DNA of 64,000 nucleotides, taken from NCBI GenBank assembly GCA_020161405.1, contig JAIUOD010000002.1, positions 310,001-374,000 on the forward strand, in the 5' to 3' direction. The stretch comes from Pseudomonadota bacterium. GTDB taxonomy: Bacteria; Pseudomonadota; Alphaproteobacteria; Caulobacterales; Aquidulcibacteraceae. Positions 1-64,000 of this stretch are shown here, piece by piece (position 1 is the first letter of the stretch; each line of letters opens with the position of its first letter). Under the pieces are notes generated by a model. It made no database searches. It was not told where the DNA came from and saw only the letters and a program-made list of their open reading frames with translations. Made by a program: the position numbers and the translations under genes.

Positions 1-1
1 G

Positions 2-244
2 AACTCAAAACAAATTATAGACAGCGTTGAAATAATACGCGATGTTAAAAAATATGAAACCTTGAGGAATAGCTTGGCGCATGGAGTTGCAGAAATTCTT
101 TTTGATGAAAACGCAAATCCTTTTTTTGTTTTAAAATATTTTTTGCAAGGCATTAATCAAAAAGTTGAATGCCAAATTATTAGTCGTGATGAACTAAAAA
201 AAATGACCAATGACCTTAAATCATTGGTCACAAAAATAGTTTAA
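2..244 (+). CDS. C-terminal part of a HEPN-like protein (partial)
   Basis: The reading frame is open from the left edge of the window to a stop at 242-244, so only the last ~80 residues are present and the true start lies outside. A TTG at 62 could be read as a start, but the upstream codons continue in frame and look coding. The visible part holds RNSLAHG, an R-x4-H motif as in HEPN-type helical domains (RNA-binding or RNase folds found in toxins and defence proteins), followed by a charged helical tail. The motif also occurs in non-toxic helical proteins, so the function is uncertain. It converges on the aminotransferase gene (7-bp gap), and that gene's terminator hairpin lies inside this coding end. 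Confidence 0.5.
   Translation, partial: NSKQIIDSVEIIRDVKKYETLRNSLAHGVAEILFDENANPFFVLKYFLQGINQKVECQIISRDELKKMTNDLKSLVTKIV
196..230 (-). terminator. Intrinsic terminator of the WbpE-like gene, inside the convergent gene
   Basis: A perfect 10-bp inverted repeat (204-213 and 221-230, 7-nt loop) is followed on the minus strand by eight T residues (196-203). This is a canonical Rho-independent terminator for the minus-strand gene ending at 252. It lies within the coding 3' end of the plus-strand partial gene. Confidence 0.75.
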
Positions 245-251
245 TGATATC

Positions 252-1433
252 TTATTTCGTCAAAAATTCTTTGATTTTTGCAATAATATAATCTTGGGTT
301 TCTTTGTCCAAATATGGGTGCATTGGTAGGGACATAACCACATCGGCTTTATTTTCGGTAATTGGTAAAGTCCCATAACCTGTATTTACAAAGCCCAAAT
401 ATGGCCCTTGAACATGCATAGGTATTGGATAATAGGCCGCAGATGGAACGCCATTTTCGCGTAAGTGTGCCATTAATCCATCGCGATTTGGAACTTCAAT
501 TGTATATTGTGCCCAATTTGAAACACCATTTTCAATCACAACTGGCGCAACACAAACGTCTTTTAAGCCTTCATAATAATAAGCGGCAATTTCATTGCGC
601 TTTTCAATTTCTTCTTCATAAATTGCCAATTTTTCGATTAAAACTGCGGCCTGAATTGTATCAAGGCGGCTATTCATACCGATGCGCATATTCATATATT
701 TAGGATCATGGTCGAAAGTTTTGCCTTCTAAATCACCCGCAACCGCTTTGCCATGAACGCGCAAACTATCCATTAAATCCCAATCTTCTTGAGAATTTGT
801 AATTACTGCACCACCATCGCCATAACAGCCAAGTGGTTTAGCAGGGAAGAAACTTGCGGTTTGGCAATCGGCCCATTCAATTGGATGTTTGCCATTTAAA
901 GTACAACCAAAACCTTGGGCAGAATCGGAAATAAGCTTCATTCCATATTTATCGCAAATTGCGCGAATCTTTGGGTAATCTGCGGGCTGACCAAATAAAT
1001 CAACCGCAATAACAACTTTGGGTTTTAACTTGCCTTCAGCAATTACTTTTTCGATTGATGCCTCAAGGTGGGCAACATCCATATTATAAGTGTCTTGATA
1101 AACATCAACAAACACACCTGTTGCGCCTACCCATGGTATAACTTCCGCAGTCGCTGCAAAAGTAAATGAAGGACAGAAAACAGCATCACCTTCGCCAACA
1201 CCCCATGCCATTAGGGGTAAAGCAATTGCATCGGTTCCATTTGCGCATGAAAGTGCGTATTTCGCGCCGGCAAATTGCGCCATTTTCGCTTCAAATTCGC
1301 GAACTTGCGGGCCCATAATGAAGGCACATGAATTTACGACATTATTGATTGCATTATCAATTTTAACGCCAAGATATTCGCGTTGTGCCTTAAGGTCGAT
1401 AAAATTAATTGGTTTTGATGGTTGAGTGTTCAT
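252..1433 (-). CDS. wbpE: DegT/DnrJ/EryC1 family sugar aminotransferase (WbpE/WlbC-like)
   Basis: This is a PLP-dependent aminotransferase of 393 residues, the usual length for the family. It acts on keto-sugar nucleotides during surface polysaccharide synthesis. Visible motifs: ANGTDA near residue 64 (phosphate contact), DSAQGFG at 170-176 (Asp contacting PLP), and FFPAKPLGCYGDGGA around 195-209 with K199 as the expected Schiff-base lysine. NSRLDTIQAA near 254 and YPIPMH and MSLPMHPYLD near the C-terminus closely resemble WbpE/WlbC, which aminate UDP-2-acetamido-3-keto-glucuronate. The substrate assignment rests on resemblance only; PseC- or ArnB-like substrates are possible. No other sugar-nucleotide genes lie next to it here. 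The gene ends in a good terminator at 196-230. Confidence 0.85.
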   Translation of the reverse strand: MNTQPSKPINFIDLKAQREYLGVKIDNAINNVVNSCAFIMGPQVREFEAKMAQFAGAKYALSCANGTDAIALPLMAWGVGEGDAVFCPSFTFAATAEVIPWVGATGVFVDVYQDTYNMDVAHLEASIEKVIAEGKLKPKVVIAVDLFGQPADYPKIRAICDKYGMKLISDSAQGFGCTLNGKHPIEWADCQTASFFPAKPLGCYGDGGAVITNSQEDWDLMDSLRVHGKAVAGDLEGKTFDHDPKYMNMRIGMNSRLDTIQAAVLIEKLAIYEEEIEKRNEIAAYYYEGLKDVCVAPVVIENGVSNWAQYTIEVPNRDGLMAHLRENGVPSAAYYPIPMHVQGPYLGFVNTGYGTLPITENKADVVMSLPMHPYLDKETQDYIIAKIKEFLTK

Positions 1434-1532
1434 TTTCTACCTTTTTTTTGCCTAATGCCAAAAAATCGGGAACTTTTAAAATCAATTTATATTTTCAACT
1501 GTTTCGTTACGTAAATAGTTATTTTAAAAAAT

Positions 1533-1547
1533 AAAACCCAAGGTTTT
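1533..1547. promoter_or_regulatory. 15-bp near-palindrome shared with the carbonic anhydrase promoter
   Basis: AAAACCCAAGGTTTT lies about 80 bp before the chemoreceptor start. AAAACCTAAGGTTTT occurs at 14871-14885, about 64 bp before the carbonic anhydrase start. The flanks also agree: AATAAAACC before the centre and AAGGTTTTA after it, 18 nt with one mismatch. A shared binding site for one regulator is an inference; no factor is known to me for this motif. Confidence 0.35.
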
Positions 1548-1590
1548 AATTACAGTTTATTTACTATTGGAATTTATAAAGGTTTAAAAG

Positions 1591-1606
1591 TTAACTTCTA
1601 AGTTAA
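1591..1606. promoter_or_regulatory. Perfect 7-2-7 palindrome upstream of the chemoreceptor gene
   Basis: TTAACTTCTAAGTTAA (TTAACTT, two bases, AAGTTAA) ends 21 bp before the start codon at 1628. It could be an operator or a small leader hairpin near the ribosome-binding site (AGAGGAAAAAG). No function is established. Confidence 0.35.
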
Positions 1607-1627
1607 AAGAAGCGAAAGAGGAAAAAG

Positions 1628-3112
1628 ATGCTATTTCCACCTAAAAATGATGATCTACAAGCAACCATTGACGCGTTAAACGCGTCACAGGCCGTAATTG
1701 AATTTAAACCATCAGGTGAGATTATTCATGCAAATGAAAACTTCCTCAATGCTGTCGGTTATAGTCTTTCAGAAATTGTTGGAAATCACCACAGGATTTT
1801 TTGCGATTCAAAATATGTGAACACAAATGATTATAGCAGATTTTGGCAAAATCTTTCGAATGGCATTTTTCAAGCCGGCGAATTTAAACGCTTTGCAAAA
1901 GGCGGTAAAACAATATGGCTACAGGCTTCTTACAATCCAATTAAAAATAAAAAAGGTGAAGTTATAAAAGTCATTAAATTTGCTTCTGATATTACCGAAG
2001 CAAAAAATGCCGCAATTGATTCAAAAGGCAAAATTGATGCCATTAACCGCGCACAAGCTGTGATTGAATTTAAACCTAGCGGCGAAATCATACTTGCAAA
2101 TGATAATTTCCTCAATACTTTGGGATATTCTATGAGCGAAGTAGCAGGCAAACATCATTCAATGTTCTGTGAAAGCGATTATGCACGCTCAAATGATTAT
2201 ACAAGATTTTGGGATGATTTGCGCGCCGGTAAATTCCAAGCCGCAGAATATAAACGTATCGGTAAAGGTGGTCGTGAAGTATATATTCAGGCTTCTTATA
2301 ACCCAATTTTCGATGATACCGGTGACGTTATAAAAGTTGTTAAGTTTGCAACTGATATTACTGAAACAGTAAAAAGACGTATGCGTAACGACACTTTAAG
2401 CCATGAAATCAACCAAAATCTTGGTGGCGTAGTTGGGCAAGTTAATATGGCGGCTGAAATGACGTCAAAAGCTGCGTCTGCTTCAACTGAAACTGGCGCG
2501 ATTGTAAATAGTGTTGCCGCTGCCGCCGAAGAAATGAGCCAAAGCGTCAAAGATATTTCTATTAATATGACTAATGCCAAAAATAATGTTGAAGGCGTAT
2601 TCTCACATGCTGAGGCTGCGAATCGTTCGGCTGATAATTTGGCGCAATCTGCGGCGCAAATGAATAATATCGTTACAATTATTCAAGATATCGCAGGCCA
2701 AATCAACCTATTGGCACTTAACGCAACCATCGAATCTGCACGTGCAGGCGAGGCGGGCCGTGGCTTTGCGGTTGTTGCAAGCGAAGTAAAAACACTTGCT
2801 TCACAAGTTTCAAACTCAACCCAAACCATCGGCAGCGAGATTGCAAATATGCAAGCGGTTTCAGGCGAAGTTGTTCAATCACTTAATCTAATTTCAAATT
2901 CAATGAATTCAGTTCTTGAAAATGTGGCTTCAGTTGCAAGCGCAATCGAACAGCAAAACGCTGTTACAGTTGATATTTCTGAAAATATGCAGCAAGCAGT
3001 GGGCGCAGTAAATGAAATCTCTGCAAGCCTTGAAGATATTAATGGCGCATTTGAAAAAGTTGCCGGTGCATCTGAACAAGTTAAGAGTGATGTCGAATCT
3101 TTAGTTGCGTAA
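1628..3112 (+). CDS. Soluble methyl-accepting chemotaxis protein with tandem PAS domains
   Basis: A 494-residue chemoreceptor without signal peptide or membrane segment, so it should act in the cytoplasm. PAS domain 1 spans about residues 15-125 and PAS domain 2 about 137-247. The two are recent duplicates sharing [12 protein letters not shown] near the start, NDY(S/T)RFW in the middle and QASYNPI then VIKV(I/V)KFA(S/T)DITE at the end. The methyl-accepting signalling domain follows (about 255-494), with the CheA/CheW-contacting hairpin tip at about 359-386, including [16 protein letters not shown]. The architecture resembles BdlA and other soluble PAS-PAS receptors that sense redox state or oxygen through a flavin or haem, but no cofactor ligand can be assigned. 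It is a single gene with its own terminator and no che genes nearby. A purine-rich ribosome-binding site precedes ATG 1628. Confidence 0.9.
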
Positions 3113-3134
3113 CTTCAAGCTAAACTTATTACAA

Positions 3135-3165
3135 AAGCCGCATTATATTTAATGCGGCTTTTTTT
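3135..3165 (+). terminator. Intrinsic terminator after the chemoreceptor gene
   Basis: A perfect 10-bp stem, AAGCCGCATT (3135-3144) and AATGCGGCTT (3151-3160), has a 6-nt loop and runs into seven T residues. It separates the chemoreceptor from atpC. Confidence 0.9.
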
Positions 3166-3248
3166 ACGACTAAAGCGTGATGTGATTTTGTGCATCAAAA
3201 AGTGGTAATATACTTGCTAATTCGGTGATGATTAGATATTGAGCGCGT

Positions 3249-3659
3249 ATGGCAAACGATACAAATACTTCTAAATTACATTTTTCTCTAGTTTCTCCTG
3301 AGCGCGAATTGTTTTCAGGTGAAGTTGATCAAGTTGTTGTTCCAGGTAGCGATGGTCAATTTGGTGCATTGGTAAACCATGCCCCGCTTATGAGTGTTGT
3401 TAAATCTGGCGTGATTAAAATAATCACTGGCAATCAAGAAACTAAAATGTATGTTGGCGGCGGTATCGTTGACGTAAGCGGTAAAGGCGTTGCAATTTTA
3501 GCAGAAGATGCAGTTGATTTGAATTCAATCGACAAAGCGTCTTTTGAAAAAGATTTAAAAAATGCCCAAGAAGATTTGCGCGATGCAAAAAATGATGCTG
3601 ATAAAGCTAAAGCAAGCAAATCAATCGAAAGATTAGAAGCTATTTTAGCGGCTGCATAA
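3249..3659 (+). CDS. atpC: F1Fo ATP synthase epsilon subunit
   Basis: This 136-residue protein is the epsilon subunit of the F1 sector, which sits on the central stalk and modulates ATP hydrolysis. The N-terminal beta-sandwich is clear: HFSLVSPERELFSGEVDQVV, PGSDGQFGALVNHAPLMSVV, then a MYVGGGIVDVSG segment. A charged helical C-terminus of about 45 residues (DLRDAKNDADKAKASKSIERLEAIL) matches the helical hairpin domain. In most alphaproteobacteria atpC is the last gene of atpHAGDC; here it stands alone between two strong terminators, downstream of a chemoreceptor and upstream of hisN, so it must be transcribed separately from the rest of F1. ATG 3249 is the only sensible start. Identity is secure and the detached location is unusual. 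Confidence 0.93.
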   Translation: MANDTNTSKLHFSLVSPERELFSGEVDQVVVPGSDGQFGALVNHAPLMSVVKSGVIKIITGNQETKMYVGGGIVDVSGKGVAILAEDAVDLNSIDKASFEKDLKNAQEDLRDAKNDADKAKASKSIERLEAILAAA

Positions 3660-3689
3660 TTGCATAATTGCAGTATAAATTATAAAAAC

Positions 3690-3715
3690 AAGGGCGCTTT
3701 ATGCGCCCTTTTTAT
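3690..3715 (+). terminator. Intrinsic terminator after atpC
   Basis: An 8-bp GC-rich stem (AAGGGCGC 3690-3697, GCGCCCTT 3703-3710, loop TTTAT) is followed by a T-rich tract. Confidence 0.9.
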
Positions 3716-3743
3716 TTTATGCAAAATCATTTAATGGTCTTTT

Positions 3744-4535
3744 ATGCAAAACCAAATCATCGAAATTACCCAATTTGCCAATCATTTAGCTGACCTTGCG
3801 CGCGCTGCAACTTTGCCTTTTTTTCGCGGTGAACATGGTGTGGAAAATAAAGGGGAAATCGAATATGATCCCGTAACCCTCGCTGACCGCGCTTGCGAAA
3901 ATGCAATGCGTGATGCAATTCAAAAACACCGCCCTGATGATGCAATAATTGGCGAAGAATATGGTGATAAAGCTGGTAAATCAGGATGGCTTTGGATTTT
4001 AGATCCTATTGATGGGACGCGCGCCTTTGTTGCAGGTACTTCAACTTGGGGTGTTTTGATTGCTGCATATTATAATGGCGAACCGATTATTGGAATTATG
4101 GACCAACCATTCACAGGTGAAAGGTGGATTGGAAATCCAAATCAAGCCATCTGGCAAAGAAATGGCGAAGAACGTAAATTAATTACCAAAAATGATGCAT
4201 TGATTGAAAATAGTGTGATTGCCACAACCGACCCCTTTTTATTCCATGGCAATGAACGCATTGCGTTTGACGAAATAAGAAAAAAAGCCCCTGTCACACG
4301 CTATGGTCTTGATTGTACTGCTTATGGTTTATTAGCCTTGGGTGGAATTGGTCTGGTTGTTGAAAATGGGCTAAAAATTGTTGATTTAGCGGCTTTAATT
4401 CCAATTGTTGAAAACTCGGGTGGTGTTTTTACGGATTGGAAAGGGAATAGAAACCCAAGTACAGGCCGCGTAATTGCGGCGGCAAACCAGAAAATACACC
4501 AAGAAGCTTTGAAAATTTTATCGAAAGTTGATTGA
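3744..4535 (+). CDS. hisN: Histidinol-phosphatase, inositol monophosphatase family
   Basis: 263 residues of the Mg2+-dependent, lithium-sensitive phosphatase family. The metal-binding motifs are present: GEE at 70-72, DPIDGTRAFV starting at 87 (catalytic D87, D90 and the DGT turn), and a C-terminal VDLAALIPIVENSGG equivalent to the family's WDxAAxxxivxeAGG, although the usual Trp is Val here. The segment GKSGWLWILDPIDGTRAFV and the length match HisN-type histidinol-phosphate phosphatases, which catalyse the penultimate step of histidine synthesis in organisms without HisB-N. Inositol-1-phosphatase (SuhB) or CysQ activity cannot be excluded from sequence alone. The gene follows the atpC terminator with only about 28 bp between, so its promoter may overlap that terminator region. 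Confidence 0.85.
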   Translation: MQNQIIEITQFANHLADLARAATLPFFRGEHGVENKGEIEYDPVTLADRACENAMRDAIQKHRPDDAIIGEEYGDKAGKSGWLWILDPIDGTRAFVAGTSTWGVLIAAYYNGEPIIGIMDQPFTGERWIGNPNQAIWQRNGEERKLITKNDALIENSVIATTDPFLFHGNERIAFDEIRKKAPVTRYGLDCTAYGLLALGGIGLVVENGLKIVDLAALIPIVENSGGVFTDWKGNRNPSTGRVIAAANQKIHQEALKILSKVD

Positions 4536-4687
4536 TAATATTTTCAACAGGCTTTGAAGCTGTAAATGACATATTTTTAACACAAATTAAGACCTATTTT
4601 TGCCTGATTCATGCTTATGTAAGGTTTCATTAACCCAGTCTAATTTATATTTATTTATTGTTAACTATCAATTTCGGAGTCTGAAAT

Positions 4688-6865
4688 TTGGCCAAACGTG
4701 GTGGCAGAAGAGGCAATTCAAATCGACCAAGTGGCAATAATGGCTATAATGGTGGATATGATAATGGCCCACAAAACTATGACCAAGGGCCAAGAAGACG
4801 CCCCCCATCCCAATTTAAAGTACGCAAACAAAAACGTCCAGGGCGTGGCTTTTGGGGAACAATTACATATTGGGGTGCAGTTTTATCATTATGGGTTGCT
4901 GTAATCGGGGTTGGTATCTTCATTTGGGTTGCTTCAGATTTGCCAGATCCAGAAGAATTATGGCGCAAAACCGATAGGCCATCTATAACTTATGTTGATA
5001 TTCATGGCCAAGTTATTGAACGTCGCGGCGCAGCAGACGCACCGCCAGTTGATTTAAAGACTTTACCAAAATATGTTCCACAAGCCGTAATGGCAATTGA
5101 GGATAGGAAATTCTATCACCATTTTGGGGTTGATATTTTTGGCCTAGGGCGCGCAATGCTTACAAATCTTCGCGCAGGCCATGTTGTTGCAGGTGGTTCA
5201 ACCCTTACGCAACAATTGGCAAAAAACCTATTTTTATCATCAGATCAAAATCTTAAACGTAAAGCCCAAGAATTATTATTAGCCCTATGGCTTGAAAATA
5301 AATTCACCAAAGATGAAATTATGTCGCTTTATTTGGCGCGTGTTTATTTTGGCGCTGGTGCTTATGGCCTTCAGGATGCTTCAGAACGTTATTTTAATAA
5401 AACCCCACAACAACTAACAATTTCAGAAGCGGCATTATTGGCAGGGCTTTTAAAGGCGCCATCAAAATATAGCCCTGTTTCTTCAACTGAACGTGCGGCA
5501 CAACGTGCAACAGTTGTTCTTAATGTTATGGAAAATGAAGGTGTTATTACGCACGCCCAACGTCTTCAAGCAGTTAAAGAACCATTACGTTTTGTTGAAA
5601 ATGCGCGTGGTTCAAATATTGGTTATTTCCTTGACTGGATTGAGCCAGCAGTTGGCACACAAATTGGCGAGCCAACAGAAGATATAATTGTCGAAACAAC
5701 ACTTGATGCAAATCAGCAGGCATATGCAGAAGATGCAATTTCAAAAGAATTTAACGCCAATTTTAAAACCCTAAATATGGGGCAGGCGGCATTAGTTGCA
5801 ATTTCTGGCGATGGTGGTGTTCGTGCCATGGTTGGTGGTCGTTCATATAATGAAAGCGAATTTAATCGTGTTACTGACGCCAAACGCCAACCAGGTTCGT
5901 CATTCAAGCCATTTGTTTATTTGGCAGCCTTAGAGCGCGGTGAAACACCATATTCAGTTCGAATTGATCGACCAATTAAAGTTGGCAATTGGTCGCCGCA
6001 AAATTATGATAATGCATATCGCGGTTCTATGCCTTTAATTAGTGCTTTGGCGCAATCAGTTAATACAATTGCCGTTCAATTAGCTGAAGAAGCAGGGCGC
6101 GATGCCGTTGTTCGTGTTGCGCGCCGCCTTGGAATTCGTTCTCGTCTTGAACCTGAACCGACATTGGCACTTGGTACAGAAGTGGTTTCGCCATTGGAAT
6201 TAACATCTGCTTATGTACCATTCTCTAATGGTGGTGCAGCTATAACACCTTATGGTTTTAAACGTATTAGAACAAAATCTGGCAAAATTATTTGGGAAAG
6301 ACCTGCGCCAAGCCCACGCCGCGTTGTTGATGATGGCAATTTGCGCAATATGAATTTAATGCTCAAACAAGTTGTTGATGCTGGTACTGCGCGTAGCGCA
6401 CAATTACCTGGCTATATGGTTGCAGGTAAAACTGGAACAACATCTGATTATCGTGATGCATGGTTCATTGGTTATACCGCAGGCTATACAGCAGGTGTTT
6501 GGGTTGGCAATGATGATTTCAAAACCAAAATGAATAAAGTAACCGGTGGTTCTGCACCGGCACGTATTTGGCATAATTTTATGGTCAACGCGATGAAAGG
6601 AACGCCGCCACGTGCCTTCTTGCTTCCTGTTGGTGCACCTTTAAATGAACAGGCATTTCCAACATTACCAACAGATAGTGATGCACAACCTATTGATTCG
6701 CCTGCAATAGTGGGTGGAGATACAACCAATGTAGTTGCTGTAAATCCACAACCTAATGTAGGGGCAAATCCTGCGCCAAATGCGGAAGCTGCCCCAAATG
6801 AGCCACAGCAAGAGGTCAAAAGCATCGACCAAATTGTAAAAGAAGTGCAGGGGCAGAAGAATTAG
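4688..6865 (+). CDS. Class A penicillin-binding protein (PBP1A family)
   Basis: A 725-residue bifunctional peptidoglycan synthase. It starts at TTG 4688 after CGGAG (4675-4679). A Gly/Asn/Arg-rich cytoplasmic tail of about 50 residues precedes one membrane segment (about 57-82). The GT51 glycosyltransferase domain (about 110-280) has the catalytic Glu in IEDRKFYHHFG (E138) and GGSTLTQQ at 169-176. The transpeptidase domain (about 340-640) has the three penicillin-binding motifs: SSFK at 404-407, SVN at 457-459 and KTGT at 581-584. A Pro/Asn/Ala-rich, probably disordered tail follows. It polymerises and cross-links glycan strands on the outer face of the inner membrane. It is shorter than E. 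coli PBP1A and seems to lack the inserted OB-like domain. No regulator or partner lies next to it. Confidence 0.92.
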   Translation: MAKRGGRRGNSNRPSGNNGYNGGYDNGPQNYDQGPRRRPPSQFKVRKQKRPGRGFWGTITYWGAVLSLWVAVIGVGIFIWVASDLPDPEELWRKTDRPSITYVDIHGQVIERRGAADAPPVDLKTLPKYVPQAVMAIEDRKFYHHFGVDIFGLGRAMLTNLRAGHVVAGGSTLTQQLAKNLFLSSDQNLKRKAQELLLALWLENKFTKDEIMSLYLARVYFGAGAYGLQDASERYFNKTPQQLTISEAALLAGLLKAPSKYSPVSSTERAAQRATVVLNVMENEGVITHAQRLQAVKEPLRFVENARGSNIGYFLDWIEPAVGTQIGEPTEDIIVETTLDANQQAYAEDAISKEFNANFKTLNMGQAALVAISGDGGVRAMVGGRSYNESEFNRVTDAKRQPGSSFKPFVYLAALERGETPYSVRIDRPIKVGNWSPQNYDNAYRGSMPLISALAQSVNTIAVQLAEEAGRDAVVRVARRLGIRSRLEPEPTLALGTEVVSPLELTSAYVPFSNGGAAITPYGFKRIRTKSGKIIWERPAPSPRRVVDDGNLRNMNLMLKQVVDAGTARSAQLPGYMVAGKTGTTSDYRDAWFIGYTAGYTAGVWVGNDDFKTKMNKVTGGSAPARIWHNFMVNAMKGTPPRAFLLPVGAPLNEQAFPTLPTDSDAQPIDSPAIVGGDTTNVVAVNPQPNVGANPAPNAEAAPNEPQQEVKSIDQIVKEVQGQKN

Positions 6866-7045
6866 GCGTTCAATGCCAATTTAATAATTGCTATTTTCCA
6901 AATGCAAGCATTCACAAATCATTAGCAGTGGATTTTTAAGTTTTTCTTGTAAAGCTGTAATTCTAGCAATAATTTTGCCACAATTACTTTTATTAGCTTT
7001 AATAATTAGGCATAGTGCATAATCTGGCATTTATGGGGGAATTTA

Positions 7046-8995
7046 ATGAGTCATAAAAATGGAATAAAATATCTTGCAGCCGCTTCATTACTTGCAATAA
7101 GCTTGAATTTCTCAAGTGCAAACTTTTCTTATGCGGCAAACGCCCCAAGTGTTAATGATGCTGTAAAAGCACTTGGCATTGAAAAATCAACACCTGATTT
7201 TTCTTATGCTACAAAAACCATAAAAGATGGCGTCGCAATTTTTGAAAAAGTAAATATGGGCGGTGATTCAACAGCAGATAAAATTATAATAAGCGTGTCG
7301 CCAATTGATCAAAATCTTGAATTTCAAATTTTTGGTGCAAAAATTAAAGGCACTGATGATTTTGTGATTGCTGACGAAATTCAATTTCATTCAAATGATA
7401 AGCTTGATACTATTAATAGCGTTAAATTACCATTTTCAAAAAATGGTCAATCTTTCTCTGGTGATATAGTTTTTAAAAATGTAACCATAAAAGACACAGA
7501 GCGTGGTGAAGATTTAACTGCAAAAACCTTTACAATTAAAAATGCAAAATTCGATGGTGATGAATTTAAAAGCTTCAAAAATATGAATGCTAGTGATGTT
7601 TTTGTTCCACTAGATAAAGAAGCAGACCTTCGAATTGGAACTATCGCTTGGGATGAACCAAGTGAGGAAATGCTTAAAGATTTTGATTCCAAATCTAATA
7701 AAGGCATGAGCGATAAAAAAGATATGGAAATGATTTCATCATTTGCATTCAAAAAATTCAAAATGACCGACATGAACATTAAGCCAAAAAATGGCATGTT
7801 AAAAGGTAAAGATGGAAGTTCTTTCATTGGCCTTAACCTTGGAAATTTTGAAATAAATGATTTTTCAAAAGACAAAGTTGGTAGTTTTGCATTTAATAAT
7901 TTCAATGTTGACGGAATTTATGAAAATGAACCAGTTTCGTTCAAACTTGATGAGATTTCATTCAAAGATTTGGATGTAAAATTCTTTGAAACCTATATGG
8001 CGCCTTATTTTAAATCTAAGGATGAAAAAGGTCTTGCCGCAATTCGTAAATTAAAATTGCGTGATGTTTTCGTTGGCGGCCCTTTATATAATGGTATGTC
8101 TGCTTTCAATATTTCTGGCATGAATTTTACCGGTGCTGGTGCAAGCATGAAGCTTGATAAAATGGCATTCACCTCAACTAAAAATGCCCAAAATATTGTT
8201 ACAAGCTATGAAATGCCTGTTGGCAATTTTACGCTTGATGTTACCGACAATAAAAAACCATTCGGCATGTTGCTTTCAATGGGTTTAGAGCAAATGGGCC
8301 TTGATTCCGTTAAAATGAGCTTTGGCGCAAAAGCAGATTATGACGTTGTAAATGATAAAGCCAATGTTACCCAAACTTTCTTCCGTTGGGAAAAAATTGG
8401 TGAATTAGGTTTTGAAATGTCGCTTTTGAACCAAATGAAATGGCTTGAAACCACAAGTATTGGTGACTTATTTGATGCAACCCAAAAATCAATTGACTTG
8501 AGCAAGCCAAAACCTGTTGCCGCGCCTAAGAAAACTGCGGCTAAATCAACTGGTAAAAAAGGAACTAAAACTGCGGCAAAAACAAAAGCTGCACCAACAA
8601 AAGCACAAGCAAATGCCGAGGCACGCTCTAAAGACGAAACCAAAGCATTCTTGGATATGATGCAATTATATAAAGGTGTTCGCGTTTCTCACATGAAGTT
8701 TGAAGCCAAAGATTTGGGTGGTATTGACCGCGCATCAGTTCGCGAAGGTTTTGAGAAAAACCTTGATGCCAAAAAAGTTCGCACTAATTGGGCAATGGAT
8801 TTAACAAAAGAAGCCAATAAACCAACTAATAGCCCGTTTGAGAAGAAATTCCTTAGTGCACTTGCAAAATTCATAAGCCTTGGCGGGACAATGTTTGTGC
8901 AATTCGATAATCCAGAAGGTCTTGATATTGTTGATACAATCAACAAGAAAACCGACCCGAATACTCTTGGAATTGAATTTGGGGTTAAACAATAA
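7046..8995 (+). CDS. Large exported protein of unknown function
   Basis: 649 residues, not recognised as any named family. A Sec signal peptide is clear (basic N-terminus, hydrophobic stretch around 8-26, likely cleavage after SYA near residue 31), so the protein is periplasmic or outer-membrane associated. The body (about 35-490) is rich in alternating beta-like segments with repeated 'F.i.d', 'gs.af.nf..dg' and 'fkl.eisfkdldvkf' patterns, suggesting a long repetitive beta structure such as an AsmA- or lipid-bridge-like fold; that is a guess. A Lys/Ala/Thr/Pro-rich linker (about 490-530, several KKTAAKS-like units) separates a C-terminal domain of about 110 residues with KFISLGGTMFVQFDNPEGLD. 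There are no enzyme motifs or cysteine pairs. Start ATG 7046 follows GGGGGA. The gene is monocistronic and ends in a bidirectional terminator. Confidence 0.75.
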   Translation: MSHKNGIKYLAAASLLAISLNFSSANFSYAANAPSVNDAVKALGIEKSTPDFSYATKTIKDGVAIFEKVNMGGDSTADKIIISVSPIDQNLEFQIFGAKIKGTDDFVIADEIQFHSNDKLDTINSVKLPFSKNGQSFSGDIVFKNVTIKDTERGEDLTAKTFTIKNAKFDGDEFKSFKNMNASDVFVPLDKEADLRIGTIAWDEPSEEMLKDFDSKSNKGMSDKKDMEMISSFAFKKFKMTDMNIKPKNGMLKGKDGSSFIGLNLGNFEINDFSKDKVGSFAFNNFNVDGIYENEPVSFKLDEISFKDLDVKFFETYMAPYFKSKDEKGLAAIRKLKLRDVFVGGPLYNGMSAFNISGMNFTGAGASMKLDKMAFTSTKNAQNIVTSYEMPVGNFTLDVTDNKKPFGMLLSMGLEQMGLDSVKMSFGAKADYDVVNDKANVTQTFFRWEKIGELGFEMSLLNQMKWLETTSIGDLFDATQKSIDLSKPKPVAAPKKTAAKSTGKKGTKTAAKTKAAPTKAQANAEARSKDETKAFLDMMQLYKGVRVSHMKFEAKDLGGIDRASVREGFEKNLDAKKVRTNWAMDLTKEANKPTNSPFEKKFLSALAKFISLGGTMFVQFDNPEGLDIVDTINKKTDPNTLGIEFGVKQ

Positions 8996-8997
8996 AA

Positions 8998-9025
8998 AAG
9001 GGGGCATTTGCCCCCTTATTTTTTT
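8998..9025. terminator. Bidirectional terminator between convergent genes
   Basis: The stem AAGGGGGC (8998-9005) and GCCCCCTT (9010-9017) with loop ATTT is flanked by A-rich sequence on the left and T-rich sequence on the right. It can serve both the exported-protein gene (plus) and phaZ (minus), whose stop codon lies inside it. Confidence 0.85.
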
Positions 9026-10272
9026 TGTTTGTCATATTTTAAAATGAATTCCATTTGTTTGGGATAAATTTCTTCGCGGAATTTTCGCCCATTAAATACG
9101 CCATAATGACCAACGCCTTTTTGAATATGATCTAATTTCATATCTTTTGGAATATTTACGCATAAATCATGCGCTGCCTGTGTTTGGCCAATTCCTGAAA
9201 TATCATCCAACTCACCCTCAACCGTCATAAGGGCAACTTTGGTGATTTTTTCAGGCTTCACCAATCTGTCGCGGTGGTAAAAACAACCGCGCGGCAAATG
9301 ATGTTCTTGGAAAACTTTTTCAATGGTTTGAAGATAAAATTCTTCGGTCAAATCAAGAACCGATAAATATTCATCATAAAATTTACGATGTTTTGATGCG
9401 CCATCACCATCACCATCCACAAGGTGATTAAAATAATCTTTGTGCGCTTCAATATGTCTATCCTTATTAAGTGACATGAATGAATATAATTGCACAAACC
9501 CCGGATACACGCGCCTAAAAGCGCCAAGATTTGGAAGCGGAACGGTGTGAATCATATTTGATTTAAACCAAGTGAAAGGTCTTTCATCGGCAAGTTTGTT
9601 TGCAATTGTTGGGCTTTTTCGCGCATCAATTGGCGAACCAACAAAACACATAGTAGCAGGAAGATTTTTATCTTCATCCTCACTCATAAGGGCAATTGTC
9701 GCCAAAACTGGTGGCCCAGGTTGGCATACCGCAACAATATGTGCGCCGCCGCCAATATTATTAAGCATATTGCGAATATGATCTATATAATCATCTAAGT
9801 CAAAGCGCCCCGCCGCAATCGGAACTTCTTTTGCATCTGACCAATCGGAAATATAAACTTCATTATCAGGCAAAAATGCTTCAACTGTGCCGCGCAAAAG
9901 GGTTGCATAATGCCCTGATAGTGGCGCAACAATCAAAACACGCGGGTCATTGCCACGTTTTGCTTTTTTAACTGGCTTGCCATCCATAGTTCTTCTGAAA
10001 TGAAGCAGTCTTGCCCACGGACTTTCCCAAACTATTTCAGGGGTAACATCAACTTCAACACCATTTACAAATGTTGTATCAAGACCCCATTCAGGTTTTC
10101 CATAATTTCTTGTAATTGCTTCAAAAACATCCGATGCCGCCGATAATTGTTTGACCATTTTGGTGTCAACAAATGGATTCATAGGGTTTTTAAGCCAATA
10201 AGATTGAAATGAATTCAATGCCCGCATGGGTGCTAAAGCTGCACGTTGAAATTCAACCAATGAATATAACAA
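9016..10272 (-). CDS. phaZ: Intracellular polyhydroxyalkanoate (PHB) depolymerase
   Basis: 418 residues, the usual length of intracellular PHB depolymerases of the Ralstonia PhaZa1 type, which mobilise storage granules in the cytoplasm. The N-terminus MLYSLVEFQRAALAPMR is typical of the family and supports the TTG start at 10272, preceded by GGGGA on the minus strand. The nucleophile segment AVCQPGPPVLA puts Cys at 183, the position of the catalytic cysteine of PhaZa1. The Asp (GELDDISG, 356/357) and His (GVGHYGVF, 389) of the triad are also in place. No signal peptide is present, as expected for the intracellular class. The gene is single and ends at a shared terminator. A TGC-N3-GCA dyad just upstream (10292-10314) may be its operator, possibly for a PhaR-type repressor. 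Confidence 0.93.
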   Translation of the reverse strand: MLYSLVEFQRAALAPMRALNSFQSYWLKNPMNPFVDTKMVKQLSAASDVFEAITRNYGKPEWGLDTTFVNGVEVDVTPEIVWESPWARLLHFRRTMDGKPVKKAKRGNDPRVLIVAPLSGHYATLLRGTVEAFLPDNEVYISDWSDAKEVPIAAGRFDLDDYIDHIRNMLNNIGGGAHIVAVCQPGPPVLATIALMSEDEDKNLPATMCFVGSPIDARKSPTIANKLADERPFTWFKSNMIHTVPLPNLGAFRRVYPGFVQLYSFMSLNKDRHIEAHKDYFNHLVDGDGDGASKHRKFYDEYLSVLDLTEEFYLQTIEKVFQEHHLPRGCFYHRDRLVKPEKITKVALMTVEGELDDISGIGQTQAAHDLCVNIPKDMKLDHIQKGVGHYGVFNGRKFREEIYPKQMEFILKYDKQKK

Positions 10273-10291
10273 TTAATTATCCCCGATTTAT

Positions 10292-10314
10292 GCTATGTTG
10301 CGCTGCACAATAGC
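10292..10314. promoter_or_regulatory. 23-bp dyad upstream of phaZ (possible PhaR operator)
   Basis: An imperfect palindrome, GCTAT-N2-TGC-N3-GCA-N2-ATAGC, lies 20-42 bp before the phaZ start. The core TGC-N3-GCA resembles the CTGC-N3/4-GCAG boxes described for PhaR in other alphaproteobacteria. The match is by eye, and phaR is not in this window. Confidence 0.45.
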
Positions 10315-10373
10315 TTATAAATGCAAAAATGCAATTCTACTTAAGTTATAACATATTGGGGTTAATGCTTTTT

Positions 10374-11060
10374 CTACAATCCACTTTTATTTATAGATGC
10401 AATACATTGCGCCGTTTTTTTAGGGTCGGCTTGATCGCTAAAGAATGTTTTTAATTTTCCATCGCGCCCCATAAGATAAATTATACTTGAATGATCCATT
10501 GTATAATTTTGCGGTGATTGCTTATTTTCAACCTTATTATAGGCAACTTTAAATGCTTTAGCGGCTTTAGAAATTGCATCCTCACTTCCTGTTAGTGCCA
10601 TAAGGCCTTGTGGGAAACTTGGGGTGCTTACATATTCTTTCAAACGCTCTTTAGAATCGCGGGCTGGGTCAATAGTTATTAGAACTGGTTTAATTTGTGC
10701 AGCTAATTCTTTGTTTTGGGCGCTTAATTCAAAAATAGTTCTTTCCATAAATAGCAATGAATTTGGGCAAATGTCAGGGCAATATGTATAACCAAAATAA
10801 ATCATAGTTGGCGAACCAAGGAAATCTTTTTCGGTTTTTGGCTTACCATCTTGGTCAATTAAACTAAATGGCCCACCGATTTCGCCATAAGCACGCGAAT
10901 TACATTCATCATCAACATCAGAGCTTTTGGCAACAGACGGTAAGTGCCGTGAAAAATTTTGATAGGCCGCATAACCAAGAATTAAAACCAAAAGTGAAAC
11001 CGGAATAAATAAACCCGATAATATAGTTTTTTTTTCGTTATCTTTTTTCATTTTGCCCAT
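10374..11060 (-). CDS. SCO1/SenC family copper chaperone
   Basis: 228 residues with one N-terminal membrane anchor (about 13-32) and a periplasmic thioredoxin-like domain. The copper-binding set is complete: CPDIC (C94, C98) in YFGYTYCPDICPN and the distal His in YTMDHSS (H190). SCO proteins deliver copper to the CuA centre of cytochrome c oxidase or act as periplasmic thiol-redox proteins. The gene diverges from regB with 17-35 bp between starts, the senC/regB arrangement known in Rhodobacter, which supports a link between oxidase assembly and redox signalling. Start ATG 11060 is followed by MGKMKKDNEKK; a second ATG three codons later is an alternative. No copper genes are adjacent. Confidence 0.9.
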   Translation of the reverse strand: MGKMKKDNEKKTILSGLFIPVSLLVLILGYAAYQNFSRHLPSVAKSSDVDDECNSRAYGEIGGPFSLIDQDGKPKTEKDFLGSPTMIYFGYTYCPDICPNSLLFMERTIFELSAQNKELAAQIKPVLITIDPARDSKERLKEYVSTPSFPQGLMALTGSEDAISKAAKAFKVAYNKVENKQSPQNYTMDHSSIIYLMGRDGKLKTFFSDQADPKKTAQCIASINKSGL

Positions 11061-11077
11061 CTTTATGTTTCGTTTAA

Positions 11078-12454
11078 TTGGTTGTATGCCAAATCATGGC
11101 TTCAGGAAATAATATTTTTCAATTCAATCAAACAAAATCAGTAAAAGAATTGATTGGCGATGACAATAATGCACGTACAAGCCAGATTGGTCGCCTAAGA
11201 CTACGAACCTTGGTGGCATTACGTTGGCTTGCCATTATTGGCCAAACTGTTTCAATAGCCATAATTTCATTTGGCTTTGGTTATGATTTGCCGCTTACCA
11301 CCTGCTTTTCGGCAATTGCGGCATCGGCGTGGTTTAATATTATTCTTGCCTTTGCATTGCCATCACAAAGACTTTTAAAACAATGGGAGGCCGCATCCCA
11401 ATTAGCGTTTGATATATTACAGCTTACATTTTTGGTATATATAACGGGCGGTATTGCCAATCCATTTGCCATTTTACTTATTGCGCCAGCCACAATAGCG
11501 GCATCGACATTGCGTGTTCATTGGGTGGCAATTTTAATTACATTAGTTTTAGCCTGTGTCGTAATACTTTATAATTCACCACATCCTTTGCCATGGGATA
11601 AAGCAAGTCAGTTAATATTATTGCCATTATATAAGACTGGCATAACAACGGCATTGATAACAGGCGTGATTTTCACATCCGCCTATGCATGGCGCGTTGC
11701 CGCCGAAGAATCGCGCCTTGCAGATGCCCTTGTTGCAACTCAGGCAATTTTAGCGCGCGAACAACGCCTTGCAGCGGTTGGCGGCCTTGCGGCGGCGGCG
11801 GCGCATGAATTGGGCACACCGCTTGCGACAATTCAATTAACCGCAAAAGAGATGACGCGCGCGTTAAAAGATGGCCAAGATAAGGAAGATGCCGAATTAA
11901 TACTTGAACAATCATTACGTTGCCGCGAGATTTTGCGAAATCTTTCAATGCATAATAGTTTTTCAGATCCGACAATTGTATCGCTTCCAATCGGTCTTTT
12001 ACTTCGTGAAGCAGCTGAACGGCATTCTAATAATATAAGCAAAGCAATAGTATATGATATTGAAACCAAGGATGCCGAAGATTTAATCGTCTTGCGTATG
12101 CCAGAGATTATTTATGGCCTTGGAAATTTCATTGAAAATGCAATCTCTTATGCCAAAGAAAAGGTCATAATTTCGTCCAAATGGGATTCTAAATACATAA
12201 TTGTCAAAATAATTGATGATGGCAAAGGCTTTGACCCCGATATTTTGCCGCGCTTGGGTGAACCATATGTTTCAACACGAACCGCGGGAACGGTGGGTGC
12301 GCAAACCCGTGAAGGTATGGGCTTGGGCTTCTTCATTGCAAAGACTTTGCTTGAACGTTCTGGCGCGCAAATTAGTTTTGGAAACCAAATAGGCGGCAAA
12401 ACAGGTGCAATAGTAAGGATTGTTTGGACACGAAGTAATATTGAACAAAAATAA
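11078..12454 (+). CDS. regB: Redox sensor histidine kinase RegB/ActS/PrrB
   Basis: 458 residues from the first possible start; ATG 11096 (MASGNN) is an alternative. Six hydrophobic segments occupy about 45-205 and include GGIANPF (124-130), the conserved quinone-sensing loop of RegB. The H-box VGGLAAAAAHELGTPLA carries phospho-acceptor H243, and RCREILRNLS holds C282, matching the redox-active cysteine of RegB. The ATPase domain has an N-box (NFIENAISYA) and G-boxes (DDGKGFDP, GMGLGFF). In alphaproteobacteria this kinase phosphorylates RegA under reducing conditions to control respiration, CO2 and nitrogen metabolism. The gene diverges from sco, and two SIMPL genes separate it from its partner regA, an unusual spacing. 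The 12-bp gap to the first SIMPL gene suggests an operon. Confidence 0.93.
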   Translation: MVVCQIMASGNNIFQFNQTKSVKELIGDDNNARTSQIGRLRLRTLVALRWLAIIGQTVSIAIISFGFGYDLPLTTCFSAIAASAWFNIILAFALPSQRLLKQWEAASQLAFDILQLTFLVYITGGIANPFAILLIAPATIAASTLRVHWVAILITLVLACVVILYNSPHPLPWDKASQLILLPLYKTGITTALITGVIFTSAYAWRVAAEESRLADALVATQAILAREQRLAAVGGLAAAAAHELGTPLATIQLTAKEMTRALKDGQDKEDAELILEQSLRCREILRNLSMHNSFSDPTIVSLPIGLLLREAAERHSNNISKAIVYDIETKDAEDLIVLRMPEIIYGLGNFIENAISYAKEKVIISSKWDSKYIIVKIIDDGKGFDPDILPRLGEPYVSTRTAGTVGAQTREGMGLGFFIAKTLLERSGAQISFGNQIGGKTGAIVRIVWTRSNIEQK

Positions 12455-12466
12455 AAGGGGAAGAAT

Positions 12467-13336
12467 ATGAATTTTACCAAATTCACTTTAATAACATTGG
12501 CATTATTTGCACCGCAAATTTCAAGCGCGCAAAATTCAACACCCCAAAACATTGTCAAAACTATTAACGGACCATCTGATACACCAAATTACGCGGCACT
12601 TGAGCCATATTGGGCGCGAAAACCAGTAGTTGAGATATTGGGACGCTCAAAAATGGAATTTGAATCAAATAAAGCAAAGTTGAAATTTATAGTTGCCGAG
12701 GTTGATAAAGACCCAGAGCAAGCATTATTAAAAGTATCTAAAAATACTCAGCCTGTAATTGAAAAAATTATGGGAATTTTAGGCAAGGATGGTCGTGTCG
12801 ATGTAAATTATTATCGCGATGTTATTTATCAACAATATAAGGATAAAGACGGTAATAAAATTGAAAACACACGTGAAGATAAAATTGAAAATTATGTTAT
12901 TGGTTGGTCAATCATTATAGAAACTAAAAACATAAGCCTTATACCAAAAATACGTGCCGAAGTTTTGGCGATTGAAAATTCAAGAATGACGGATAAGGTT
13001 GAATATTCATTTTCTCCAACACCAATTCAAGAACGCCAGTTGTTTACTGCCGCAATTGAAGATGGAAAAGAGCGTGCTAAAATCATTTCGGATTCTTATG
13101 GCGTCAAATTGAAATTACTTATCACACAAGAAGGGCGTAGTGAGTGTTTAAGTTCACCGTCTGGATATGGTGAAACAAATTCAGGAAGTATGAAATCATA
13201 TTCGGGTGATAAAGAGAGTATAGCTGTTACAGGAACAAGAATGAAACCGCGCCCAGTTGATTTAATAATGCCTGCTTCACCTGAAACCCACGAGTTGAAA
13301 TCGTTGGTTTGTATGGTTTATGCGGTTGAGAGATAG
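12467..13336 (+). CDS. Periplasmic SIMPL (DUF541) domain protein, copy 1
   Basis: 289 residues. The signal peptide (hydrophobic 5-18, likely cleavage after SSA) is followed by a SIMPL/DUF541 domain: VEILGRSKMEFESNKAKLKFIVAEVDKDPEQAL, then LKVSKNTQPVIEKIMGILGK, and a C-terminal RAKIISDSYGVKLK segment. SIMPL proteins are exported proteins of poorly known function; a few have been tied to oxidative stress or signalling. Two cysteines near the C-terminus (SECLSS and LVCMVYA) recur in the neighbouring copy and could pair. The gene starts 12 bp after regB with a GGGGAAG ribosome-binding site, and its paralogue follows 9 bp later, so regB-SIMPL-SIMPL-regA is probably one transcript. The family call is good; a link to redox sensing is inferred from position only. 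Confidence 0.82.
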   Translation: MNFTKFTLITLALFAPQISSAQNSTPQNIVKTINGPSDTPNYAALEPYWARKPVVEILGRSKMEFESNKAKLKFIVAEVDKDPEQALLKVSKNTQPVIEKIMGILGKDGRVDVNYYRDVIYQQYKDKDGNKIENTREDKIENYVIGWSIIIETKNISLIPKIRAEVLAIENSRMTDKVEYSFSPTPIQERQLFTAAIEDGKERAKIISDSYGVKLKLLITQEGRSECLSSPSGYGETNSGSMKSYSGDKESIAVTGTRMKPRPVDLIMPASPETHELKSLVCMVYAVER

Positions 13337-13345
13337 GGGATAAAG

Positions 13346-14221
13346 ATGAAATTTACAAAACTTTCTTTAATTGCATTGGCAATATTCGCACCTCAAATTT
13401 CAAGCGCGCAAAATGTTGTAAAAACTGTTTCTGGGCCATCTGATAATCCGCCTTATGCTGCGATTAAACCTTATTGGATTGATAAGCCAGTTATAGAGGT
13501 TATTGGTCGTTCTAATGTTATGTTTAATCCGAACCGCGTTAGTATGAATTTTTCAGTGCAAGAAATAAATGAAAATGCCGATGAGGGTTTGGCAAAGCTT
13601 ACCAAACGCACAAAACCCGTGATTGAAAAAGTAAAATCAATGCTTGGCAAAGATGATTCAATCACTGTGAATTATCGCCGCGAAGCTATTTATCAACAAT
13701 ATAAGGATAAAGAAGGCAATAAGATTTCAAATCAACGTGAGGATAAAATTGAAAATTATGTTCTGCATTGGGATATTGCCATTACAACCCAAAAATTTGA
13801 AATTGTGCCAAAAATAAAGGCTGAAATTTTGGCAATTGGTAATTCAAAAATGAATGGTACGGAATATTATTCCTTTATTCCATCAACAGAACAAACCCGC
13901 CAAGTTTTCCAAACCGCAGTTGAAGATGGCGCACGCCGTGCCGAAGTTGTTGCAAGTATCAATAAAGGCAGCAAGCTAAAATTATTGGTGGTTCAAGAAG
14001 GCCAAAGCCAATGTTTAAGTTCGCCAACAACGCAAACTGGTGAAGTTTATGACCGTGAAGCTTCTATTAATGTTCCTAGTGTAGATTATCATCCCGAACC
14101 AGTTCTAGCGCCTGCAAATGAAAAGGTTCAAGTACTTCAAGCCAATGACCTAATAATGCCATCTGCGCCCGCAAAATATCCTTTAGAGGCATCAGTGTGC
14201 ATGGTTTATGCAATCGAATAA
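13346..14221 (+). CDS. Periplasmic SIMPL (DUF541) domain protein, copy 2
   Basis: 291 residues, a tandem paralogue of the preceding gene. The signal peptides are nearly identical (both end in FAPQISSAQN), and the copies share GPSD, YQQYKDK(D/E)GNKI, REDKIENYV and the C-terminal Cys motifs (SQCLSS, SVCMVYA). Relative to copy 1 it has a longer, Pro-rich insertion before the last motif (about 245-275). The domain layout is signal peptide, SIMPL core (about 45-215), then a Cys-containing tail; the mature protein should be periplasmic. Similarity is spread over the whole length, so the pair arose by gene duplication in place. An 84-bp gap with no obvious terminator separates it from regA. Confidence 0.82.
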   Translation: MKFTKLSLIALAIFAPQISSAQNVVKTVSGPSDNPPYAAIKPYWIDKPVIEVIGRSNVMFNPNRVSMNFSVQEINENADEGLAKLTKRTKPVIEKVKSMLGKDDSITVNYRREAIYQQYKDKEGNKISNQREDKIENYVLHWDIAITTQKFEIVPKIKAEILAIGNSKMNGTEYYSFIPSTEQTRQVFQTAVEDGARRAEVVASINKGSKLKLLVVQEGQSQCLSSPTTQTGEVYDREASINVPSVDYHPEPVLAPANEKVQVLQANDLIMPSAPAKYPLEASVCMVYAIE

Positions 14222-14305
14222 TAATGGGGATGTTCCATCTTCTTGCGTGATTGACATTCAAACACTAAAAGGCAATATCGTGCAGTAACGCCTGGGGATA
14301 TTGTA

Positions 14306-14866
14306 ATGGTTGAGAATTTAGCCGCGCTTCTTGAAACTATCGAAGATAAAACACTTTTGATAATGGATGATGATGGCCCTTTGCGAATGCGTATGTCACG
14401 CGCCCTTGAATCGCGTGGCTTTCAAGTGAAAACTGCCCAAGGTGTGCATGAGGCTTTGGCAATAGTACGTGAAAGCCCACCTGCATTTGCGGTTCTTGAT
14501 ATGCGCCTTGAAGATGGTTCTGGCCTTACTGTGGTTGAAGAAATGCATAATTTGCGCCCTGATGCGCGCGTTGTAATGCTTACTGGCTATGGTAATATCG
14601 CAACTGCAGTTGCGGCGGTAAAAGCAGGGGCTGCGGATTATCTTGCAAAACCTGCGGATGCTGATGATGTTATGAAGGCGCTTTTGGCACTTAAAGATGA
14701 TTTACCAGAGCCACCAGAAAATCCAATGTCTGCGGACCGTGTTCGCTGGGAACATATTCAGCGCGTCTATGAGCTTTGCGGCAATAATGTTTCCGAAACT
14801 GCGCGCCGCCTTAATATGCACCGCCGCACATTACAGCGCATACTTGCAAAGCGCGCCCCAAGATAA
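14306..14866 (+). CDS. regA: Redox response regulator RegA/ActR/PrrA
   Basis: 186 residues, the typical RegA length. The receiver domain (about 15-130) has the acidic pocket MDDDGPL (21-23), phospho-acceptor D65 in AVLDMRLEDGSG, Thr in MLTGYG and Lys in YLAKPAD. A Pro-rich linker (DLPEPPENP) leads to a Fis-type helix-turn-helix, NNVSETARRLNMHRRTLQRI (about 154-180), the hallmark of this regulator. It is the DNA-binding partner of RegB and controls aerobic/anaerobic energy metabolism genes in alphaproteobacteria. It lies downstream of the SIMPL pair in the regB transcript direction. An earlier in-frame start is unlikely because the family begins just before the receiver domain. Confidence 0.93.
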   Translation: MVENLAALLETIEDKTLLIMDDDGPLRMRMSRALESRGFQVKTAQGVHEALAIVRESPPAFAVLDMRLEDGSGLTVVEEMHNLRPDARVVMLTGYGNIATAVAAVKAGAADYLAKPADADDVMKALLALKDDLPEPPENPMSADRVRWEHIQRVYELCGNNVSETARRLNMHRRTLQRILAKRAPR

Positions 14867-14870
14867 AAAT

Positions 14871-14885
14871 AAAACCTAAGGTTTT
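14871..14885. promoter_or_regulatory. 15-bp palindrome upstream of carbonic anhydrase, second copy
   Basis: AAAACCTAAGGTTTT is a 7-1-7 perfect palindrome starting 4 bp after the regA stop. It is the twin of the site at 1533-1547. Because T-rich sequence follows (14891-14907), it could instead act as a weak terminator for regA. Confidence 0.35.
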
Positions 14886-14948
14886 AGCAAAGGTTTTTTA
14901 ATTTTTTCGGATTAAAAGTGTCCCATACTTTTGGGTTCGGAGAGATTA

Positions 14949-15833
14949 ATGAAAAACCTTGGCTTAACTATACTTTTGGCATCATTTTTGTCTTATCCTG
15001 TTATAGCAGAGGAACCCATTGGTCATGGTGGACATGCCAAGGTAAAAGCCGCAAAAAAAGCTGAACCAAAACATGTAACACCAAAGGCAGAACCGAAAAA
15101 GCACGAAGAAGAAAAACATGAAAGCGCAAAGCATGTAGATGCTAAACCGCAAGCTCATACCGTCCATTGGTCTTATGAGGGTGAACATGGTGCCGAACAT
15201 TGGGGCGATATTGCGGGCAATGAAACCTGTAAACTTGGTAAAGTACAAACGCCAATAAATATAATGACAAGAAGCGTCGAAAGCGCACCAATTTCGCCAA
15301 TCCGTTTCAATTATACAATGTCAAATGGCGAAGTAATAAATAATGGTCACACTTTACAAGTGAATTTCAAACCTGGAAATTCAATTGATGTTGATGGCAC
15401 GAATTATGCCCTATTACAATTTCACTTCCACGCCCCAAGCGAGGAGGGGTTTGACAATATACGCTATCCAATGGTTGCCCATTTTGTTCACAAATCAGCC
15501 GAAGGCAGATTGGCAGTGGTCGCGCTTTTATTCACTGTCGGCAATGAAAACCAAATTTTGAAAAATGTTTTTGCCAAATTTCCACCCCATGAAGGCCAAA
15601 AAGCCGATATTCCAAACCTTGATTTAGGGCGAATTTTTAACGGCAGCCAAAAATATTATAGCTTCATGGGATCGCTAACCACACCGCCATGCTCAGAAGG
15701 CGTAAAATGGCATGTTTTAAAAACCAGCCAAGAAATATCATTAAACCAATTAATAGACTTCAAAAGCCTATATCCCGAAAACGCAAGACCGTTTCAGCCG
15801 ATTAATAATAGGGAAATTAGGGTAAGTGAATAA
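14949..15833 (+). CDS. Periplasmic alpha-carbonic anhydrase
   Basis: 294 residues from ATG 14949, chosen over an in-frame TTG at 14931 because GGAGAG (14939-14944) sits just before the ATG. A signal peptide (cleavage after VIA, residue 20) is followed by a His/Lys/Glu-rich linker of about 50 residues and the alpha-class domain (about 73-294). The zinc ligands are present: HFH (H159, H161) in LLQFHFHAPSEE and H178 in MVAHFVHKS. TTPPCSEGV near the C-terminus is the family signature, and C94 with the Cys of that motif should form the usual disulfide. It interconverts CO2 and bicarbonate in the periplasm. The His-rich linker might buffer zinc, which is inference. The gene follows regA but has its own leader with a shared palindrome. 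Confidence 0.92.
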   Translation: MKNLGLTILLASFLSYPVIAEEPIGHGGHAKVKAAKKAEPKHVTPKAEPKKHEEEKHESAKHVDAKPQAHTVHWSYEGEHGAEHWGDIAGNETCKLGKVQTPINIMTRSVESAPISPIRFNYTMSNGEVINNGHTLQVNFKPGNSIDVDGTNYALLQFHFHAPSEEGFDNIRYPMVAHFVHKSAEGRLAVVALLFTVGNENQILKNVFAKFPPHEGQKADIPNLDLGRIFNGSQKYYSFMGSLTTPPCSEGVKWHVLKTSQEISLNQLIDFKSLYPENARPFQPINNREIRVSE

Positions 15834-15866
15834 ATCTCAAAACCACATGAAGCTTTTGGCTTGAGC

Positions 15867-16769
15867 TTATGTGGCGCAATAGTCTGGCATAAGGCTTTCT
15901 ACCCAATCTATAAAAACTTGTGAACGTAGTGGAACGTTTCGTCTTTGCGGCGTAATTAAGGTTATTATTAATGGGCTTGGTTCATATTCTGGTAAAATCC
16001 TTACTAATTCGCCACTTAGTAAATAATCACGCACGCCAGCAAAAGGAACTTGGATTATACCAAAGCCAGCACGACAAGCTAAAGAATAAGATATTGAATT
16101 ATTTACCCGAATTTTGGATTGCATATTAATTTCGCGCGTTTCTTTGCCAATTTGATACTCAAAAACTGCATTAGGTGGGCCAAATTTTGTATCATAATCT
16201 ACAAGAAAATGTTTGCTTAAATCTTCAAGTTTTTCAATTGCGCCATATTTTTCAATATATGTTTTAGAAGCGCAATTAACCATTGGTTTTTCGCCAATAA
16301 TTTTTTGCCCCAATCCTAAGTTTTGTTTGCTTCCGACCCTTAAAACGCAATCAAAGCCTTCTTGAATTACATCAACTTCTCTATCTGTGCATGAAAGCTC
16401 TAGTGTTAGATTGGGATATTTTTCCATAAATTCGCTTAGTTTTGGTATTATTAATTTACTGGCTAAGCTAATTGACATATCAATTCGTAATTTTCCCGAA
16501 ATTTTTTCATGGCCATTTTTATATTGTGTAAAGGCCTCGTCAAAATCGAATAAAATATTTTGCGCACGTTCGTAAAATTCAACACCATGATGCGTAAGAT
16601 TTACCATTCTTGTGGTTCGAAAAAATAGCTTCACGCCAATTTCATCTTCCAAACGCGCAATATGCGCCGAGATAGCTGATTTTGGAATTTCCATTTCATC
16701 AGCAGCTTTTGTGAAGCTTCTATAGTCGGCAACTTTTTTAAAAATTTCTAAAGATTTTATTTTGTCCAT
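15867..16769 (-). CDS. LysR family transcriptional regulator
   Basis: 300 residues, the standard LysR length. The N-terminal winged helix-turn-helix (about 1-60) reads KSLEIFKKVADYRSFTKAADEMEIPKSAISAHIARLEDEIGVKLFFRTTR. A linker helix and a substrate-binding-like effector domain (about 90-295) follow. DRTRR-type variants common in this branch include RTTRMVNLTHHGVEFYERA, placing it with the CrgA/AaeR-like LysR group, often regulators of neighbouring oxidoreductases. It diverges from an SDR gene across 86 bp containing a perfect 10-bp inverted repeat, the classic LysR divergon in which the regulator controls the adjacent gene and itself. The effector is unknown. Confidence 0.88.
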   Translation of the reverse strand: MDKIKSLEIFKKVADYRSFTKAADEMEIPKSAISAHIARLEDEIGVKLFFRTTRMVNLTHHGVEFYERAQNILFDFDEAFTQYKNGHEKISGKLRIDMSISLASKLIIPKLSEFMEKYPNLTLELSCTDREVDVIQEGFDCVLRVGSKQNLGLGQKIIGEKPMVNCASKTYIEKYGAIEKLEDLSKHFLVDYDTKFGPPNAVFEYQIGKETREINMQSKIRVNNSISYSLACRAGFGIIQVPFAGVRDYLLSGELVRILPEYEPSPLIITLITPQRRNVPLRSQVFIDWVESLMPDYCAT

Positions 16770-16804
16770 TGTTCATGTTTTCCGAACACAGATTTCATTA
16801 TTTG

Positions 16805-16841
16805 TGCCTTTATACAGGATAATCTGAACTATATAAAGGCA
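16805..16841. promoter_or_regulatory. Perfect 10-bp inverted repeat in the LysR/SDR intergenic region
   Basis: TGCCTTTATA (16805-16814) and TATAAAGGCA (16832-16841) are exact reverse complements with a 17-bp spacer, ending 14 bp before the SDR start. The placement suits a LysR-family binding site overlapping the SDR promoter. The assignment to this LysR protein is inferred from position. Confidence 0.55.
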
Positions 16842-16855
16842 TAAAGGAGAAATCA

Positions 16856-17611
16856 ATGAATAAAATTGCTATCATAACAGGTGGTTCACGCGGAATAGGG
16901 CGTTCAACAGCACTTAAATTTGCCAAAGAGGGTATAAATCCAATCATAACTTATAATTCGAATGAAGATGAGGCTATAAAAACTGTTCAAGAAATTGAAA
17001 AAATCGGTGCAAAATCTATTGCTTTGAAATTGGATGTTGCGGATAGAAATTCATATATGAATTTTGCACAAATAGTTCAGGGGGCTTTAAAAACAAATTT
17101 CGGGACAGATAAATTCGATATTTTGGTAAATAATGCAGGAATTGGTTTAGACGCAAAATTCCTAGAAACCACAGAAGAAGACTTTGATAGGATGACTAAT
17201 ATTCATTATCGCTCGGTTTATTTTTTATCGCAAAAACTTGTGCCTTTTATAAAAGAAGGCGGTCACATTATTAATGTTTCTACAGGTACAACCCGTTTTA
17301 CGCTTCCGGGTTATTCACTTTATGCATCATTAAAGGGCGCCGTAGAGACTTTGACCAAATTTATGGCAAAAGAATTAGCCCCATTAAAAATACGCGTTAA
17401 TGTTATTGCACCGGGGGCAACTGCAACTGATTTTCGTGGTGGTTTTGTGCGCGATAATAAAGATGTGCAGGCATATCTTGCATCTCTTACAACCGAAGGG
17501 CGCGTTGGGCTTCCAGATGATATTGGCGATGCAATTTATGGCATAATTTCAAGCGACATGCATTGGTTAAACGGGCAAAGATTTGAAGCAAGCGGCGGGC
17601 AAGCAATCTAA
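16856..17611 (+). CDS. Short-chain dehydrogenase/reductase
   Basis: 251 residues of a classical SDR. The cofactor glycine motif TGGSRGIG lies at 8-15, NNAG at 92-95, and the catalytic S142, Y156 and K160 in NVSTGTTRF and YSLYASLK. The helix after NVIAPGATATDF is present. A basic residue follows the glycine motif (GGSRGIGRS), which suggests NADP(H) preference. SDRs reduce carbonyls or oxidise alcohols; the substrate is not evident. The gene diverges from a LysR regulator that probably controls it, and is preceded by AAAGGAG directly before ATG 16856. It ends at a long hairpin terminator shared with gyrB. Confidence 0.9.
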   Translation: MNKIAIITGGSRGIGRSTALKFAKEGINPIITYNSNEDEAIKTVQEIEKIGAKSIALKLDVADRNSYMNFAQIVQGALKTNFGTDKFDILVNNAGIGLDAKFLETTEEDFDRMTNIHYRSVYFLSQKLVPFIKEGGHIINVSTGTTRFTLPGYSLYASLKGAVETLTKFMAKELAPLKIRVNVIAPGATATDFRGGFVRDNKDVQAYLASLTTEGRVGLPDDIGDAIYGIISSDMHWLNGQRFEASGGQAI

Positions 17612-17623
17612 CCGATATGAAGT

Positions 17624-17661
17624 CACCCAAAAATAAAAACGACGCTTTTTATTTTTGGGTG
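17624..17661. terminator. Bidirectional terminator between the SDR gene and gyrB
   Basis: A perfect 16-bp stem (17624-17639 and 17646-17661) with loop CGACGC, built of CACCC plus an A/T run, gives a U-rich 3' arm in either direction. Confidence 0.85.
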
Positions 17662-17674
17662 TCCGCTTGAATCC

Positions 17675-17715
17675 AAAACCCTGAGTGAGCCGCGAAGCGG
17701 CGAGGGTGGGGTTTT
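17675..17715. repeat. GC-rich nested hairpin downstream of gyrB
   Basis: An outer stem AAAACCC (17675-17681) and GGGTTTT (17709-17715) encloses an inner stem GCCGC (17689-17693) and GCGGC (17697-17701). The segment is much richer in GC than its surroundings. It sits seven bases beyond the gyrB stop and may be an extra terminator or a copy of an interspersed element. No second copy was seen in the window. Confidence 0.4.
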
Positions 17716-17721
17716 GAGACT

Positions 17722-21332
<3,611 letters not shown>

Positions 21333-21371
21333 ATTTTAATTCCGTTGTTTTATTTCTTAAAACGAATTTAT

Positions 21372-22487
21372 CTATACACGTAAAGGCATCAAAACAAAGA
21401 CAGAATTTGGGTCGCCTTGGTCTTTTACCAATGTAGGCGATGCGCTATCACGGAAATTAAATTCGGCAGTTCCCGCAATTAGTGCGCAAACATCAAGCAG
21501 ATATTTTGCATTAAAACCAATTTCCATTTCAGGGCCTTGATACGCAACCTCCAATTCCTCACGGGCATCACCAGTTTCAGGGTTAGAGAAGGTAAGGGCA
21601 AGCACGTCTTGCTCTAGGCCAAGTTTAATCGGGCGCAATCTTTCAATCGCCATTGTTGCCACACGGTCAACAGCACGGGCAAATTCTTCGTTATTTAATG
21701 TCATTACGTGTGGGTTCTCTTTTGGAATCACACGCTCGTAATCAGGGAAAGTGCCATCAATAACTTTTGAGGTTAAAGTTGCGCGACCAACACTAAAGCG
21801 GATTTTTGATTCTGAAACCGCGATTTCAACAACTTCTTCATCGCTTTCCAAAAGTCTACGAAGTTCAAGAATGGTTTTGCGTGGGATAATTACACCCGCA
21901 ATATCATTTGCCCCTTCTGGCATTGGGTAATCACAAAGTGCAAGGCGATGACCATCGGTCGCCACAGCACGTAAACAAGGCCCAGACGCACCATTTGCGC
22001 CATGCAAATAAATACCATTTAGATAATAGCGGGTTTCTTCAAGTGAGATTGCAAAACGCGTTCTATCAATAAGACGCGCCAATGCAGGTAATTCAATTTC
22101 AAAACTCTTTTCAAAATCACCATTTCCAAGGCTTGGAAAATCACTTGCAGGTAAAATTGGCAAGAAATAGCGCGAACGACCAGAAGTTATCTGTACGCGC
22201 CCAGAATCAGCGGCAAGCTCAAGGCGAACTTGTGAGCCATCGGGAAGTTTGCGAACAATATCATAAAAAGTATGCGCATGAAGTGTCAAAGAACCTGTTT
22301 GCTCAACATCTGCATTGGCGCCATCGATTATTTCAATGTCTAAATCGGTTGCCGCAAATGTAACAACACCGTCACGTGCTTCAATTAATACGTTTGAAAG
22401 AATAGGAACAGTTGTCCTTCTTTCAACAACGCTTTGCACGTGGTTAAGTGCACTAAGCAAAGCAGAACGTTCAATTGTAAGGCGCAT
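21372..22487 (-). CDS. dnaN: DNA polymerase III beta sliding clamp
   Basis: 371 residues from ATG 22487 (MRLTIERSALLSALNHVQ), supported by GGAG ten bases upstream on the minus strand; a frame reaching 22502 adds five unlikely residues. Three repeated clamp domains are visible: RRTTVPILSNVLIEA near the start, YFLPILPASDFP and RYYLNGIYLHG in the middle, and the C-terminal VFVLMPLRV typical of the family (usually MPMRV). The homodimeric ring tethers polymerase III to DNA. It heads the dnaN-recF-gyrB operon and diverges from rpsT-dnaA, so the 358-bp region between them carries promoters for both directions. Confidence 0.97.
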   Translation of the reverse strand: MRLTIERSALLSALNHVQSVVERRTTVPILSNVLIEARDGVVTFAATDLDIEIIDGANADVEQTGSLTLHAHTFYDIVRKLPDGSQVRLELAADSGRVQITSGRSRYFLPILPASDFPSLGNGDFEKSFEIELPALARLIDRTRFAISLEETRYYLNGIYLHGANGASGPCLRAVATDGHRLALCDYPMPEGANDIAGVIIPRKTILELRRLLESDEEVVEIAVSESKIRFSVGRATLTSKVIDGTFPDYERVIPKENPHVMTLNNEEFARAVDRVATMAIERLRPIKLGLEQDVLALTFSNPETGDAREELEVAYQGPEMEIGFNAKYLLDVCALIAGTAEFNFRDSASPTLVKDQGDPNSVFVLMPLRV

Positions 22488-22743
22488 TATAAACTCCAAC
22501 AAAAAGGCGAACCAATTTTCACCCGCAAATCAATCTTAAAGATAAGTTTTTTGCCCAAATTTTTTACAAAGCGCAACTTTATTCGCCCTCTTAATGCTGC
22601 TTTAAGCATGATTTACACACAATTTTACGCTTTAAATATAAAGTAAATTAGATTTATGGGGCTATTAAAATGAAAAGCATTTCTATTGTGCATAGAATAA
22701 TTGCTCTTGGCATGGCTTTTCTGCCAATTCTTTTAAATATGCC

Positions 22744-22772
22744 TTGACTAAAGGCGATGCTTTGTGCATAGA
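22744..22772 (+). promoter_or_regulatory. Candidate rpsT promoter in the dnaN/rpsT intergenic region
   Basis: TTGACT (22744-22749) is followed after 17 bp by a weak -10 (CATAGA, 22767-22772), about 75 bp before rpsT. The rest of the 358-bp gap (22488-22845) shows A/T-rich sequence without a clear operator. A minus-strand dnaN promoter must also be here but is not obvious. The frame running upstream of rpsT from a TTG at 22744 is not credible as coding. Confidence 0.35.
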
Positions 22773-22845
22773 GCCGCCTTCAAATTCTTTTGCCCTTGTT
22801 GGGTTAAATCATGCTGCCGATTGGTGGCGCAAATGTGGAAATAAA

Positions 22846-23109
22846 ATGGCAAATACTACTTCGGCTAAAAAAGCAACGCGCAAAATTGCAAGCCGCACTT
22901 TGATTAATACTGCTCGCCGTTCACGTGTTCGTGGCTTTATCCGTAAACTTGACGATGCTGTTAAGGCGGGTGACAAAGAAGCTGCTAAAACTGCATTCGC
23001 GGTTGTTGAGCCTGAAATCATGCGCGCTGTATCAAAAGGCGTTATTGCTAAAAATACGGCTGCACGCAAAGTTTCACGCTTAAGCGCACGCGTTAAAGCA
23101 CTAGCTTAA
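22846..23109 (+). CDS. rpsT: 30S ribosomal protein S20
   Basis: 87 residues beginning [27 protein letters not shown], the normal S20 N-terminus, so ATG 22846 is the start although the frame is open further upstream. The protein is small, basic and helical and binds 16S rRNA in the bottom of the 30S body. [17 protein letters not shown] closes the protein as usual. Location directly before dnaA is conserved in Caulobacter and relatives. A strong terminator follows, so dnaA has its own promoter. Confidence 0.96.
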
Positions 23110-23128
23110 TTTATATTTATAAATTTTA

Positions 23129-23164
23129 AAAACACCGCACGGTAACCTGTGCGGTGTTTTTTTT
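23129..23164 (+). terminator. Intrinsic terminator after rpsT
   Basis: A perfect 12-bp stem (23129-23140 and 23149-23160, core ACACCGCAC/GTGCGGTGT) with an 8-nt loop runs into eight T residues. Confidence 0.93.
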
Positions 23165-23198
23165 ATGCTTTTGAAAATTTGTGCAAAAACTGTGCAAT

Positions 23199-23207
23199 TT
23201 ATCCACA
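23199..23207 (+). promoter_or_regulatory. DnaA box 1
   Basis: TTATCCACA, an exact match to the consensus DnaA-binding 9-mer. Confidence 0.7.
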
Positions 23208-23327
23208 TTTTATTAGTAGTTTATTTGAATATTATAAAAAGCGGTTCGCATCGCTAACTTATTGAAAAATATAATGATTTTTAAGTTAATAAAAATAGTC
23301 TAACAAATCTATTTTACGCGACGTAAG

Positions 23328-23336
23328 TTATCCACA
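23328..23336 (+). promoter_or_regulatory. DnaA box 2
   Basis: TTATCCACA, an exact consensus 9-mer 121 bp from box 1 and in the same orientation. Confidence 0.7.
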
Positions 23337-23868
23337 GCATCATGTATTTTTTTACATAAAGCTCTGATTCGCTAATGTGCTGAACCTATTGGGATTCTAG
23401 TAGTGTCAATGACGAAACTGTAAAAAAAAGAATCATTTTTCCTGTTGCTTTCCTAATTTTCTTGCGCTTAATTAGTTCTGCTGTTGATGAAACTTTCGGC
23501 ACCTACTTTTGGTAAATATTATTATGATACTTATCAAATGCGTCGGTAATGGGGTTTTGCCGCGGCCACCCAAACATTGATAAAGAAAACCTTCAATTTT
23601 GTCTAAATTGATGTTGAGTATTTGTGTGCCTATAAATGGGGACGGGGGTCTTATTATGGGTAACGCTTTGGTAAGTTTTTGCATTTTGCATTTTTACTTA
23701 AGTCAAAGTTTTGTTTTGGTGCGCGAATATTATTCGCAAATTTTTGGGGCGATAGTCCCCTAATTTTGAAAATAGTTATTCTATTTTCCACGCTTTTGTT
23801 TTGGCAACAATTTGAAGGCGTCAATAAGAATGTGGGCTTAAGGATGATTTCATCTTGCGGTGAAATTA

Positions 23869-25410
23869 ATGGGGATGGTAATGGGTTCTAAAAATATAAA
23901 GATTAGTGACTTGCATGACGATAATTTGCATATCATCCAATCAGACTTAAACCACAAAACTATTGAACCAAAAGATGAAAATAATTTATCAGATGCCGAT
24001 TGCTTATTTGAAGTTCGCGCAATCTGGACCGCGCTTGGGCCGCGTTTGCGCTCTATCCTTGGGCCACTTGATTTTAAAGCGTGGATTGAGCCTTTAAAGA
24101 TTATTTCTGCTGATAATAATATAATTGTTATGAATGCGGCCAATGGTTTTGCACGCTCACGCATTCGTACCCAATATTTACATCGTTTGCAGCGTATATG
24201 GGATGATTTCGATCCAAGTAGCCGTAGAATTATTGTTGAATGCCAGAATAAAAACGAACCAGCTGCTATACAAACAGATTTAGCGCAAAATGAATTGTCG
24301 CATTCTGAAAACTCACAGGCGAAGTTTTCAAGCCAAAATAATATTCAAAGTTTTGAGCAAATCGAAACTCAAGAGCCAATTGATTTAAATCATAGCCCTA
24401 AAACTTTTGATAATTTTGAAGTTGGTACATCAAATCGTGTTGCCTATGCATTGGCAAAAAGGCTTGCAACTGAAACTGCATCATCTGAAATTTGCTATTT
24501 TTATGGTTATAATGGCGTTGGTAAATCACATTTGGTTGCCGCAATTGCCAATCAAACCAAACTTTCGCGCCCTAATTGCAAAATTCTTTCTTTATCTGCG
24601 CAAAGATTTTTGAACATGTTCCAGTCTGCATTGCGTGACAAAGAGACTGCGCAATTTAAAGAGGGGCTTCGGGCCGCCGATTTGCTAATCATAGATGATA
24701 TTCAGCTAATTTGCGGAAAACCTGCGACCCAAGAAGAATTATTCCAAACCATTATGGATTTAACCAATGCATCAAAATCTGTTGCATTAACTGGTGATGT
24801 TCCTATCGAGGGTCTGGTTGGTTTAACACCAAGAATGGCAGGAATTTTACACGGTGGATTTAATGTTCGCATTGAAGAGCCTGATTTTGAATTGCGTCGA
24901 AAAATCGCAATGCGTAAAGCAAAAGAATTTGCTAATAAACGTCAAGATTTTTCACCACCCGAAGAGGCATTTGACATAATCGCGGCACGTATTATAGGTA
25001 CTGGCCGCGCTGTTGAGGGTGCGGTAAAACAAATCTTTGCAAGCTCAGCGCTTGTCGGGCAGGAGGCAACAATGGAAGTGGTCATCGATGCAATAGGCGA
25101 AAGATTTCCGCAGCCCAATAAATCAGTTCCTGTTGATTTAATCAAAAAACGCGTTGCAGCGCATTTTGATATTTCTTTGGATGATTTAATCAGTTCGCGC
25201 CGCCATATTTCTGTTGCACGTCCTCGCCAGATTGCCATGTATTTTTGCAAAAAATTCACCAAACGCTCTTTCCCTGATATTGCGGCGCGTATGGGTGGAC
25301 GTGATCATACAACCGTGATGCATGCGGTGAAACGTATTGAAGAATTGGCAAATAGCGATCCGAAATTTGCATCCGAACTTCAAATGCTTGCAAATAAAAT
25401 TTTGGTCTAA
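23869..25410 (+). CDS. dnaA: Chromosomal replication initiator DnaA
   Basis: About 513 residues from ATG 23869 (GGTGA five bases upstream). GTG 23860 and ATG 23881 (GGGGA upstream) are alternatives. Domain I (IWTALGPRLRSILGPLDFKAWIEPL) starts only after an N-terminal extension of about 45 acidic residues, which is unusual. Domain II is a variable Gln/Asn/Ser-rich linker. Domain III has Walker A GYNGVGKS and Walker B LLIIDDIQLICG. Domain IV carries the DNA-binding signature GGRDHTTVMHAVKRIEEL with RPRQIAMYF. It binds DnaA boxes and opens the origin; two boxes lie 530-670 bp upstream. The stop overlaps that of convergent ltaE by 3-4 bases. Confidence 0.95.
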   Translation: MGMVMGSKNIKISDLHDDNLHIIQSDLNHKTIEPKDENNLSDADCLFEVRAIWTALGPRLRSILGPLDFKAWIEPLKIISADNNIIVMNAANGFARSRIRTQYLHRLQRIWDDFDPSSRRIIVECQNKNEPAAIQTDLAQNELSHSENSQAKFSSQNNIQSFEQIETQEPIDLNHSPKTFDNFEVGTSNRVAYALAKRLATETASSEICYFYGYNGVGKSHLVAAIANQTKLSRPNCKILSLSAQRFLNMFQSALRDKETAQFKEGLRAADLLIIDDIQLICGKPATQEELFQTIMDLTNASKSVALTGDVPIEGLVGLTPRMAGILHGGFNVRIEEPDFELRRKIAMRKAKEFANKRQDFSPPEEAFDIIAARIIGTGRAVEGAVKQIFASSALVGQEATMEVVIDAIGERFPQPNKSVPVDLIKKRVAAHFDISLDDLISSRRHISVARPRQIAMYFCKKFTKRSFPDIAARMGGRDHTTVMHAVKRIEELANSDPKFASELQMLANKILV

Positions 25411-26426
25411 TCCTCTAAAGCTTTTTCAAGGGTTTGAATTTGATTATCATCGCTTGACCAAGAGGTTACAAAGCGGTGTGCTTTTGCACCCAATGCATGC
25501 CATGGGTAAAAGCCAATATTTGCATTTGCAATTTTACTTGCTTGTTTTTCATCCAATTCTACAAAAATTTCATTGCCTTGAACTGGGACAATTGGACTAA
25601 TGCCATTTTTATGAAAAATTTGCGCAATTTTTTGCGCAGCTTTATTGGCATTTTGCGCGCAATCTTTCCATAAATCATTTTCAAGCATTGCAATGAATTG
25701 TGCAGCTAAAAAGCGATGTTTTGATATTAATTGTTGTGAAGTTTTGCGCAAATATGGCGTTGCCTTTTGCCTTGCATCTCCAAATAAAATCACTGCTTCT
25801 GCAAGCATTGCGCCATTTTTTGTAAGGCCGAATGATAAGGCATCAATGCCGCTTTGCCATGATAATTCTTTTGGTGATACTGCGCTTGTTACAAGGGCAT
25901 TGGCAAAACGTGCGCCGTCGCAATGAAGATAAAGCCCATATTTTTTTGCAATTGCGCTAAATTGCGCAATCTCATTGGGTGAATATAAAAGCCCATTTTC
26001 ATTAAGATTAGTAATTGAAATTACTTTTGGTTGCGGGGCGTGAACAAAACTTTCATCATGATGTAAAAGCGCATTTTCAACTTCAATTGGTAATAATTTT
26101 GGTGAAATACCAATTCCAATAAGGCGCGCGCCCCCCGTAAACATTTCTGGCCCATTGCCTTCATCTAATAATATATGGGCGTGATTATGGCACAAAATTG
26201 CACCCCAATTTGGGCAAAGACTTGCAAGGGAAAGGCAATTAGCCGCCCCACCAGTTGACACAAAATAAATATCCATTTCTTTGGTTTCAAAGAAATTTTG
26301 GATTAATTCATTGGCCTTTTGGGTTAGGGAATCGCTGCCATAAGAAGGCGCGATATCATTATTTGCCGCCACAATTGCATCCATAATCTTCGGATGCACG
26401 CCATATTGATTGTCAGAGCCAAACAT
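25407..26426 (-). CDS. ltaE: Low-specificity threonine aldolase family enzyme
   Basis: 339 residues of the PLP-dependent beta-eliminating lyase/threonine aldolase family, which cleaves L-threonine or allo-threonine to glycine and acetaldehyde. The N-terminal FGSDNQYGVHPKIMDAI is typical. HCDGARFANA (about 165-175) holds the Asp and Arg that contact PLP, and SFGLTKNGAMLAEAVI holds the Schiff-base Lys. HILLDEGNGPEMFTGGARL is the substrate-loop region. Its start overlaps the GST stop by one base (TAATG), so it is likely co-translated with GST, as the last gene of a lipoprotein-GST-ltaE run. It converges on dnaA with overlapping stops. Substrate preference among hydroxy amino acids is not predictable. 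Confidence 0.88.
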   Translation of the reverse strand: MFGSDNQYGVHPKIMDAIVAANNDIAPSYGSDSLTQKANELIQNFFETKEMDIYFVSTGGAANCLSLASLCPNWGAILCHNHAHILLDEGNGPEMFTGGARLIGIGISPKLLPIEVENALLHHDESFVHAPQPKVISITNLNENGLLYSPNEIAQFSAIAKKYGLYLHCDGARFANALVTSAVSPKELSWQSGIDALSFGLTKNGAMLAEAVILFGDARQKATPYLRKTSQQLISKHRFLAAQFIAMLENDLWKDCAQNANKAAQKIAQIFHKNGISPIVPVQGNEIFVELDEKQASKIANANIGFYPWHALGAKAHRFVTSWSSDDNQIQTLEKALED

Positions 26427-27037
26427 TATTTAAAAGTTCCACGCTCAAGCATTTTTTTATGCCATTTGCCAATGTTTTCAAATTCTTCCCATGCCTTATA
26501 GCGCACAATGCGCGCAAAATTTAAGCCGCAATAAAGGGTTATATCGGCGATTGTAAACCTATCACCTGCGCAATATTCGCGATTGGCAAGAATAATGTCA
26601 AAAGTACCAATTGCGCGTTTTGCGCGCCCTTCATTAACATGCCCCCAATCTTCAACTTGTGGCTTTTCAAGTTTGGCAAGCCCTGGGTGAATATGGCGTA
26701 TCCAATGATATATTGGATATAAAATTCCATGTTCTATCTGCCTATCGGTCATTTCAATAAAGGCGCGTTCTTCAAAATCATTGCCCATTAGATTTGGTTC
26801 AGGATAAAGCCCCTCAATATATGTACAGATTGCCCTTGATTCAGATAAAAAACGCCCATCATCAAGTTCAAGAACCGGAACTTGACCTAAATGATTGCGT
26901 GACAAATGTTCATCAGTTTTTGTTTCTTGCGCAAGTTCAACATCAATATGTTCGAAATTATCATATATCCCTTTTTCACGCATGAAGATTTCAACACGTA
27001 AAGGATTTGGTGCAATAGGCGCTTTATAGAATTTCAT
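26426..27037 (-). CDS. Glutathione S-transferase family protein
   Basis: 203 residues with the thioredoxin-like N-domain (about 1-80), including NHLGQVPVLELDDGRFLSES with the conserved cis-Pro and the glutathione-binding ES pair. An all-helical C-domain follows (about 88-203) with DRFTIADITLYCGLNFA, the capping-box motif. The start KAPIAPNPLRV has Ser/Pro rather than the Tyr or Cys of some classes, as in other bacterial GSTs of the YfcG/Nu-like type. Probable roles are conjugation or peroxide reduction; the substrate is unknown. It lies 9 bp after a lipoprotein gene and overlaps ltaE by one base, suggesting one transcript. Confidence 0.87.
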   Translation of the reverse strand: MKFYKAPIAPNPLRVEIFMREKGIYDNFEHIDVELAQETKTDEHLSRNHLGQVPVLELDDGRFLSESRAICTYIEGLYPEPNLMGNDFEERAFIEMTDRQIEHGILYPIYHWIRHIHPGLAKLEKPQVEDWGHVNEGRAKRAIGTFDIILANREYCAGDRFTIADITLYCGLNFARIVRYKAWEEFENIGKWHKKMLERGTFK

Positions 27038-27046
27038 TATCTTACC

Positions 27047-27550
27047 TTATTTACAACTTTGCCATAAAACATTAGAGCCATCGTCACGTTGTAAAACAAC
27101 ATTTTCATTTGTTACTTTTTGCAATGTCATTTTCACAACACGCTTTTTCATTGTTGGCTTATCATTTATCATTTCTTCGTTAATTGTTGTAAAGATGAAA
27201 TTATTGCCATTAAGTGACCAATTTCCTTCTTCTTCATCACGCAAATATTTGCCATCAGATGTAAGAATGAATGCATTATTTGTTTCACAATCTGCCTTTG
27301 ATAAAGCCCATTTCCCCGCGATTTTTTTATTGTCGGCATTATTGACGGTTTGTTGCGTAGGGATAAGCAAATCTGGCGCATCTTCTGCCTTCATTGGCTT
27401 ATTTTTCGGAAGCTTTCTCTGTGCTTCTTTTTTTTCAACAACGCTTAGGGCGGGGGCATCATTCTTGATGTCATTTGGATTTTGCTGTTCACATGAAACT
27501 AATGGCAAAGCCATTAATGCGATTAAAATTGCGAGTTTGTTTTTTTGCAT
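27047..27550 (-). CDS. Small predicted lipoprotein
   Basis: 167 residues. A lipoprotein signal peptide ends in the lipobox LVSC (Cys about residue 20) after KLAILIALMALP. The residues after Cys are EQQ, so outer-membrane sorting is plausible. A Lys/Pro-rich linker leads to a compact C-terminal domain (about 75-167) with IAGKWALSKADCETNNAFILTSDG and WSLNGNNFIFTT, a lipocalin-like or protease-inhibitor-like beta-barrel pattern; two cysteines (ADCE, QSCK) could pair. No family is named with confidence. The gene is 9 bp upstream of GST on the same strand and 68 bp downstream of the NlpD-like gene. Confidence 0.7.
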   Translation of the reverse strand: MQKNKLAILIALMALPLVSCEQQNPNDIKNDAPALSVVEKKEAQRKLPKNKPMKAEDAPDLLIPTQQTVNNADNKKIAGKWALSKADCETNNAFILTSDGKYLRDEEEGNWSLNGNNFIFTTINEEMINDKPTMKKRVVKMTLQKVTNENVVLQRDDGSNVLWQSCK

Positions 27551-27618
27551 AAAATAATTCTTTGTTGATTTATTTTATAATGCGCTAGGTCGCAAAAAAT
27601 GCAAAGTGTTTTTGAAGC

Positions 27619-28560
27619 TTATGCAGGTCTTTTTGGCAAATATGGTATTGGGTTTACTGCATTTACGCCTTTTCGTATCTGAAACTGTAACCTTGGGGTA
27701 GGGGCGCGGCCCGATATGCCAACTTTACCAATCACTTGCCCCTTTTTCACATTTTGCTTTTCAGCCACCAAAATTTGTGAACCATAGGCATAGGCGGTAA
27801 TATAATTATTGCTATGTTTAATAAGTATAAGCCAGCCATAACCTGCCAATTGATTGCCAGAATAAACAACTACGCCATCAGCAGCAGCAACGAATGGTGT
27901 GTTCTTTGGCGCTTCAATATCTATACCGTCATTTTTTTTAAAGCCTGCTTTTTCGCCGAATGTATCAACAATTTTTCCGTTTAAAGGCCATGTAAAATAA
28001 TTTTTAGCGTCACCAATAATAGGTGGCGGGGAAGGCGGTTTCGTTGAAACAGGTGGTTTGGTGATTTTAACTTTTGGTTGTTTGCCAGAAATTTCATTTC
28101 CACGATTTATTTCATTCGCCAATAGCGTGATTAAATCCTTTGGCTCAAGACCAGTTAAACTATCGCGTACCATAGCAGGTAAGATAATTTTCTGCCCTGG
28201 TTTTATATTATATGGTTTGGGTAATCCGTTAAAAACTGCCAGTGAGCGCGGATCAACTGAATATCTTGCGCCAATTGTTTCAATAGTATCACCAGCTTTT
28301 GCAATATGAACTTTTAAAGGTGGTAATTTTATAATCTGTCCTTCATATATTTCATAAGGCGGCTCTAAATTATTAAGTTTTATCAAGCCAATAATTGGTG
28401 AAACTGTGCGTTCGGCAATGTCAAATAAGGATTCACCTGCAAGGGCGGTGGTCTGCTTTGGCGGGTTTTTAAAATTTATTTTGGTTTGCGCTAAAGCATT
28501 TTGACCAAATAAAATTACGCCAATGCTTGAATATAAAAATTTACGCCTTGAAATTGCCAT
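27619..28560 (-). CDS. NlpD-like LysM/LytM protein, catalytically degenerate, Tat-type signal
   Basis: 313 residues. The N-terminus MAISRRKFLYSS is a twin-arginine motif followed by a hydrophobic stretch and AxA-type cleavage (NALA), so export by Tat is likely and no lipobox is present. Two LysM domains (about 36-78 and 86-130) bind peptidoglycan. The C-terminal LytM (M23) domain (about 190-313) closely follows E. coli NlpD (DGIDIEAPKNTPF, VVVYSGNQLAGYGWLILIKH). The zinc ligands are missing: AYAH is AYAY and the terminal LHFEIR is LQFQIR. Like NlpD/EnvC it should activate a cell-wall amidase rather than cut. surE-pcm-nlpD is a conserved order, seen here 40 bp downstream of pcm. Confidence 0.85.
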   Translation of the reverse strand: MAISRRKFLYSSIGVILFGQNALAQTKINFKNPPKQTTALAGESLFDIAERTVSPIIGLIKLNNLEPPYEIYEGQIIKLPPLKVHIAKAGDTIETIGARYSVDPRSLAVFNGLPKPYNIKPGQKIILPAMVRDSLTGLEPKDLITLLANEINRGNEISGKQPKVKITKPPVSTKPPSPPPIIGDAKNYFTWPLNGKIVDTFGEKAGFKKNDGIDIEAPKNTPFVAAADGVVVYSGNQLAGYGWLILIKHSNNYITAYAYGSQILVAEKQNVKKGQVIGKVGISGRAPTPRLQFQIRKGVNAVNPIPYLPKRPA

Positions 28561-28600
28561 TTGTTTTTAATGGCATTTAATGGTTTATGATGCCTTAATA

Positions 28601-29236
28601 TTAGCCACTGATACCCGGTAGTAGCGGCACAAATCTTACGTCCATAAGGGCTTCTTCTTCGAAAATGCCGTCATCACGTAATCTATAACGCAATAATTCT
28701 TGTACGCTTCCCATACCAACTGGGGCAACTAAAATACCGCCAGTTTTTAATTGTGATAATAATTTATCAGGGCGGGTAGGGCAGGCGCAGGTTGAAATTA
28801 TTGCATCATATGGCCCCTGTTCAGGCCAACCAAGCGCACCGTCGGCACATTTGGAAACAATATTATTAAGGCGCAATTGTTCAAATCGTGATTGGGCAAT
28901 TCGCAATAATGGGCGGTAGCGTTCAATTGTGAAAACCCGCCTGCAAAGCTTTGATAAGATTGCACTTTGATAACCCGAACCCGTACCAATTTCTAAGACT
29001 TTTTCATGCCCTTTTAATTCCAAAGCCGCACTCATGGCGCCAACAACAAAGGGTTGGGAAATGGTTTGACCATATTGGATTGGAAGGGCTTGATTTTCCC
29101 ATGCTTTATTTTTGAATTCATCACCCACAAAGGCTTCACGCGGGGTGGTTTCCATAACATCCAAAACACGGGCGTCACGTATTCCTTGTTGGCGTAATGC
29201 CAAAATTAATTGTGCGCGTCCGGTTTGGCTATCCAT
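28601..29236 (-). CDS. pcm: Protein-L-isoaspartate O-methyltransferase
   Basis: 211 residues, the normal length. The SAM-binding motif VLEIGTGSGYQSAILS (about 78-93) is preceded by QPFVVGAMSAALEL, the substrate-loop motif that begins with the family's (T/S)xS(Q)P segment. It methylates isoaspartyl residues in damaged proteins to start their repair, in the cytoplasm. The start ATG 29236 overlaps the surE stop by one base (TAATG), so translation is probably coupled. surE-pcm-nlpD is a widely conserved stationary-phase cluster; rpoS is not expected in this class. Confidence 0.93.
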   Translation of the reverse strand: MDSQTGRAQLILALRQQGIRDARVLDVMETTPREAFVGDEFKNKAWENQALPIQYGQTISQPFVVGAMSAALELKGHEKVLEIGTGSGYQSAILSKLCRRVFTIERYRPLLRIAQSRFEQLRLNNIVSKCADGALGWPEQGPYDAIISTCACPTRPDKLLSQLKTGGILVAPVGMGSVQELLRYRLRDDGIFEEEALMDVRFVPLLPGISG

Positions 29237-30015
29237 TAAGCGTCATCCCCTTTAAATAGGAATTCTTTTTTAAGGGCATTTAAAACTTGGTGTGATGTTA
29301 AATCAATATGTAGCGGGGTAATTGAAATATGCCCTTCATTTATCGCCCGCAAATCCGAACCCAAAGGCGGGATAAAATCCTGATTATTATAGCCAAGCCA
29401 ATAATAATCATTGCCACGCAAATCTTCGCGTCTATCAAGATGATTTACATCTTCTTCACGCATTCCTTGGAATGTTGCTTCGATAATTGGCGTATTATCT
29501 TTTAATTCAGGTGGGAAGTTTACATTCATAACAACCGATTGCGGCCATGAATGTGCAATAAGGCGTTTTACAACATCTGCGCCATGTTTTTTGGCAACAT
29601 CCCAATTAACATCTTCACCAAGGTGATAATTAATTGATTGCGAAAGCGCCATTGATGGAATGCCCATTTGCATTCCTTGTACTGCGCCCGCAACAGTACC
29701 TGAAACAGTAACATCTTCGGCCAAATTTTGCCCGCGATTAACGCCAGATAAGATTAAATCAGGTTTTTTGCCTTTAACTAAATCCAAAACTCCCAATAGA
29801 ACGCAATCAGTTGGCGTTCCAGAGCATGAAAATCGTTTTTCCTTAATCTTACGCACACGAATTGGATCAGAAAGAGTAAGCGCCCGTGACATGCCAGAGC
29901 GTTCAATATCAGGCGCAACAATCCAAACATCATCAGAGATTTGGCGCGCTATATCTTCTAAAATATCAAGCCCTGGGGCATGTATCCCATCATCATTAAC
30001 CAATAAAATGCGCAA
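29236..30015 (-). CDS. surE: 5'-nucleotidase SurE
   Basis: 259 residues of the metal-dependent survival protein SurE. The N-terminal MRILLVNDDGIHAPGL contains the catalytic DD pair (residues 8-9), GVNRGQNLAEDVTVSGTVAGA supplies the phosphate-binding Asn/Ser set, and SGTPTDCVLLGV is also typical. It dephosphorylates nucleoside monophosphates and short polyphosphate in the cytoplasm. It is followed with a one-base overlap by pcm. No serS lies upstream; a 68-bp gap separates it from a small membrane protein gene. Confidence 0.94.
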   Translation of the reverse strand: MRILLVNDDGIHAPGLDILEDIARQISDDVWIVAPDIERSGMSRALTLSDPIRVRKIKEKRFSCSGTPTDCVLLGVLDLVKGKKPDLILSGVNRGQNLAEDVTVSGTVAGAVQGMQMGIPSMALSQSINYHLGEDVNWDVAKKHGADVVKRLIAHSWPQSVVMNVNFPPELKDNTPIIEATFQGMREEDVNHLDRREDLRGNDYYWLGYNNQDFIPPLGSDLRAINEGHISITPLHIDLTSHQVLNALKKEFLFKGDDA

Positions 30016-30083
30016 ATTTACCCCCGACTCATGAATCGGAATTTGGCTATCACTTTGCGTTAATTTTAGCTAGCTTTAAATCA

Positions 30084-30497
30084 TTAATTGCTAGATGTTT
30101 TCATTAAAGAATGGACAATTCCGATTGCAGTACTAATCAACACAAGATGAACGCCATCAAGTATGAAAAGCTGTAATGGTTCTGATGAGTATACAAAATT
30201 ATAAAGCCGCGCACCCAATGTAAGCAAAATGCCAATTGCAAAGCCGCTTTTCGCGCTACTAACAAGCGATTGAATATTAAGTGCATTATTTCTCTTTGCA
30301 ATTGCAAAAGAGATTACAAGTGGCATAATCCATGAAATCGACATGCGCCACATTTCACCTTTCATGCTTGCCTCTGTAACGCCAGTCAGTTTTTTCCATA
30401 AATCGGCAAAGATTAAACCGTAATATAATGCGCCAATTAAATATGCTACAATTGCCGCAACCAAAACCCCGATAATTTTTACGCCCGCTATTTTCAT
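30084..30497 (-). CDS. DUF1761 family membrane protein
   Basis: 137 residues with about four hydrophobic helices (about 8-28, 51-68, 80-98, 108-128). The N-terminal region VAAIVAYLIGALYYGLIFADLWKKLTG is characteristic of DUF1761, a family of small bacterial inner-membrane proteins without assigned function. Start ATG 30497 has AGGGAGG upstream on the minus strand, a strong ribosome-binding site. It lies upstream of surE on the same strand (68-bp gap) and may share its transcript. No ligand or partner is evident. Confidence 0.75.
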   Translation of the reverse strand: MKIAGVKIIGVLVAAIVAYLIGALYYGLIFADLWKKLTGVTEASMKGEMWRMSISWIMPLVISFAIAKRNNALNIQSLVSSAKSGFAIGILLTLGARLYNFVYSSEPLQLFILDGVHLVLISTAIGIVHSLMKTSSN

Positions 30498-30634
30498 TTT
30501 TACCTCCCTATTTTTGCCTCACTATATTGTGATTTTGCCACTCAATAGCATAAAATCAAGTGAAATCGGCGTGTTACTTTAATTTAATGCCAAACTTGCT
30601 TTATCAATGGCTTCAATATCGCTATGGCGATAGA

Positions 30635-31213
30635 ATGCTCAGAAAATTATATGAAAAAATCCGCAATCTTGCAGGTTCTGAAAAATCAGAACCTGCATTG
30701 GCCATTGTCTCATTTGCTGAGGCATCATTTTTTCCAATTCCACCGGATGTTATGCTATTGCCAATGGCAACCATGCGACCAGAAAAAGCGTGGCGATTTG
30801 CGATTATATGCACTATTGCATCAATTATTGGTGGTATTTTTGGTTATGCAATCGGCATGTATTTAATGGATAATATTGGAAAACCATTGATGGATTTTTA
30901 TGGTTATAGTGACAAATTAGAACATTTTAAGCAATCATATGCAAAATGGGGCGCTATGATTATTTTGTTAAAAGGCCTTACACCAATTCCATTTAAATTA
31001 GTTACTATTGCATCTGGGCTTGCGCATTTTAATTTTGGCATTTTTCTTATTACCGCAACTATAACTCGCGCAGCGCGCTTTTTCCTTGTGGCGTTTTTGG
31101 CGAGAAAATTTGGCCCATCAATTGAGCCTTTCATAGAAAAACAATTATATTGGGTAACGGGAGCTTTAGCGTTAATTATAATTTTCGGTTTTTGGGTGGT
31201 AACAAAAATATAA
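30635..31213 (+). CDS. YqaA/DedA family membrane protein
   Basis: 192 residues from ATG 30635 (MLRKLYEKIRNLAG), the usual beginning of alphaproteobacterial YqaA proteins. Upstream in-frame starts (ATG 30587, an alternative codon at 30560) would add 16-25 residues, and none has a clear ribosome-binding site. SFAEASFFPIPPDVMLLPMA is the conserved re-entrant motif of the DedA/SNARE-associated superfamily, and KGLTPIPFKLVTIASGLA is the second. Several membrane helices follow. Relatives are involved in lipid flipping or envelope homeostasis. The gene is monocistronic, between the divergent DUF1761 gene and a convergent outer-membrane protein gene. Confidence 0.82.
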   Translation: MLRKLYEKIRNLAGSEKSEPALAIVSFAEASFFPIPPDVMLLPMATMRPEKAWRFAIICTIASIIGGIFGYAIGMYLMDNIGKPLMDFYGYSDKLEHFKQSYAKWGAMIILLKGLTPIPFKLVTIASGLAHFNFGIFLITATITRAARFFLVAFLARKFGPSIEPFIEKQLYWVTGALALIIIFGFWVVTKI

Positions 31214-31237
31214 ATTTATTAATTAATTCTGATTTAA

Positions 31238-31279
31238 AAAATAAATCCCCCGCAGTTAATGAACTACGGGGGTTTATTT
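31238..31279. terminator. Bidirectional terminator
   Basis: A long hairpin (arms 31238-31256 and 31261-31279, core ATCCCCCG/CGGGGGTT with minor mismatches, tetraloop AATG) with A-rich and T-rich ends lies between the convergent yqaA-like and outer-membrane protein genes. Confidence 0.88.
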
Positions 31280-31296
31280 TGTGAATATTTTACAAA

Positions 31297-31800
31297 TTAG
31301 AATTTATGAACATATGCAACGGCAAAATTATCAACGCCATCATTTTCTGTGAAGCGTGTATAGTCGCCACGGATGCCGTTTTTGTCGTCGAACATATATT
31401 GCGCGCCAACGCCTGCTGCAAAGCTGCCATTATTGTCTTTTACAGTTGTTGTACCTGATTTAGCTTGTGCCCAAGTTTCATGGTAACCAAGACGACCAAG
31501 AACGCTGAATTTCTCATTAATAGGCAATTTACCAACTGCATAAGCACCAAGGTCGCCGCGTTGTTTTAATTTAACACCCAATACAGTGTCATTTGTCACG
31601 CCAAAGCCACCTTCTGCTTCTAATGCAAAGTTTTTATTGAAATCTGCACCAAAACGACCAGTTACAGATGCTGTGTCAGTATCAGATGTGTGATGTTGGG
31701 TAACACCTGCATTGATATATGGTTTAGCAGTCATTTCTTGTGCAGAAGCTGCGCCAACAAGACCTAAAGATGCAATTGTTGCGATTACTAAAGTACGCAT
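31297..31800 (-). CDS. Small outer-membrane beta-barrel protein
   Basis: 167 residues from ATG 31800, chosen because GGAG lies eight bases upstream on the minus strand. The signal peptide is cleaved after ASA (residue 20). The mature part alternates beta strands (KPYINAGVTQHH, ASVTGRFGADFNKNFALEAEGGFG, FSVLGRLGYHETW, SFAAGVGAQYMF) and ends in Phe (AVAYVHKF), the BAM recognition signature. The size suits an eight-stranded OmpA-like or porin-family barrel. The role is unknown; adhesins and structural barrels share this form. It is monocistronic with a structured 5' leader (hairpin 31817-31859) and a strong terminator, suggesting high and regulated expression. Confidence 0.85.
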   Translation of the reverse strand: MRTLVIATIASLGLVGAASAQEMTAKPYINAGVTQHHTSDTDTASVTGRFGADFNKNFALEAEGGFGVTNDTVLGVKLKQRGDLGAYAVGKLPINEKFSVLGRLGYHETWAQAKSGTTTVKDNNGSFAAGVGAQYMFDDKNGIRGDYTRFTENDGVDNFAVAYVHKF

Positions 31801-31816
31801 TTTATTCTCCAAATTT

Positions 31817-31859
31817 TTCGCGGGGTTTGTTTTAAAGTTTAAAGGGGGAGGCCCGCGAA
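31817..31859 (-). promoter_or_regulatory. Hairpin in the 5' leader of the outer-membrane protein gene
   Basis: TTCGCGGG (31817-31824) and CCCGCGAA (31852-31859) form an 8-bp GC-rich stem 17 bp upstream of the start codon. Leader structures of this kind often tune outer-membrane protein mRNA stability or small-RNA control; that use here is inferred. Confidence 0.4.
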
Positions 31860-31884
31860 CAATCCTAATTTAAGGAGGGGGATT

Positions 31885-31962
31885 ATGGGTTTCAACTTTC
31901 CATTCTGTAATGTTATGCACGAAAATGCATGTGTGTTCAATAGGTTACACAATGTGGCGTAA
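31885..31962 (+). CDS. Possible 25-residue small protein
   Basis: A strong ribosome-binding site, AGGAGGGG (31873-31880), precedes ATG 31885, opening a 25-codon frame (MGFNFPFCNVMHENACVFNR then LHNVA) with two cysteines. It lies between the divergent outer-membrane protein gene and a hydrolase gene. It may be a leader peptide or chance; coding potential cannot be judged at this length. Confidence 0.2.
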   Translation: MGFNFPFCNVMHENACVFNRLHNVA

Positions 31963-32039
31963 ATGTGGCGATAAGCTGAATATAGCATGAATATGCCTTT
32001 TTTTCGCCCCAAGCCTATCAAAAAATTTATGTAAAACCT

Positions 32040-32963
32040 TTGCTGATTGATAGATATCCAAAAACAAATAACTATATATATGCGTCTAAGGAGTGCTATT
32101 CGGTGGACATAAATTTTGATGATTCTGTGATTATAGATTCAAATAATGAAAGGCTTCATTTTTCGCACTGGGGTTTTGAAAAATGCGGTTTTGAAAATAA
32201 TCCAAATTCCATAATATTGGCACTTCATGGAATGAATGATTATGCAAATTCATTTAATCTAATGGGCCCATATTTAGCGCAACATAATATTGCTACCCTT
32301 GCTTATGATGCGCGCCATTTTGGCCGCAATGCCAATCGTGGCGGATGGGCGGGGGCTATAAATATGGCAAAAGACTTTATTGAAATTATCGATGCATTAA
32401 AAATAAAATTCCCTGATAAGCAAATTATTGTGCTTGGTGATTCTATGGGTGGATCTACGATTTTATCGTCTTATTTCAATAAATTGCGGCATAATGCTGA
32501 TAAAGTGATTTTGGTTGCTCCTGGGGTTTCTGGCTGGACTAATCAGCCTGTGATTTATCGAATGGGGCTTTGGCTTATGAATAAATTCATTCCCAAAAAG
32601 CAATTAAAGCCACCTAAAATTGCCTATAAAGTTATCAAAGCCTCTGATAATGATGAAATGCTTAATCAAGTTGGGCATGATAAAAATATGATTTGGCAGA
32701 CAATTCCATCAACCCTAAAAGGGCTTGTAGATATGATGGAACAGGCATTTCGCGCCGCGCCATATTTAGGTGATGTGCCTACAATGATAATGTTTGCAGG
32801 CAAAGATCAGATTATTCCACCGGCCGCCAGTAAGAAATTTGCAAAAAGATTAAAAAAGAAAATTGATGTTAAAAACTATCCTGAAGCCTATCATATGCTT
32901 TTACGCGATAATTCACGTGAAATTTACTTCAATCAGATTGCGCAATTTATTCAATGTAAATAA
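32040..32963 (+). CDS. Alpha/beta hydrolase, monoacylglycerol lipase-like
   Basis: 307 residues from TTG 32040; a later start (such as GTG 32103 at VDINFDD) is possible because the first 20 residues look non-conserved. The oxyanion-loop motif LALHGMNDYANSF (about 60-72), nucleophile elbow GDSMGG with S135, Asp in FAGKDQIIPP and His in EAYHMLLRD give a complete triad. The lid/serine aminopeptidase S33 region (YDARHFGRNANRGGW) resembles monoacylglycerol lipases and lysophospholipases. There is no signal peptide, so it is cytoplasmic or membrane-peripheral. It is followed by a methyltransferase-like gene 31 bp downstream on the same strand. Confidence 0.82.
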   Translation: MLIDRYPKTNNYIYASKECYSVDINFDDSVIIDSNNERLHFSHWGFEKCGFENNPNSIILALHGMNDYANSFNLMGPYLAQHNIATLAYDARHFGRNANRGGWAGAINMAKDFIEIIDALKIKFPDKQIIVLGDSMGGSTILSSYFNKLRHNADKVILVAPGVSGWTNQPVIYRMGLWLMNKFIPKKQLKPPKIAYKVIKASDNDEMLNQVGHDKNMIWQTIPSTLKGLVDMMEQAFRAAPYLGDVPTMIMFAGKDQIIPPAASKKFAKRLKKKIDVKNYPEAYHMLLRDNSREIYFNQIAQFIQCK

Positions 32964-32994
32964 GTTTTTAAAATATTTGGTGTAATTAGCATCT

Positions 32995-33933
32995 ATGTCT
33001 GCTGAAGCTGCACCGCAAAAAACAAATAAATTTTCCATGAAAGATGTGGGTACACGCTTTGCTGCGTGGTGGAATGGCGTTGAAGTTTCTGAAAAAACTG
33101 ATGAAGAAAACGCACATGAAGGCGCTAATCTTGAAGTTGTAGAAGGCGGAACTAGCGCTAAATCAGATGATAAAAATGAAGCAATTTTGGCGGCAACAAA
33201 CCTTCTTTGGGGAAATGGACGTACAAGCCCATTAAATGATAGTATTGATGATAAATTGATTGGAGAAATTGATTTATCAAAAAATCATAGGGTTTCAGTT
33301 TTTGGCGCTGAATCAGGCGCAAGATTAAAAAAAATAATTAATCATCAAGAAGTAAAAGTCACGAATTATGAATCGAATGCATTTTTAAAACAAAAGTGCC
33401 TTGAATTTGTAAACTCTGAAAAACGCGCAAAATCTGTTAGCTGTGAAGATTTCAACGGGTCACCTGCAAAACTGCCTAAAAACAAAGCTGATAGATTGCT
33501 TATATTCTTACGTGGTACAAGTGCAGAGGGCGCACAGGCACATGTTTTTTCGGCAGCTCGTAATTTAAAACCAAATGGAATTGGTTATTGGTTTGATTTT
33601 TTTGTTCCACAAAATATTCAAATTGGCGATAAATATTCCGCGCCAGAAGGCCGCGAATTTATTAGTGTTGAAGAACTTTCGGAAACTATGGACGCCGCAG
33701 GACTTAAGATAATTGCGGATGAGGATATTGGCGCTGATTTTTTAAACGGCTTCAACAAAAATCAACATAAAATAAAAGAAGATTGGGAAAATTTTCAGGC
33801 ACAATTAATAAAAGATGGTGGCATTGTTGCGGCAAATTTTGCGTTAACCCAAATTATGGGCTGGCGCGCGCGTTCTGATGCCTTGAAAATAGGTCAATTG
33901 AGTTTGCGCAAAATTGTCTTTTGTAAAGTATAA
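32995..33933 (+). CDS. Methyltransferase-like protein without a clear SAM motif
   Basis: 312 residues, not assigned to a named family. A charged, low-complexity N-terminal region (about 1-65) precedes a domain whose order of strands looks like a Rossmann methyltransferase: NHRVSVFGAESGARLKKII where the glycine-rich motif I would lie (degenerate GAESGA), ADRLLIFLRGTSAEGAQAHVFSAARNLKPNGIGYW as the motif IV/V region, and a sensible C-terminal LSLRKIVFCKV strand. The LLWGNGRTSPL segment near residue 70 is distinctive. It may be a pseudo-enzyme or bind another ligand. It sits between a hydrolase and a cytoplasmic protease gene with short gaps, so an operon is plausible. Confidence 0.55.
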   Translation: MSAEAAPQKTNKFSMKDVGTRFAAWWNGVEVSEKTDEENAHEGANLEVVEGGTSAKSDDKNEAILAATNLLWGNGRTSPLNDSIDDKLIGEIDLSKNHRVSVFGAESGARLKKIINHQEVKVTNYESNAFLKQKCLEFVNSEKRAKSVSCEDFNGSPAKLPKNKADRLLIFLRGTSAEGAQAHVFSAARNLKPNGIGYWFDFFVPQNIQIGDKYSAPEGREFISVEELSETMDAAGLKIIADEDIGADFLNGFNKNQHKIKEDWENFQAQLIKDGGIVAANFALTQIMGWRARSDALKIGQLSLRKIVFCKV

Positions 33934-33953
33934 TTTGGCCTTATATCATATCT

Positions 33954-34721
33954 ATGAATGATAATCTTAATCTTAAAATTTTAAACGCCACATATAAAAT
34001 TGAGCAAGGCCAAGAAACAGGTAATATAGTTTCTGGAACTGTTTGGATTGTACAATTAAGTCAAGCAGGTGAGTTTGCGCGTTATGCACTTGTAACCGCT
34101 TCGCACGTGCTTGATATGATGAAAAAACAAAAAGCAATCATTTCATGGCGCAAAATTGATGATAATCAAAAATGGGTAAAAGAACCAAGTGAATTTAGAA
34201 TTCGTGATGATAATAATCATCCGCTTTGGCTTACGCATCCTGAACGCGATATTGCAGTAATATGGATTGATCCACCAAGTTTTGCCAAACAAAATGCAAT
34301 TGAATTTGATTTATTGGCTGATGAAAAAACAATAAAGAAATATAATCTAAATCTTGGAGATGAGATTATTACATTGGGCTTCCCACGTGGGCTTCCTGCA
34401 AATGGTTTAGGTTTTGCGATTTTACGTTCGGGTAGGGTTGCAAGCTATCCCGTTTGGCCTGTGCGCGACTTTCCAAGTTTCTTGGTAGATTTAACCATAT
34501 TCCCAGGTAATTCGGGCGGCCCTGCTTATGTGGTTGAAAAAGTAAATAAAAACGGGAAATTTGGCAATGAAGAACATGCAAGTTTCGTGGTTGGCCTTAT
34601 TGCCAAACAAGTTAATTTGAATGATGAAAGCCTTGAAATTGGTTTAGTAATTCATTCAAGTTTTATACGTGACATTTTGCTTGAACTTTTAAGTGATTAT
34701 CACGATGATGCAATTGTCTAA
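33954..34721 (+). CDS. Trypsin-like serine protease, apparently cytoplasmic
   Basis: 255 residues with a complete chymotrypsin-fold triad: H51 in LVTASHVLDM, D99 in ERDIAVIWID and S187 in TIFPGNSGGPAY. The layout is that of S1/S46-type bacterial peptidases, but no signal peptide or membrane segment is present (it begins MNDNLNLKILNATYK), so it should stay in the cytoplasm. It has no PDZ domain, unlike DegP. Cytoplasmic trypsin-like domains often serve in stress response or defence effector modules. The neighbours are a methyltransferase-like gene upstream and a J-domain gene downstream (70-bp gap), which fits protein quality control, but that is inference. The start ATG 33954 lacks a strong ribosome-binding site. 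Confidence 0.8.
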   Translation: MNDNLNLKILNATYKIEQGQETGNIVSGTVWIVQLSQAGEFARYALVTASHVLDMMKKQKAIISWRKIDDNQKWVKEPSEFRIRDDNNHPLWLTHPERDIAVIWIDPPSFAKQNAIEFDLLADEKTIKKYNLNLGDEIITLGFPRGLPANGLGFAILRSGRVASYPVWPVRDFPSFLVDLTIFPGNSGGPAYVVEKVNKNGKFGNEEHASFVVGLIAKQVNLNDESLEIGLVIHSSFIRDILLELLSDYHDDAIV

Positions 34722-34790
34722 ATTTGATTAATCCCTATATGTTTTATTGGATTTATATATTTTATTGAATTTTGTATTTTGGAGTTTGTT

Positions 34791-35753
34791 TTGGCTGAAG
34801 ATCCATATTTAGTTTTAGGTGTGAAAAAAGGTGCGCCACTTGCTGAAGTGCGCAAAGCATATCGCAAACTTGCCAAAGAATTTCATCCTGACAAAAACCC
34901 TGGCAATAAAATTGCCGAGGAGAAGTTTAAAAAAATATCCGCTGCATTTTCATTTCTTGATGATGAGGCACGTAAAGTAAAATTTGATAATGGTGAAATT
35001 GACGCTGATGGAAACCCTTCATTTGCTGGCTTTGGCGGTGGCGGGTTCAAAGGCGGATCAAACCCATTTGGTGGCGGTGATCCGTTTGCCGCAGGTGGCC
35101 CATTCGCGGGCATGAATATGGGTGGCGGCGCAAGGCGCGGACAAGGCGGTTTTGGCTCGCCTGATTTTGAAGATTTTTTTGGCGATTTATTTGGTGCAGG
35201 CCTTCGTGGAAATATGAAACAAGGTAGCACAAGACCAAACCAAAAAGGCCAAGATATTAATTCAAATCTTGATATTGAAACTTTGGACGCAATTTTGGGC
35301 GCCAAGAAGCGTATTTCCATAAATGGTGCACAGGTTGAGATTGCAATTCCATCTGGCGTTGAAGAAGGCCAAACACTAAGGCTTCGCGGCAAGGGTGGTA
35401 AAGGTGTTCCCAATGGCGATTTATTGGTAAAAATCCATATTTTGCCTGATAAAAACTATTTAATTCAAGGGTTGGATGTTTATTCAGATTTGCACATTTC
35501 GTTAAAAGAAGCGATTTACGGTGCCAAGGTTGAAATACCAACCCCACTTGGAAATGTTGCAATGACTTTAAAGCCCAATTCAAATAGTGGTCAATTATTG
35601 AGATTAAAGGGGCGTGGTATTGCCAAGGGCGATAAAATTGGCGATTTTTACGTTAAATTGCTTATAAGTCTTCCAGATGGTGATAATTCTGAACTTGGTA
35701 ATTTGCTAAATTCATGGTCTGGCAATGATAAAACACCCTCTAAACGCGGTTAA
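34791..35753 (+). CDS. DnaJ-type co-chaperone of the CbpA class
   Basis: 320 residues from TTG 34791 (MAEDPYLVLGV), chosen because GGAG (34782-34785) precedes it; a TTG at 34779 would add four residues. The J domain (about 4-68) has HPD at 32-34, needed to stimulate DnaK. A Gly/Phe-rich region (about 70-140) follows, then the C-terminal peptide-binding domains (about 155-310) with DIETLDAILGAKKRI, GVEEGQTLRLRGKG and GQLLRLKGRGI. There is no zinc-finger domain, so it is a CbpA/type II J protein rather than DnaJ. It delivers substrates to DnaK in the cytoplasm. The glutamine amidotransferase gene starts 11 bp after its stop. Confidence 0.9.
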   Translation: MAEDPYLVLGVKKGAPLAEVRKAYRKLAKEFHPDKNPGNKIAEEKFKKISAAFSFLDDEARKVKFDNGEIDADGNPSFAGFGGGGFKGGSNPFGGGDPFAAGGPFAGMNMGGGARRGQGGFGSPDFEDFFGDLFGAGLRGNMKQGSTRPNQKGQDINSNLDIETLDAILGAKKRISINGAQVEIAIPSGVEEGQTLRLRGKGGKGVPNGDLLVKIHILPDKNYLIQGLDVYSDLHISLKEAIYGAKVEIPTPLGNVAMTLKPNSNSGQLLRLKGRGIAKGDKIGDFYVKLLISLPDGDNSELGNLLNSWSGNDKTPSKRG

Positions 35754-35764
35754 AGTCTTGAATT

Positions 35765-36490
35765 ATGATAATAGATAATCGCCCATTAATTGGAATTATT
35801 CTTGATGAAAACACATCTAATGGTGGGCGTTTTTATGAAACGAATAAAGGCTATTTTCGCGCAATATATGAAGCAGGGGGCGCTCCAATTGGCCTTCCTT
35901 ATGAGAAAACATCATTGCAATTTGCCATTCAAAATTGTCAAGGTTTGTTATCAACTGGTGCGCGCATAAAATTCCCTGATTATGCCTATATTGAAGGCGA
36001 AAAAAGCACATCGCCATTTTCCGACAGATTTGAAATTGAGGCTGAATTAATAAAAGCCTTTGTTGAAGCTGATAAACCATATTTAGGCATATGTAATGGA
36101 ATGCAGCTTTTGGGTGCTTTAAATGGCGCTAAAATGACATATCAACTTAAGGCGCATCAGAAGGGAAATATTGCCCATGATGACAAACAAACCCGCCATA
36201 AAGTTGAAATAATCCCAAATACTCATTTGCACCAAATCCTTAAAGCGAGTGAAATCACAACTAATTCCCACCATAGCGAAGCGATTTTGCAAGTTAGCGA
36301 TAATATTTCAATAAGTGCCTATGCTTCTGATGGGACAATTGAAGCTATTGAAATTAAAGGCAAAAAATTTGCAATCGGTGTTCAATGGCACCCAGAATTA
36401 ATGTGGCCAATTCCACAGGGCGAGCATGACGAAAATTCGATTAACTATATTAAGAAATTATTTTGTGAATTCATTCGCTATTGTAACTGA
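35765..36490 (+). CDS. Class I glutamine amidotransferase-like hydrolase (peptidase C26, PuuD-like)
   Basis: 241 residues of the gamma-glutamyl hydrolase family, which includes PuuD (gamma-glutamyl-GABA hydrolase). The nucleophile is C110 in LGICNGMQLL, with the His-Glu pair H209/E211 in GVQWHPELMW; RGGRFYETNKGY near the start is replaced here by NGGRFYETNKGY. It cleaves gamma-glutamyl amide bonds, possibly of polyamine or folate derivatives; the substrate is open. No puu genes are adjacent. The gene follows the J-domain gene with an 11-bp gap and is preceded by a weak ribosome-binding site. An A/T-rich imperfect hairpin at 36487-36513 overlaps its stop. Confidence 0.83.
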   Translation: MIIDNRPLIGIILDENTSNGGRFYETNKGYFRAIYEAGGAPIGLPYEKTSLQFAIQNCQGLLSTGARIKFPDYAYIEGEKSTSPFSDRFEIEAELIKAFVEADKPYLGICNGMQLLGALNGAKMTYQLKAHQKGNIAHDDKQTRHKVEIIPNTHLHQILKASEITTNSHHSEAILQVSDNISISAYASDGTIEAIEIKGKKFAIGVQWHPELMWPIPQGEHDENSINYIKKLFCEFIRYCN

Positions 36491-36665
36491 AAAAATTCAC
36501 TTTAATTTTTCAGAAATGCCGTTATATCACTGAATTGATTAGAAAACTTTACATGAAAATATTGCAAAATGTGTAAATTACTTTAATCATAAATAAAGCA
36601 AAGATGAATAAAATATCCTATTGCCCATTCAAATTGTGTTCATCCAAAATAAGTATAAGAGAATT

Positions 36666-37007
36666 ATGAAAAAACTTTTCGCGTTCATCTTTGTCTCACT
36701 ATTAGCTTTTGCAAATAATGCACAAGCAAAGCCAAGCTTTAAATTTGGTGGTAATAATAGTGCAACGCACATGGGTTTTGCCCAAGATAAAATTATGGTT
36801 GCTGATAATGGCCGGGTTCTATCGCTTAGGGATGTTGCGCAAATTATCAATTCCCAAGTTCCTGGCAGCGTTCTTGACGCGCAAGGGCCGGTTGATGTTA
36901 ATGGTCGCAAGGTATATTATGTTCGTTGGCAATCAAATCGTGGTGCTATCATCCTATTTGAAGTTGATGCGGAAACAGGGCAGATTTTAAGAAGGGCAGG
37001 CGGCTAA
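36666..37007 (+). CDS. Periplasmic PepSY protein, FeuN-like
   Basis: 113 residues from ATG 36666 (an open frame reaches 36621 but the ATG begins a perfect signal peptide MKKLFAFIFVSLLAFANNAQA). The mature protein is a single PepSY-type domain: GRVLSLRDVAQIINSQVPGSVLDAQG then VNGRKVYYVRWQSN and ILFEVDAETGQILRRAGG. PepSY domains are inhibitory or sensory modules. The gene overlaps the response-regulator start by one base (TAATG). In Sinorhizobium a small periplasmic protein, FeuN, encoded just before and overlapping feuP, negatively modulates FeuPQ; the same arrangement here suggests an analogous role. The FeuN match is by context and size. Confidence 0.75.
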   Translation: MKKLFAFIFVSLLAFANNAQAKPSFKFGGNNSATHMGFAQDKIMVADNGRVLSLRDVAQIINSQVPGSVLDAQGPVDVNGRKVYYVRWQSNRGAIILFEVDAETGQILRRAGG

Positions 37008-37672
37008 TGCGTTGCTTAGTAATCGAAGATGATAATGACCTTCGCCGCCAATTAGAGCGTGCATTACTTGATTCTGGTTATGCCGTTGACGTTGCACGTG
37101 ATGGTGAAGAAGGCCATTTTTTGGGCGACACTGAACCATATGATGTTGTAGTTTTAGATTTAGGTCTTCCTGTAATGGACGGCGTAACAATTCTTGAACG
37201 CTGGCGTAAAGATGGGCGCACAATGCCCGTTTTGATTTTAACTGCACGTGATAGATGGTCTGAAAAAGTTGCGGGCTTTGATGCTGGCGCTGATGATTAT
37301 CTTACCAAGCCATTTCATACCGAAGAATTATTGGCGCGTCTTCGCGCCCTTGTTCGCCGCGCAGCAGGGCATGCAACTGCGGCACTTGAAAGCGGTGGCT
37401 TAAGGCTTGATCCACGTGCGCAACGTGCGACAGTTAATGGCAATCCTGTTAAACTTACCTCGCATGAACTTCGCCTTTTGACATATTTATTGCATCATGA
37501 AGGGCGTGTTGTGCCTCGTTCTGAACTTATTGAGCATATTTATGATCAAGATTTTGACCGCGATTCAAATACTATCGAGGTTTTTGTTGGTCGCTTGCGT
37601 AAGAAAATTGGACAAGACAGGATTATAACTGTACGTGGCCTTGGCTATCAGTTGATTAATCCTGAAAATTAA
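37007..37672 (+). CDS. feuP: OmpR/PhoP family response regulator, FeuP-like
   Basis: 221 residues. The receiver domain (about 1-118) has acidic residues EDD at 7-9, phospho-acceptor D51 in VVLDLGLPVMDG, Thr in LILTARD and Lys in DDYLTKPF. The winged-helix domain (about 125-221) has LTSHELRLLTYLLHHEGRVV and the recognition helix region SNTIEVFVGRLRKKIG. Start ATG 37007 overlaps the upstream PepSY gene by one base and the cognate kinase follows 13 bp later. The combination matches FeuP/FeuQ of rhizobia and PhoP/PhoQ-like systems, which sense cations or envelope and osmotic conditions. The signal is not readable from sequence. Confidence 0.88.
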   Translation: MRCLVIEDDNDLRRQLERALLDSGYAVDVARDGEEGHFLGDTEPYDVVVLDLGLPVMDGVTILERWRKDGRTMPVLILTARDRWSEKVAGFDAGADDYLTKPFHTEELLARLRALVRRAAGHATAALESGGLRLDPRAQRATVNGNPVKLTSHELRLLTYLLHHEGRVVPRSELIEHIYDQDFDRDSNTIEVFVGRLRKKIGQDRIITVRGLGYQLINPEN

Positions 37673-37685
37673 TGAAACATAGGTC

Positions 37686-39059
37686 ATGCAGATAAAAAAA
37701 ATCTCATTGACCGCAAGGCTTGTAATTACCGCTACAGTGGTAAGTTTTGTTTCTTTGTTGGCGGTGGGTATTGTTTTGTCCGCAATATTCCATTCATCTT
37801 TGGAAAAATCCTTTGATCTTGGGCTTAATGTTAATCTTGATGCACTTGCCGCAAGCTCGGAAGTTAAGAATGAAATAATTGATGTTCCACGAAGCCCAAC
37901 TGACCCAAGGTTTACCCGCCCACTATCTGGTTATTATTGGCAGGTTTCTTATATTGATGAAAAATATAACTTATCCAATATAATTCGTTCACGCTCGCTT
38001 TTTGATGAACAATTAAATGCACCAAAACAATTTCTTGTTGATGCAAAAAATTTAAAGGGTGAAACGGCTTTTATTAATATCAAGCGTGCCGACGAAAATT
38101 TACGCATGGCGGCACGTATAATTAAATTACCAAATGTTCAAACCCCGATTTTATTGCTTGTTACGGGTGATGTTAATGAAATTAATGATTCAATAAATTA
38201 TTTCAATCAAATCTTGATAATAAGCCTTGTGACGCTTGCCATTGGTTTTATCCTTGCAAATTTCTTGCAAGTAAGAATTGGACTTTTTCCATTGCGTAAA
38301 ATGGGCCGTGAACTTGCCTTAATGCGCGATGGAAGTGAAAATAGTCTCGATGAAAATATCGCCTCAGAACTTGCCCCGATTGCCAAAGAATTGAACGCAC
38401 TTTTACTTCATAATCGTGAGGTCGTTGAACGGGCGCGAACCCATGTTGGAAATCTTGCCCATGCATTAAAAACGCCAATTTCTGTTATGCTCAATGAGGC
38501 CAAGACTGATAAAAGCCAATTTGGTGAATTGGTTGAAACCCAAGCGCAAAATATGACGCGCCAAGTTGAACATTATTTAAAACGCGCACGTGCCGCCGCA
38601 CGTGCCGAAATCTCACGCGAACGTATCAAAATTCAAAATGTTGTCGATGATTTGGTGCGAACATTATCGCGCCTATATTCGCATGAAGGCGTGAAAATTG
38701 ATATTATTGGCAAAACAGATTCTTTTTTTCGTGGTGACCGCGAAGATTTAGAAGACCTTATTGGCAATTTATGTGAAAATGCGTGTAAATATGGCGGTGG
38801 TCTTGTTGAAGTATCATTCAAGGAAACGGCAGACGAAATCAATATAATAATCGAGGACGATGGCGAAGGTTTAAATCCAAGCCAAATTAAAGACGCTTTA
38901 AGACGTGGCGTAAGGCTTGATGAAACATCGCATGGCTCAGGTCTTGGTTTAAATATTGCCGATGAAACTGCGCGCGCTTATGGCGGGTATTTGCATTTAG
39001 AAGATTCAGATTTAGGCGGTCTTAAAGTAAATTTACATTTGCCAGTAACAAATACTTAA
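37686..39059 (+). CDS. feuQ: Sensor histidine kinase, FeuQ-like
   Basis: 457 residues with two membrane segments (about 9-33 and 176-196) flanking a periplasmic sensor domain of about 140 residues, typical of PhoQ/FeuQ. A short HAMP-like stretch leads to the HisKA domain with phospho-acceptor H259 in GNLAHALKTPISVML. The ATPase domain has N-box NLCENACKYG and G-box DDGEGLNPS/GSGLGLNIAD. The gene partners the FeuP-like regulator 13 bp upstream, and the upstream PepSY protein may contact its periplasmic domain. The N-terminal MQIKKISLTARLV start is preceded by GTCATGC; the ribosome-binding site is weak. Confidence 0.87.
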   Translation: MQIKKISLTARLVITATVVSFVSLLAVGIVLSAIFHSSLEKSFDLGLNVNLDALAASSEVKNEIIDVPRSPTDPRFTRPLSGYYWQVSYIDEKYNLSNIIRSRSLFDEQLNAPKQFLVDAKNLKGETAFINIKRADENLRMAARIIKLPNVQTPILLLVTGDVNEINDSINYFNQILIISLVTLAIGFILANFLQVRIGLFPLRKMGRELALMRDGSENSLDENIASELAPIAKELNALLLHNREVVERARTHVGNLAHALKTPISVMLNEAKTDKSQFGELVETQAQNMTRQVEHYLKRARAAARAEISRERIKIQNVVDDLVRTLSRLYSHEGVKIDIIGKTDSFFRGDREDLEDLIGNLCENACKYGGGLVEVSFKETADEINIIIEDDGEGLNPSQIKDALRRGVRLDETSHGSGLGLNIADETARAYGGYLHLEDSDLGGLKVNLHLPVTNT

Positions 39060-39122
39060 TTTTAATAATTTCATGATTAATCTTTGGGTTAATGATTCGA
39101 ATTATATACTTTAGGTAGTGTC

Positions 39123-40520
39123 TTGTCTGAACTTGAAGCGTTAAAAAGCATTATAATGCGTGCCCCACCTCAAATGGCGGGCGATATTTTAACACAACTT
39201 GAAACTTTACCTGAAAGTGACGACCCTTCTTCTGTATTAAATCAATTGAAATTATTATTACGCTCTAGGTTGCTTGCTTCATTCGCGCAGCCAGCAAAAG
39301 CGAAAGCTGCGCCACAGCCATTGAAAGAGGGGCGTGAAATAAGTGTATCGCGCCTTTTCTTTAAACCATTTGAATCATTATTTGAGACATTCGATAATAC
39401 AAATAAACCATTGCCTGGCTCTTTTGACCGCGCGAATTTGCAAAAAATATGGAATGTTTTCAAAGATAAAATTGCAAGCGAAGAATTAGAAGAATTAGAA
39501 CCCAAAGCTCAAGTTGCACTAATGCAAAGCGATAAAAATAGTGCCACATATTATGGTTCTAAATTAAGGGAAGTCTTTTATCAAAAGACAATTGATAAAG
39601 ACGAAAACATTCTTCACCAATTAGATAATGAAATTGACCAAGAGGTTGGCAAAAGATTTATACATTGGCTTCAGGTTGATCATGAAGCACGTCAAAGAAA
39701 AATCGACGTAACGGCTGATTTGGGCGATTTTAGCGATAATGATATTTCCTCTTTCTGTTTATATCTAACTAAGCTTGATAAAAGTGATGTTAAAATTGCA
39801 TCTGATTTTCTATTATTGCTAATGGGCAATTCGCATAAACCTTGGTCGGTTTTACGCATTATCAAATCCGCCGTTGTCGATATGAATGACAGAAAACTTG
39901 CGGTAACTGCATATAATATAATCGGCATTCGCCTTATCGCTTTATTGGAGCGTAAGGTTGAGCATATAAATAATCTAAGAAAATCAAACAATTTTGATGG
40001 GCACGAAGCTGCGCTTTTAATTGAAGATTACAATCAAATGAGCGTTGGCTTTGAGCGTTGCAATCTTTTAATTGATGGTGGCCCTTGGACAAAGGCCTTA
40101 AGACAAGTTCGAATTCGTGCCGGCGAAGTTTTCAATGATATGTGCGAATATGCCCATAGCATTCTTGAACAAGCATTCCCAATCGATAAAGGCCGTGTAA
40201 AAGGCCTTGGAAATATTGATTTGCCACGCACAAGCAGCGAATTAGTTGAAGACAGGGTTAAATCGGCAATTGAATTTGCCAAATTTATACGTGACGCACG
40301 ACTTTATGCGCCAAATGCAGGCTTTGGCGGTACACGCGATAATGTACATAAAACAATGCTTCGTCATTGTGATTGGCTAAAATCAGGGCTATTGACTTTA
40401 TTTTCCCATGAAGACCGTGGGCGCTTTTTTGATGATTGGTCAAAAAAATCTGTTGAAATTATATCAATCATTGATGATGCAGCTTCCGCTAAGTCTTTAG
40501 AGCGTAAATTAGCAGCATAA
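39123..40520 (+). CDS. Conserved-looking protein of unknown function
   Basis: 465 residues, not recognised. Start TTG 39123 (MSELEALKSIIMRAPP); no ATG fits better, and the upstream region is short. There is no signal peptide or membrane helix. Long amphipathic helices run throughout (for example SELEALKSIIMRAPPQMAGDI, EEEELEPKAQ-type stretches, LIALLERKVEHINNLRKSNN, RVKSAIEFAKFIRDARLY), so it is probably an all-alpha cytoplasmic protein. Distinctive stretches are MLRHCDWLKSGLLTLFS and RTSSELVEDRVKSA. No enzyme motif, metal site or repeat is clear. It lies between feuQ-like and ccmI genes in the same orientation (63-bp and 119-bp gaps), so it may be part of a conserved alphaproteobacterial block, but its function cannot be inferred. 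Confidence 0.65.
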   Translation: MSELEALKSIIMRAPPQMAGDILTQLETLPESDDPSSVLNQLKLLLRSRLLASFAQPAKAKAAPQPLKEGREISVSRLFFKPFESLFETFDNTNKPLPGSFDRANLQKIWNVFKDKIASEELEELEPKAQVALMQSDKNSATYYGSKLREVFYQKTIDKDENILHQLDNEIDQEVGKRFIHWLQVDHEARQRKIDVTADLGDFSDNDISSFCLYLTKLDKSDVKIASDFLLLLMGNSHKPWSVLRIIKSAVVDMNDRKLAVTAYNIIGIRLIALLERKVEHINNLRKSNNFDGHEAALLIEDYNQMSVGFERCNLLIDGGPWTKALRQVRIRAGEVFNDMCEYAHSILEQAFPIDKGRVKGLGNIDLPRTSSELVEDRVKSAIEFAKFIRDARLYAPNAGFGGTRDNVHKTMLRHCDWLKSGLLTLFSHEDRGRFFDDWSKKSVEIISIIDDAASAKSLERKLAA

Positions 40521-40639
40521 AAAGGCGATAAATAAGCGCCGCTTCAAATTGCCACATTCTTGCTAATCATTATCATAAACTATAAGCCAATTCTTTCGCT
40601 TGCGCTTGAAATTAAGCGCCAATTGCGTCATTGAGAATT

Positions 40640-41800
40640 ATGCAAATTACAGCAAGCCCGATTGAAATTGGAATTTTTTTTATCGCTGCACTTTTAATAT
40701 TAAGTGCGACTATATTTTTGCTTTTCAAAGCTTTGGCAAAGAAAAATGAAATTGAGTATAAAGATAATTCAACAATATATGCGGCACAATTAAAAGATCT
40801 TGAAAGCGACCTTGAAGAGGGGCGTATCGAAACCAATGATTTCGCAAGTGCAAAAAATGAAATTCTAAAGCGGATTTTACGTGCAAAATCTGGCGAAAAG
40901 AAAGATTATGTTTCATCAATTTCAAAGCCTATTCCTTTGCTTATGGCTGGCTTAATTGGAATTAGTGTGATTGCAATTTATGCCTTTATTGGCAATCCAA
41001 TGATGTCAGATATGCCAATAAAATCACGTGAAAAAGAATTATTGGCGCGCAACCCTGAAACTTTGGGTGAAAATGAAATTATGCTTTTGCTTCAATCGCG
41101 CGCCCAAGAAAACCCAAAAGATGCAATTCCACACTTGTTAATGGGTAAAATTTTGGCATCCGATGGGCGTGATAATGATGCGCTTCATGCTTTCCAAGCA
41201 GCATTAAGGCGCGACGGCAATAATGCCGAAACCCTTGCCGAATTGGGCGGTACATTTTTAAGACTATCTGATTATCAGGTTGATAAAGAATTTCTTGGCG
41301 CCGAAACTGCCGCCCTTAAAATCGAACCTGATAATTCAACTGCGCATTTTTATCGCGGTCTTGCGCTTTGGAAAAATGACAAGAAAAAAGAAGCAATGAC
41401 ATATTGGTCAAATGCATGGGCGAAATATTCTAATGAAGATCCAAGAAAAATGGGCCTTACCTATAGAATTATGGATGAAATTTCAAAATTAGATGTTGGC
41501 CCTAAAATGGGTGGTGGTCAAGCGCCACCAATGATGGCAGCCGCAATGGAAGGCAAAAACCCACAAGAATTCATCCAAACTATGATAGAACAACGTAAAG
41601 CCAAATTAGATGCTGATCCAAAAGATTTAGGTTTAAGGCTTTCATTGGCAAAAGTTATTGCAAAAACTGATAATCAAAAATCGCTTGAACTCCTGACCGA
41701 GGGTTTAAAATATCAAGATACAGAATTTGGGCGTCAATTACTTGGAATGGCAATTGCAAATCAAGGGCAGCAAGCTCAAACAGCTAAAGGGCAAAAATAG
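40640..41800 (+). CDS. ccmI: Cytochrome c biogenesis protein CcmI (CycH)
   Basis: 386 residues from ATG 40640; an in-frame TTG at 40631 is less likely. Two membrane helices (about 6-27 and 96-115) flank a cytoplasmic loop with YAAQLKDLESDLEEGRIETNDFASAKNEI, the CcmI N-domain. The periplasmic part (about 120-386) has TPR repeats (HLLMGKILASDGRDNDALHAFQAALRRDGNNAETLAELGGTFL). CcmI captures apocytochrome c and delivers it to the CcmF/CcmH haem lyase. It starts the ccmI-ccmE-ccmF-ccmH (cycHJKL) operon and overlaps ccmE by one base (TAGTG), suggesting coupled translation. Confidence 0.9.
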   Translation: MQITASPIEIGIFFIAALLILSATIFLLFKALAKKNEIEYKDNSTIYAAQLKDLESDLEEGRIETNDFASAKNEILKRILRAKSGEKKDYVSSISKPIPLLMAGLIGISVIAIYAFIGNPMMSDMPIKSREKELLARNPETLGENEIMLLLQSRAQENPKDAIPHLLMGKILASDGRDNDALHAFQAALRRDGNNAETLAELGGTFLRLSDYQVDKEFLGAETAALKIEPDNSTAHFYRGLALWKNDKKKEAMTYWSNAWAKYSNEDPRKMGLTYRIMDEISKLDVGPKMGGGQAPPMMAAAMEGKNPQEFIQTMIEQRKAKLDADPKDLGLRLSLAKVIAKTDNQKSLELLTEGLKYQDTEFGRQLLGMAIANQGQQAQTAKGQK

Positions 41801-42258
41801 TGAAAAGACGGCATAGAACACTTTTAATTATCGCACTTGGCGCAGTGGTTTTGGGCGGCGCAACCTTGCTTGGTTCAATTGCGATGAAGAAAACCGTTTC
41901 ATTCTTTTATGCGCCAAAAGATATTAAAGAGCGTCCACCAAAAATTGGCCAAAATATCCGCCTTGGTGGCCTTGTAACCGTTGGAAGCGTGAAAAAACTC
42001 GATGATGGCATAACTGAATTTGCTATTACCGATGGTAGTGGTAGTGATGATATCAAAGTTACCTATAAAGGTGTTGTCCCCGATTTATTCCGCGAAGGGC
42101 AGGGGGTTATTGCCGAAGGCAAATTAACGCAGCCAAAAGAATTTAAAGCTGATAGAATTTTGGCAAAACATGATGAAAATTATGTTCCCAAAGAAGTTGC
42201 AGATTCTTTGAAAAAATCAGGTCAGTGGCGCGGTGCATCAGAAGCGGTGAATAAATAA
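41800..42258 (+). CDS. ccmE: Haem chaperone CcmE (CycJ)
   Basis: 152 residues starting at GTG 41800, which overlaps the ccmI stop by one base. A membrane anchor (about 7-28) is followed by the OB-fold with RLGGLVTVGSVKKLDDG and VTYKGVVPDLFREGQGVIAEG. The haem-attachment motif LAKHDENYVP places the covalent haem-binding His at 124 and the conserved Tyr at 128. CcmE shuttles haem from CcmC in the periplasm to the CcmF/H lyase. Its stop overlaps ccmF by one base. All expected motifs are intact. Confidence 0.94.
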   Translation: MKRRHRTLLIIALGAVVLGGATLLGSIAMKKTVSFFYAPKDIKERPPKIGQNIRLGGLVTVGSVKKLDDGITEFAITDGSGSDDIKVTYKGVVPDLFREGQGVIAEGKLTQPKEFKADRILAKHDENYVPKEVADSLKKSGQWRGASEAVNK

Positions 42259-44225
42259 TGTTGGTTGAAATTGGCCATTTTTCATTAGTTTTAGTTTTGT
42301 CACTTTCATTAGTGCAAGCCTTTCTTGGCCTTTATGGTGCAAGTTCGCGTAATATATCGCTTATAAATGGGGCAAATCGAACCGTTATTCTTGCCTTTGC
42401 TGCAATTTTATTTGCCTTCATGGCATTGGTTTATGCCCATTTAGTAAGTGATTTTTCGGTTAAAAATGTGGTTGAAAACTCCCACACATTAAAGCCATTA
42501 TTATATAAAATTTCGGGAACATGGGGCAATCATGAAGGCTCTATGCTTTTGTGGGTTTTGGTTTCAATTGGCTTTGCAATTGCGCTTGTATTGCGGGCAA
42601 AAACATTATCTCCAAGCCTAAAAGCGCGTGCAATTGGTGTGCAGGGGTTAATAAGTGCGGCGGTGGTTGCCTATGTTATATTTGCATCAAACCCATTTGT
42701 AAGATTAATTGACCCGCCATTTCAGGGCAACGATTTAAACCCACTTTTACAAGACCCTGCTTTATCAATTCACCCGCCATTTTTATATTTGGGCTATGTT
42801 GGCCTTTCATTGGTTTTCTCATTGGCAATTGCGGCGCTTCTTGAGGGGGCGGTTGATGCGGCATGGGCACGGATTTTGCGCCCTTGGGTGCTTGCATCAT
42901 GGACGTTTTTGACAATTGGTATTTTGCTTGGCGCTTACTGGGCATATTATGAACTGGGCTGGGGCGGATGGTGGTTTTGGGATCCCGTTGAAAACGCAAG
43001 CTTTATGCCATGGCTATTGGCAAGTGCATTATTACATTCAGCAATCGTAACCGAAAAACGTGGTGCTTTGGCTTCTTGGACGGTTTTATTGGCAATATTG
43101 GCATTCTCTTTGTCATTATTAGGCACATTCTTGGTGCGTTCGGGCGTTTTAACATCGGTTCACGCATTCGCACTTGATCCGAAACGCGGTATCTTCATTC
43201 TTATGATTTTGGGCCTATTCACTGGCGGTGGTCTTTTGCTTTATGGCTTAAAAGGCGCGTCAATGGGATCAGATCGTGGCTTATTTGCAATTTTTTCACG
43301 CGAAAGCACATTGGTTTTAAACAATCTATTCTTAGTGGTCGCAAGTTTCACAATATTAGTGGGAACCCTCTATCCATTATTGGGTGAGGCCATTTATGGC
43401 CGCGCAATTTCGGTTGGCGCGCCATATTTTAACGCGGTATTCACCCCGCTTATGAGTATTATTCTGTGCATAATGCCAATTGCAACTTTCTTTACATGGA
43501 AACGCGCAAAACCGATTGAGCAAGGAAAAAAACTTATATTGTCTTTTGGTCTGGCGATTGTATTTGGTTTAATTGCTGCATTCCTAGGAAAAGATAAACC
43601 CATGAGTGCGGTTGGTATTGCAATTGGTTTTTGGGTTATATTGGGTGCAATTCAAGAAATTTCGCAAAAAGTTGGCCTTGGAAAAATTGCCTTTAATCAA
43701 TCTATGAAGCGCTTTGATAATTTGCGGGGCAGCAATATTGGAATGTTTTTGGCGCATTTTGGGATTGGTATTTTTGTAATTGGCGCAGTTGTTCAAATGA
43801 ATTTTTCACAAGAAAATACAATTGCTTTGGGCGTTGGTGAAAGCGCAAAATTTGGAAATTATGAAGTAACATTAAATCAAATAACGTCAGAAGAAGGGCC
43901 GAATTTCTATTCTGATGTTGCACATATAAAAGTGAAAACTGGCGCTTTAAATTACACATTAAAGCCAGAACGCCGATATTACCCCGCCGCAAAAATGCCA
44001 ACTACTGAGGTTAGCCGTAAAGGAAATATTGGTGGCGAATTATATATCGCCTTAGGTGAGCCAAACTTTACAACAGGCCAACCAAAATGGACATTACGCC
44101 TTTATTATAATCGTTTTATAGGTTGGGTTTTTGGTGGTGTATTACTAGTTGCGATTGGCGGGTTATTTAGCCTTTCAGATCGTGGCCTTAGGATTGGCGC
44201 ACCAAAAGCAAAAGGGGTTGCCTAA
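42258..44225 (+). CDS. ccmF: Cytochrome c haem lyase subunit CcmF (CycK)
   Basis: 655 residues with about 14-15 membrane helices. The tryptophan-rich haem-handling motif GWGGWWFWDPVENASFMPWL lies at 234-253, and SGTWGNHEGSMLLWVL near 87 and DPALSIHPPFLYLGY near 167 are conserved periplasmic loops carrying His residues. The C-terminal periplasmic domain (about 530-630) precedes the last helix. CcmF joins haem to apocytochrome c CxxCH motifs with CcmH. It is the third gene of the operon, overlapping ccmE by one base and separated from ccmH by 2 bp. Confidence 0.95.
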   Translation: MLVEIGHFSLVLVLSLSLVQAFLGLYGASSRNISLINGANRTVILAFAAILFAFMALVYAHLVSDFSVKNVVENSHTLKPLLYKISGTWGNHEGSMLLWVLVSIGFAIALVLRAKTLSPSLKARAIGVQGLISAAVVAYVIFASNPFVRLIDPPFQGNDLNPLLQDPALSIHPPFLYLGYVGLSLVFSLAIAALLEGAVDAAWARILRPWVLASWTFLTIGILLGAYWAYYELGWGGWWFWDPVENASFMPWLLASALLHSAIVTEKRGALASWTVLLAILAFSLSLLGTFLVRSGVLTSVHAFALDPKRGIFILMILGLFTGGGLLLYGLKGASMGSDRGLFAIFSRESTLVLNNLFLVVASFTILVGTLYPLLGEAIYGRAISVGAPYFNAVFTPLMSIILCIMPIATFFTWKRAKPIEQGKKLILSFGLAIVFGLIAAFLGKDKPMSAVGIAIGFWVILGAIQEISQKVGLGKIAFNQSMKRFDNLRGSNIGMFLAHFGIGIFVIGAVVQMNFSQENTIALGVGESAKFGNYEVTLNQITSEEGPNFYSDVAHIKVKTGALNYTLKPERRYYPAAKMPTTEVSRKGNIGGELYIALGEPNFTTGQPKWTLRLYYNRFIGWVFGGVLLVAIGGLFSLSDRGLRIGAPKAKGVA

Positions 44226-44227
44226 AA

Positions 44228-44662
44228 ATGAAAAAGCTAATCATCGCATTTTTAATTTTCATCGCATCACCAGTATTTGCGCAAGAATTAAATCCAAAAC
44301 AAGAAGAGCGTTATAATGCGCTTGGGCGCGAAATAAGATGCGTGGTTTGCCAAAGTGAACCTGTGGCAACTTCATCTGCCAAAATCGCTATTGATATGCG
44401 CGACGTTATCAAGGAACGAATATTGGCGGGCGATAGTGACACGCAAATCCGCAAATATTTTGCCGAACATTATGGCGAATATGTCCTCCTAAGGCCGCAA
44501 GTTAATAAGGTGACATATTTATTATGGCTTGCGCCAATTTTTCTTTTGGTTTTTGGCGTATTTTTCGCAATGAAAAATGTGACAAACAAAAAACTTGAAG
44601 AAGAAACTTTAAGCGATGAAGAATTAAAACAGGCCGAGGCAATAATAAAAGAATTGGAATAA
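44228..44662 (+). CDS. ccmH: Cytochrome c biogenesis protein CcmH (CycL)
   Basis: 144 residues. The signal peptide is cleaved after FAQ (about residue 19). The redox motif is RCVVCQ (C38, C41) within LGREIRCVVCQSEPVATSSA, the CcmH signature. One C-terminal membrane helix (about 98-115) and a short charged tail follow. CcmH reduces the cysteines of apocytochrome c within the haem lyase. ccmG (DsbE), which often sits between ccmF and ccmH, is absent here, and ccmABCD are also elsewhere. The stop is 3 bp from the convergent ArsR gene end. Confidence 0.93.
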   Translation: MKKLIIAFLIFIASPVFAQELNPKQEERYNALGREIRCVVCQSEPVATSSAKIAIDMRDVIKERILAGDSDTQIRKYFAEHYGEYVLLRPQVNKVTYLLWLAPIFLLVFGVFFAMKNVTNKKLEEETLSDEELKQAEAIIKELE

Positions 44663-44665
44663 TTC

Positions 44666-44962
44666 TTATTGGCTTATTCTTTCGTGCCTCTTAAGCCATG
44701 CACGTCTAAATTGCGCAAGATATTGGTCAATTTCCACAAAAGAAGAATAGTGAAGATTACAAAGGCGTGATTGGCGATCTTTTCGCCTTGAAATAAGCCC
44801 CGCATTTTCCAATACCTTTATATGTTTCGAAACCGCAGGAAGTGACATTGCAAAAGGCTTTGCAATCTCATTAATTGACTTTTCGCCATCAATTAACATT
44901 GCCAAAATCTCACGGCGTGTTGCATCGCTTAATGCGTGAAATATGTTATCAAGACTATTCAT
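44666..44962 (-). CDS. ArsR family transcriptional regulator
   Basis: 98 residues of a winged helix-turn-helix repressor: FHALSDATRREILAMLIDGEKSINEIAKPFAMSLPAVSKHIKVLENAGLISRRK, the ArsR fold with recognition helix LPAVSKHIKVLE. The metal-binding ELCVCDL motif is missing, so it probably does not sense arsenic or metals. Members of this branch are usually followed by an AHSA1/SRPBCC gene; none is present here, so its target is unknown apart from itself. Two AACCAWTTAGTT-like sites (44967-44978 and 44999-45010) lie directly before the start and may be its operators. It is convergent with ccmH and divergent from degP. Confidence 0.85.
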   Translation of the reverse strand: MNSLDNIFHALSDATRREILAMLIDGEKSINEIAKPFAMSLPAVSKHIKVLENAGLISRRKDRQSRLCNLHYSSFVEIDQYLAQFRRAWLKRHERISQ

Positions 44963-44966
44963 ATTA

Positions 44967-45010
44967 AACCAATTAGTTAATTAAACTTATTTGTAAATAA
45001 CTAAATGGTT
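44967..45010. promoter_or_regulatory. Two ArsR-operator-like sites between ArsR and degP
   Basis: AACCAATTAGTT (44967-44978) and AACTAAATGGTT (44999-45010; reverse complement AACCATTTAGTT) have the form AACCAWTTAGTT on opposite strands. Together they form a 12/13-bp inverted repeat, arms 44967-44979 and 44998-45010 with an 18-bp spacer. They sit immediately upstream of the ArsR start at 44962. Use by this regulator is inferred. Confidence 0.5.
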
Positions 45011-45194
45011 AAATAATAAAAAGCAATGTGGAAACCTTTATGTTACAAAAAATTAATGCAAAAACTTCAAAAATAAAGCGTTTTTGATGCAAAACTTTCT
45101 GAATGTTAAGGTTGCGCCTATAGAAAAACTATAAAAGGTGTTGCATATTGTTAATGTAGAAATAAATTAATTTCTTCATTAGCGGAGCATTTAA

Positions 45195-46703
45195 ATGAAC
45201 AATAAAAAAGAGCTTGGTTTTCTAAAGCGCCCAATTATGACTGGTGCAGCAGCAATTGCGCTTGGCATTGCGGCATTCGGTGCGGGGCAAGTGCTTTCAC
45301 CGCATAATCTACAGGCTCAGGCAATTAAAGCAGAAGCCCCAAAATCAGCAGCTTACTTGCCATCATTTGCCGATTTGGTTGAACGCGTATCACCTGCAGT
45401 GGTTGCAATTGAGGTAAGCCAAAAATCAAAAGGCCCGTCGGAAGATGATTTGGCGCAAATTCCACCTGAATGGCGCAAATTCTTTGGTGGTGGCGATAAT
45501 GCAAAACCACGTATTGTCCAAGGTGCCGGTTCAGGCTTTTTCATTTCTGCTGATGGCTATATTGCAACCAATAATCACGTTATTGAAGATGCCGATAAAA
45601 TCACTGTTACATTAAAAGATGGCCGTGAGTTACCAGCAAAAGTTATAGGCCGTGATCCACGTACTGATGTTGCGGTAATTAAGGTTGAAGGCAATAATTT
45701 CCGTTTCGTTCAATTTGAACCAGATACAAATGTTCGCGTTGGTGATTGGGTGGTTGCGATTGGTAACCCGTTTGGCCTTGGCGGTACTGCAACTGCGGGC
45801 ATTGTTTCTGCTATTGGTCGTGAACGTGTTGGTGGTGCTAACATATCAAACTTCATTCAAATTGATGCCCCAATCAACCCTGGTAATTCGGGCGGCCCAA
45901 CCTTTGACATGGCAGGGCGTGTAATCGGTATAAATACCGCAATTGTTTCACGTTCTGGCGGTAATGATGGTATTGGTTTTGCGGTTCCTGCGAACACTGC
46001 GCAAAAAGTTGTAAATGATTTAATCAAAAATGGCGTTGTAAAATATGGCTGGATTGGGGTTTCAATCGGCGATTTAAACAATGACCTTGCAGATACTTAT
46101 GGCCTTAAAGAGGCTAAAGGTGCAGTTGTTGGTTCTGTTACACCAAATGCACCCGCGTCAAAAGGTGGCTTAAAACGCGGCGATGTTATTGTTGCAATCA
46201 ATGGCCAATCAATTGCAAGCTCAACCGAATTAACCCGTAAAATCGGCGAAAGTTCTGTTGGTTCAAACGTTAAATTGGATGTTATTGATGGTGCGGGTAA
46301 AAAGCGCGTTGTAAATATTACAATTGCTGCGCGCCCTGATGAAAAGAAACTTGCGGAAATTTCGCAATATGGTGTTGATGATAATGGTGCTGTAACTGCA
46401 CCTGCTACAACTGATGTAATGGGTCTTTCACTTTCACCGCTTACGCCCGCTGCTAAAGCGCGTTTAAAATTGGGTGCAAATGATAATGGCGTTTTAATCA
46501 CAAAAGTTGATGATGATTCAGTGGCGGCACAAAAGGGTCTATCTGAAGGTGATGCGATTTTACTTGTAAATAACACAGAAATCACAAACCCATCACAATT
46601 CAAAGATGAGGTTGCCAAAGCGAAAAAAGATGGCAAAAAATTCATTCGTGTCTTTGTTGTTACCAATGGCGGTAGTGGTTTTCAAACCCTGCCAATTGAA
46701 TAG
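45195..46703 (+). CDS. degP: DegP/HtrA family periplasmic serine protease
   Basis: 502 residues. A signal anchor (about 11-32) exports the protein. The trypsin-like domain (about 55-260) has the catalytic triad H128 in ATNNHVIEDA, D158 in RTDVAVIKV and S232 in NPGNSGGPTFD. Two PDZ domains follow (about 275-370 and 405-500); the first has YGWIGVSIGDLN and SPAASKGGLKRGDVIVAINGQ-like sequence, the second LSPLTPAAKARLK. DegP degrades misfolded envelope proteins and can act as a chaperone. In rhizobia degP follows the cycHJKL genes; here one ArsR gene intervenes. The next genes are a two-component pair starting 9 bp downstream, suggesting a Cpx-like envelope-stress unit. Confidence 0.94.
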   Translation: MNNKKELGFLKRPIMTGAAAIALGIAAFGAGQVLSPHNLQAQAIKAEAPKSAAYLPSFADLVERVSPAVVAIEVSQKSKGPSEDDLAQIPPEWRKFFGGGDNAKPRIVQGAGSGFFISADGYIATNNHVIEDADKITVTLKDGRELPAKVIGRDPRTDVAVIKVEGNNFRFVQFEPDTNVRVGDWVVAIGNPFGLGGTATAGIVSAIGRERVGGANISNFIQIDAPINPGNSGGPTFDMAGRVIGINTAIVSRSGGNDGIGFAVPANTAQKVVNDLIKNGVVKYGWIGVSIGDLNNDLADTYGLKEAKGAVVGSVTPNAPASKGGLKRGDVIVAINGQSIASSTELTRKIGESSVGSNVKLDVIDGAGKKRVVNITIAARPDEKKLAEISQYGVDDNGAVTAPATTDVMGLSLSPLTPAAKARLKLGANDNGVLITKVDDDSVAAQKGLSEGDAILLVNNTEITNPSQFKDEVAKAKKDGKKFIRVFVVTNGGSGFQTLPIE

Positions 46704-46712
46704 GAATTTATT

Positions 46713-47384
46713 ATGAAAGTTCTTGTTGTAGAAGATGCCGTCGATACCGCGCGTTTTATGGCGCGCGCCCTCGAAGAAGCAGGCCATAGTGCCGATATTT
46801 CGCACAATGGCACAGAAGCCGAAGAAAAAGCCCGCAGCCTTCAATATGATGTTCTTGTATTTGACCGTATGCTACCCGGTAAAGATGGGCTTGAGGTTGT
46901 GCGCGACCTTCGCAAAGATGCAATCACAACACCCGTATTGTTTTTATCGGCATTAGGTGAGGTTGACCATCGTATCGAAGGCCTAAAAGCTGGCGGTGAT
47001 GATTATCTTGCAAAACCATATTCAAGCGCTGAATTGGTGGCACGGGTTGAAGTTTTGGGTAAAAGAATTGACCCTGATAGCCGTGCAACTTTATTAAAAC
47101 TCGGTGATTTGGAAATGGATTTGATAACGCGCAAGGTTTTCCGCGCGGGTAAAAAAATCGATATTCAACCGCGTGAATTTAGATTGCTTGAATATTTAAT
47201 GCGCAATTGCGGGCAGATTGTTACACGCACAATGTTGCTTGAAAAGGTTTGGGATTATCATTTTGACCCACAGACAAATGTTATTGATGTTCACATCTCG
47301 CGTTTGCGTTCAAAAATTGATAAAGACTTTGACCATCCTATGTTACACACAATTCGTGGAACAGGTTATAGACTAGAAGCGTGA
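46713..47384 (+). CDS. OmpR family response regulator downstream of degP
   Basis: 223 residues. The receiver domain has acidic residues ED at 7-8, phospho-acceptor D51 in VLVFDRMLPGKDG, and Lys in DDYLAKPYSS. The winged-helix domain carries IQPREFRLLEYLMRNCGQIV and HISRLRSKIDKD. The order degP, regulator, kinase, glnE recurs in rhizobial genomes, and control of degP or envelope stress by this pair is plausible but unproven. It lies 9 bp after degP and 4 bp before the kinase, so one transcript is likely. A GGAATTTATT ribosome-binding region precedes ATG 46713. Confidence 0.87.
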   Translation: MKVLVVEDAVDTARFMARALEEAGHSADISHNGTEAEEKARSLQYDVLVFDRMLPGKDGLEVVRDLRKDAITTPVLFLSALGEVDHRIEGLKAGGDDYLAKPYSSAELVARVEVLGKRIDPDSRATLLKLGDLEMDLITRKVFRAGKKIDIQPREFRLLEYLMRNCGQIVTRTMLLEKVWDYHFDPQTNVIDVHISRLRSKIDKDFDHPMLHTIRGTGYRLEA

Positions 47385-47388
47385 GATT

Positions 47389-48873
47389 TTGGGCAAATTC
47401 GATAATATAATTGCCAAATTAAAAAGCAAATTAGCGCGGCGCGAAACAGGGTTTCGCGCCCGCTTTGCTGAAGTTTCGCGCACTACAACTTTTAAAGTTG
47501 CGCGCAATTTTGCAATTTTGTTTTTAACATTCGCAACCCTTTTATTGGCTTATATTTGGGTAATGTCATTCGGTTTCCTAAATTATGATGCCGATAGGCA
47601 GGCCAAACAAGAATTAAATGCCCTAAGTAAAATTTGGGCAGACCATGGCGTTGAGGCATTAAATGCTGCTGTAATTGAACGCGCAGCAACCGCAAATGAA
47701 AATCTTTATGTCCTAATTACACCGCAAGGCGCGGTCATGAGTGGCAATATTGATGCCGTACCAATGGATTTATCAAAAGTGAAGATTCCTGATTCAGGTG
47801 TGCCACTTCAAGATAGCCCTGTTTATTCTTCAAGCTTTAATTATGCCCGTCAAGATGGCGATAATCGTAACCATTCGGCGCGTGGGGTTTTCCTTGCAGG
47901 GGCTGATGGCTATGGGCTTTTTGTTGGGCGTGATTTAGGTGCAGGCTTTGTCGTCGCGGAGCGTGTTACAAGTGCGGTTTGGTCAGGCTCATTGGCGGTT
48001 TTGATATTTGCAATGCTTGGCGGTGTTATGGCAGCGCGTGGCGCGGCAAAAAGAGTTGATGAATTATCAAAAACCACCAAAAAAGTTATGTCAGGTGATT
48101 TAAGCGTTCGCGCCCCAGTAAACCTTTATAAAACCGATACGGGTGATGAGTTTGATGCGCTAACCGATGATTTAAATAACATGCTTGATAGAACCGAAAG
48201 ATTGGTTCAGGCATCACGCACTATTGGCGATGCGATTGCGCATGATTTACGATCGCCATTAACACGCCTTAGAGTTAAACTTGAAGATGCCAATATTCAT
48301 GCGCAAAATAAAGATGAATTGCATGATGCACTAGATGTCGCAATCAATGATATTGACCGCATTGTTGGTACTTTTAATGCCGTCCTTCGCCTTTCAAGGC
48401 TTGAAGCTGGGCAGGGCGCAATTCGCGAAACAATTAACCTATCTGAAACCTTGCATGAGATAGCCGAAATTTTTGAATATAGTTTTGAAGATAAAGGCTT
48501 GGAATTTAGTTCGCAAATTGAAGATAATATAATAATTGATGCCGATAAATCACTTTTGACGCAGGCAATAACAAACCTGCTTGATAATGCGATGAAATAC
48601 ACGCCAAGCGGCAAAGTGCAATTAATTGCCAAAAAGCAAAACAAAAAAACCGCAATTTCGGTCATTGATTCAGGAACAGGAATTGCCCCTGAACTTCGTG
48701 AAAAGGCTTTAAAGCGTTTTGAGCGTCTTGATGCCGCACGTACCACCCAAGGCTCTGGAATCGGTTTATCACTTGCCCATGCAATAGCCGAGGCACATGA
48801 TGGCGTTCTAATTTTAGACGACGGAATTGAAAGCGAAAACGGCAAAGGCTTGAATGTAACAATTTTAATCTAA
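47389..48873 (+). CDS. Sensor histidine kinase, partner of the degP-linked regulator
   Basis: 494 residues from TTG 47389 (MGKFDNIIAKLKSK), 4 bp after the regulator. Two membrane segments (about 40-62 and 195-215) bracket a periplasmic domain of about 130 residues with an extended NENLYVLITPQGAVMSGN region. A HAMP domain (about 215-270) leads to HisKA with H285 in IGDAIAHDLRSPLTRLR, then the ATPase domain with N-box NLLDNAMKYT and G2 box GSGIGLSLAHA. It is probably an envelope sensor given the degP neighbour. The TTG start has no strong ribosome-binding site and may rely on coupling to the upstream gene. Confidence 0.88.
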   Translation: MGKFDNIIAKLKSKLARRETGFRARFAEVSRTTTFKVARNFAILFLTFATLLLAYIWVMSFGFLNYDADRQAKQELNALSKIWADHGVEALNAAVIERAATANENLYVLITPQGAVMSGNIDAVPMDLSKVKIPDSGVPLQDSPVYSSSFNYARQDGDNRNHSARGVFLAGADGYGLFVGRDLGAGFVVAERVTSAVWSGSLAVLIFAMLGGVMAARGAAKRVDELSKTTKKVMSGDLSVRAPVNLYKTDTGDEFDALTDDLNNMLDRTERLVQASRTIGDAIAHDLRSPLTRLRVKLEDANIHAQNKDELHDALDVAINDIDRIVGTFNAVLRLSRLEAGQGAIRETINLSETLHEIAEIFEYSFEDKGLEFSSQIEDNIIIDADKSLLTQAITNLLDNAMKYTPSGKVQLIAKKQNKKTAISVIDSGTGIAPELREKALKRFERLDAARTTQGSGIGLSLAHAIAEAHDGVLILDDGIESENGKGLNVTILI

Positions 48874-48883
48874 AGGCAAATAA

Positions 48884-51682
48884 ATGTTTAAAATTAACGC
48901 CTTGGGCAGTGTTTTTGAATCAATAGAACAAGCAAAAACAATCGCCCCCTATATAGATAGATTAAGCAAGAAATTTCCCAATATCGTTGAAGAATTAAAA
49001 ACGAAACCTGCGCAATCAGTTTTGGATGATGCAATATTACTTGCAAAAAATGCGGCAAATCTTGATATAAATAGTGCTATGCGCGATTTGCGCCATGCAA
49101 AATCAATTACGCATTTAACCCTAAGCGGCGCTGATTTAGCGCAACAAATGCCTTTGATGGGTATTACTGGCAATTTATCAAATCTTGCGGATATTGCCAT
49201 TCAATCGGCGCTTGAGATTGCGCAAAAAGATGCGCCAGATCGTGATAAACGCGCTTTCATAAATGATAAAATCCCTGGCCTATTTATTGTTGCAATGGGT
49301 AAGCATGGGGCAGGGGAATTAAATTATTCATCCGATGTTGATTTATCTGCATTCTTCGAACGCGATGAATTTGATGAAGATTATCAAGGGCAAAGTGTTC
49401 CAATTTGCGTTCGTTTAATTGGCGCGGTTTCGCGTATTTTAGAAGAAATCACGTCAGATAATTATGTTTTTCGCGTTGATTGGCGCCTGAGGCCAGATCC
49501 AGCATCAACCCCAATCGCAGTTTCCACCCGATTTGCAGAGCAATATTATGAAAGCGTCGGGCAAAATTGGGAACGCGCTGCCTTTATTAAGGCGCGGGCA
49601 GTGGCGGGTGATTTCAAAAATGCGGCGGGTTTTTTGGAATATTTGCAACCTTTCATTTGGCGCAAATATCTTGATTTTGCGGCGGTTCAAGATGTTACGT
49701 CAATCTTGCGCCAAATTCATCGCCATAATCGCTCAGGTGAATTGGATGATCCTGTTTTTGATGTAAAACTTGGACGTGGTGGTATTCGTGAAATCGAATT
49801 TTTCACGCAAACTCAACAGCTTATATTAGGGGGTAAAGATAGGAATTTACGCCAAATAAAAACCCTTGATGCACTAATTGCCCTTAAAAATGCGGGTCGT
49901 GTTAAAGAAAATGTGTGTGATGAGCTTTCAAATTGCTATGAATTTTTGCGCAATATTGAACATCGCGTTCAAATGCTTGAAGATGAACAAACCCATTCAT
50001 TGCCACAAAATATTGAAAAGCGCGCGAAAGTTGCCGAACTTGCGGGATTTGAAAATGTGCAGGCTTTCGATGCCACAATAAAACAAGTGCGCGAAAATGT
50101 GCAAACACATATTTTCGAACTTTTTGGTGCACAAGATTCACTTTCAACGTCTGCGGGTTCTTTGGTATTTACGGGGGTGGAAGATGATGAAGAAACCTTG
50201 GAAACTATTCGCGGTTTTGGTTTTAAGGACCCCGCAAAAGTTTCTTCAACAATTCGTGGTTGGCATCATGGGCGTATTCGCGCCACACGCACCCCAAGGG
50301 CGCGTGAAATCCTAACCGCAATCACCCCAAACCTTTTAGAAGCTATCTCACAAACGGGGGAGGCGGACACAGTTTTTGCAAGGTTTGATGATTTTATTTC
50401 GGGCCTATCGGCAGGGGTGCAAACTTTGGCGCTTTTCCAAAATGAACCACAGATTTTACGCGAAACCTGCCTAACCCTTGGTTTAAGTAATCGCCTCGCA
50501 CAGGATTTGGCGAAAAAGCCCGCCATTCTTGATGCAATGCTAAGCCCGCGTTTTTCGCAAAATCTAAATCTTGATACTATTGATGAATTAAGACAATTGG
50601 CAAATGAAGCCCTAAGTCAATGCAATGAATTTGAATTTGCACTTGATATTATAAGACGTTTTAGACGTGAAGAAGCATTTCGCATCGGTTATCACATCCT
50701 ACATGGTTTTGCTAAAGCAGGTTGGGCGGCAAATTCATTTTCAAATCTTGCCAAAATTTGTATAGAGGCGCTATTGCCATGGGCAATCAAAGAAGTTGAA
50801 AATGCGCATGGCAAATTTGACGGTAAAATTGCCATTTGTGGTTGGGGTAAATTGGGTGGCAATGAACTTGCCGCAGATTCTGATTTAGATTTAATGGTGG
50901 TTTATGAGCCCGCACAAGGGGTTGAGCAATCAGATGGCGCACGTTCCCTAAGTGCCGAAAGCTATTTTGCAAAAATCACCCAAAAACTTATTATGGCATT
51001 AAGTGTGCAAACTTCAGAAGGCCCATTATATGAAGTTGACATGCAATTACGCCCATCTGGTAAAAAAGGCCCTGTCGCGGTTCGCTTTTCATCATTTGAA
51101 ACCTATTACCAAGATGAAGCATGGATTTGGGAATTTCAGGCTTTAACCAGATTAACCCCAATCGCAGGGGATAAGGATTTTTGCGAAAAAATTAGAATTG
51201 CAACCCATAAAAATTTAGAAAACCTCAAAGATAAAGAAAAGATAATCCCTGAAGTTATTAATATGCGTCAAAAAATGCGTGATAATTTAAAACCACGTGG
51301 CGATTGGGATTTAAAGCGTAAATATGGTGGTATAATTGATTTGGAATTTTTAACCCAAGCCTATCAATTATTATATGTGGGCGATTATACAGATATTATT
51401 GATGCCAACACAATTAATGCCCTTAATAAAATTGGTGAACATGGTTTGATGCCGCACGAAGAAATTGCGCGTCTTATTAATGCTGGCGAAATTTTAGGGC
51501 AGGTAAGGCAGATATTGGCAATAATAAGTGGCGCTGATTTTGACGAAGATATTGCCACCAACGCAACCAAAAAAGCAATCGCACAGGCTTTGAATGAACC
51601 TGGTTTCCAAATGGCAAAAGCGCAAATTAATGCGGCAAATGATATTATAAAAACCGCATGGGAAAACCTTGAAAAAATGTAA
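48884..51682 (+). CDS. glnE: Bifunctional glutamine synthetase adenylyltransferase/deadenylase
   Basis: 932 residues with two nucleotidyltransferase domains. The N-terminal (deadenylylating) domain has MGKHGAGELNYSSDVDLSAFF around 138-158. The C-terminal (adenylylating) domain has GWGKLGGNELAADSDLDLMVVYE around 651-673. In both, the GxSxxGxxELxxxSDxDL pattern provides the metal-binding Asp pair. Connecting helical regions include GRGGIREIEFFTQTQQLI. GlnE adjusts glutamine synthetase activity in response to PII and glutamine. It follows the two-component pair by 10 bp, an order conserved in rhizobia, and is the last gene of the block. No terminator with a clear T-run follows on the plus strand. 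Confidence 0.95.
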   Translation: MFKINALGSVFESIEQAKTIAPYIDRLSKKFPNIVEELKTKPAQSVLDDAILLAKNAANLDINSAMRDLRHAKSITHLTLSGADLAQQMPLMGITGNLSNLADIAIQSALEIAQKDAPDRDKRAFINDKIPGLFIVAMGKHGAGELNYSSDVDLSAFFERDEFDEDYQGQSVPICVRLIGAVSRILEEITSDNYVFRVDWRLRPDPASTPIAVSTRFAEQYYESVGQNWERAAFIKARAVAGDFKNAAGFLEYLQPFIWRKYLDFAAVQDVTSILRQIHRHNRSGELDDPVFDVKLGRGGIREIEFFTQTQQLILGGKDRNLRQIKTLDALIALKNAGRVKENVCDELSNCYEFLRNIEHRVQMLEDEQTHSLPQNIEKRAKVAELAGFENVQAFDATIKQVRENVQTHIFELFGAQDSLSTSAGSLVFTGVEDDEETLETIRGFGFKDPAKVSSTIRGWHHGRIRATRTPRAREILTAITPNLLEAISQTGEADTVFARFDDFISGLSAGVQTLALFQNEPQILRETCLTLGLSNRLAQDLAKKPAILDAMLSPRFSQNLNLDTIDELRQLANEALSQCNEFEFALDIIRRFRREEAFRIGYHILHGFAKAGWAANSFSNLAKICIEALLPWAIKEVENAHGKFDGKIAICGWGKLGGNELAADSDLDLMVVYEPAQGVEQSDGARSLSAESYFAKITQKLIMALSVQTSEGPLYEVDMQLRPSGKKGPVAVRFSSFETYYQDEAWIWEFQALTRLTPIAGDKDFCEKIRIATHKNLENLKDKEKIIPEVINMRQKMRDNLKPRGDWDLKRKYGGIIDLEFLTQAYQLLYVGDYTDIIDANTINALNKIGEHGLMPHEEIARLINAGEILGQVRQILAIISGADFDEDIATNATKKAIAQALNEPGFQMAKAQINAANDIIKTAWENLEKM

Positions 51683-51756
51683 TGTGTAATAACGACGGAA
51701 AAATAATAGCATTTCGTTAAATATTATGAACGCGCCAAGACAGCGCCTTCAAGCCC

Positions 51757-51805
51757 AAAAAAAAAGCAAGATGTTTGCCAGCCCCCCATTTAGCAAACAT
51801 CTTGC
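51757..51805 (-). terminator. Terminator-like hairpin oriented on the minus strand, in the EF-hand leader
   Basis: A perfect 13-bp inverted repeat (51766-51778 and 51793-51805, loop of 14) is followed on the minus strand by nine T residues (51757-51765 are A on the plus strand), the form of an intrinsic terminator. No minus-strand gene is annotated upstream of it, so it may end an antisense transcript over the EF-hand gene. On the plus strand the same hairpin ends 19 bp before the EF-hand start and could act as a leader element. Confidence 0.5.
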
Positions 51806-51824
51806 AATATTAAGGATTTGAAAA

Positions 51825-52532
51825 ATGAAATTGAGAAATATTCTATTAGGTGCAACAATCATGTTTGGTTTTGCTGCGCCAGCCTTTGCACAAGGCGCAA
51901 TGCCGCCACCACCACCAAATGGTGCAGGTCATTTTGATATGGTTGATACAAACCATGATGGTTTTTTAAGCAAAGATGAAATCAAAGCCGAACATATGAA
52001 AAAATTCGATGCTATTGATGCAAATCGTGATGGCTTTCTTGTTAAAGATGAAATGAAATCTTTTCACGAAAAGCAAATGAAAAATCGCATGGATGGCAAA
52101 CAAGATCGCCGTATTGAGCATCTTGACGAAAACAATGATGGCGTAATTACAAAAGAAGAATGGGTAAATGGCCCAGAACGCGCACGCAAATTAATGGCCG
52201 AACGTATGGCAAAACGCTTTGACGAACTTGATACCAATAAAGATGGCAAATTAAGTTCAGATGAGCTTAAAAATATGAAAATGCGTGGCCCAGATGGTAA
52301 AGGCAAAGGCAAATTTGGTATGGATCGTCCAAAGATGAATGATCCAGATTCAAATAAAGATGGCAAAATATCACGAAGCGAATGGTCTGCTATGCCTGTT
52401 CCAATGTTTGATAAAGCAGATAACAATCATGATGGAAAAATAAGCCGTGAAGAAGCCCGCAGCGCTATGGAAAAAGGCCCTAAGCATGGCCCTAAACATG
52501 GTGAAGGCGGCTTTATGCCAAAAGGTCAATAA
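51825..52532 (+). CDS. Exported protein with six EF-hand calcium-binding loops
   Basis: 235 residues. The signal peptide (hydrophobic 5-19) is cleaved after FAQ (about 23). Six EF-hand loops of form DxNxDGxxxxxE follow: 41-52 (DTNHDGFLSKDE), 65-76 (DANRDGFLVKDE), 101-112 (DENNDGVITKEE), 136-147 (DTNKDGKLSSDE), 175-186 (DSNKDGKISRSE) and 199-210 (DNNHDGKISREE). All six have the full acidic ligand set. A Lys/His/Gly-rich tail closes the protein. It should bind calcium in the periplasm. It is 3 bp upstream of an ECF sigma factor gene and shares that transcript with a small membrane protein, suggesting a calcium-linked envelope signalling unit. That role is inferred. Confidence 0.87.
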   Translation: MKLRNILLGATIMFGFAAPAFAQGAMPPPPPNGAGHFDMVDTNHDGFLSKDEIKAEHMKKFDAIDANRDGFLVKDEMKSFHEKQMKNRMDGKQDRRIEHLDENNDGVITKEEWVNGPERARKLMAERMAKRFDELDTNKDGKLSSDELKNMKMRGPDGKGKGKFGMDRPKMNDPDSNKDGKISRSEWSAMPVPMFDKADNNHDGKISREEARSAMEKGPKHGPKHGEGGFMPKGQ

Positions 52533-52535
52533 TAT

Positions 52536-53132
52536 ATGACCAGCGCTTTATTAGTCTTTGACCCTTTATGCGGTTATTTGAAAAAAGCCTCCATTGGTGA
52601 CAAGGAGGCGGCAAAAGCGCTGGTCAATAATATTTCGCCAAAATTATTTAGGACGGCATATAGGCTTTTAGGAAATTCACACGATGCCGAAGAAGCAACG
52701 CAAGAAACGCTTATAAAATTATGGAAGATTGCGAAAGATTGGAAAACTGGAAATGCCAAGATTGAAACTTGGTGTTATCGGGTTTTAACTAATCACTGTT
52801 TTGATAAATTACGTGCTAAAAACCGCTATATTTTCGACGAAATAGATGAAAATATTCAAGCGAATGAAATTCACACCGATGACATAATTGCGCGTGGTGA
52901 GATAAGAAATCAAATTGATTTGGCGCTTGATAAATTACCTGCGCGCCAAAAAACTGCGATAATTATGACTTATTTTGAAGGTTTAGGTGCAAAAGATGTT
53001 GCCGCAAGCCTTGATTGCACGATTGAGGCAGTTGAATCTTTGCTTGCACGCGCTAAAAAAGCTTTGAAACAATGTCTGCAAGAGCATGATGAAAACTTTG
53101 GACAAAATATTATGTCTTTTGCATTGAATTGA
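52536..53132 (+). CDS. ECF-type RNA polymerase sigma factor
   Basis: 198 residues. Region 2 (about 30-95) contains LFRTAYRLLGNSHDAEEATQETLIKLWKIAKDW and TWCYRVLTNHCFDKLRAKNRY, which bind the -10 element. Region 4 (about 130-185) contains LDKLPARQKTAIIMTYFEGLGAKDVAASL and the HTH EAVESLLARAKKAL for the -35 element. There is no region 1.1 or 3, the ECF hallmark. It lies 3 bp after the EF-hand gene and 7-10 bp before a small membrane protein that is the likely anti-sigma factor. The start ATG 52536 immediately follows the EF-hand stop. The ECF group is not determined from sequence here. Confidence 0.88.
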   Translation: MTSALLVFDPLCGYLKKASIGDKEAAKALVNNISPKLFRTAYRLLGNSHDAEEATQETLIKLWKIAKDWKTGNAKIETWCYRVLTNHCFDKLRAKNRYIFDEIDENIQANEIHTDDIIARGEIRNQIDLALDKLPARQKTAIIMTYFEGLGAKDVAASLDCTIEAVESLLARAKKALKQCLQEHDENFGQNIMSFALN

Positions 53133-53142
53133 GAATGAAATG

Positions 53143-53532
53143 ATGGATCAAGATTTTAAAAATATTTTATCACAAGCAAGCAATCCACCAGATTGCCCAA
53201 ATGATAAGTTTATTGATGTTTTTTTGGCGCAAATGGACAAGGATTTAGCGCCTGCTACTAAAGCTGCGCCAAGTAATAAGATGTTCCTTTATGGTTCAAT
53301 GGCGGCGGCTTTCTTGGTTATTATTGGTACAAGCTTTACAATTGGTCGCAATAATTCCGATTTTAATATCGCGCATGTTTTCAATAAAGGGCAAAATGTT
53401 GCCCCTTATAATGATGCCGAAATTATCGATGTGATTGATAAAGAAATTGCCGAAGATGATTTCGCCGCCCAATTAACCGGCGATGAAGATATAAGCACAA
53501 TTGTGCCTATAAACAAAACAAGCAATCCTTAA
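53143..53532 (+). CDS. Small membrane protein, likely anti-sigma factor
   Basis: 129 residues from ATG 53143 (an ATG at 53140 is equally possible). A cytoplasmic N-terminal region of about 45 residues precedes one membrane helix (about 46-66, MFLYGSMAAAFLVIIGTSF). The periplasmic part (about 67-129) is acidic (DAEIIDVIDKEIAEDDFAAQLTGDED). Size, single-pass topology and position directly after a sigma gene suit an anti-sigma factor or sensor subunit; there is no ZAS zinc motif (HxxxCxxC). The acidic periplasmic tail could respond to cations or to the EF-hand partner, which is speculative. A terminator follows directly. Confidence 0.65.
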   Translation: MDQDFKNILSQASNPPDCPNDKFIDVFLAQMDKDLAPATKAAPSNKMFLYGSMAAAFLVIIGTSFTIGRNNSDFNIAHVFNKGQNVAPYNDAEIIDVIDKEIAEDDFAAQLTGDEDISTIVPINKTSNP

Positions 53533-53559
53533 AAAGCGCCCTTATGGGCGTTTTTTTTT
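53531..53559 (+). terminator. Intrinsic terminator of the EF-hand/sigma operon
   Basis: The stem CGCCC (53537-53541) and GGGCG (53546-53550), extended by A-T pairs, with loop TTAT, is followed by nine T residues. It begins at the stop codon of the membrane protein gene. Confidence 0.88.
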
Positions 53560-53583
53560 GCTAATAATATTTGTGATAACCAA

Positions 53584-53609
53584 TAAAAAAGCGCCCCAAA
53601 AAGGGCGCT
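53584..53609 (-). terminator. Intrinsic terminator of rpmG
   Basis: AGCGCCC (53590-53596) and GGGCGCT (53603-53609) form a 7-bp stem. On the minus strand it is followed by a T-run (53584-53589), placed 31 bp after the rpmG stop. Confidence 0.88.
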
Positions 53610-53639
53610 ATTTTTTGTTAGACGAAAGTTTTGCCTAAC

Positions 53640-53807
53640 TTATTTGATTTTGCCTTCAACAAACTCAACATGTTTACGAACCACAGGATCGTATTTGTTC
53701 ATGCGAAGTTTTTCGGTTTTAGTACGTGCATTCTTTTTAGTTACATAAAAGAAGCCAGTGCCAGCCGATGAATTAAGGCGAATTTTAATCGAGGCAGGTT
53801 TAGCCAT
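53640..53807 (-). CDS. rpmG: 50S ribosomal protein L33
   Basis: 55 residues from ATG 53807 ([34 protein letters not shown]), the standard L33 start; a frame to 53825 adds six residues and is rejected. The rest, [20 protein letters not shown], is typical. The protein sits near the E site of the 50S subunit. The zinc-binding CxxC pairs of C-plus L33 are missing, so this is the zinc-independent form normal in alphaproteobacteria. It is monocistronic with its own terminator, and its neighbour upstream is an MFS gene. Confidence 0.96.
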
Positions 53808-53875
53808 AACAAATCCCTTCCGCAAATGCGGTATAAAAACATGAAGCGCGTCTTGACCACATTGAACGCACTAAG

Positions 53876-55045
53876 TCAAGAATACTTTTCATCTTTTTGC
53901 GGTAAATACAGCATTATTAGCGGTAAAATACCTATTATTGATAGGCTTATAAGCAATGCAGAGCTTCCATAGAATTGCATTAAAGTGCCACCAAAACTTG
54001 GGGCAATAAGCTGTGCAATGCAATAAGTGGTGCCAAAGGCGGCGTTGGCAAGGGCGATTCTTTGGGGTTCAAAATATTCGGCAATCCCAACCAGACCCAT
54101 TGTATAAAAGCCAGTAACAAAACCTGACCAAATGCAAATTATCGCCAAAACCATAATTGAATTATGGGTGGTAATAAGAATCAATGGCAAAATAATTGCG
54201 ACAAGGGCAATTAGTTTCAAAACATTTTTTCGCCCAATCCTATCGGACAAAACACCAAGTGGAAATTGCAAAACGATATTGCCAATCGCTGCCGCGCCCA
54301 AAATAGCACCCGCCATTTTATCATCAAATCCTATTTGCCGTGACCAAATTGGAAATAAATTAAATGCCGCAGTTTCAAGCCCGCCAATAGCAAAGGCAGG
54401 CATGAAAATGGCAAGATTTTTAAATATTAATTTATATGTCGTGCTAAATTTTTGCCCGCCAATATGTGGTTTTGATGCGCTTATGGTTTTGATTGCGAAG
54501 AATGGCAAGACAATCAAATTAAGCAAAATCGCAATATAAATCACAATGTTTGATTTATAAGTGAATTGGGAAATCAAAAGCCCGCCAATTCCAATCCCGC
54601 CATAAAAAATAACCGCATAAAACCCAAAAATCCTGCCACGTAATTTTGGGGGTGCAAGTTCTAATATCCAGCTTTCTGATGCAATGAATAAAAATGTGCC
54701 AGTAATGGAAAAGCAAAATCTTATTATCGTCCAAAGAAACGGCGAATTATTGATGCATAATAGGCAATAAAGTGTCATATTTATAATTATTGCGATAAAT
54801 AATGCATTTTTGGTGGGGATTATATTCAAAAGCCTTGGAATAAGTGGTGTAAGAAATAATGGAGCACTGGCGGCGATTGTAACCAAAATGCCAATTGTAC
54901 CCGCACTTAGCCCCAAATCATCCATACGCAATGAAAACAAAGGCGCCAAAAGCCCAAAACCAATAGAGGATATAAAACCCGAACTTAAAGCAAGGGCGAT
55001 TGTTATATAGGTTTTAGCATTTTCATCATTATTGCTAAAACTCAT
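53876..55045 (-). CDS. Major facilitator superfamily transporter
   Basis: 389 residues with about 12 membrane helices. The conserved cytoplasmic loop between helices 2-3 of the second half reads GVLSDRIGRKNVL, the MFS motif A; the first half has a weaker counterpart. RMDDLGLSAGTIGILVTIAAS near the N-terminus resembles YcaD-type transporters. The substrate cannot be predicted: YcaD-like members include putative drug or nutrient exporters. No regulator is next to it. The start ATG 55045 lies in an A/T-rich region without a clear ribosome-binding site. The next gene upstream is divergent (Sel1-like protein), with about 84 bp between. Confidence 0.82.
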   Translation of the reverse strand: MSFSNNDENAKTYITIALALSSGFISSIGFGLLAPLFSLRMDDLGLSAGTIGILVTIAASAPLFLTPLIPRLLNIIPTKNALFIAIIINMTLYCLLCINNSPFLWTIIRFCFSITGTFLFIASESWILELAPPKLRGRIFGFYAVIFYGGIGIGGLLISQFTYKSNIVIYIAILLNLIVLPFFAIKTISASKPHIGGQKFSTTYKLIFKNLAIFMPAFAIGGLETAAFNLFPIWSRQIGFDDKMAGAILGAAAIGNIVLQFPLGVLSDRIGRKNVLKLIALVAIILPLILITTHNSIMVLAIICIWSGFVTGFYTMGLVGIAEYFEPQRIALANAAFGTTYCIAQLIAPSFGGTLMQFYGSSALLISLSIIGILPLIMLYLPQKDEKYS

Positions 55046-55129
55046 AATATTCTCTTTTATGGAATTGTTGTTTGTAAAGCATTAGTTTTTTTTATATCGT
55101 ATTAATTATATTATTTAGGACTTATTATT

Positions 55130-56263
55130 GTGAAGCTTACGAATACCCTAAAATTTATAATTATTATATTATCATTTGCATTATGTGATAATGCAAATGC
55201 ACAAATTCTTTCCCGCTTGGCACACAAAACCACTTTTGAAAAATCTAAATCGGATTGCGAAGCTGGAAAGGGTGAAGCCTGTGCAGTGCATGGCTATTTT
55301 CATATGACGCTTGCAAATAGTGAAAGCGATATTAAGCAAACAACTAAATATTTCGAAAAATCATGCAACTTAGATAGTGGACTTGGCTGTTTTTCATTAG
55401 CTTCTATTTTGGAAAATGGTTTTTCTGATAGAAAAGATCCCAAAGAAGCTAATTCTAAATTTGAACAATCTTGTAAATTAAACTATGAAGACGGATGCAT
55501 TAATTTGGGCATTAAATATGCGCAAGGGAAAAGTGTAGCAAAGGATTTAGAGAAATCACTTACCTATCTTTCAAAACTTTGTAATTCAAAAACTATGCGA
55601 AGTTGCTATTATAAACGCGAAATTGCAATAAAATTACAAAAACCTGAAATAGCAAAACTTCATGTTCCGTTCAAAAACAATTTTGAAAATGATATTGAAT
55701 TCAAGCAAGCAGCCATTAAGTGGCAGTCTGCAGACTATTTAAACGCAAATAGAGCCTTAAATAAACTATGTGAGAAAAATAAATCCAATGCATGTGTAAT
55801 GCTTGGCGAAAGTTATTTTTTTGGCCTTGGCACAAAACAAGATTTTTCTAAAGCGGCGGATTTGTATGAAAAGGGATGTAATCTAAATTTGCCAATTGGC
55901 TGTGATGGGCTTGCAAATGCATATGTAAATGGTGATGGTCGCCAAAAAGACTTCAATAAGGCACTGAATTTATTTACTAATGCTTGTGATTTAGGGGTGT
56001 TAGATGCATGTTATAATTTGGGTAAAATGTATTCTGAGGCTGAAGGAGTTGAAAAGAATTTAGGCATCGCTTTTGATTTACTTGACGATGCCTGTAGAAA
56101 TTCTATTTTGCATGCTTGCCATAATCTGGGGGTTTTATTCTTTATTGATGAAGAAAACTTTGACCAAATGCTTGCTAAAAAATATCTTGAAAATGCTCTA
56201 AGGATTGACCCAAATTTTCAACCTTCTAAAGATGCATTATCATATTTGATGCAAATGAAGTAA
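55130..56263 (+). CDS. Hcp-like cysteine-rich Sel1 repeat protein
   Basis: 377 residues starting at GTG 55130. A signal peptide (hydrophobic 9-20, cleavage near NANA) exports it. The mature protein consists of Sel1/TPR-like repeats of about 36 residues: SDCEAGKGEACAVHGYFHMTL, SCNLDSGLGCFSLASILENG, SCKLNYEDGCINLGIKYAQG, LCEKNKSNACVMLGESYFFG, GCNLNLPIGCDGLANAYVNG, ACDLGVLDACYNLGKMYSEA, and ACRNSILHACHNLGVLF. Each carries a Cys pair spaced by about eight residues, the pattern of Helicobacter Hcp proteins, where each pair forms a disulfide. Such proteins act as periplasmic scaffolds or interact with cell-wall enzymes. The middle repeat near residue 170 lacks regular spacing. Confidence 0.8.
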   Translation: MKLTNTLKFIIIILSFALCDNANAQILSRLAHKTTFEKSKSDCEAGKGEACAVHGYFHMTLANSESDIKQTTKYFEKSCNLDSGLGCFSLASILENGFSDRKDPKEANSKFEQSCKLNYEDGCINLGIKYAQGKSVAKDLEKSLTYLSKLCNSKTMRSCYYKREIAIKLQKPEIAKLHVPFKNNFENDIEFKQAAIKWQSADYLNANRALNKLCEKNKSNACVMLGESYFFGLGTKQDFSKAADLYEKGCNLNLPIGCDGLANAYVNGDGRQKDFNKALNLFTNACDLGVLDACYNLGKMYSEAEGVEKNLGIAFDLLDDACRNSILHACHNLGVLFFIDEENFDQMLAKKYLENALRIDPNFQPSKDALSYLMQMK

Positions 56264-56267
56264 TAAA

Positions 56268-57194
56268 CTACATCAACTTAATCTCTTTCAACCTTTGTTC
56301 AAGGAAACCTTGCGCCGTAATCGGTTCATATTTTGCCTCGCCACAATTTGGTAAGCCTTCGATTAAATAATCAGGGTTTAAGTGAAGGAAGAATGGCGTT
56401 GAAATACGTGAAAATCTTGCGCGTTCTGGCTGTGGGTTGATTACGCGGTGGATTGATGATGGTAATTTATCATTGGTAAGGCGTGCCAACATATCACCAA
56501 CATTAATTGCCAAACAACCTTTTGGCGCCATTACATTTTGCCAATTACCTTCTTTATCCAAAAGCTGTAGCCCTGGCTCATCGGCGCCTAATAATAATGT
56601 AATCACATTAATATCACCATGCGCACCCGCACGAATTGCCCCTGGTGTTGCATCTTCGCCAACTGGTGGATAATGTAAAAGGCGAAGAATTGAATTGCCT
56701 TCATTAACTTTGTCAGCAAAGAAATCAGGGTCGAGCTTTAAATAAATTGCCACCGCTTTAAGGATTTTTTTGCCCAATTGGTCAAAACCATTAAACATGC
56801 CATCAACATATTCAGACCAGCCATCAACTTCTGGAACATCAACATTTGGCATCATAAGATTTGCATATTTATGATCTTTTGGTAATTCGCGCCCTGCATG
56901 CCAAAATTCTTTTAAATCGGCAATTTGGTGATCTTTGGCGGTTTCAACACCAAAAGGTGTATAGCCGCGCGCACCCGCCAAACCTTCGATTTTATATTTT
57001 TTCTTGGTTTCAGTTGGAAGTGCGAAAAATTCTTTGGCGCGTTTTACGGTGCCGTCAATTATATTTTGGTCAACACCATGATCAGCGACAACGGCAAAAC
57101 CATAGGTTTCAAACCATTTACCTAATTCTTGTGCAAATTCATTTGGGTCTTGTTCAAAGGTTTTCATCGAAACGGGTGGGATTATTGAATCCAT
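56268..57194 (-). CDS. Isopenicillin N synthase-like 2-oxoglutarate/Fe(II) oxygenase
   Basis: 308 residues from ATG 57194, supported by AGGAG (57201-57205 on the minus strand); an upstream ATG at 57215 would add seven residues. The DIOX_N domain (about 1-110) contains GFAVVADHGVD. The jelly-roll catalytic domain holds the iron ligands H192, D194 and H249 (GAHGDINVITLL and SSIHRV) and the 2-oxoglutarate-binding R/S pair in RARFSRIS (R260, S262). It needs iron, 2-oxoglutarate and oxygen. Isopenicillin N synthase itself is narrow; this clade includes many oxidases of unknown substrate, so only the reaction class is supported. It follows a small unknown gene by 84 bp. Confidence 0.85.
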   Translation of the reverse strand: MDSIIPPVSMKTFEQDPNEFAQELGKWFETYGFAVVADHGVDQNIIDGTVKRAKEFFALPTETKKKYKIEGLAGARGYTPFGVETAKDHQIADLKEFWHAGRELPKDHKYANLMMPNVDVPEVDGWSEYVDGMFNGFDQLGKKILKAVAIYLKLDPDFFADKVNEGNSILRLLHYPPVGEDATPGAIRAGAHGDINVITLLLGADEPGLQLLDKEGNWQNVMAPKGCLAINVGDMLARLTNDKLPSSIHRVINPQPERARFSRISTPFFLHLNPDYLIEGLPNCGEAKYEPITAQGFLEQRLKEIKLM

Positions 57195-57278
57195 TTTTAT
57201 CTCCTCGGGCGGCATCGTTTCGTTTCCTTTTAATTTGTTTAGCTTATTTGTTAAAGTGGGTGCGTAAAATGGTCGCGT

Positions 57279-57626
57279 TTATTTTAAGCGTGCAATCCAT
57301 CCACCGCTTTGTGCAGGCATAGCACGAATAATTTCGCGTGCCCTTAATTTATCACGTAAATAGCTTCCGATTGGGTGAAATAAAGTATGGTTACCACTTT
57401 GATTAGCAAGTGGGAATTTAAACCAAATTTTCTGCACTTTAGAATTTTTAAGTGCATTTTCTGTTTTTGCAACAGCTTCAATAATTGAAAGGTCTTCAAG
57501 ATCTACAATTAAGTCAACATCCAAATTCTGTGATAAAAGCCCAATCGCATCAACTTCTTCTTCATTTTCCATTTTTAAATCACATCCATTTTTATTCTTT
57601 TGAACTAATTGGTAAGCCTTACTCAA
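57279..57626 (-). CDS. Small protein of unknown function
   Basis: 115 residues; ATG 57572 (MENEEEVDAIGLLSQN) is an alternative, shorter start. No signal peptide or membrane helix. It has an acidic N-terminal half (VDLIVDLEDLSIIEAVAKTENAL) and a basic C-terminal half with YLRDKLRAREIIRAMPAQSGGWIARLK, ending in aromatic/basic residues. No family is recognised. It lies on the same strand as the TetR gene upstream (58-bp gap) and the oxygenase gene downstream (84-bp gap), so it may be part of a TetR-led transcript. Confidence 0.5.
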   Translation of the reverse strand: MSKAYQLVQKNKNGCDLKMENEEEVDAIGLLSQNLDVDLIVDLEDLSIIEAVAKTENALKNSKVQKIWFKFPLANQSGNHTLFHPIGSYLRDKLRAREIIRAMPAQSGGWIARLK

Positions 57627-57684
57627 TAGTAAATCGAAAACATAAAATTTATCGTAAATAATAAAATATACATAGTCTATTTAA

Positions 57685-58257
57685 TTAATAAGTCCTGACC
57701 CTTGCTTGTAAAACTGAGTTTGCAATTGCATTGCTTGAAATGTGCAAAGCTTTGCAAATGTTTGATGATGATATTGCAATTTGCCCTAAAATCCATGGCT
57801 CAATAATTTCAAATTGCGCAGCAGCAATTTGAGCCGCAATCATTTTCATGGGAATAATAGGTGTTTGATTTTTATCTTTTAGGTCATCCAGCCTTTTTGC
57901 AATAAGTTCACTTAATACAGAAAGCATTTCTTTGCGCGCTGGAAGATATAAAAGAACACGCGCTATTGCCTGCTTTTCACGAAAATGCATTACCCACCAA
58001 TCAAGATGCGCGGGAATATCACGCGAACCAATAACAGATGCCAAAGCACCCATAGGAATTTTTAATATTTCGCGCAAAAGCGCCTCTTTGGTTTCAAAAT
58101 GGGTATATAGTGTCGATCGTCCAATGTTTGCGCGCATCGCAACCATTGATATTTTGATTTTTTGAAAATTTTGTTCGAATAATAGTTCGGTAAAGGCATT
58201 TAAAATTGCCTCCCGCGTTTTTGTTTGGCGGCGGTCAAGTTGATTTGTATCAGACAT
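57685..58257 (-). CDS. TetR/AcrR family transcriptional regulator
   Basis: 190 residues from ATG 58257 (MSDTNQLDRRQTKTREAIL); upstream ATGs at 58266 and 58275 lie close to or inside the palindrome and are less likely. The N-terminal HTH has LFEQNFQKIKISMVAMRANIGRSTLYTHFETKEALLREI, with recognition helix GRSTLYTHF. The C-terminal ligand-binding helices are variable. A perfect 14-bp palindrome (58270-58283) lies directly before the start and is likely its operator; it would also reach the divergent membrane protein gene, 74 bp away. The ligand is unknown. The oxygenase and small unknown gene follow on the same strand. Confidence 0.86.
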   Translation of the reverse strand: MSDTNQLDRRQTKTREAILNAFTELLFEQNFQKIKISMVAMRANIGRSTLYTHFETKEALLREILKIPMGALASVIGSRDIPAHLDWWVMHFREKQAIARVLLYLPARKEMLSVLSELIAKRLDDLKDKNQTPIIPMKMIAAQIAAAQFEIIEPWILGQIAISSSNICKALHISSNAIANSVLQARVRTY

Positions 58258-58269
58258 TTTGTTCATTTT

Positions 58270-58283
58270 GTCCATTAATGGAC
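58270..58283. promoter_or_regulatory. Perfect 14-bp palindrome, likely TetR operator
   Basis: GTCCATTAATGGAC reads identically on both strands. It lies 13 bp upstream of the TetR start and 74 bp upstream of the divergent membrane protein gene at 58357. TetR regulators usually bind 14-18-bp palindromes of this form and repress themselves and a divergent neighbour. Confidence 0.65.
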
Positions 58284-58356
58284 TTTTTTGTTATATTGTT
58301 TAATGACAGGCTTCAATCATCATTTATGTTCATTCTTCGTAACAGAAGGAATATAA

Positions 58357-59040
58357 ATGACCGATCTACAAAATAATTCACTTATTCATCTTAAATTCAA
58401 TGGCAAAATTTATGGATGGATATTAGCAATATCAAGTTTGCTTGCACTTGCCTTTATTGCACACCACCCAGAGGCTGATTTGCATAATTCTGCCAATGGC
58501 CTCGAAAATCTAGCGGCGATTGGTTACCTTGGGCGTATTGTTCATGGCACACTTATTTTCATGGTCTTAATGTTTGCCGTCGGCTTTTCTGGGTTTGCAC
58601 TTCGCCTTGGTATTAAACACCCATTAGTTATGTCTGGGTGGATTGCATATATTATTGGTACAATTGCAATGATATTGGCGGCATCGATTGATGGCTTTTT
58701 ATTGGCTGATATAAGCGATAAAATGTCTGATAATCGGCAATTAGCTTATGACTTGATACATTATAGTATGATTTATAATCAAATACTGGCGCGTCTTGGC
58801 TTTAGCTTAATGGCTGCTGCGTCCTTATTTTGGGGCGTTGCTATGATTCATTTTTCAGGTATCAAGCGTATAATTGGCTTATGTTCAATTATAATTGGCG
58901 GTACATCACTTGCATTTGTTCTTATAAGTTCTGAACGCATTGATGTAAGGATTTTGCTATTTTATATGATTGCGCAATTAATATGGCATTTGATAATCGC
59001 CACTTGGATGATACGCACAAAAGATAATGTTGCAATTTAA
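58357..59040 (+). CDS. Multi-pass membrane protein divergent from TetR
   Basis: 227 residues with about six hydrophobic helices (about 20-36, 61-80, 90-112, 140-160, 170-190, 198-218). A His/Glu-bearing loop, AFIAHHPEADLHNSANGLE (about 33-51), precedes helix 2. No family is named; it is similar in layout to DUF4386-like or small transporter-like membrane proteins. AGAAGGA directly before ATG 58357 is a good ribosome-binding site. The TetR palindrome upstream suggests repression by that regulator. A VOC protein gene follows 3 bp after its stop, so the two form a likely operon of detoxification type; function is not known. Confidence 0.7.
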   Translation: MTDLQNNSLIHLKFNGKIYGWILAISSLLALAFIAHHPEADLHNSANGLENLAAIGYLGRIVHGTLIFMVLMFAVGFSGFALRLGIKHPLVMSGWIAYIIGTIAMILAASIDGFLLADISDKMSDNRQLAYDLIHYSMIYNQILARLGFSLMAAASLFWGVAMIHFSGIKRIIGLCSIIIGGTSLAFVLISSERIDVRILLFYMIAQLIWHLIIATWMIRTKDNVAI

Positions 59041-59043
59041 TTT

Positions 59044-59424
59044 ATGAACGGAAAGCAAATGCCACAAATTATTGACCAGCGCCCATTTTTAGCAACGAAA
59101 GATTTTAAAAGATCAATTGATTTCTATTCACGTTTGGGTTGGCAATCTATTTATCAAGATGCAGATTTGGCATTAATGGAAAATGGGGCATCACGTTTCT
59201 TCTTGCAAAATGCCTTTCTTAAAGATTGGGCGCATAATACAATGCTTCATTTAATCGTTGATGATGCCCAAAAATGGTATGAAGAAGCCAAAAAGGCAAA
59301 ATTAGAAGGTGGCTTTGAAGAAGTAATTGTTCACCCACCACGCCGTGAAGCCTATGGGGCGCTTGCAACCCATGTTATAGACCCTGCGGGAATATTGGTG
59401 TTTTTCGCACAATTAGATGATTAA
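59044..59424 (+). CDS. VOC (glyoxalase/bleomycin-resistance) family protein
   Basis: 126 residues from ATG 59044; ATG 59062 (MPQIIDQRPFLATKD) is an alternative giving 120. The single-domain vicinal oxygen chelate fold has KDFKRSIDFYSRLGWQ, ASRFFLQNAF, and THVIDPAGILVFFAQ, matching the beta-alpha-beta-beta-beta halves. The metal-binding ligands of glyoxalase I are incomplete, so binding of a drug or small molecule, as in bleomycin-resistance proteins, is as likely as catalysis. It follows the TetR-linked membrane protein gene by 3 bp and ends in a clear terminator. Confidence 0.85.
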   Translation: MNGKQMPQIIDQRPFLATKDFKRSIDFYSRLGWQSIYQDADLALMENGASRFFLQNAFLKDWAHNTMLHLIVDDAQKWYEEAKKAKLEGGFEEVIVHPPRREAYGALATHVIDPAGILVFFAQLDD

Positions 59425-59430
59425 GAATAC

Positions 59431-59464
59431 AAATACCGCTTTTGCAACCAAAGGCGGTATTTTC
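59431..59464 (+). terminator. Intrinsic terminator after the VOC gene
   Basis: AAATACCGC (59431-59439) and GCGGTATTT (59454-59462) form a 9-bp stem extended inward by A-T and G-T pairs. It ends in a T-rich tract. Confidence 0.85.
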
Positions 59465-59476
59465 TTATCTAAATAT

Positions 59477-59604
59477 GAATCTCTTGGTAAGATAAGCGTA
59501 ATGAATCTTTACATAGATTGAATCGTTTCAATTTGATTCACCACTAATTAACTGAAAAACCACTGTTTTTTACCAATTGTAAACCACTTGAAAACTTTTG
59601 ATTC
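59477..59604. promoter_or_regulatory. Cluster of five GANTC sites upstream of the small Sel1 gene
   Basis: GANTC occurs at 59477-59481, 59503-59507, 59520-59524, 59535-59539 and 59600-59604, five in 128 bp. By base composition about one per 300 bp would be expected. GANTC is the CcrM adenine methylation target in alphaproteobacteria, and clusters in promoters can make expression cell-cycle dependent. The 287-bp gap (59425-59711) otherwise holds the VOC terminator, a 6-bp inverted repeat with an AAAA loop (59634-59649) and A-rich sequence before the gene. Confidence 0.5.
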
Positions 59605-59711
59605 ACTATCACCCATCACAATGCATTTATAGAAACAAGAAAACTTGTTCTTAAAAAAATAAAATCGCTTGGTAGCAAGTGGGTAAATTGGTGGATTAAA
59701 AGGAAAAGAAA

Positions 59712-59960
59712 ATGTCAGTAGCAATTATGGAAATGCAAGTTGAGCCAACTGAATTATTTGAAAACGGTCTTAAGTTTTCAACTGGTGCAGAAGTTGAAAT
59801 GGATTTAATCGAAGCACATAAATGGTTTAACCTTGCAGCACTTAAAGGCATGTTAGAAGCACGTGATCGTCGCCGTGAACTTGCTGAAATCATGACTGAA
59901 AACCAAATTTCTGCTGCGCAAAAAGCTGCACGCGATTGGTTGAACCACGTTAAAAACTAA
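59712..59960 (+). CDS. Small Sel1-like repeat protein
   Basis: 82 residues with one degenerate Sel1 unit: ENGLKFSTGAEVEMDLIEAHKWFNLAALKGMLEARDRRRELAEIM, then TENQISAAQKAARDWLNHVKN. The pattern DLIEAHKWFNLAA is the core Sel1 motif and matches short proteins common in Caulobacterales and relatives. No signal peptide. The role is unknown; a protein-interaction adaptor is likely. A strong ribosome-binding site (AAAGGAAAAG) precedes ATG 59712, and five GANTC sites in the promoter region suggest cell-cycle control. It stands alone, 39 bp before the hydrolase gene. Confidence 0.8.
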   Translation: MSVAIMEMQVEPTELFENGLKFSTGAEVEMDLIEAHKWFNLAALKGMLEARDRRRELAEIMTENQISAAQKAARDWLNHVKN

Positions 59961-59999
59961 ATACTTGCTTTTTATGGCGAATTTGCGCCATTATATTTT

Positions 60000-61001
60000 A
60001 TGCAAGAATTAATAGATAATGCGTTCAAACCAATTGCTGCATCAATTTCATTGGGAAAAATCCCGGGTGCGCAATTAGGAATAATAAATAAAAATGGGGT
60101 AAGGGCGGTTGCTTTTGGCGGTCATGCCCAAATTTCCCCGATTTCACGCTCTTTAAATCGTGAAACCATATTTGACCTTGCTTCAGTCACAAAGGTCATG
60201 TTTACAACAATTGCAATTTTGGATGAAGTCGCAAAGGGCAATATTGCCCTTGATGACACTTTATCAAAACATATTCCTGATTTGCGTCAATATGATATCG
60301 CCGCAAGTGAACGTAATATCACAATTGAACAATGCCTTACACATCAGACTTTTTTTCCTGCCGTTGAACCAATTTATTCTCTTGGACTAAATCCAACAAC
60401 GATGCGTGCCTATATTTTACAACGCGAATGGGCGCATTTTGAACCAAGATATTCTGACATTAACTTTCTTATGCTTGGCATTTTATTAGAACGTGTTCGC
60501 AAAACACCTTTAATTGAGCAGCAAACCCCACGCGGAACAACTTTTTCGCCAAATCCATTAGAAACTGCGGCAACCGAATTTTGCACTTGGCGCGATAGAA
60601 TTATTTGCGGCGAAGTGCATGACGAAAACGCTTATGCCTTTGGCGGTGCTTCTGGGCATGCGGGATTGTTTGGTAATATTGATAATGTTCTTGATTTTGG
60701 ATTTAATATATTAAATTCAAAATTATTGCCGCAAGAAATTAATCAAAAACTATTCGAACCAAGAACCAGTCAACGCACTTTAGGGTTTGAAATTAAATAT
60801 GAAAATTGGTCTGGTGGGCAGGCGTGTTCGCCACATACAATTGGTCATACAGGCTTTACAGGAACGGGAATTTGGATTGATCCAGAGCGTGAAATCGCAT
60901 GGTCACTTCTAACCAATCGCGTCCACCCAAGCCGCCATTCCGATAGCGGGATTATTGGCCTTCGCAAGGAAATTGGCGAATTAATCTGTTCGCAAATCTA
61001 A
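60000..61001 (+). CDS. Serine hydrolase of the class C beta-lactamase family
   Basis: 333 residues, no signal peptide, start ATG 60000. The SxxK nucleophile is S62-V-T-K65 in FDLASVTKVMFTT. The second motif is Y151-S-D (YSDINF; Tyr-x-Asn in AmpC-type enzymes, Asp here). HTGFTGTGIW around 280 supplies the third motif. The family includes D,D-peptidases, esterases and EstB-type enzymes as well as beta-lactamases; without an exported signal a cytoplasmic esterase or muropeptide-recycling role is more likely than antibiotic resistance. It converges on the exopolysaccharide exporter gene with a 4-bp overlap of their ends. Confidence 0.82.
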   Translation: MQELIDNAFKPIAASISLGKIPGAQLGIINKNGVRAVAFGGHAQISPISRSLNRETIFDLASVTKVMFTTIAILDEVAKGNIALDDTLSKHIPDLRQYDIAASERNITIEQCLTHQTFFPAVEPIYSLGLNPTTMRAYILQREWAHFEPRYSDINFLMLGILLERVRKTPLIEQQTPRGTTFSPNPLETAATEFCTWRDRIICGEVHDENAYAFGGASGHAGLFGNIDNVLDFGFNILNSKLLPQEINQKLFEPRTSQRTLGFEIKYENWSGGQACSPHTIGHTGFTGTGIWIDPEREIAWSLLTNRVHPSRHSDSGIIGLRKEIGELICSQI

Positions 61002-61756
61002 TATCGACCGCCTAGTGAATAATTAAAGCCAAGTGTTATTGGCAATGCATCTTTTAAGAATTGTTGGGTGAATAGGCCAACTTCTGAAACCCTTGAACGC
61101 GGAACCCAAACCACATCAAATCTTCTTAGACGCGGCATATTGGCGAAACCATTTTCTTGTGCAAATACGGTTTTTAAATCAAACACACGCATGAAGGGTT
61201 GACCACCTGCACCGCGTCTTAAAACCACAACTTCTTCGCGTTTTGCACTATTCATGAAACCACCCGCGAGGATGATTGCATTAAGTGGGTCAAGTTCGCC
61301 ATTAAGTTCATAAATGCCTGGTCGCGCAACTTCACCACCTACAAAGATTTTTTGTGATGCAAACGCTTTTGGCGCAATATTTACGGTTGGATTTCTTAAT
61401 TGGCTTGAATATCTATTTTCAATTTGCGCCTTTATTTCATCGGCGGTTCTGTCGGCAACCATAAGTGCGCCAATAAGATTAGGTGTAATTCGCCCATCAG
61501 GCGCAACAATCATATTTTTACTTAATTCAGGTGCCCCCAAGACACTTAATTCAATTTCATCACCGGGGTAAAAGCGATAAGGCTCATCTGTATCTTCCCA
61601 AGAAGGGAAGGGTGGCTGTGTTGGGAAATTTTGTGTTTGCGTTGGGTGAGGGGTTGCAAAAGTTCGCGCTTCATGCCCAAGGCCTGAATAAATAGAATTT
61701 GATGTACAGCCTGTAACAGATGCAATCATAAACAGACCTAAAACTCTCTTTAGCAT
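60998..61756 (-). CDS. Wza-like polysaccharide export lipoprotein
   Basis: 252 residues from ATG 61756 (MLKRVLGLFMIASVTGC), supported by AGGAG (61764-61768 on the minus strand); a frame to 61786 adds ten residues. The lipobox VTGC puts lipidated Cys at 17. A poly_export domain (about 55-130; EPYRFYPGDEIELSVLGAPELSKNMIVAPDGRI) precedes an SLBB domain (about 135-205; KIFVGGEVARPGIYELNGELDPLNAIILAGGF). It forms the outer-membrane channel for capsule or exopolysaccharide. It diverges from the Wzz/GumC-like gene (157-bp gap), the usual pairing of exporter and co-polymerase. Confidence 0.9.
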   Translation of the reverse strand: MLKRVLGLFMIASVTGCTSNSIYSGLGHEARTFATPHPTQTQNFPTQPPFPSWEDTDEPYRFYPGDEIELSVLGAPELSKNMIVAPDGRITPNLIGALMVADRTADEIKAQIENRYSSQLRNPTVNIAPKAFASQKIFVGGEVARPGIYELNGELDPLNAIILAGGFMNSAKREEVVVLRRGAGGQPFMRVFDLKTVFAQENGFANMPRLRRFDVVWVPRSRVSEVGLFTQQFLKDALPITLGFNYSLGGRY

Positions 61757-61913
61757 TTTGCTAACTCCTGATGCGAATAAGTACAAACATCTAATGGCTT
61801 TTTTTGCCTAAAAATCAGTTAATTTTTTAAATCTTAAACTAATCGTTAATCCTTAACACACTATCAATTTTATAAACCCAGAATGGGCGAATCAAAAAGA
61901 TGCATCGAGTAAA

Positions 61914-63389
61914 ATGAACTATCCTTACGGTAACCAAAATAATCAGGGACAATTCGCGGCGGCTTCATCGCGTCCACAATTAAGTTTGGGTGATTGGTTA
62001 AGTCTTTTAGGTCGTGAAATTTGGTTAATGGCGGCAGTGTTTTCAATCGTTGCACTGCTTGGAATTGCATTTTCTTTTACATTCAAGAAAAAATATGACG
62101 CCGAGGCGCGCATTTCCGTTTTAATTGGTCAAGAATATGTCTATAGCCCAACAGTTGGCGAAGTTGGGCAGGGACAAACACCAAAACAAGAAGAAATCGT
62201 CCAGTCAGAAATTGAGATTTTATCTTCTGCACAGGTTCGCGCCAACACGTTAAAGGCAATTGGCCTTGACCGTGTTTATGACCCAAAAGATTTGGTTGTA
62301 AGTTCAGGACCAGATACGCCAGAACAAAAATTTAATGTTGGCGTTGATGCAATGCGTCAAGATTTTTCAAGTTTTTCAACACCAAATACAACAGTTATAA
62401 AATTAGGTTTTTCCAATAAAGACCCACAAGTTGCCGCTGATACTTTAAACAAGCTAATTGAAGAATATCTTGTATATCGCCGCAAAGTTTTGTTTGAAGA
62501 TCGCTCGCAAGGTTTGGGTGGTCAAGCGGCTGAATTTGCAAAAGAATTAGATGCTGTTCAAACCCAAATAAATAATTTCTTGGTTGCAAATCATATGTCA
62601 GATTATGAAGCAGAAAGGACTGCTAATCAAAATCTGCTTGCAACCACTCGTCAAGAATTAATGGCAACAATTTCACGCCGTACTGAAGCGCAAGGACGTT
62701 TTTCATCAACAAATGCCTATTATTCAAAAGAGCCAAGTGAAGTTCGCCTTAGTTTTGAAAGCGATAATTCAAAACGCCTTATAGATTTGCAACAGCAATT
62801 AGCTGAATTATTAACAAAATATACCGAAGAAAGCCAACCCGTGCAGGATATGCGCCGCCGCATCGCTGCATTAGAAAATGTATTAAATTCTCCGCAAGGT
62901 AAGAATTCTGGCACAATAAGAACTGGCCCAAATCCTGTGCGCGATAGTTTGGCAACTGATAGGGCGCGTAATAATGCCGAGGTTGTGGCATCGCAAGACC
63001 GCGAAAAAATCCTGCAAGAGCAAGTAAATCAACTTGAGGCGCGCGCAATGCAAATCGCGCAAATTCGCCCGCAATATGAAGAATTAATGCGCAAAAAAGC
63101 CGTTTTAGAAGAGCAGGTAAAACAATTTTCCACCCGCGAACTAGCTGCAAGCGCACAAAGCAAATTGAACGCAATGTCAAATGATAATATTCGCGTTATT
63201 GAACATGCCGTTGTTCCAACCAAAGGCTCAAGCCTTAAAAAGTTTGTTGCAATGGGGGCGATTTTATTTGGCTTATTCTGTGGTTTGGTAGCGGGCTTAA
63301 TACGCGTATTATCACGTTCTAGCTTCCCAACATCAAAATCAGTTGGTAGATCTTTAGGTATTCCAGTATTAGCCACTATCAATAGATAA
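61914..63389 (+). CDS. Wzz/GumC-like polysaccharide co-polymerase without kinase domain
   Basis: 491 residues. Two membrane segments (about 36-56 and 440-460) bracket a large periplasmic region. The N-terminal Wzz domain (about 20-120) includes EEIVQSEIEILSSAQVRANTLKAIGLDRVYDP. Long coiled-coil helices (about 190-420; for example TRQELMATISRRTEAQ, EQVNQLEARAMQIAQI) contain the GNVR-type tyrosine-kinase periplasmic region. It sets polymer chain length with a separate cytoplasmic ATPase, the GumC/CapA arrangement; the ATPase-like gene follows 64 bp downstream. It diverges from the Wza-like exporter gene. Confidence 0.88.
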   Translation: MNYPYGNQNNQGQFAAASSRPQLSLGDWLSLLGREIWLMAAVFSIVALLGIAFSFTFKKKYDAEARISVLIGQEYVYSPTVGEVGQGQTPKQEEIVQSEIEILSSAQVRANTLKAIGLDRVYDPKDLVVSSGPDTPEQKFNVGVDAMRQDFSSFSTPNTTVIKLGFSNKDPQVAADTLNKLIEEYLVYRRKVLFEDRSQGLGGQAAEFAKELDAVQTQINNFLVANHMSDYEAERTANQNLLATTRQELMATISRRTEAQGRFSSTNAYYSKEPSEVRLSFESDNSKRLIDLQQQLAELLTKYTEESQPVQDMRRRIAALENVLNSPQGKNSGTIRTGPNPVRDSLATDRARNNAEVVASQDREKILQEQVNQLEARAMQIAQIRPQYEELMRKKAVLEEQVKQFSTRELAASAQSKLNAMSNDNIRVIEHAVVPTKGSSLKKFVAMGAILFGLFCGLVAGLIRVLSRSSFPTSKSVGRSLGIPVLATINR

Positions 63390-63453
63390 GTGAATCAATT
63401 TAAGTGCCATAAGATGACTTTTCAAAAGTAAGTAAAAGAATTATCTTAAAAAT

Positions 63454-64000
63454 ATGGATTCTCAAGTTCAAGAATTAAATAATGTCTGGACGGCATTGCA
63501 AAGCGTCGCCAAATTTGGCGGCACTAGCATTATGTTCTTGGGCGTTGGTGTTGGTGATAGTGCATCATTTTGTGCACGCAATTTTGCCCAAATCGCGCAA
63601 AACCGCGCCAATAAAGCCGTTTGGTTATTGGATTTAGATTTTTTCAATAATGGTCAATATAATGAATTAACCAAAATTGGTGCAAATATAAGCGGGCCAT
63701 ATGATATGACTTTTGGGCAAAAACCATTTTGGCGTTTAAGCCCTGCAAATCAAAATATTGACCTCTCAAGCCTTTTGGTTGCAGGTCGGGTTGATCAATC
63801 AAAATTATTTGTAAGCCGCTTTCGGCGCGATAAATTATTGAATAATCAATCAATCCAAATTGGCCCAATGCCCGAATATTGGGCCGCGCTTCGTAATTCG
63901 TTAGACATGGTTATTGTGGATGCACCAAGCGTTGATATTTCACGCGCAGGGCTTGCATTAATCTCTGATATGGATGGCATTGTATTAGTTATAGATTCAG
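63454..64000 (+). CDS. CpsD/CapB-like ATPase of the polysaccharide locus, N-terminal part; degenerate P-loop
   Basis: The frame opens at ATG 63454 and runs off the right edge, giving 182 residues. Its position after a kinase-less Wzz protein and its layout suggest a BY-kinase/ParA-like partner: a helical N-terminus, a P-loop region (IMFLGVGVGDSASFCARNFA, about 27-45), a Walker A'-like strand WLLDLDFF, and Walker B VIVDAPS followed by an ISDMDGIVLVID strand. The P-loop is degenerate: where active kinases have GEGKS/T, this reads GVGDSA, without the catalytic lysine. It may be a non-kinase regulator or bind nucleotide differently. The remainder, including any tyrosine cluster, is outside the window. 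Confidence 0.65.
   Translation, partial: MDSQVQELNNVWTALQSVAKFGGTSIMFLGVGVGDSASFCARNFAQIAQNRANKAVWLLDLDFFNNGQYNELTKIGANISGPYDMTFGQKPFWRLSPANQNIDLSSLLVAGRVDQSKLFVSRFRRDKLLNNQSIQIGPMPEYWAALRNSLDMVIVDAPSVDISRAGLALISDMDGIVLVIDS

Follow-up and report, generated by a model that had tools for sequence, protein, structure and literature searches.

Little is understood of the way in which bacteria read the calcium outside the cell. In Caulobacter vibrioides, the CaBP-SigV circuit (CCNA_02838/02837), published in 2026, couples an EF-hand protein to an ECF sigma factor, and induction of both cabp and sigV is reported when calcium is limiting and in acid, whereas excess Ca2+ influenced promoter activity less strongly (PMC13171946). 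SigV strongly drives cabp, from a promoter mapped by RACE as GGAAA-13-CGTTCA whose activity is SigV-dependent, and overexpression of CaBP raised sigV transcripts, albeit modestly; with EGTA or in acid, deletion of cabp left the activity of the cabp promoter almost unaltered (PMC13171946). The study names no anti-sigma factor and leaves the membrane link of the circuit as a question mark (PMC13171946). A second point of reference is CnrYXH of Cupriavidus metallidurans, in which the periplasmic protein CnrX is thought to signal via CnrY to the sigma factor CnrH (PMC4598750), and two helices of CnrY, a class II anti-sigma factor, embrace CnrH (PMC4598750, PMC7406223). A third is found in Sinorhizobium, where the ECF26-type RpoE1 is encoded between a putative lipoprotein gene and the gene of an anti-sigma factor with a single transmembrane (TM) segment (PMC6180224).

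The locus described here lies in a 64,000-nucleotide stretch (the window) of an alphaproteobacterial genome of the Caulobacterales. Three open reading frames follow each other on the plus strand, separated by 3 bp between the EF-hand and sigma genes and by 7 bp between the sigma gene and the third frame, ORF3 (Table 1). The gene upstream is glnE, and rpmG is found downstream, past a terminator-like hairpin and on the opposite strand. Note that this hairpin is a reading of the sequence, the hairpin scan having reported the stem on the minus strand only. The first-pass annotation had proposed genes spaced by 3-10 bp, the first for a six-loop EF-hand protein that is exported, the next for an ECF sigma factor and the last for a membrane protein of the single-pass type devoid of a zinc motif; we recover the same gene set and the same close spacing, export and membrane location being predictions.

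Table 1. Features of the three-gene operon and its flanks, in window positions.
Feature	Position	Strand	Description
Predicted ECF promoter CGAC-GGAAA-N13-CGTTAA	51693..51720	+	~100 bp 5' of the EF-hand start codon
Perfect inverted repeat, 13 bp, 14-nt loop	51766..51805	+	Predicted 5' UTR of the EF-hand gene
EF-hand protein, predicted exported	51825..52532	+	235 aa, six canonical loops
ECF sigma factor	52536..53132	+	198 aa
ORF3, predicted single-pass membrane protein, proposed anti-sigma factor	53140..53532	+	130 aa
Terminator-like hairpin CGCCC-TTAT-GGGCG then nine T	53537..53559	+	Directly after ORF3; sequence reading

The first protein matches the Pfam EF-hand profile PF13202 over six stretches (E 1.5e-34), with 12-residue canonical loops that begin at residues 41, 65, 101, 136, 175 and 199, and its N-terminus, MKLRNILLGATIMFGFAAPAFAQ, resembles a Sec signal. 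Its AlphaFold model has a mean pLDDT of 72.7. Searched with Foldseek, this model retrieves calmodulin-like proteins with poor superposition (TM <0.35), and therefore adds only the EF-hand fold; matches among solved sequences are likewise calmodulin-like proteins. Elsewhere in the window's genome (G000:C5, about 645114-645908; L002), a second EF-hand protein is encoded; it measures 264 aa, lacks an obvious signal peptide and has no adjoining sigma gene.

The spacing of the loops brings lanmodulin to mind, another periplasmic EF-hand protein, for which 12-residue linkers between paired loops are a stated hallmark (PMC10232371). Such linkers separate the first and last loop pairs of the window protein and are the commonest across its family (82 cases), and the NCBIfam lanmodulin (LanM) model gives a weak match of 53.7 bits. 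A response to a trivalent or transition metal instead of calcium, in the manner of lanmodulin, would fit these features. However, the score falls well below the 135-bit cut-off of the model, the other loop gaps of the window protein measure 23-27 residues, and the solved-sequence matches point to calmodulin. The loop residues argue in the same direction: position 9 is nearly always S/T across the family, and proline at position 2 occurs in one counted loop only and in none of the six window loops. Score and loop residues together rule out membership of the lanmodulin family, and we regard a metal other than calcium as very improbable; calcium is the likelier ligand. The association with a sigma gene is a further difference from lanmodulin.

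The second gene encodes a protein that scores above the Pfam cut-offs for sigma region 2 (PF04542) and region 4 (PF08281) and above that of TIGR02937 (E 5e-29); with sigma-70 regions 2 and 4 and no long region 3, it has the make-up of an ECF sigma factor. ORF3 finds no family match in Pfam or NCBIfam. It contains one hydrophobic segment, at about residues 48-66, beyond which its tail is acidic (12 D/E versus 4 K/R). The HxxxCxxC zinc motif is absent from ORF3, which has one cysteine in total; zinc is not needed in every class I anti-sigma domain (PMC7406223). The AlphaFold model, of low confidence (pLDDT 52, and ~50-60 over the helices and TM segment), places cytoplasmic helices at residues 3-11 and 21-35, the TM segment at 48-67 and periplasmic helices thereafter, so that the predicted layout consists of a cytoplasmic part of ~47 residues with two helices, a single TM segment and an acidic periplasmic tail. 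This layout, and only the layout, resembles that of CnrY, as far as the model can be trusted. An ORF3 profile searched against solved sequences gave no match up to E 10, CnrY included, and profiles of the longer ORF3 forms found in relatives gave nothing meaningful in the same sequences. This missing match to CnrY is weak evidence, because even established members of class II, NepR and CnrY among them, are dissimilar in sequence (PMC4598750). Short and long forms of ORF3 share a juxtamembrane segment (profile match over 30 columns, E 5.6e-5), and a YGADxxRWP motif forms part of the long N-terminal region of the long forms and is missing from the short ones.

The first-pass annotation had also suggested checking whether the operon and its order are conserved, and they are. 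A homologue of the sigma factor is present in 87 of the 101 genomes from the same genus, family and order (E 1e-15). We then considered 60 wider neighbourhoods collected from the same order, in 58 of which the sigma frame could be delimited: an EF-hand frame immediately precedes the sigma gene in 54 of these 58 loci and a single-TM frame immediately follows it in 50, the exceptions partly reflecting the limits of the loop and TM filters. In several of them, a frame of 92-159 aa overlaps the sigma gene by 4 bp and failed the hydrophobicity threshold alone. Since the gene set is conserved to this extent (sigma homologue in 87/101, EF-hand gene 5' in 54/58), a chance arrangement is excluded, and on the comparative sequence evidence the three-gene operon is a real, conserved and coherent feature.

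In the relatives, the operon most often includes a fourth gene. A gene of the PF13801 family follows the single-TM gene in 46 of the 58 loci, frequently with a 4-bp overlap. This family comprises periplasmic metal sensors of the CnrX type, CnrX itself among them. Of the 30 best-scoring loci across the class, among them the window's own and three more from its order, 21 carry the EF-hand gene and 26 the fourth gene; a few of the 30 are truncated where their contigs stop. The annotation of a plasmid of Phaeobacter sp. G2 reads, in order, EF-hand domain-containing protein, RNA polymerase sigma factor, hypothetical protein and periplasmic heavy metal sensor. In the genome of the window, rated 100% complete, PF13801 has no match anywhere, the operon included. 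A search on plasmids with the CnrX-like protein of one relative gave no match. Operon anatomy, conserved order, promoter motif (see below) and the absence of the fourth gene can be read directly from the genomes, and by this comparison the window operon represents a reduced version of a module that occurs throughout the Alphaproteobacteria.

Absence of the fourth gene goes together with changes in the other partners. The TM segment of the membrane protein is found near residue 50 in loci lacking the PF13801 gene, as against ~95 otherwise, and EF-hand proteins of 5-6 loops are encoded at 13/13 loci lacking the gene but at 2/42 loci with it, the others having about 3-4 loops. The association is strong (Fisher p 7e-11), with the reservation that the sequences are related and hence non-independent. 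In the sigma tree, the loci lacking the PF13801 gene form two groups, from which two independent losses were suspected; a single origin is allowed (AU p 0.32). Because a single origin is not rejected, the loss should be counted as one or two evolutionary events, and the apparent link between loss of the fourth gene and gain of EF-hand loops rests on that number of events.

Upstream of the EF-hand gene, we found the sequence GGAAA-N13-CGTTAA at positions 51697-51720, with a -35/-10 spacing identical to that of the mapped Caulobacter cabp promoter. The corresponding pattern GGAA-N14-CGTT occurs within 160 bp upstream of 22 of 54 homologous EF-hand genes, compared with 32 of 3580 background windows (0.9%), from which ~0.5 occurrences would be expected. 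The N15 form is present at 4 of the 54 genes, and the remaining spacings between 8 and 23 add up to one case. The spacing also rules out an EcfG promoter: the general-stress motif is GGAAC-N16-CGTT (PMC7083833), and the distribution peaks at GGAA-N14-CGTT with none at N17. As this motif of fixed spacing matches the SigV-dependent cabp promoter, positive autoregulation of the operon by its sigma factor is well supported at the level of sequence.

The promoter data also bear on ORF3. It could be a separate small membrane protein with no anti-sigma function, the sigma factor then being controlled by transcription only, for instance by SigT/EcfG; ORF3 has neither a family nor a structural match, and overexpression of SigT raised sigV expression in Caulobacter (PMC13171946). 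Set against this are a promoter spacing that differs from the EcfG motif, the position of ORF3 with its frequent -4 bp overlap, its retention together with the sigma gene in 50 of the 58 loci, and a predicted course from cytoplasmic helices through a TM segment to a periplasmic tail. We consider an ORF3 unrelated to sigma control improbable. Position, gene order and predicted layout suggest instead that ORF3 is a probable membrane anti-sigma factor.

Other targets of the sigma factor are less clear. The perfect pattern CGACGGAA-N14-CGTT has two sites in the genome of the window, one before the EF-hand gene and the other (G000:C3:416501-416526) 32 bp before an outer-membrane gene (G000:C3:416558 on) that encodes a TonB-dependent receptor-like protein (PF14905 and PF00593). 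The same receptor-like gene is preceded by the site in one relative (G001) and not in another (G004). Over 13 genomes the promoter pattern gives 19 matches, versus at most 17 for the reversed control, so that single sites are weak evidence and the TonB-dependent receptor and other predicted targets should be taken as leads only. The same pattern was also seen before a DUF4405 membrane protein gene in G004 and G002 (L194, L195) and before genes for HlyD/MacA-like membrane-fusion proteins in members of two further families of this order (L200 in G061, L210 in G060).

Between the promoter and the EF-hand gene, the inverted repeat (Table 1) consists of arms GCAAGATGTTTGC and GCAAACATCTTGC around the loop CAGCCCCCCATTTA. 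It folds far better than shuffled sequences (z -4.7) and is also present in a close relative (G003). It has no T-run, and no Rfam match near the gathering score was obtained; the repeat may serve as an operator or as part of a regulatory leader.

We propose that the locus is an autoregulated operon of an ECF sigma factor and its membrane anti-sigma factor, with a periplasmic EF-hand partner, and that it responds to cations. This is the best explanation we have, to which we assign a probability of about 45%. The short N-terminal two-helix segment of ORF3 would tether the sigma factor at the inner membrane, as CnrY does with CnrH. The trigger would be an altered cation status of the periplasm, most likely the loss of bound Ca2+ upon calcium limitation or acidification; the EF-hand protein would relay this change to the ORF3 tail, and the freed sigma factor would transcribe its own operon from GGAA-N14-CGTT together with a few envelope genes. 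In the lineage of the window, from which the PF13801 gene is gone, the enlarged EF-hand protein would be the only periplasmic cation binder encoded in the operon. We infer the anti-sigma role of ORF3, the sensing role of the EF-hand protein and the sign of the signal, the latter being set as Ca2+ loss because the Caulobacter genes are induced by calcium limitation and acid. The reading of the locus as a calcium-signalling operon thus stands in part: the operon keeps its gene order among relatives, has its own ECF-type promoter and encodes a non-zinc single-pass protein in the anti-sigma position, all of which speak for it. Release of the sigma factor by calcium binding in the periplasm, as the first-pass annotation worded it, is not supported by the Caulobacter data, in which calcium limitation and acid induce, excess Ca2+ acts more weakly and deletion of cabp barely mattered under EGTA (PMC13171946).

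The EF-hand protein may, however, be the output of the system, i.e. a periplasmic calcium buffer or envelope stabiliser and a main target of the sigma factor, while ORF3 or an unlinked envelope component senses. We hold this to be a serious possibility, at somewhat less than even odds. Its gene comes first in an operon headed by a sigma-type promoter, SigV strongly drives cabp while the cabp promoter responds little to deletion of cabp, with EGTA as in acid (PMC13171946), and the protein need not sense wherever a CnrX-like sensor is present. An output role accounts for this deletion result no less well than sensing does. Conversely, the lineage of the window lacks the PF13801 gene yet keeps the EF-hand protein, with more loops, and overexpression of Caulobacter CaBP did raise sigV transcripts, if modestly (PMC13171946). 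The choice between sensor and output is nearly even. Within the sensing reading, a stronger version would have the EF-hand protein of this lineage replace the CnrX-type sensor and serve as a calcium receptor in the periplasm, with direct control of an ECF sigma factor via a minimal anti-sigma factor; we think this rather unlikely. The three-gene form of the window is a natural minimal case for asking if an ECF sigma factor can be controlled by nothing more than an EF-hand protein.

The comparison offers new testable pieces for the Caulobacter circuit as well. The gene 3' of the sigma gene is a candidate for its missing anti-sigma factor, and the PF13801 gene is a candidate second sensor: the PF13801 protein could be the Caulobacter sensor if its gene sits at the cabp-sigV locus.

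With respect to known systems, the first-pass annotation had named none of this composition, a statement overtaken by the CaBP-SigV publication of 2026 (PMC13171946) and by the CnrYXH-like character of the usual four-gene form. The likeness to Sinorhizobium (RpoE1/3/4/6) consists of two features, the -35 element GGAATA and the RpoE1 order of lipoprotein, sigma and anti-sigma genes, and no EF-hand or PF13801 partner is reported for these ECF26-type systems (PMC6180224). With CnrYXH, the operon has in common an ECF sigma factor, a short single-pass membrane protein and a periplasmic metal-binding partner, and its relatives in addition a gene of the CnrX family (PF13801). The window operon differs in having an EF-hand protein and no CnrX-like gene, and thus does not carry the PF13801 sensor gene of a CnrYXH-type operon; ORF3 has no detectable similarity to CnrY, and the sigma factor is distantly related to CnrH (E 1.3e-5). 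The likeness to CaBP-SigV, from the same bacterial class, consists of a gene for a periplasmic EF-hand protein immediately before an ECF sigma gene and a GGAAA-N13-CGTT(C/A)A promoter, and the window has this layout, with a predicted exported EF-hand gene, an adjoining sigma gene and GGAAA-N13-CGTT. The Caulobacter CaBP is a protein of 133 aa with three EF motifs, versus 235 aa and six loops here, and the Caulobacter genes are reported to be transcribed separately, sigV having an intragenic promoter (PMC13171946), whereas those of the window form an operon. The Caulobacter control genome has matches to PF13202 and encodes a PF13801 protein somewhere; the genome of the window encodes no PF13801 protein. 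Judged by these sequence comparisons, the window operon can be placed among the CnrYXH-like ECF systems as a new variant, with the published CaBP-SigV circuit as a relative.
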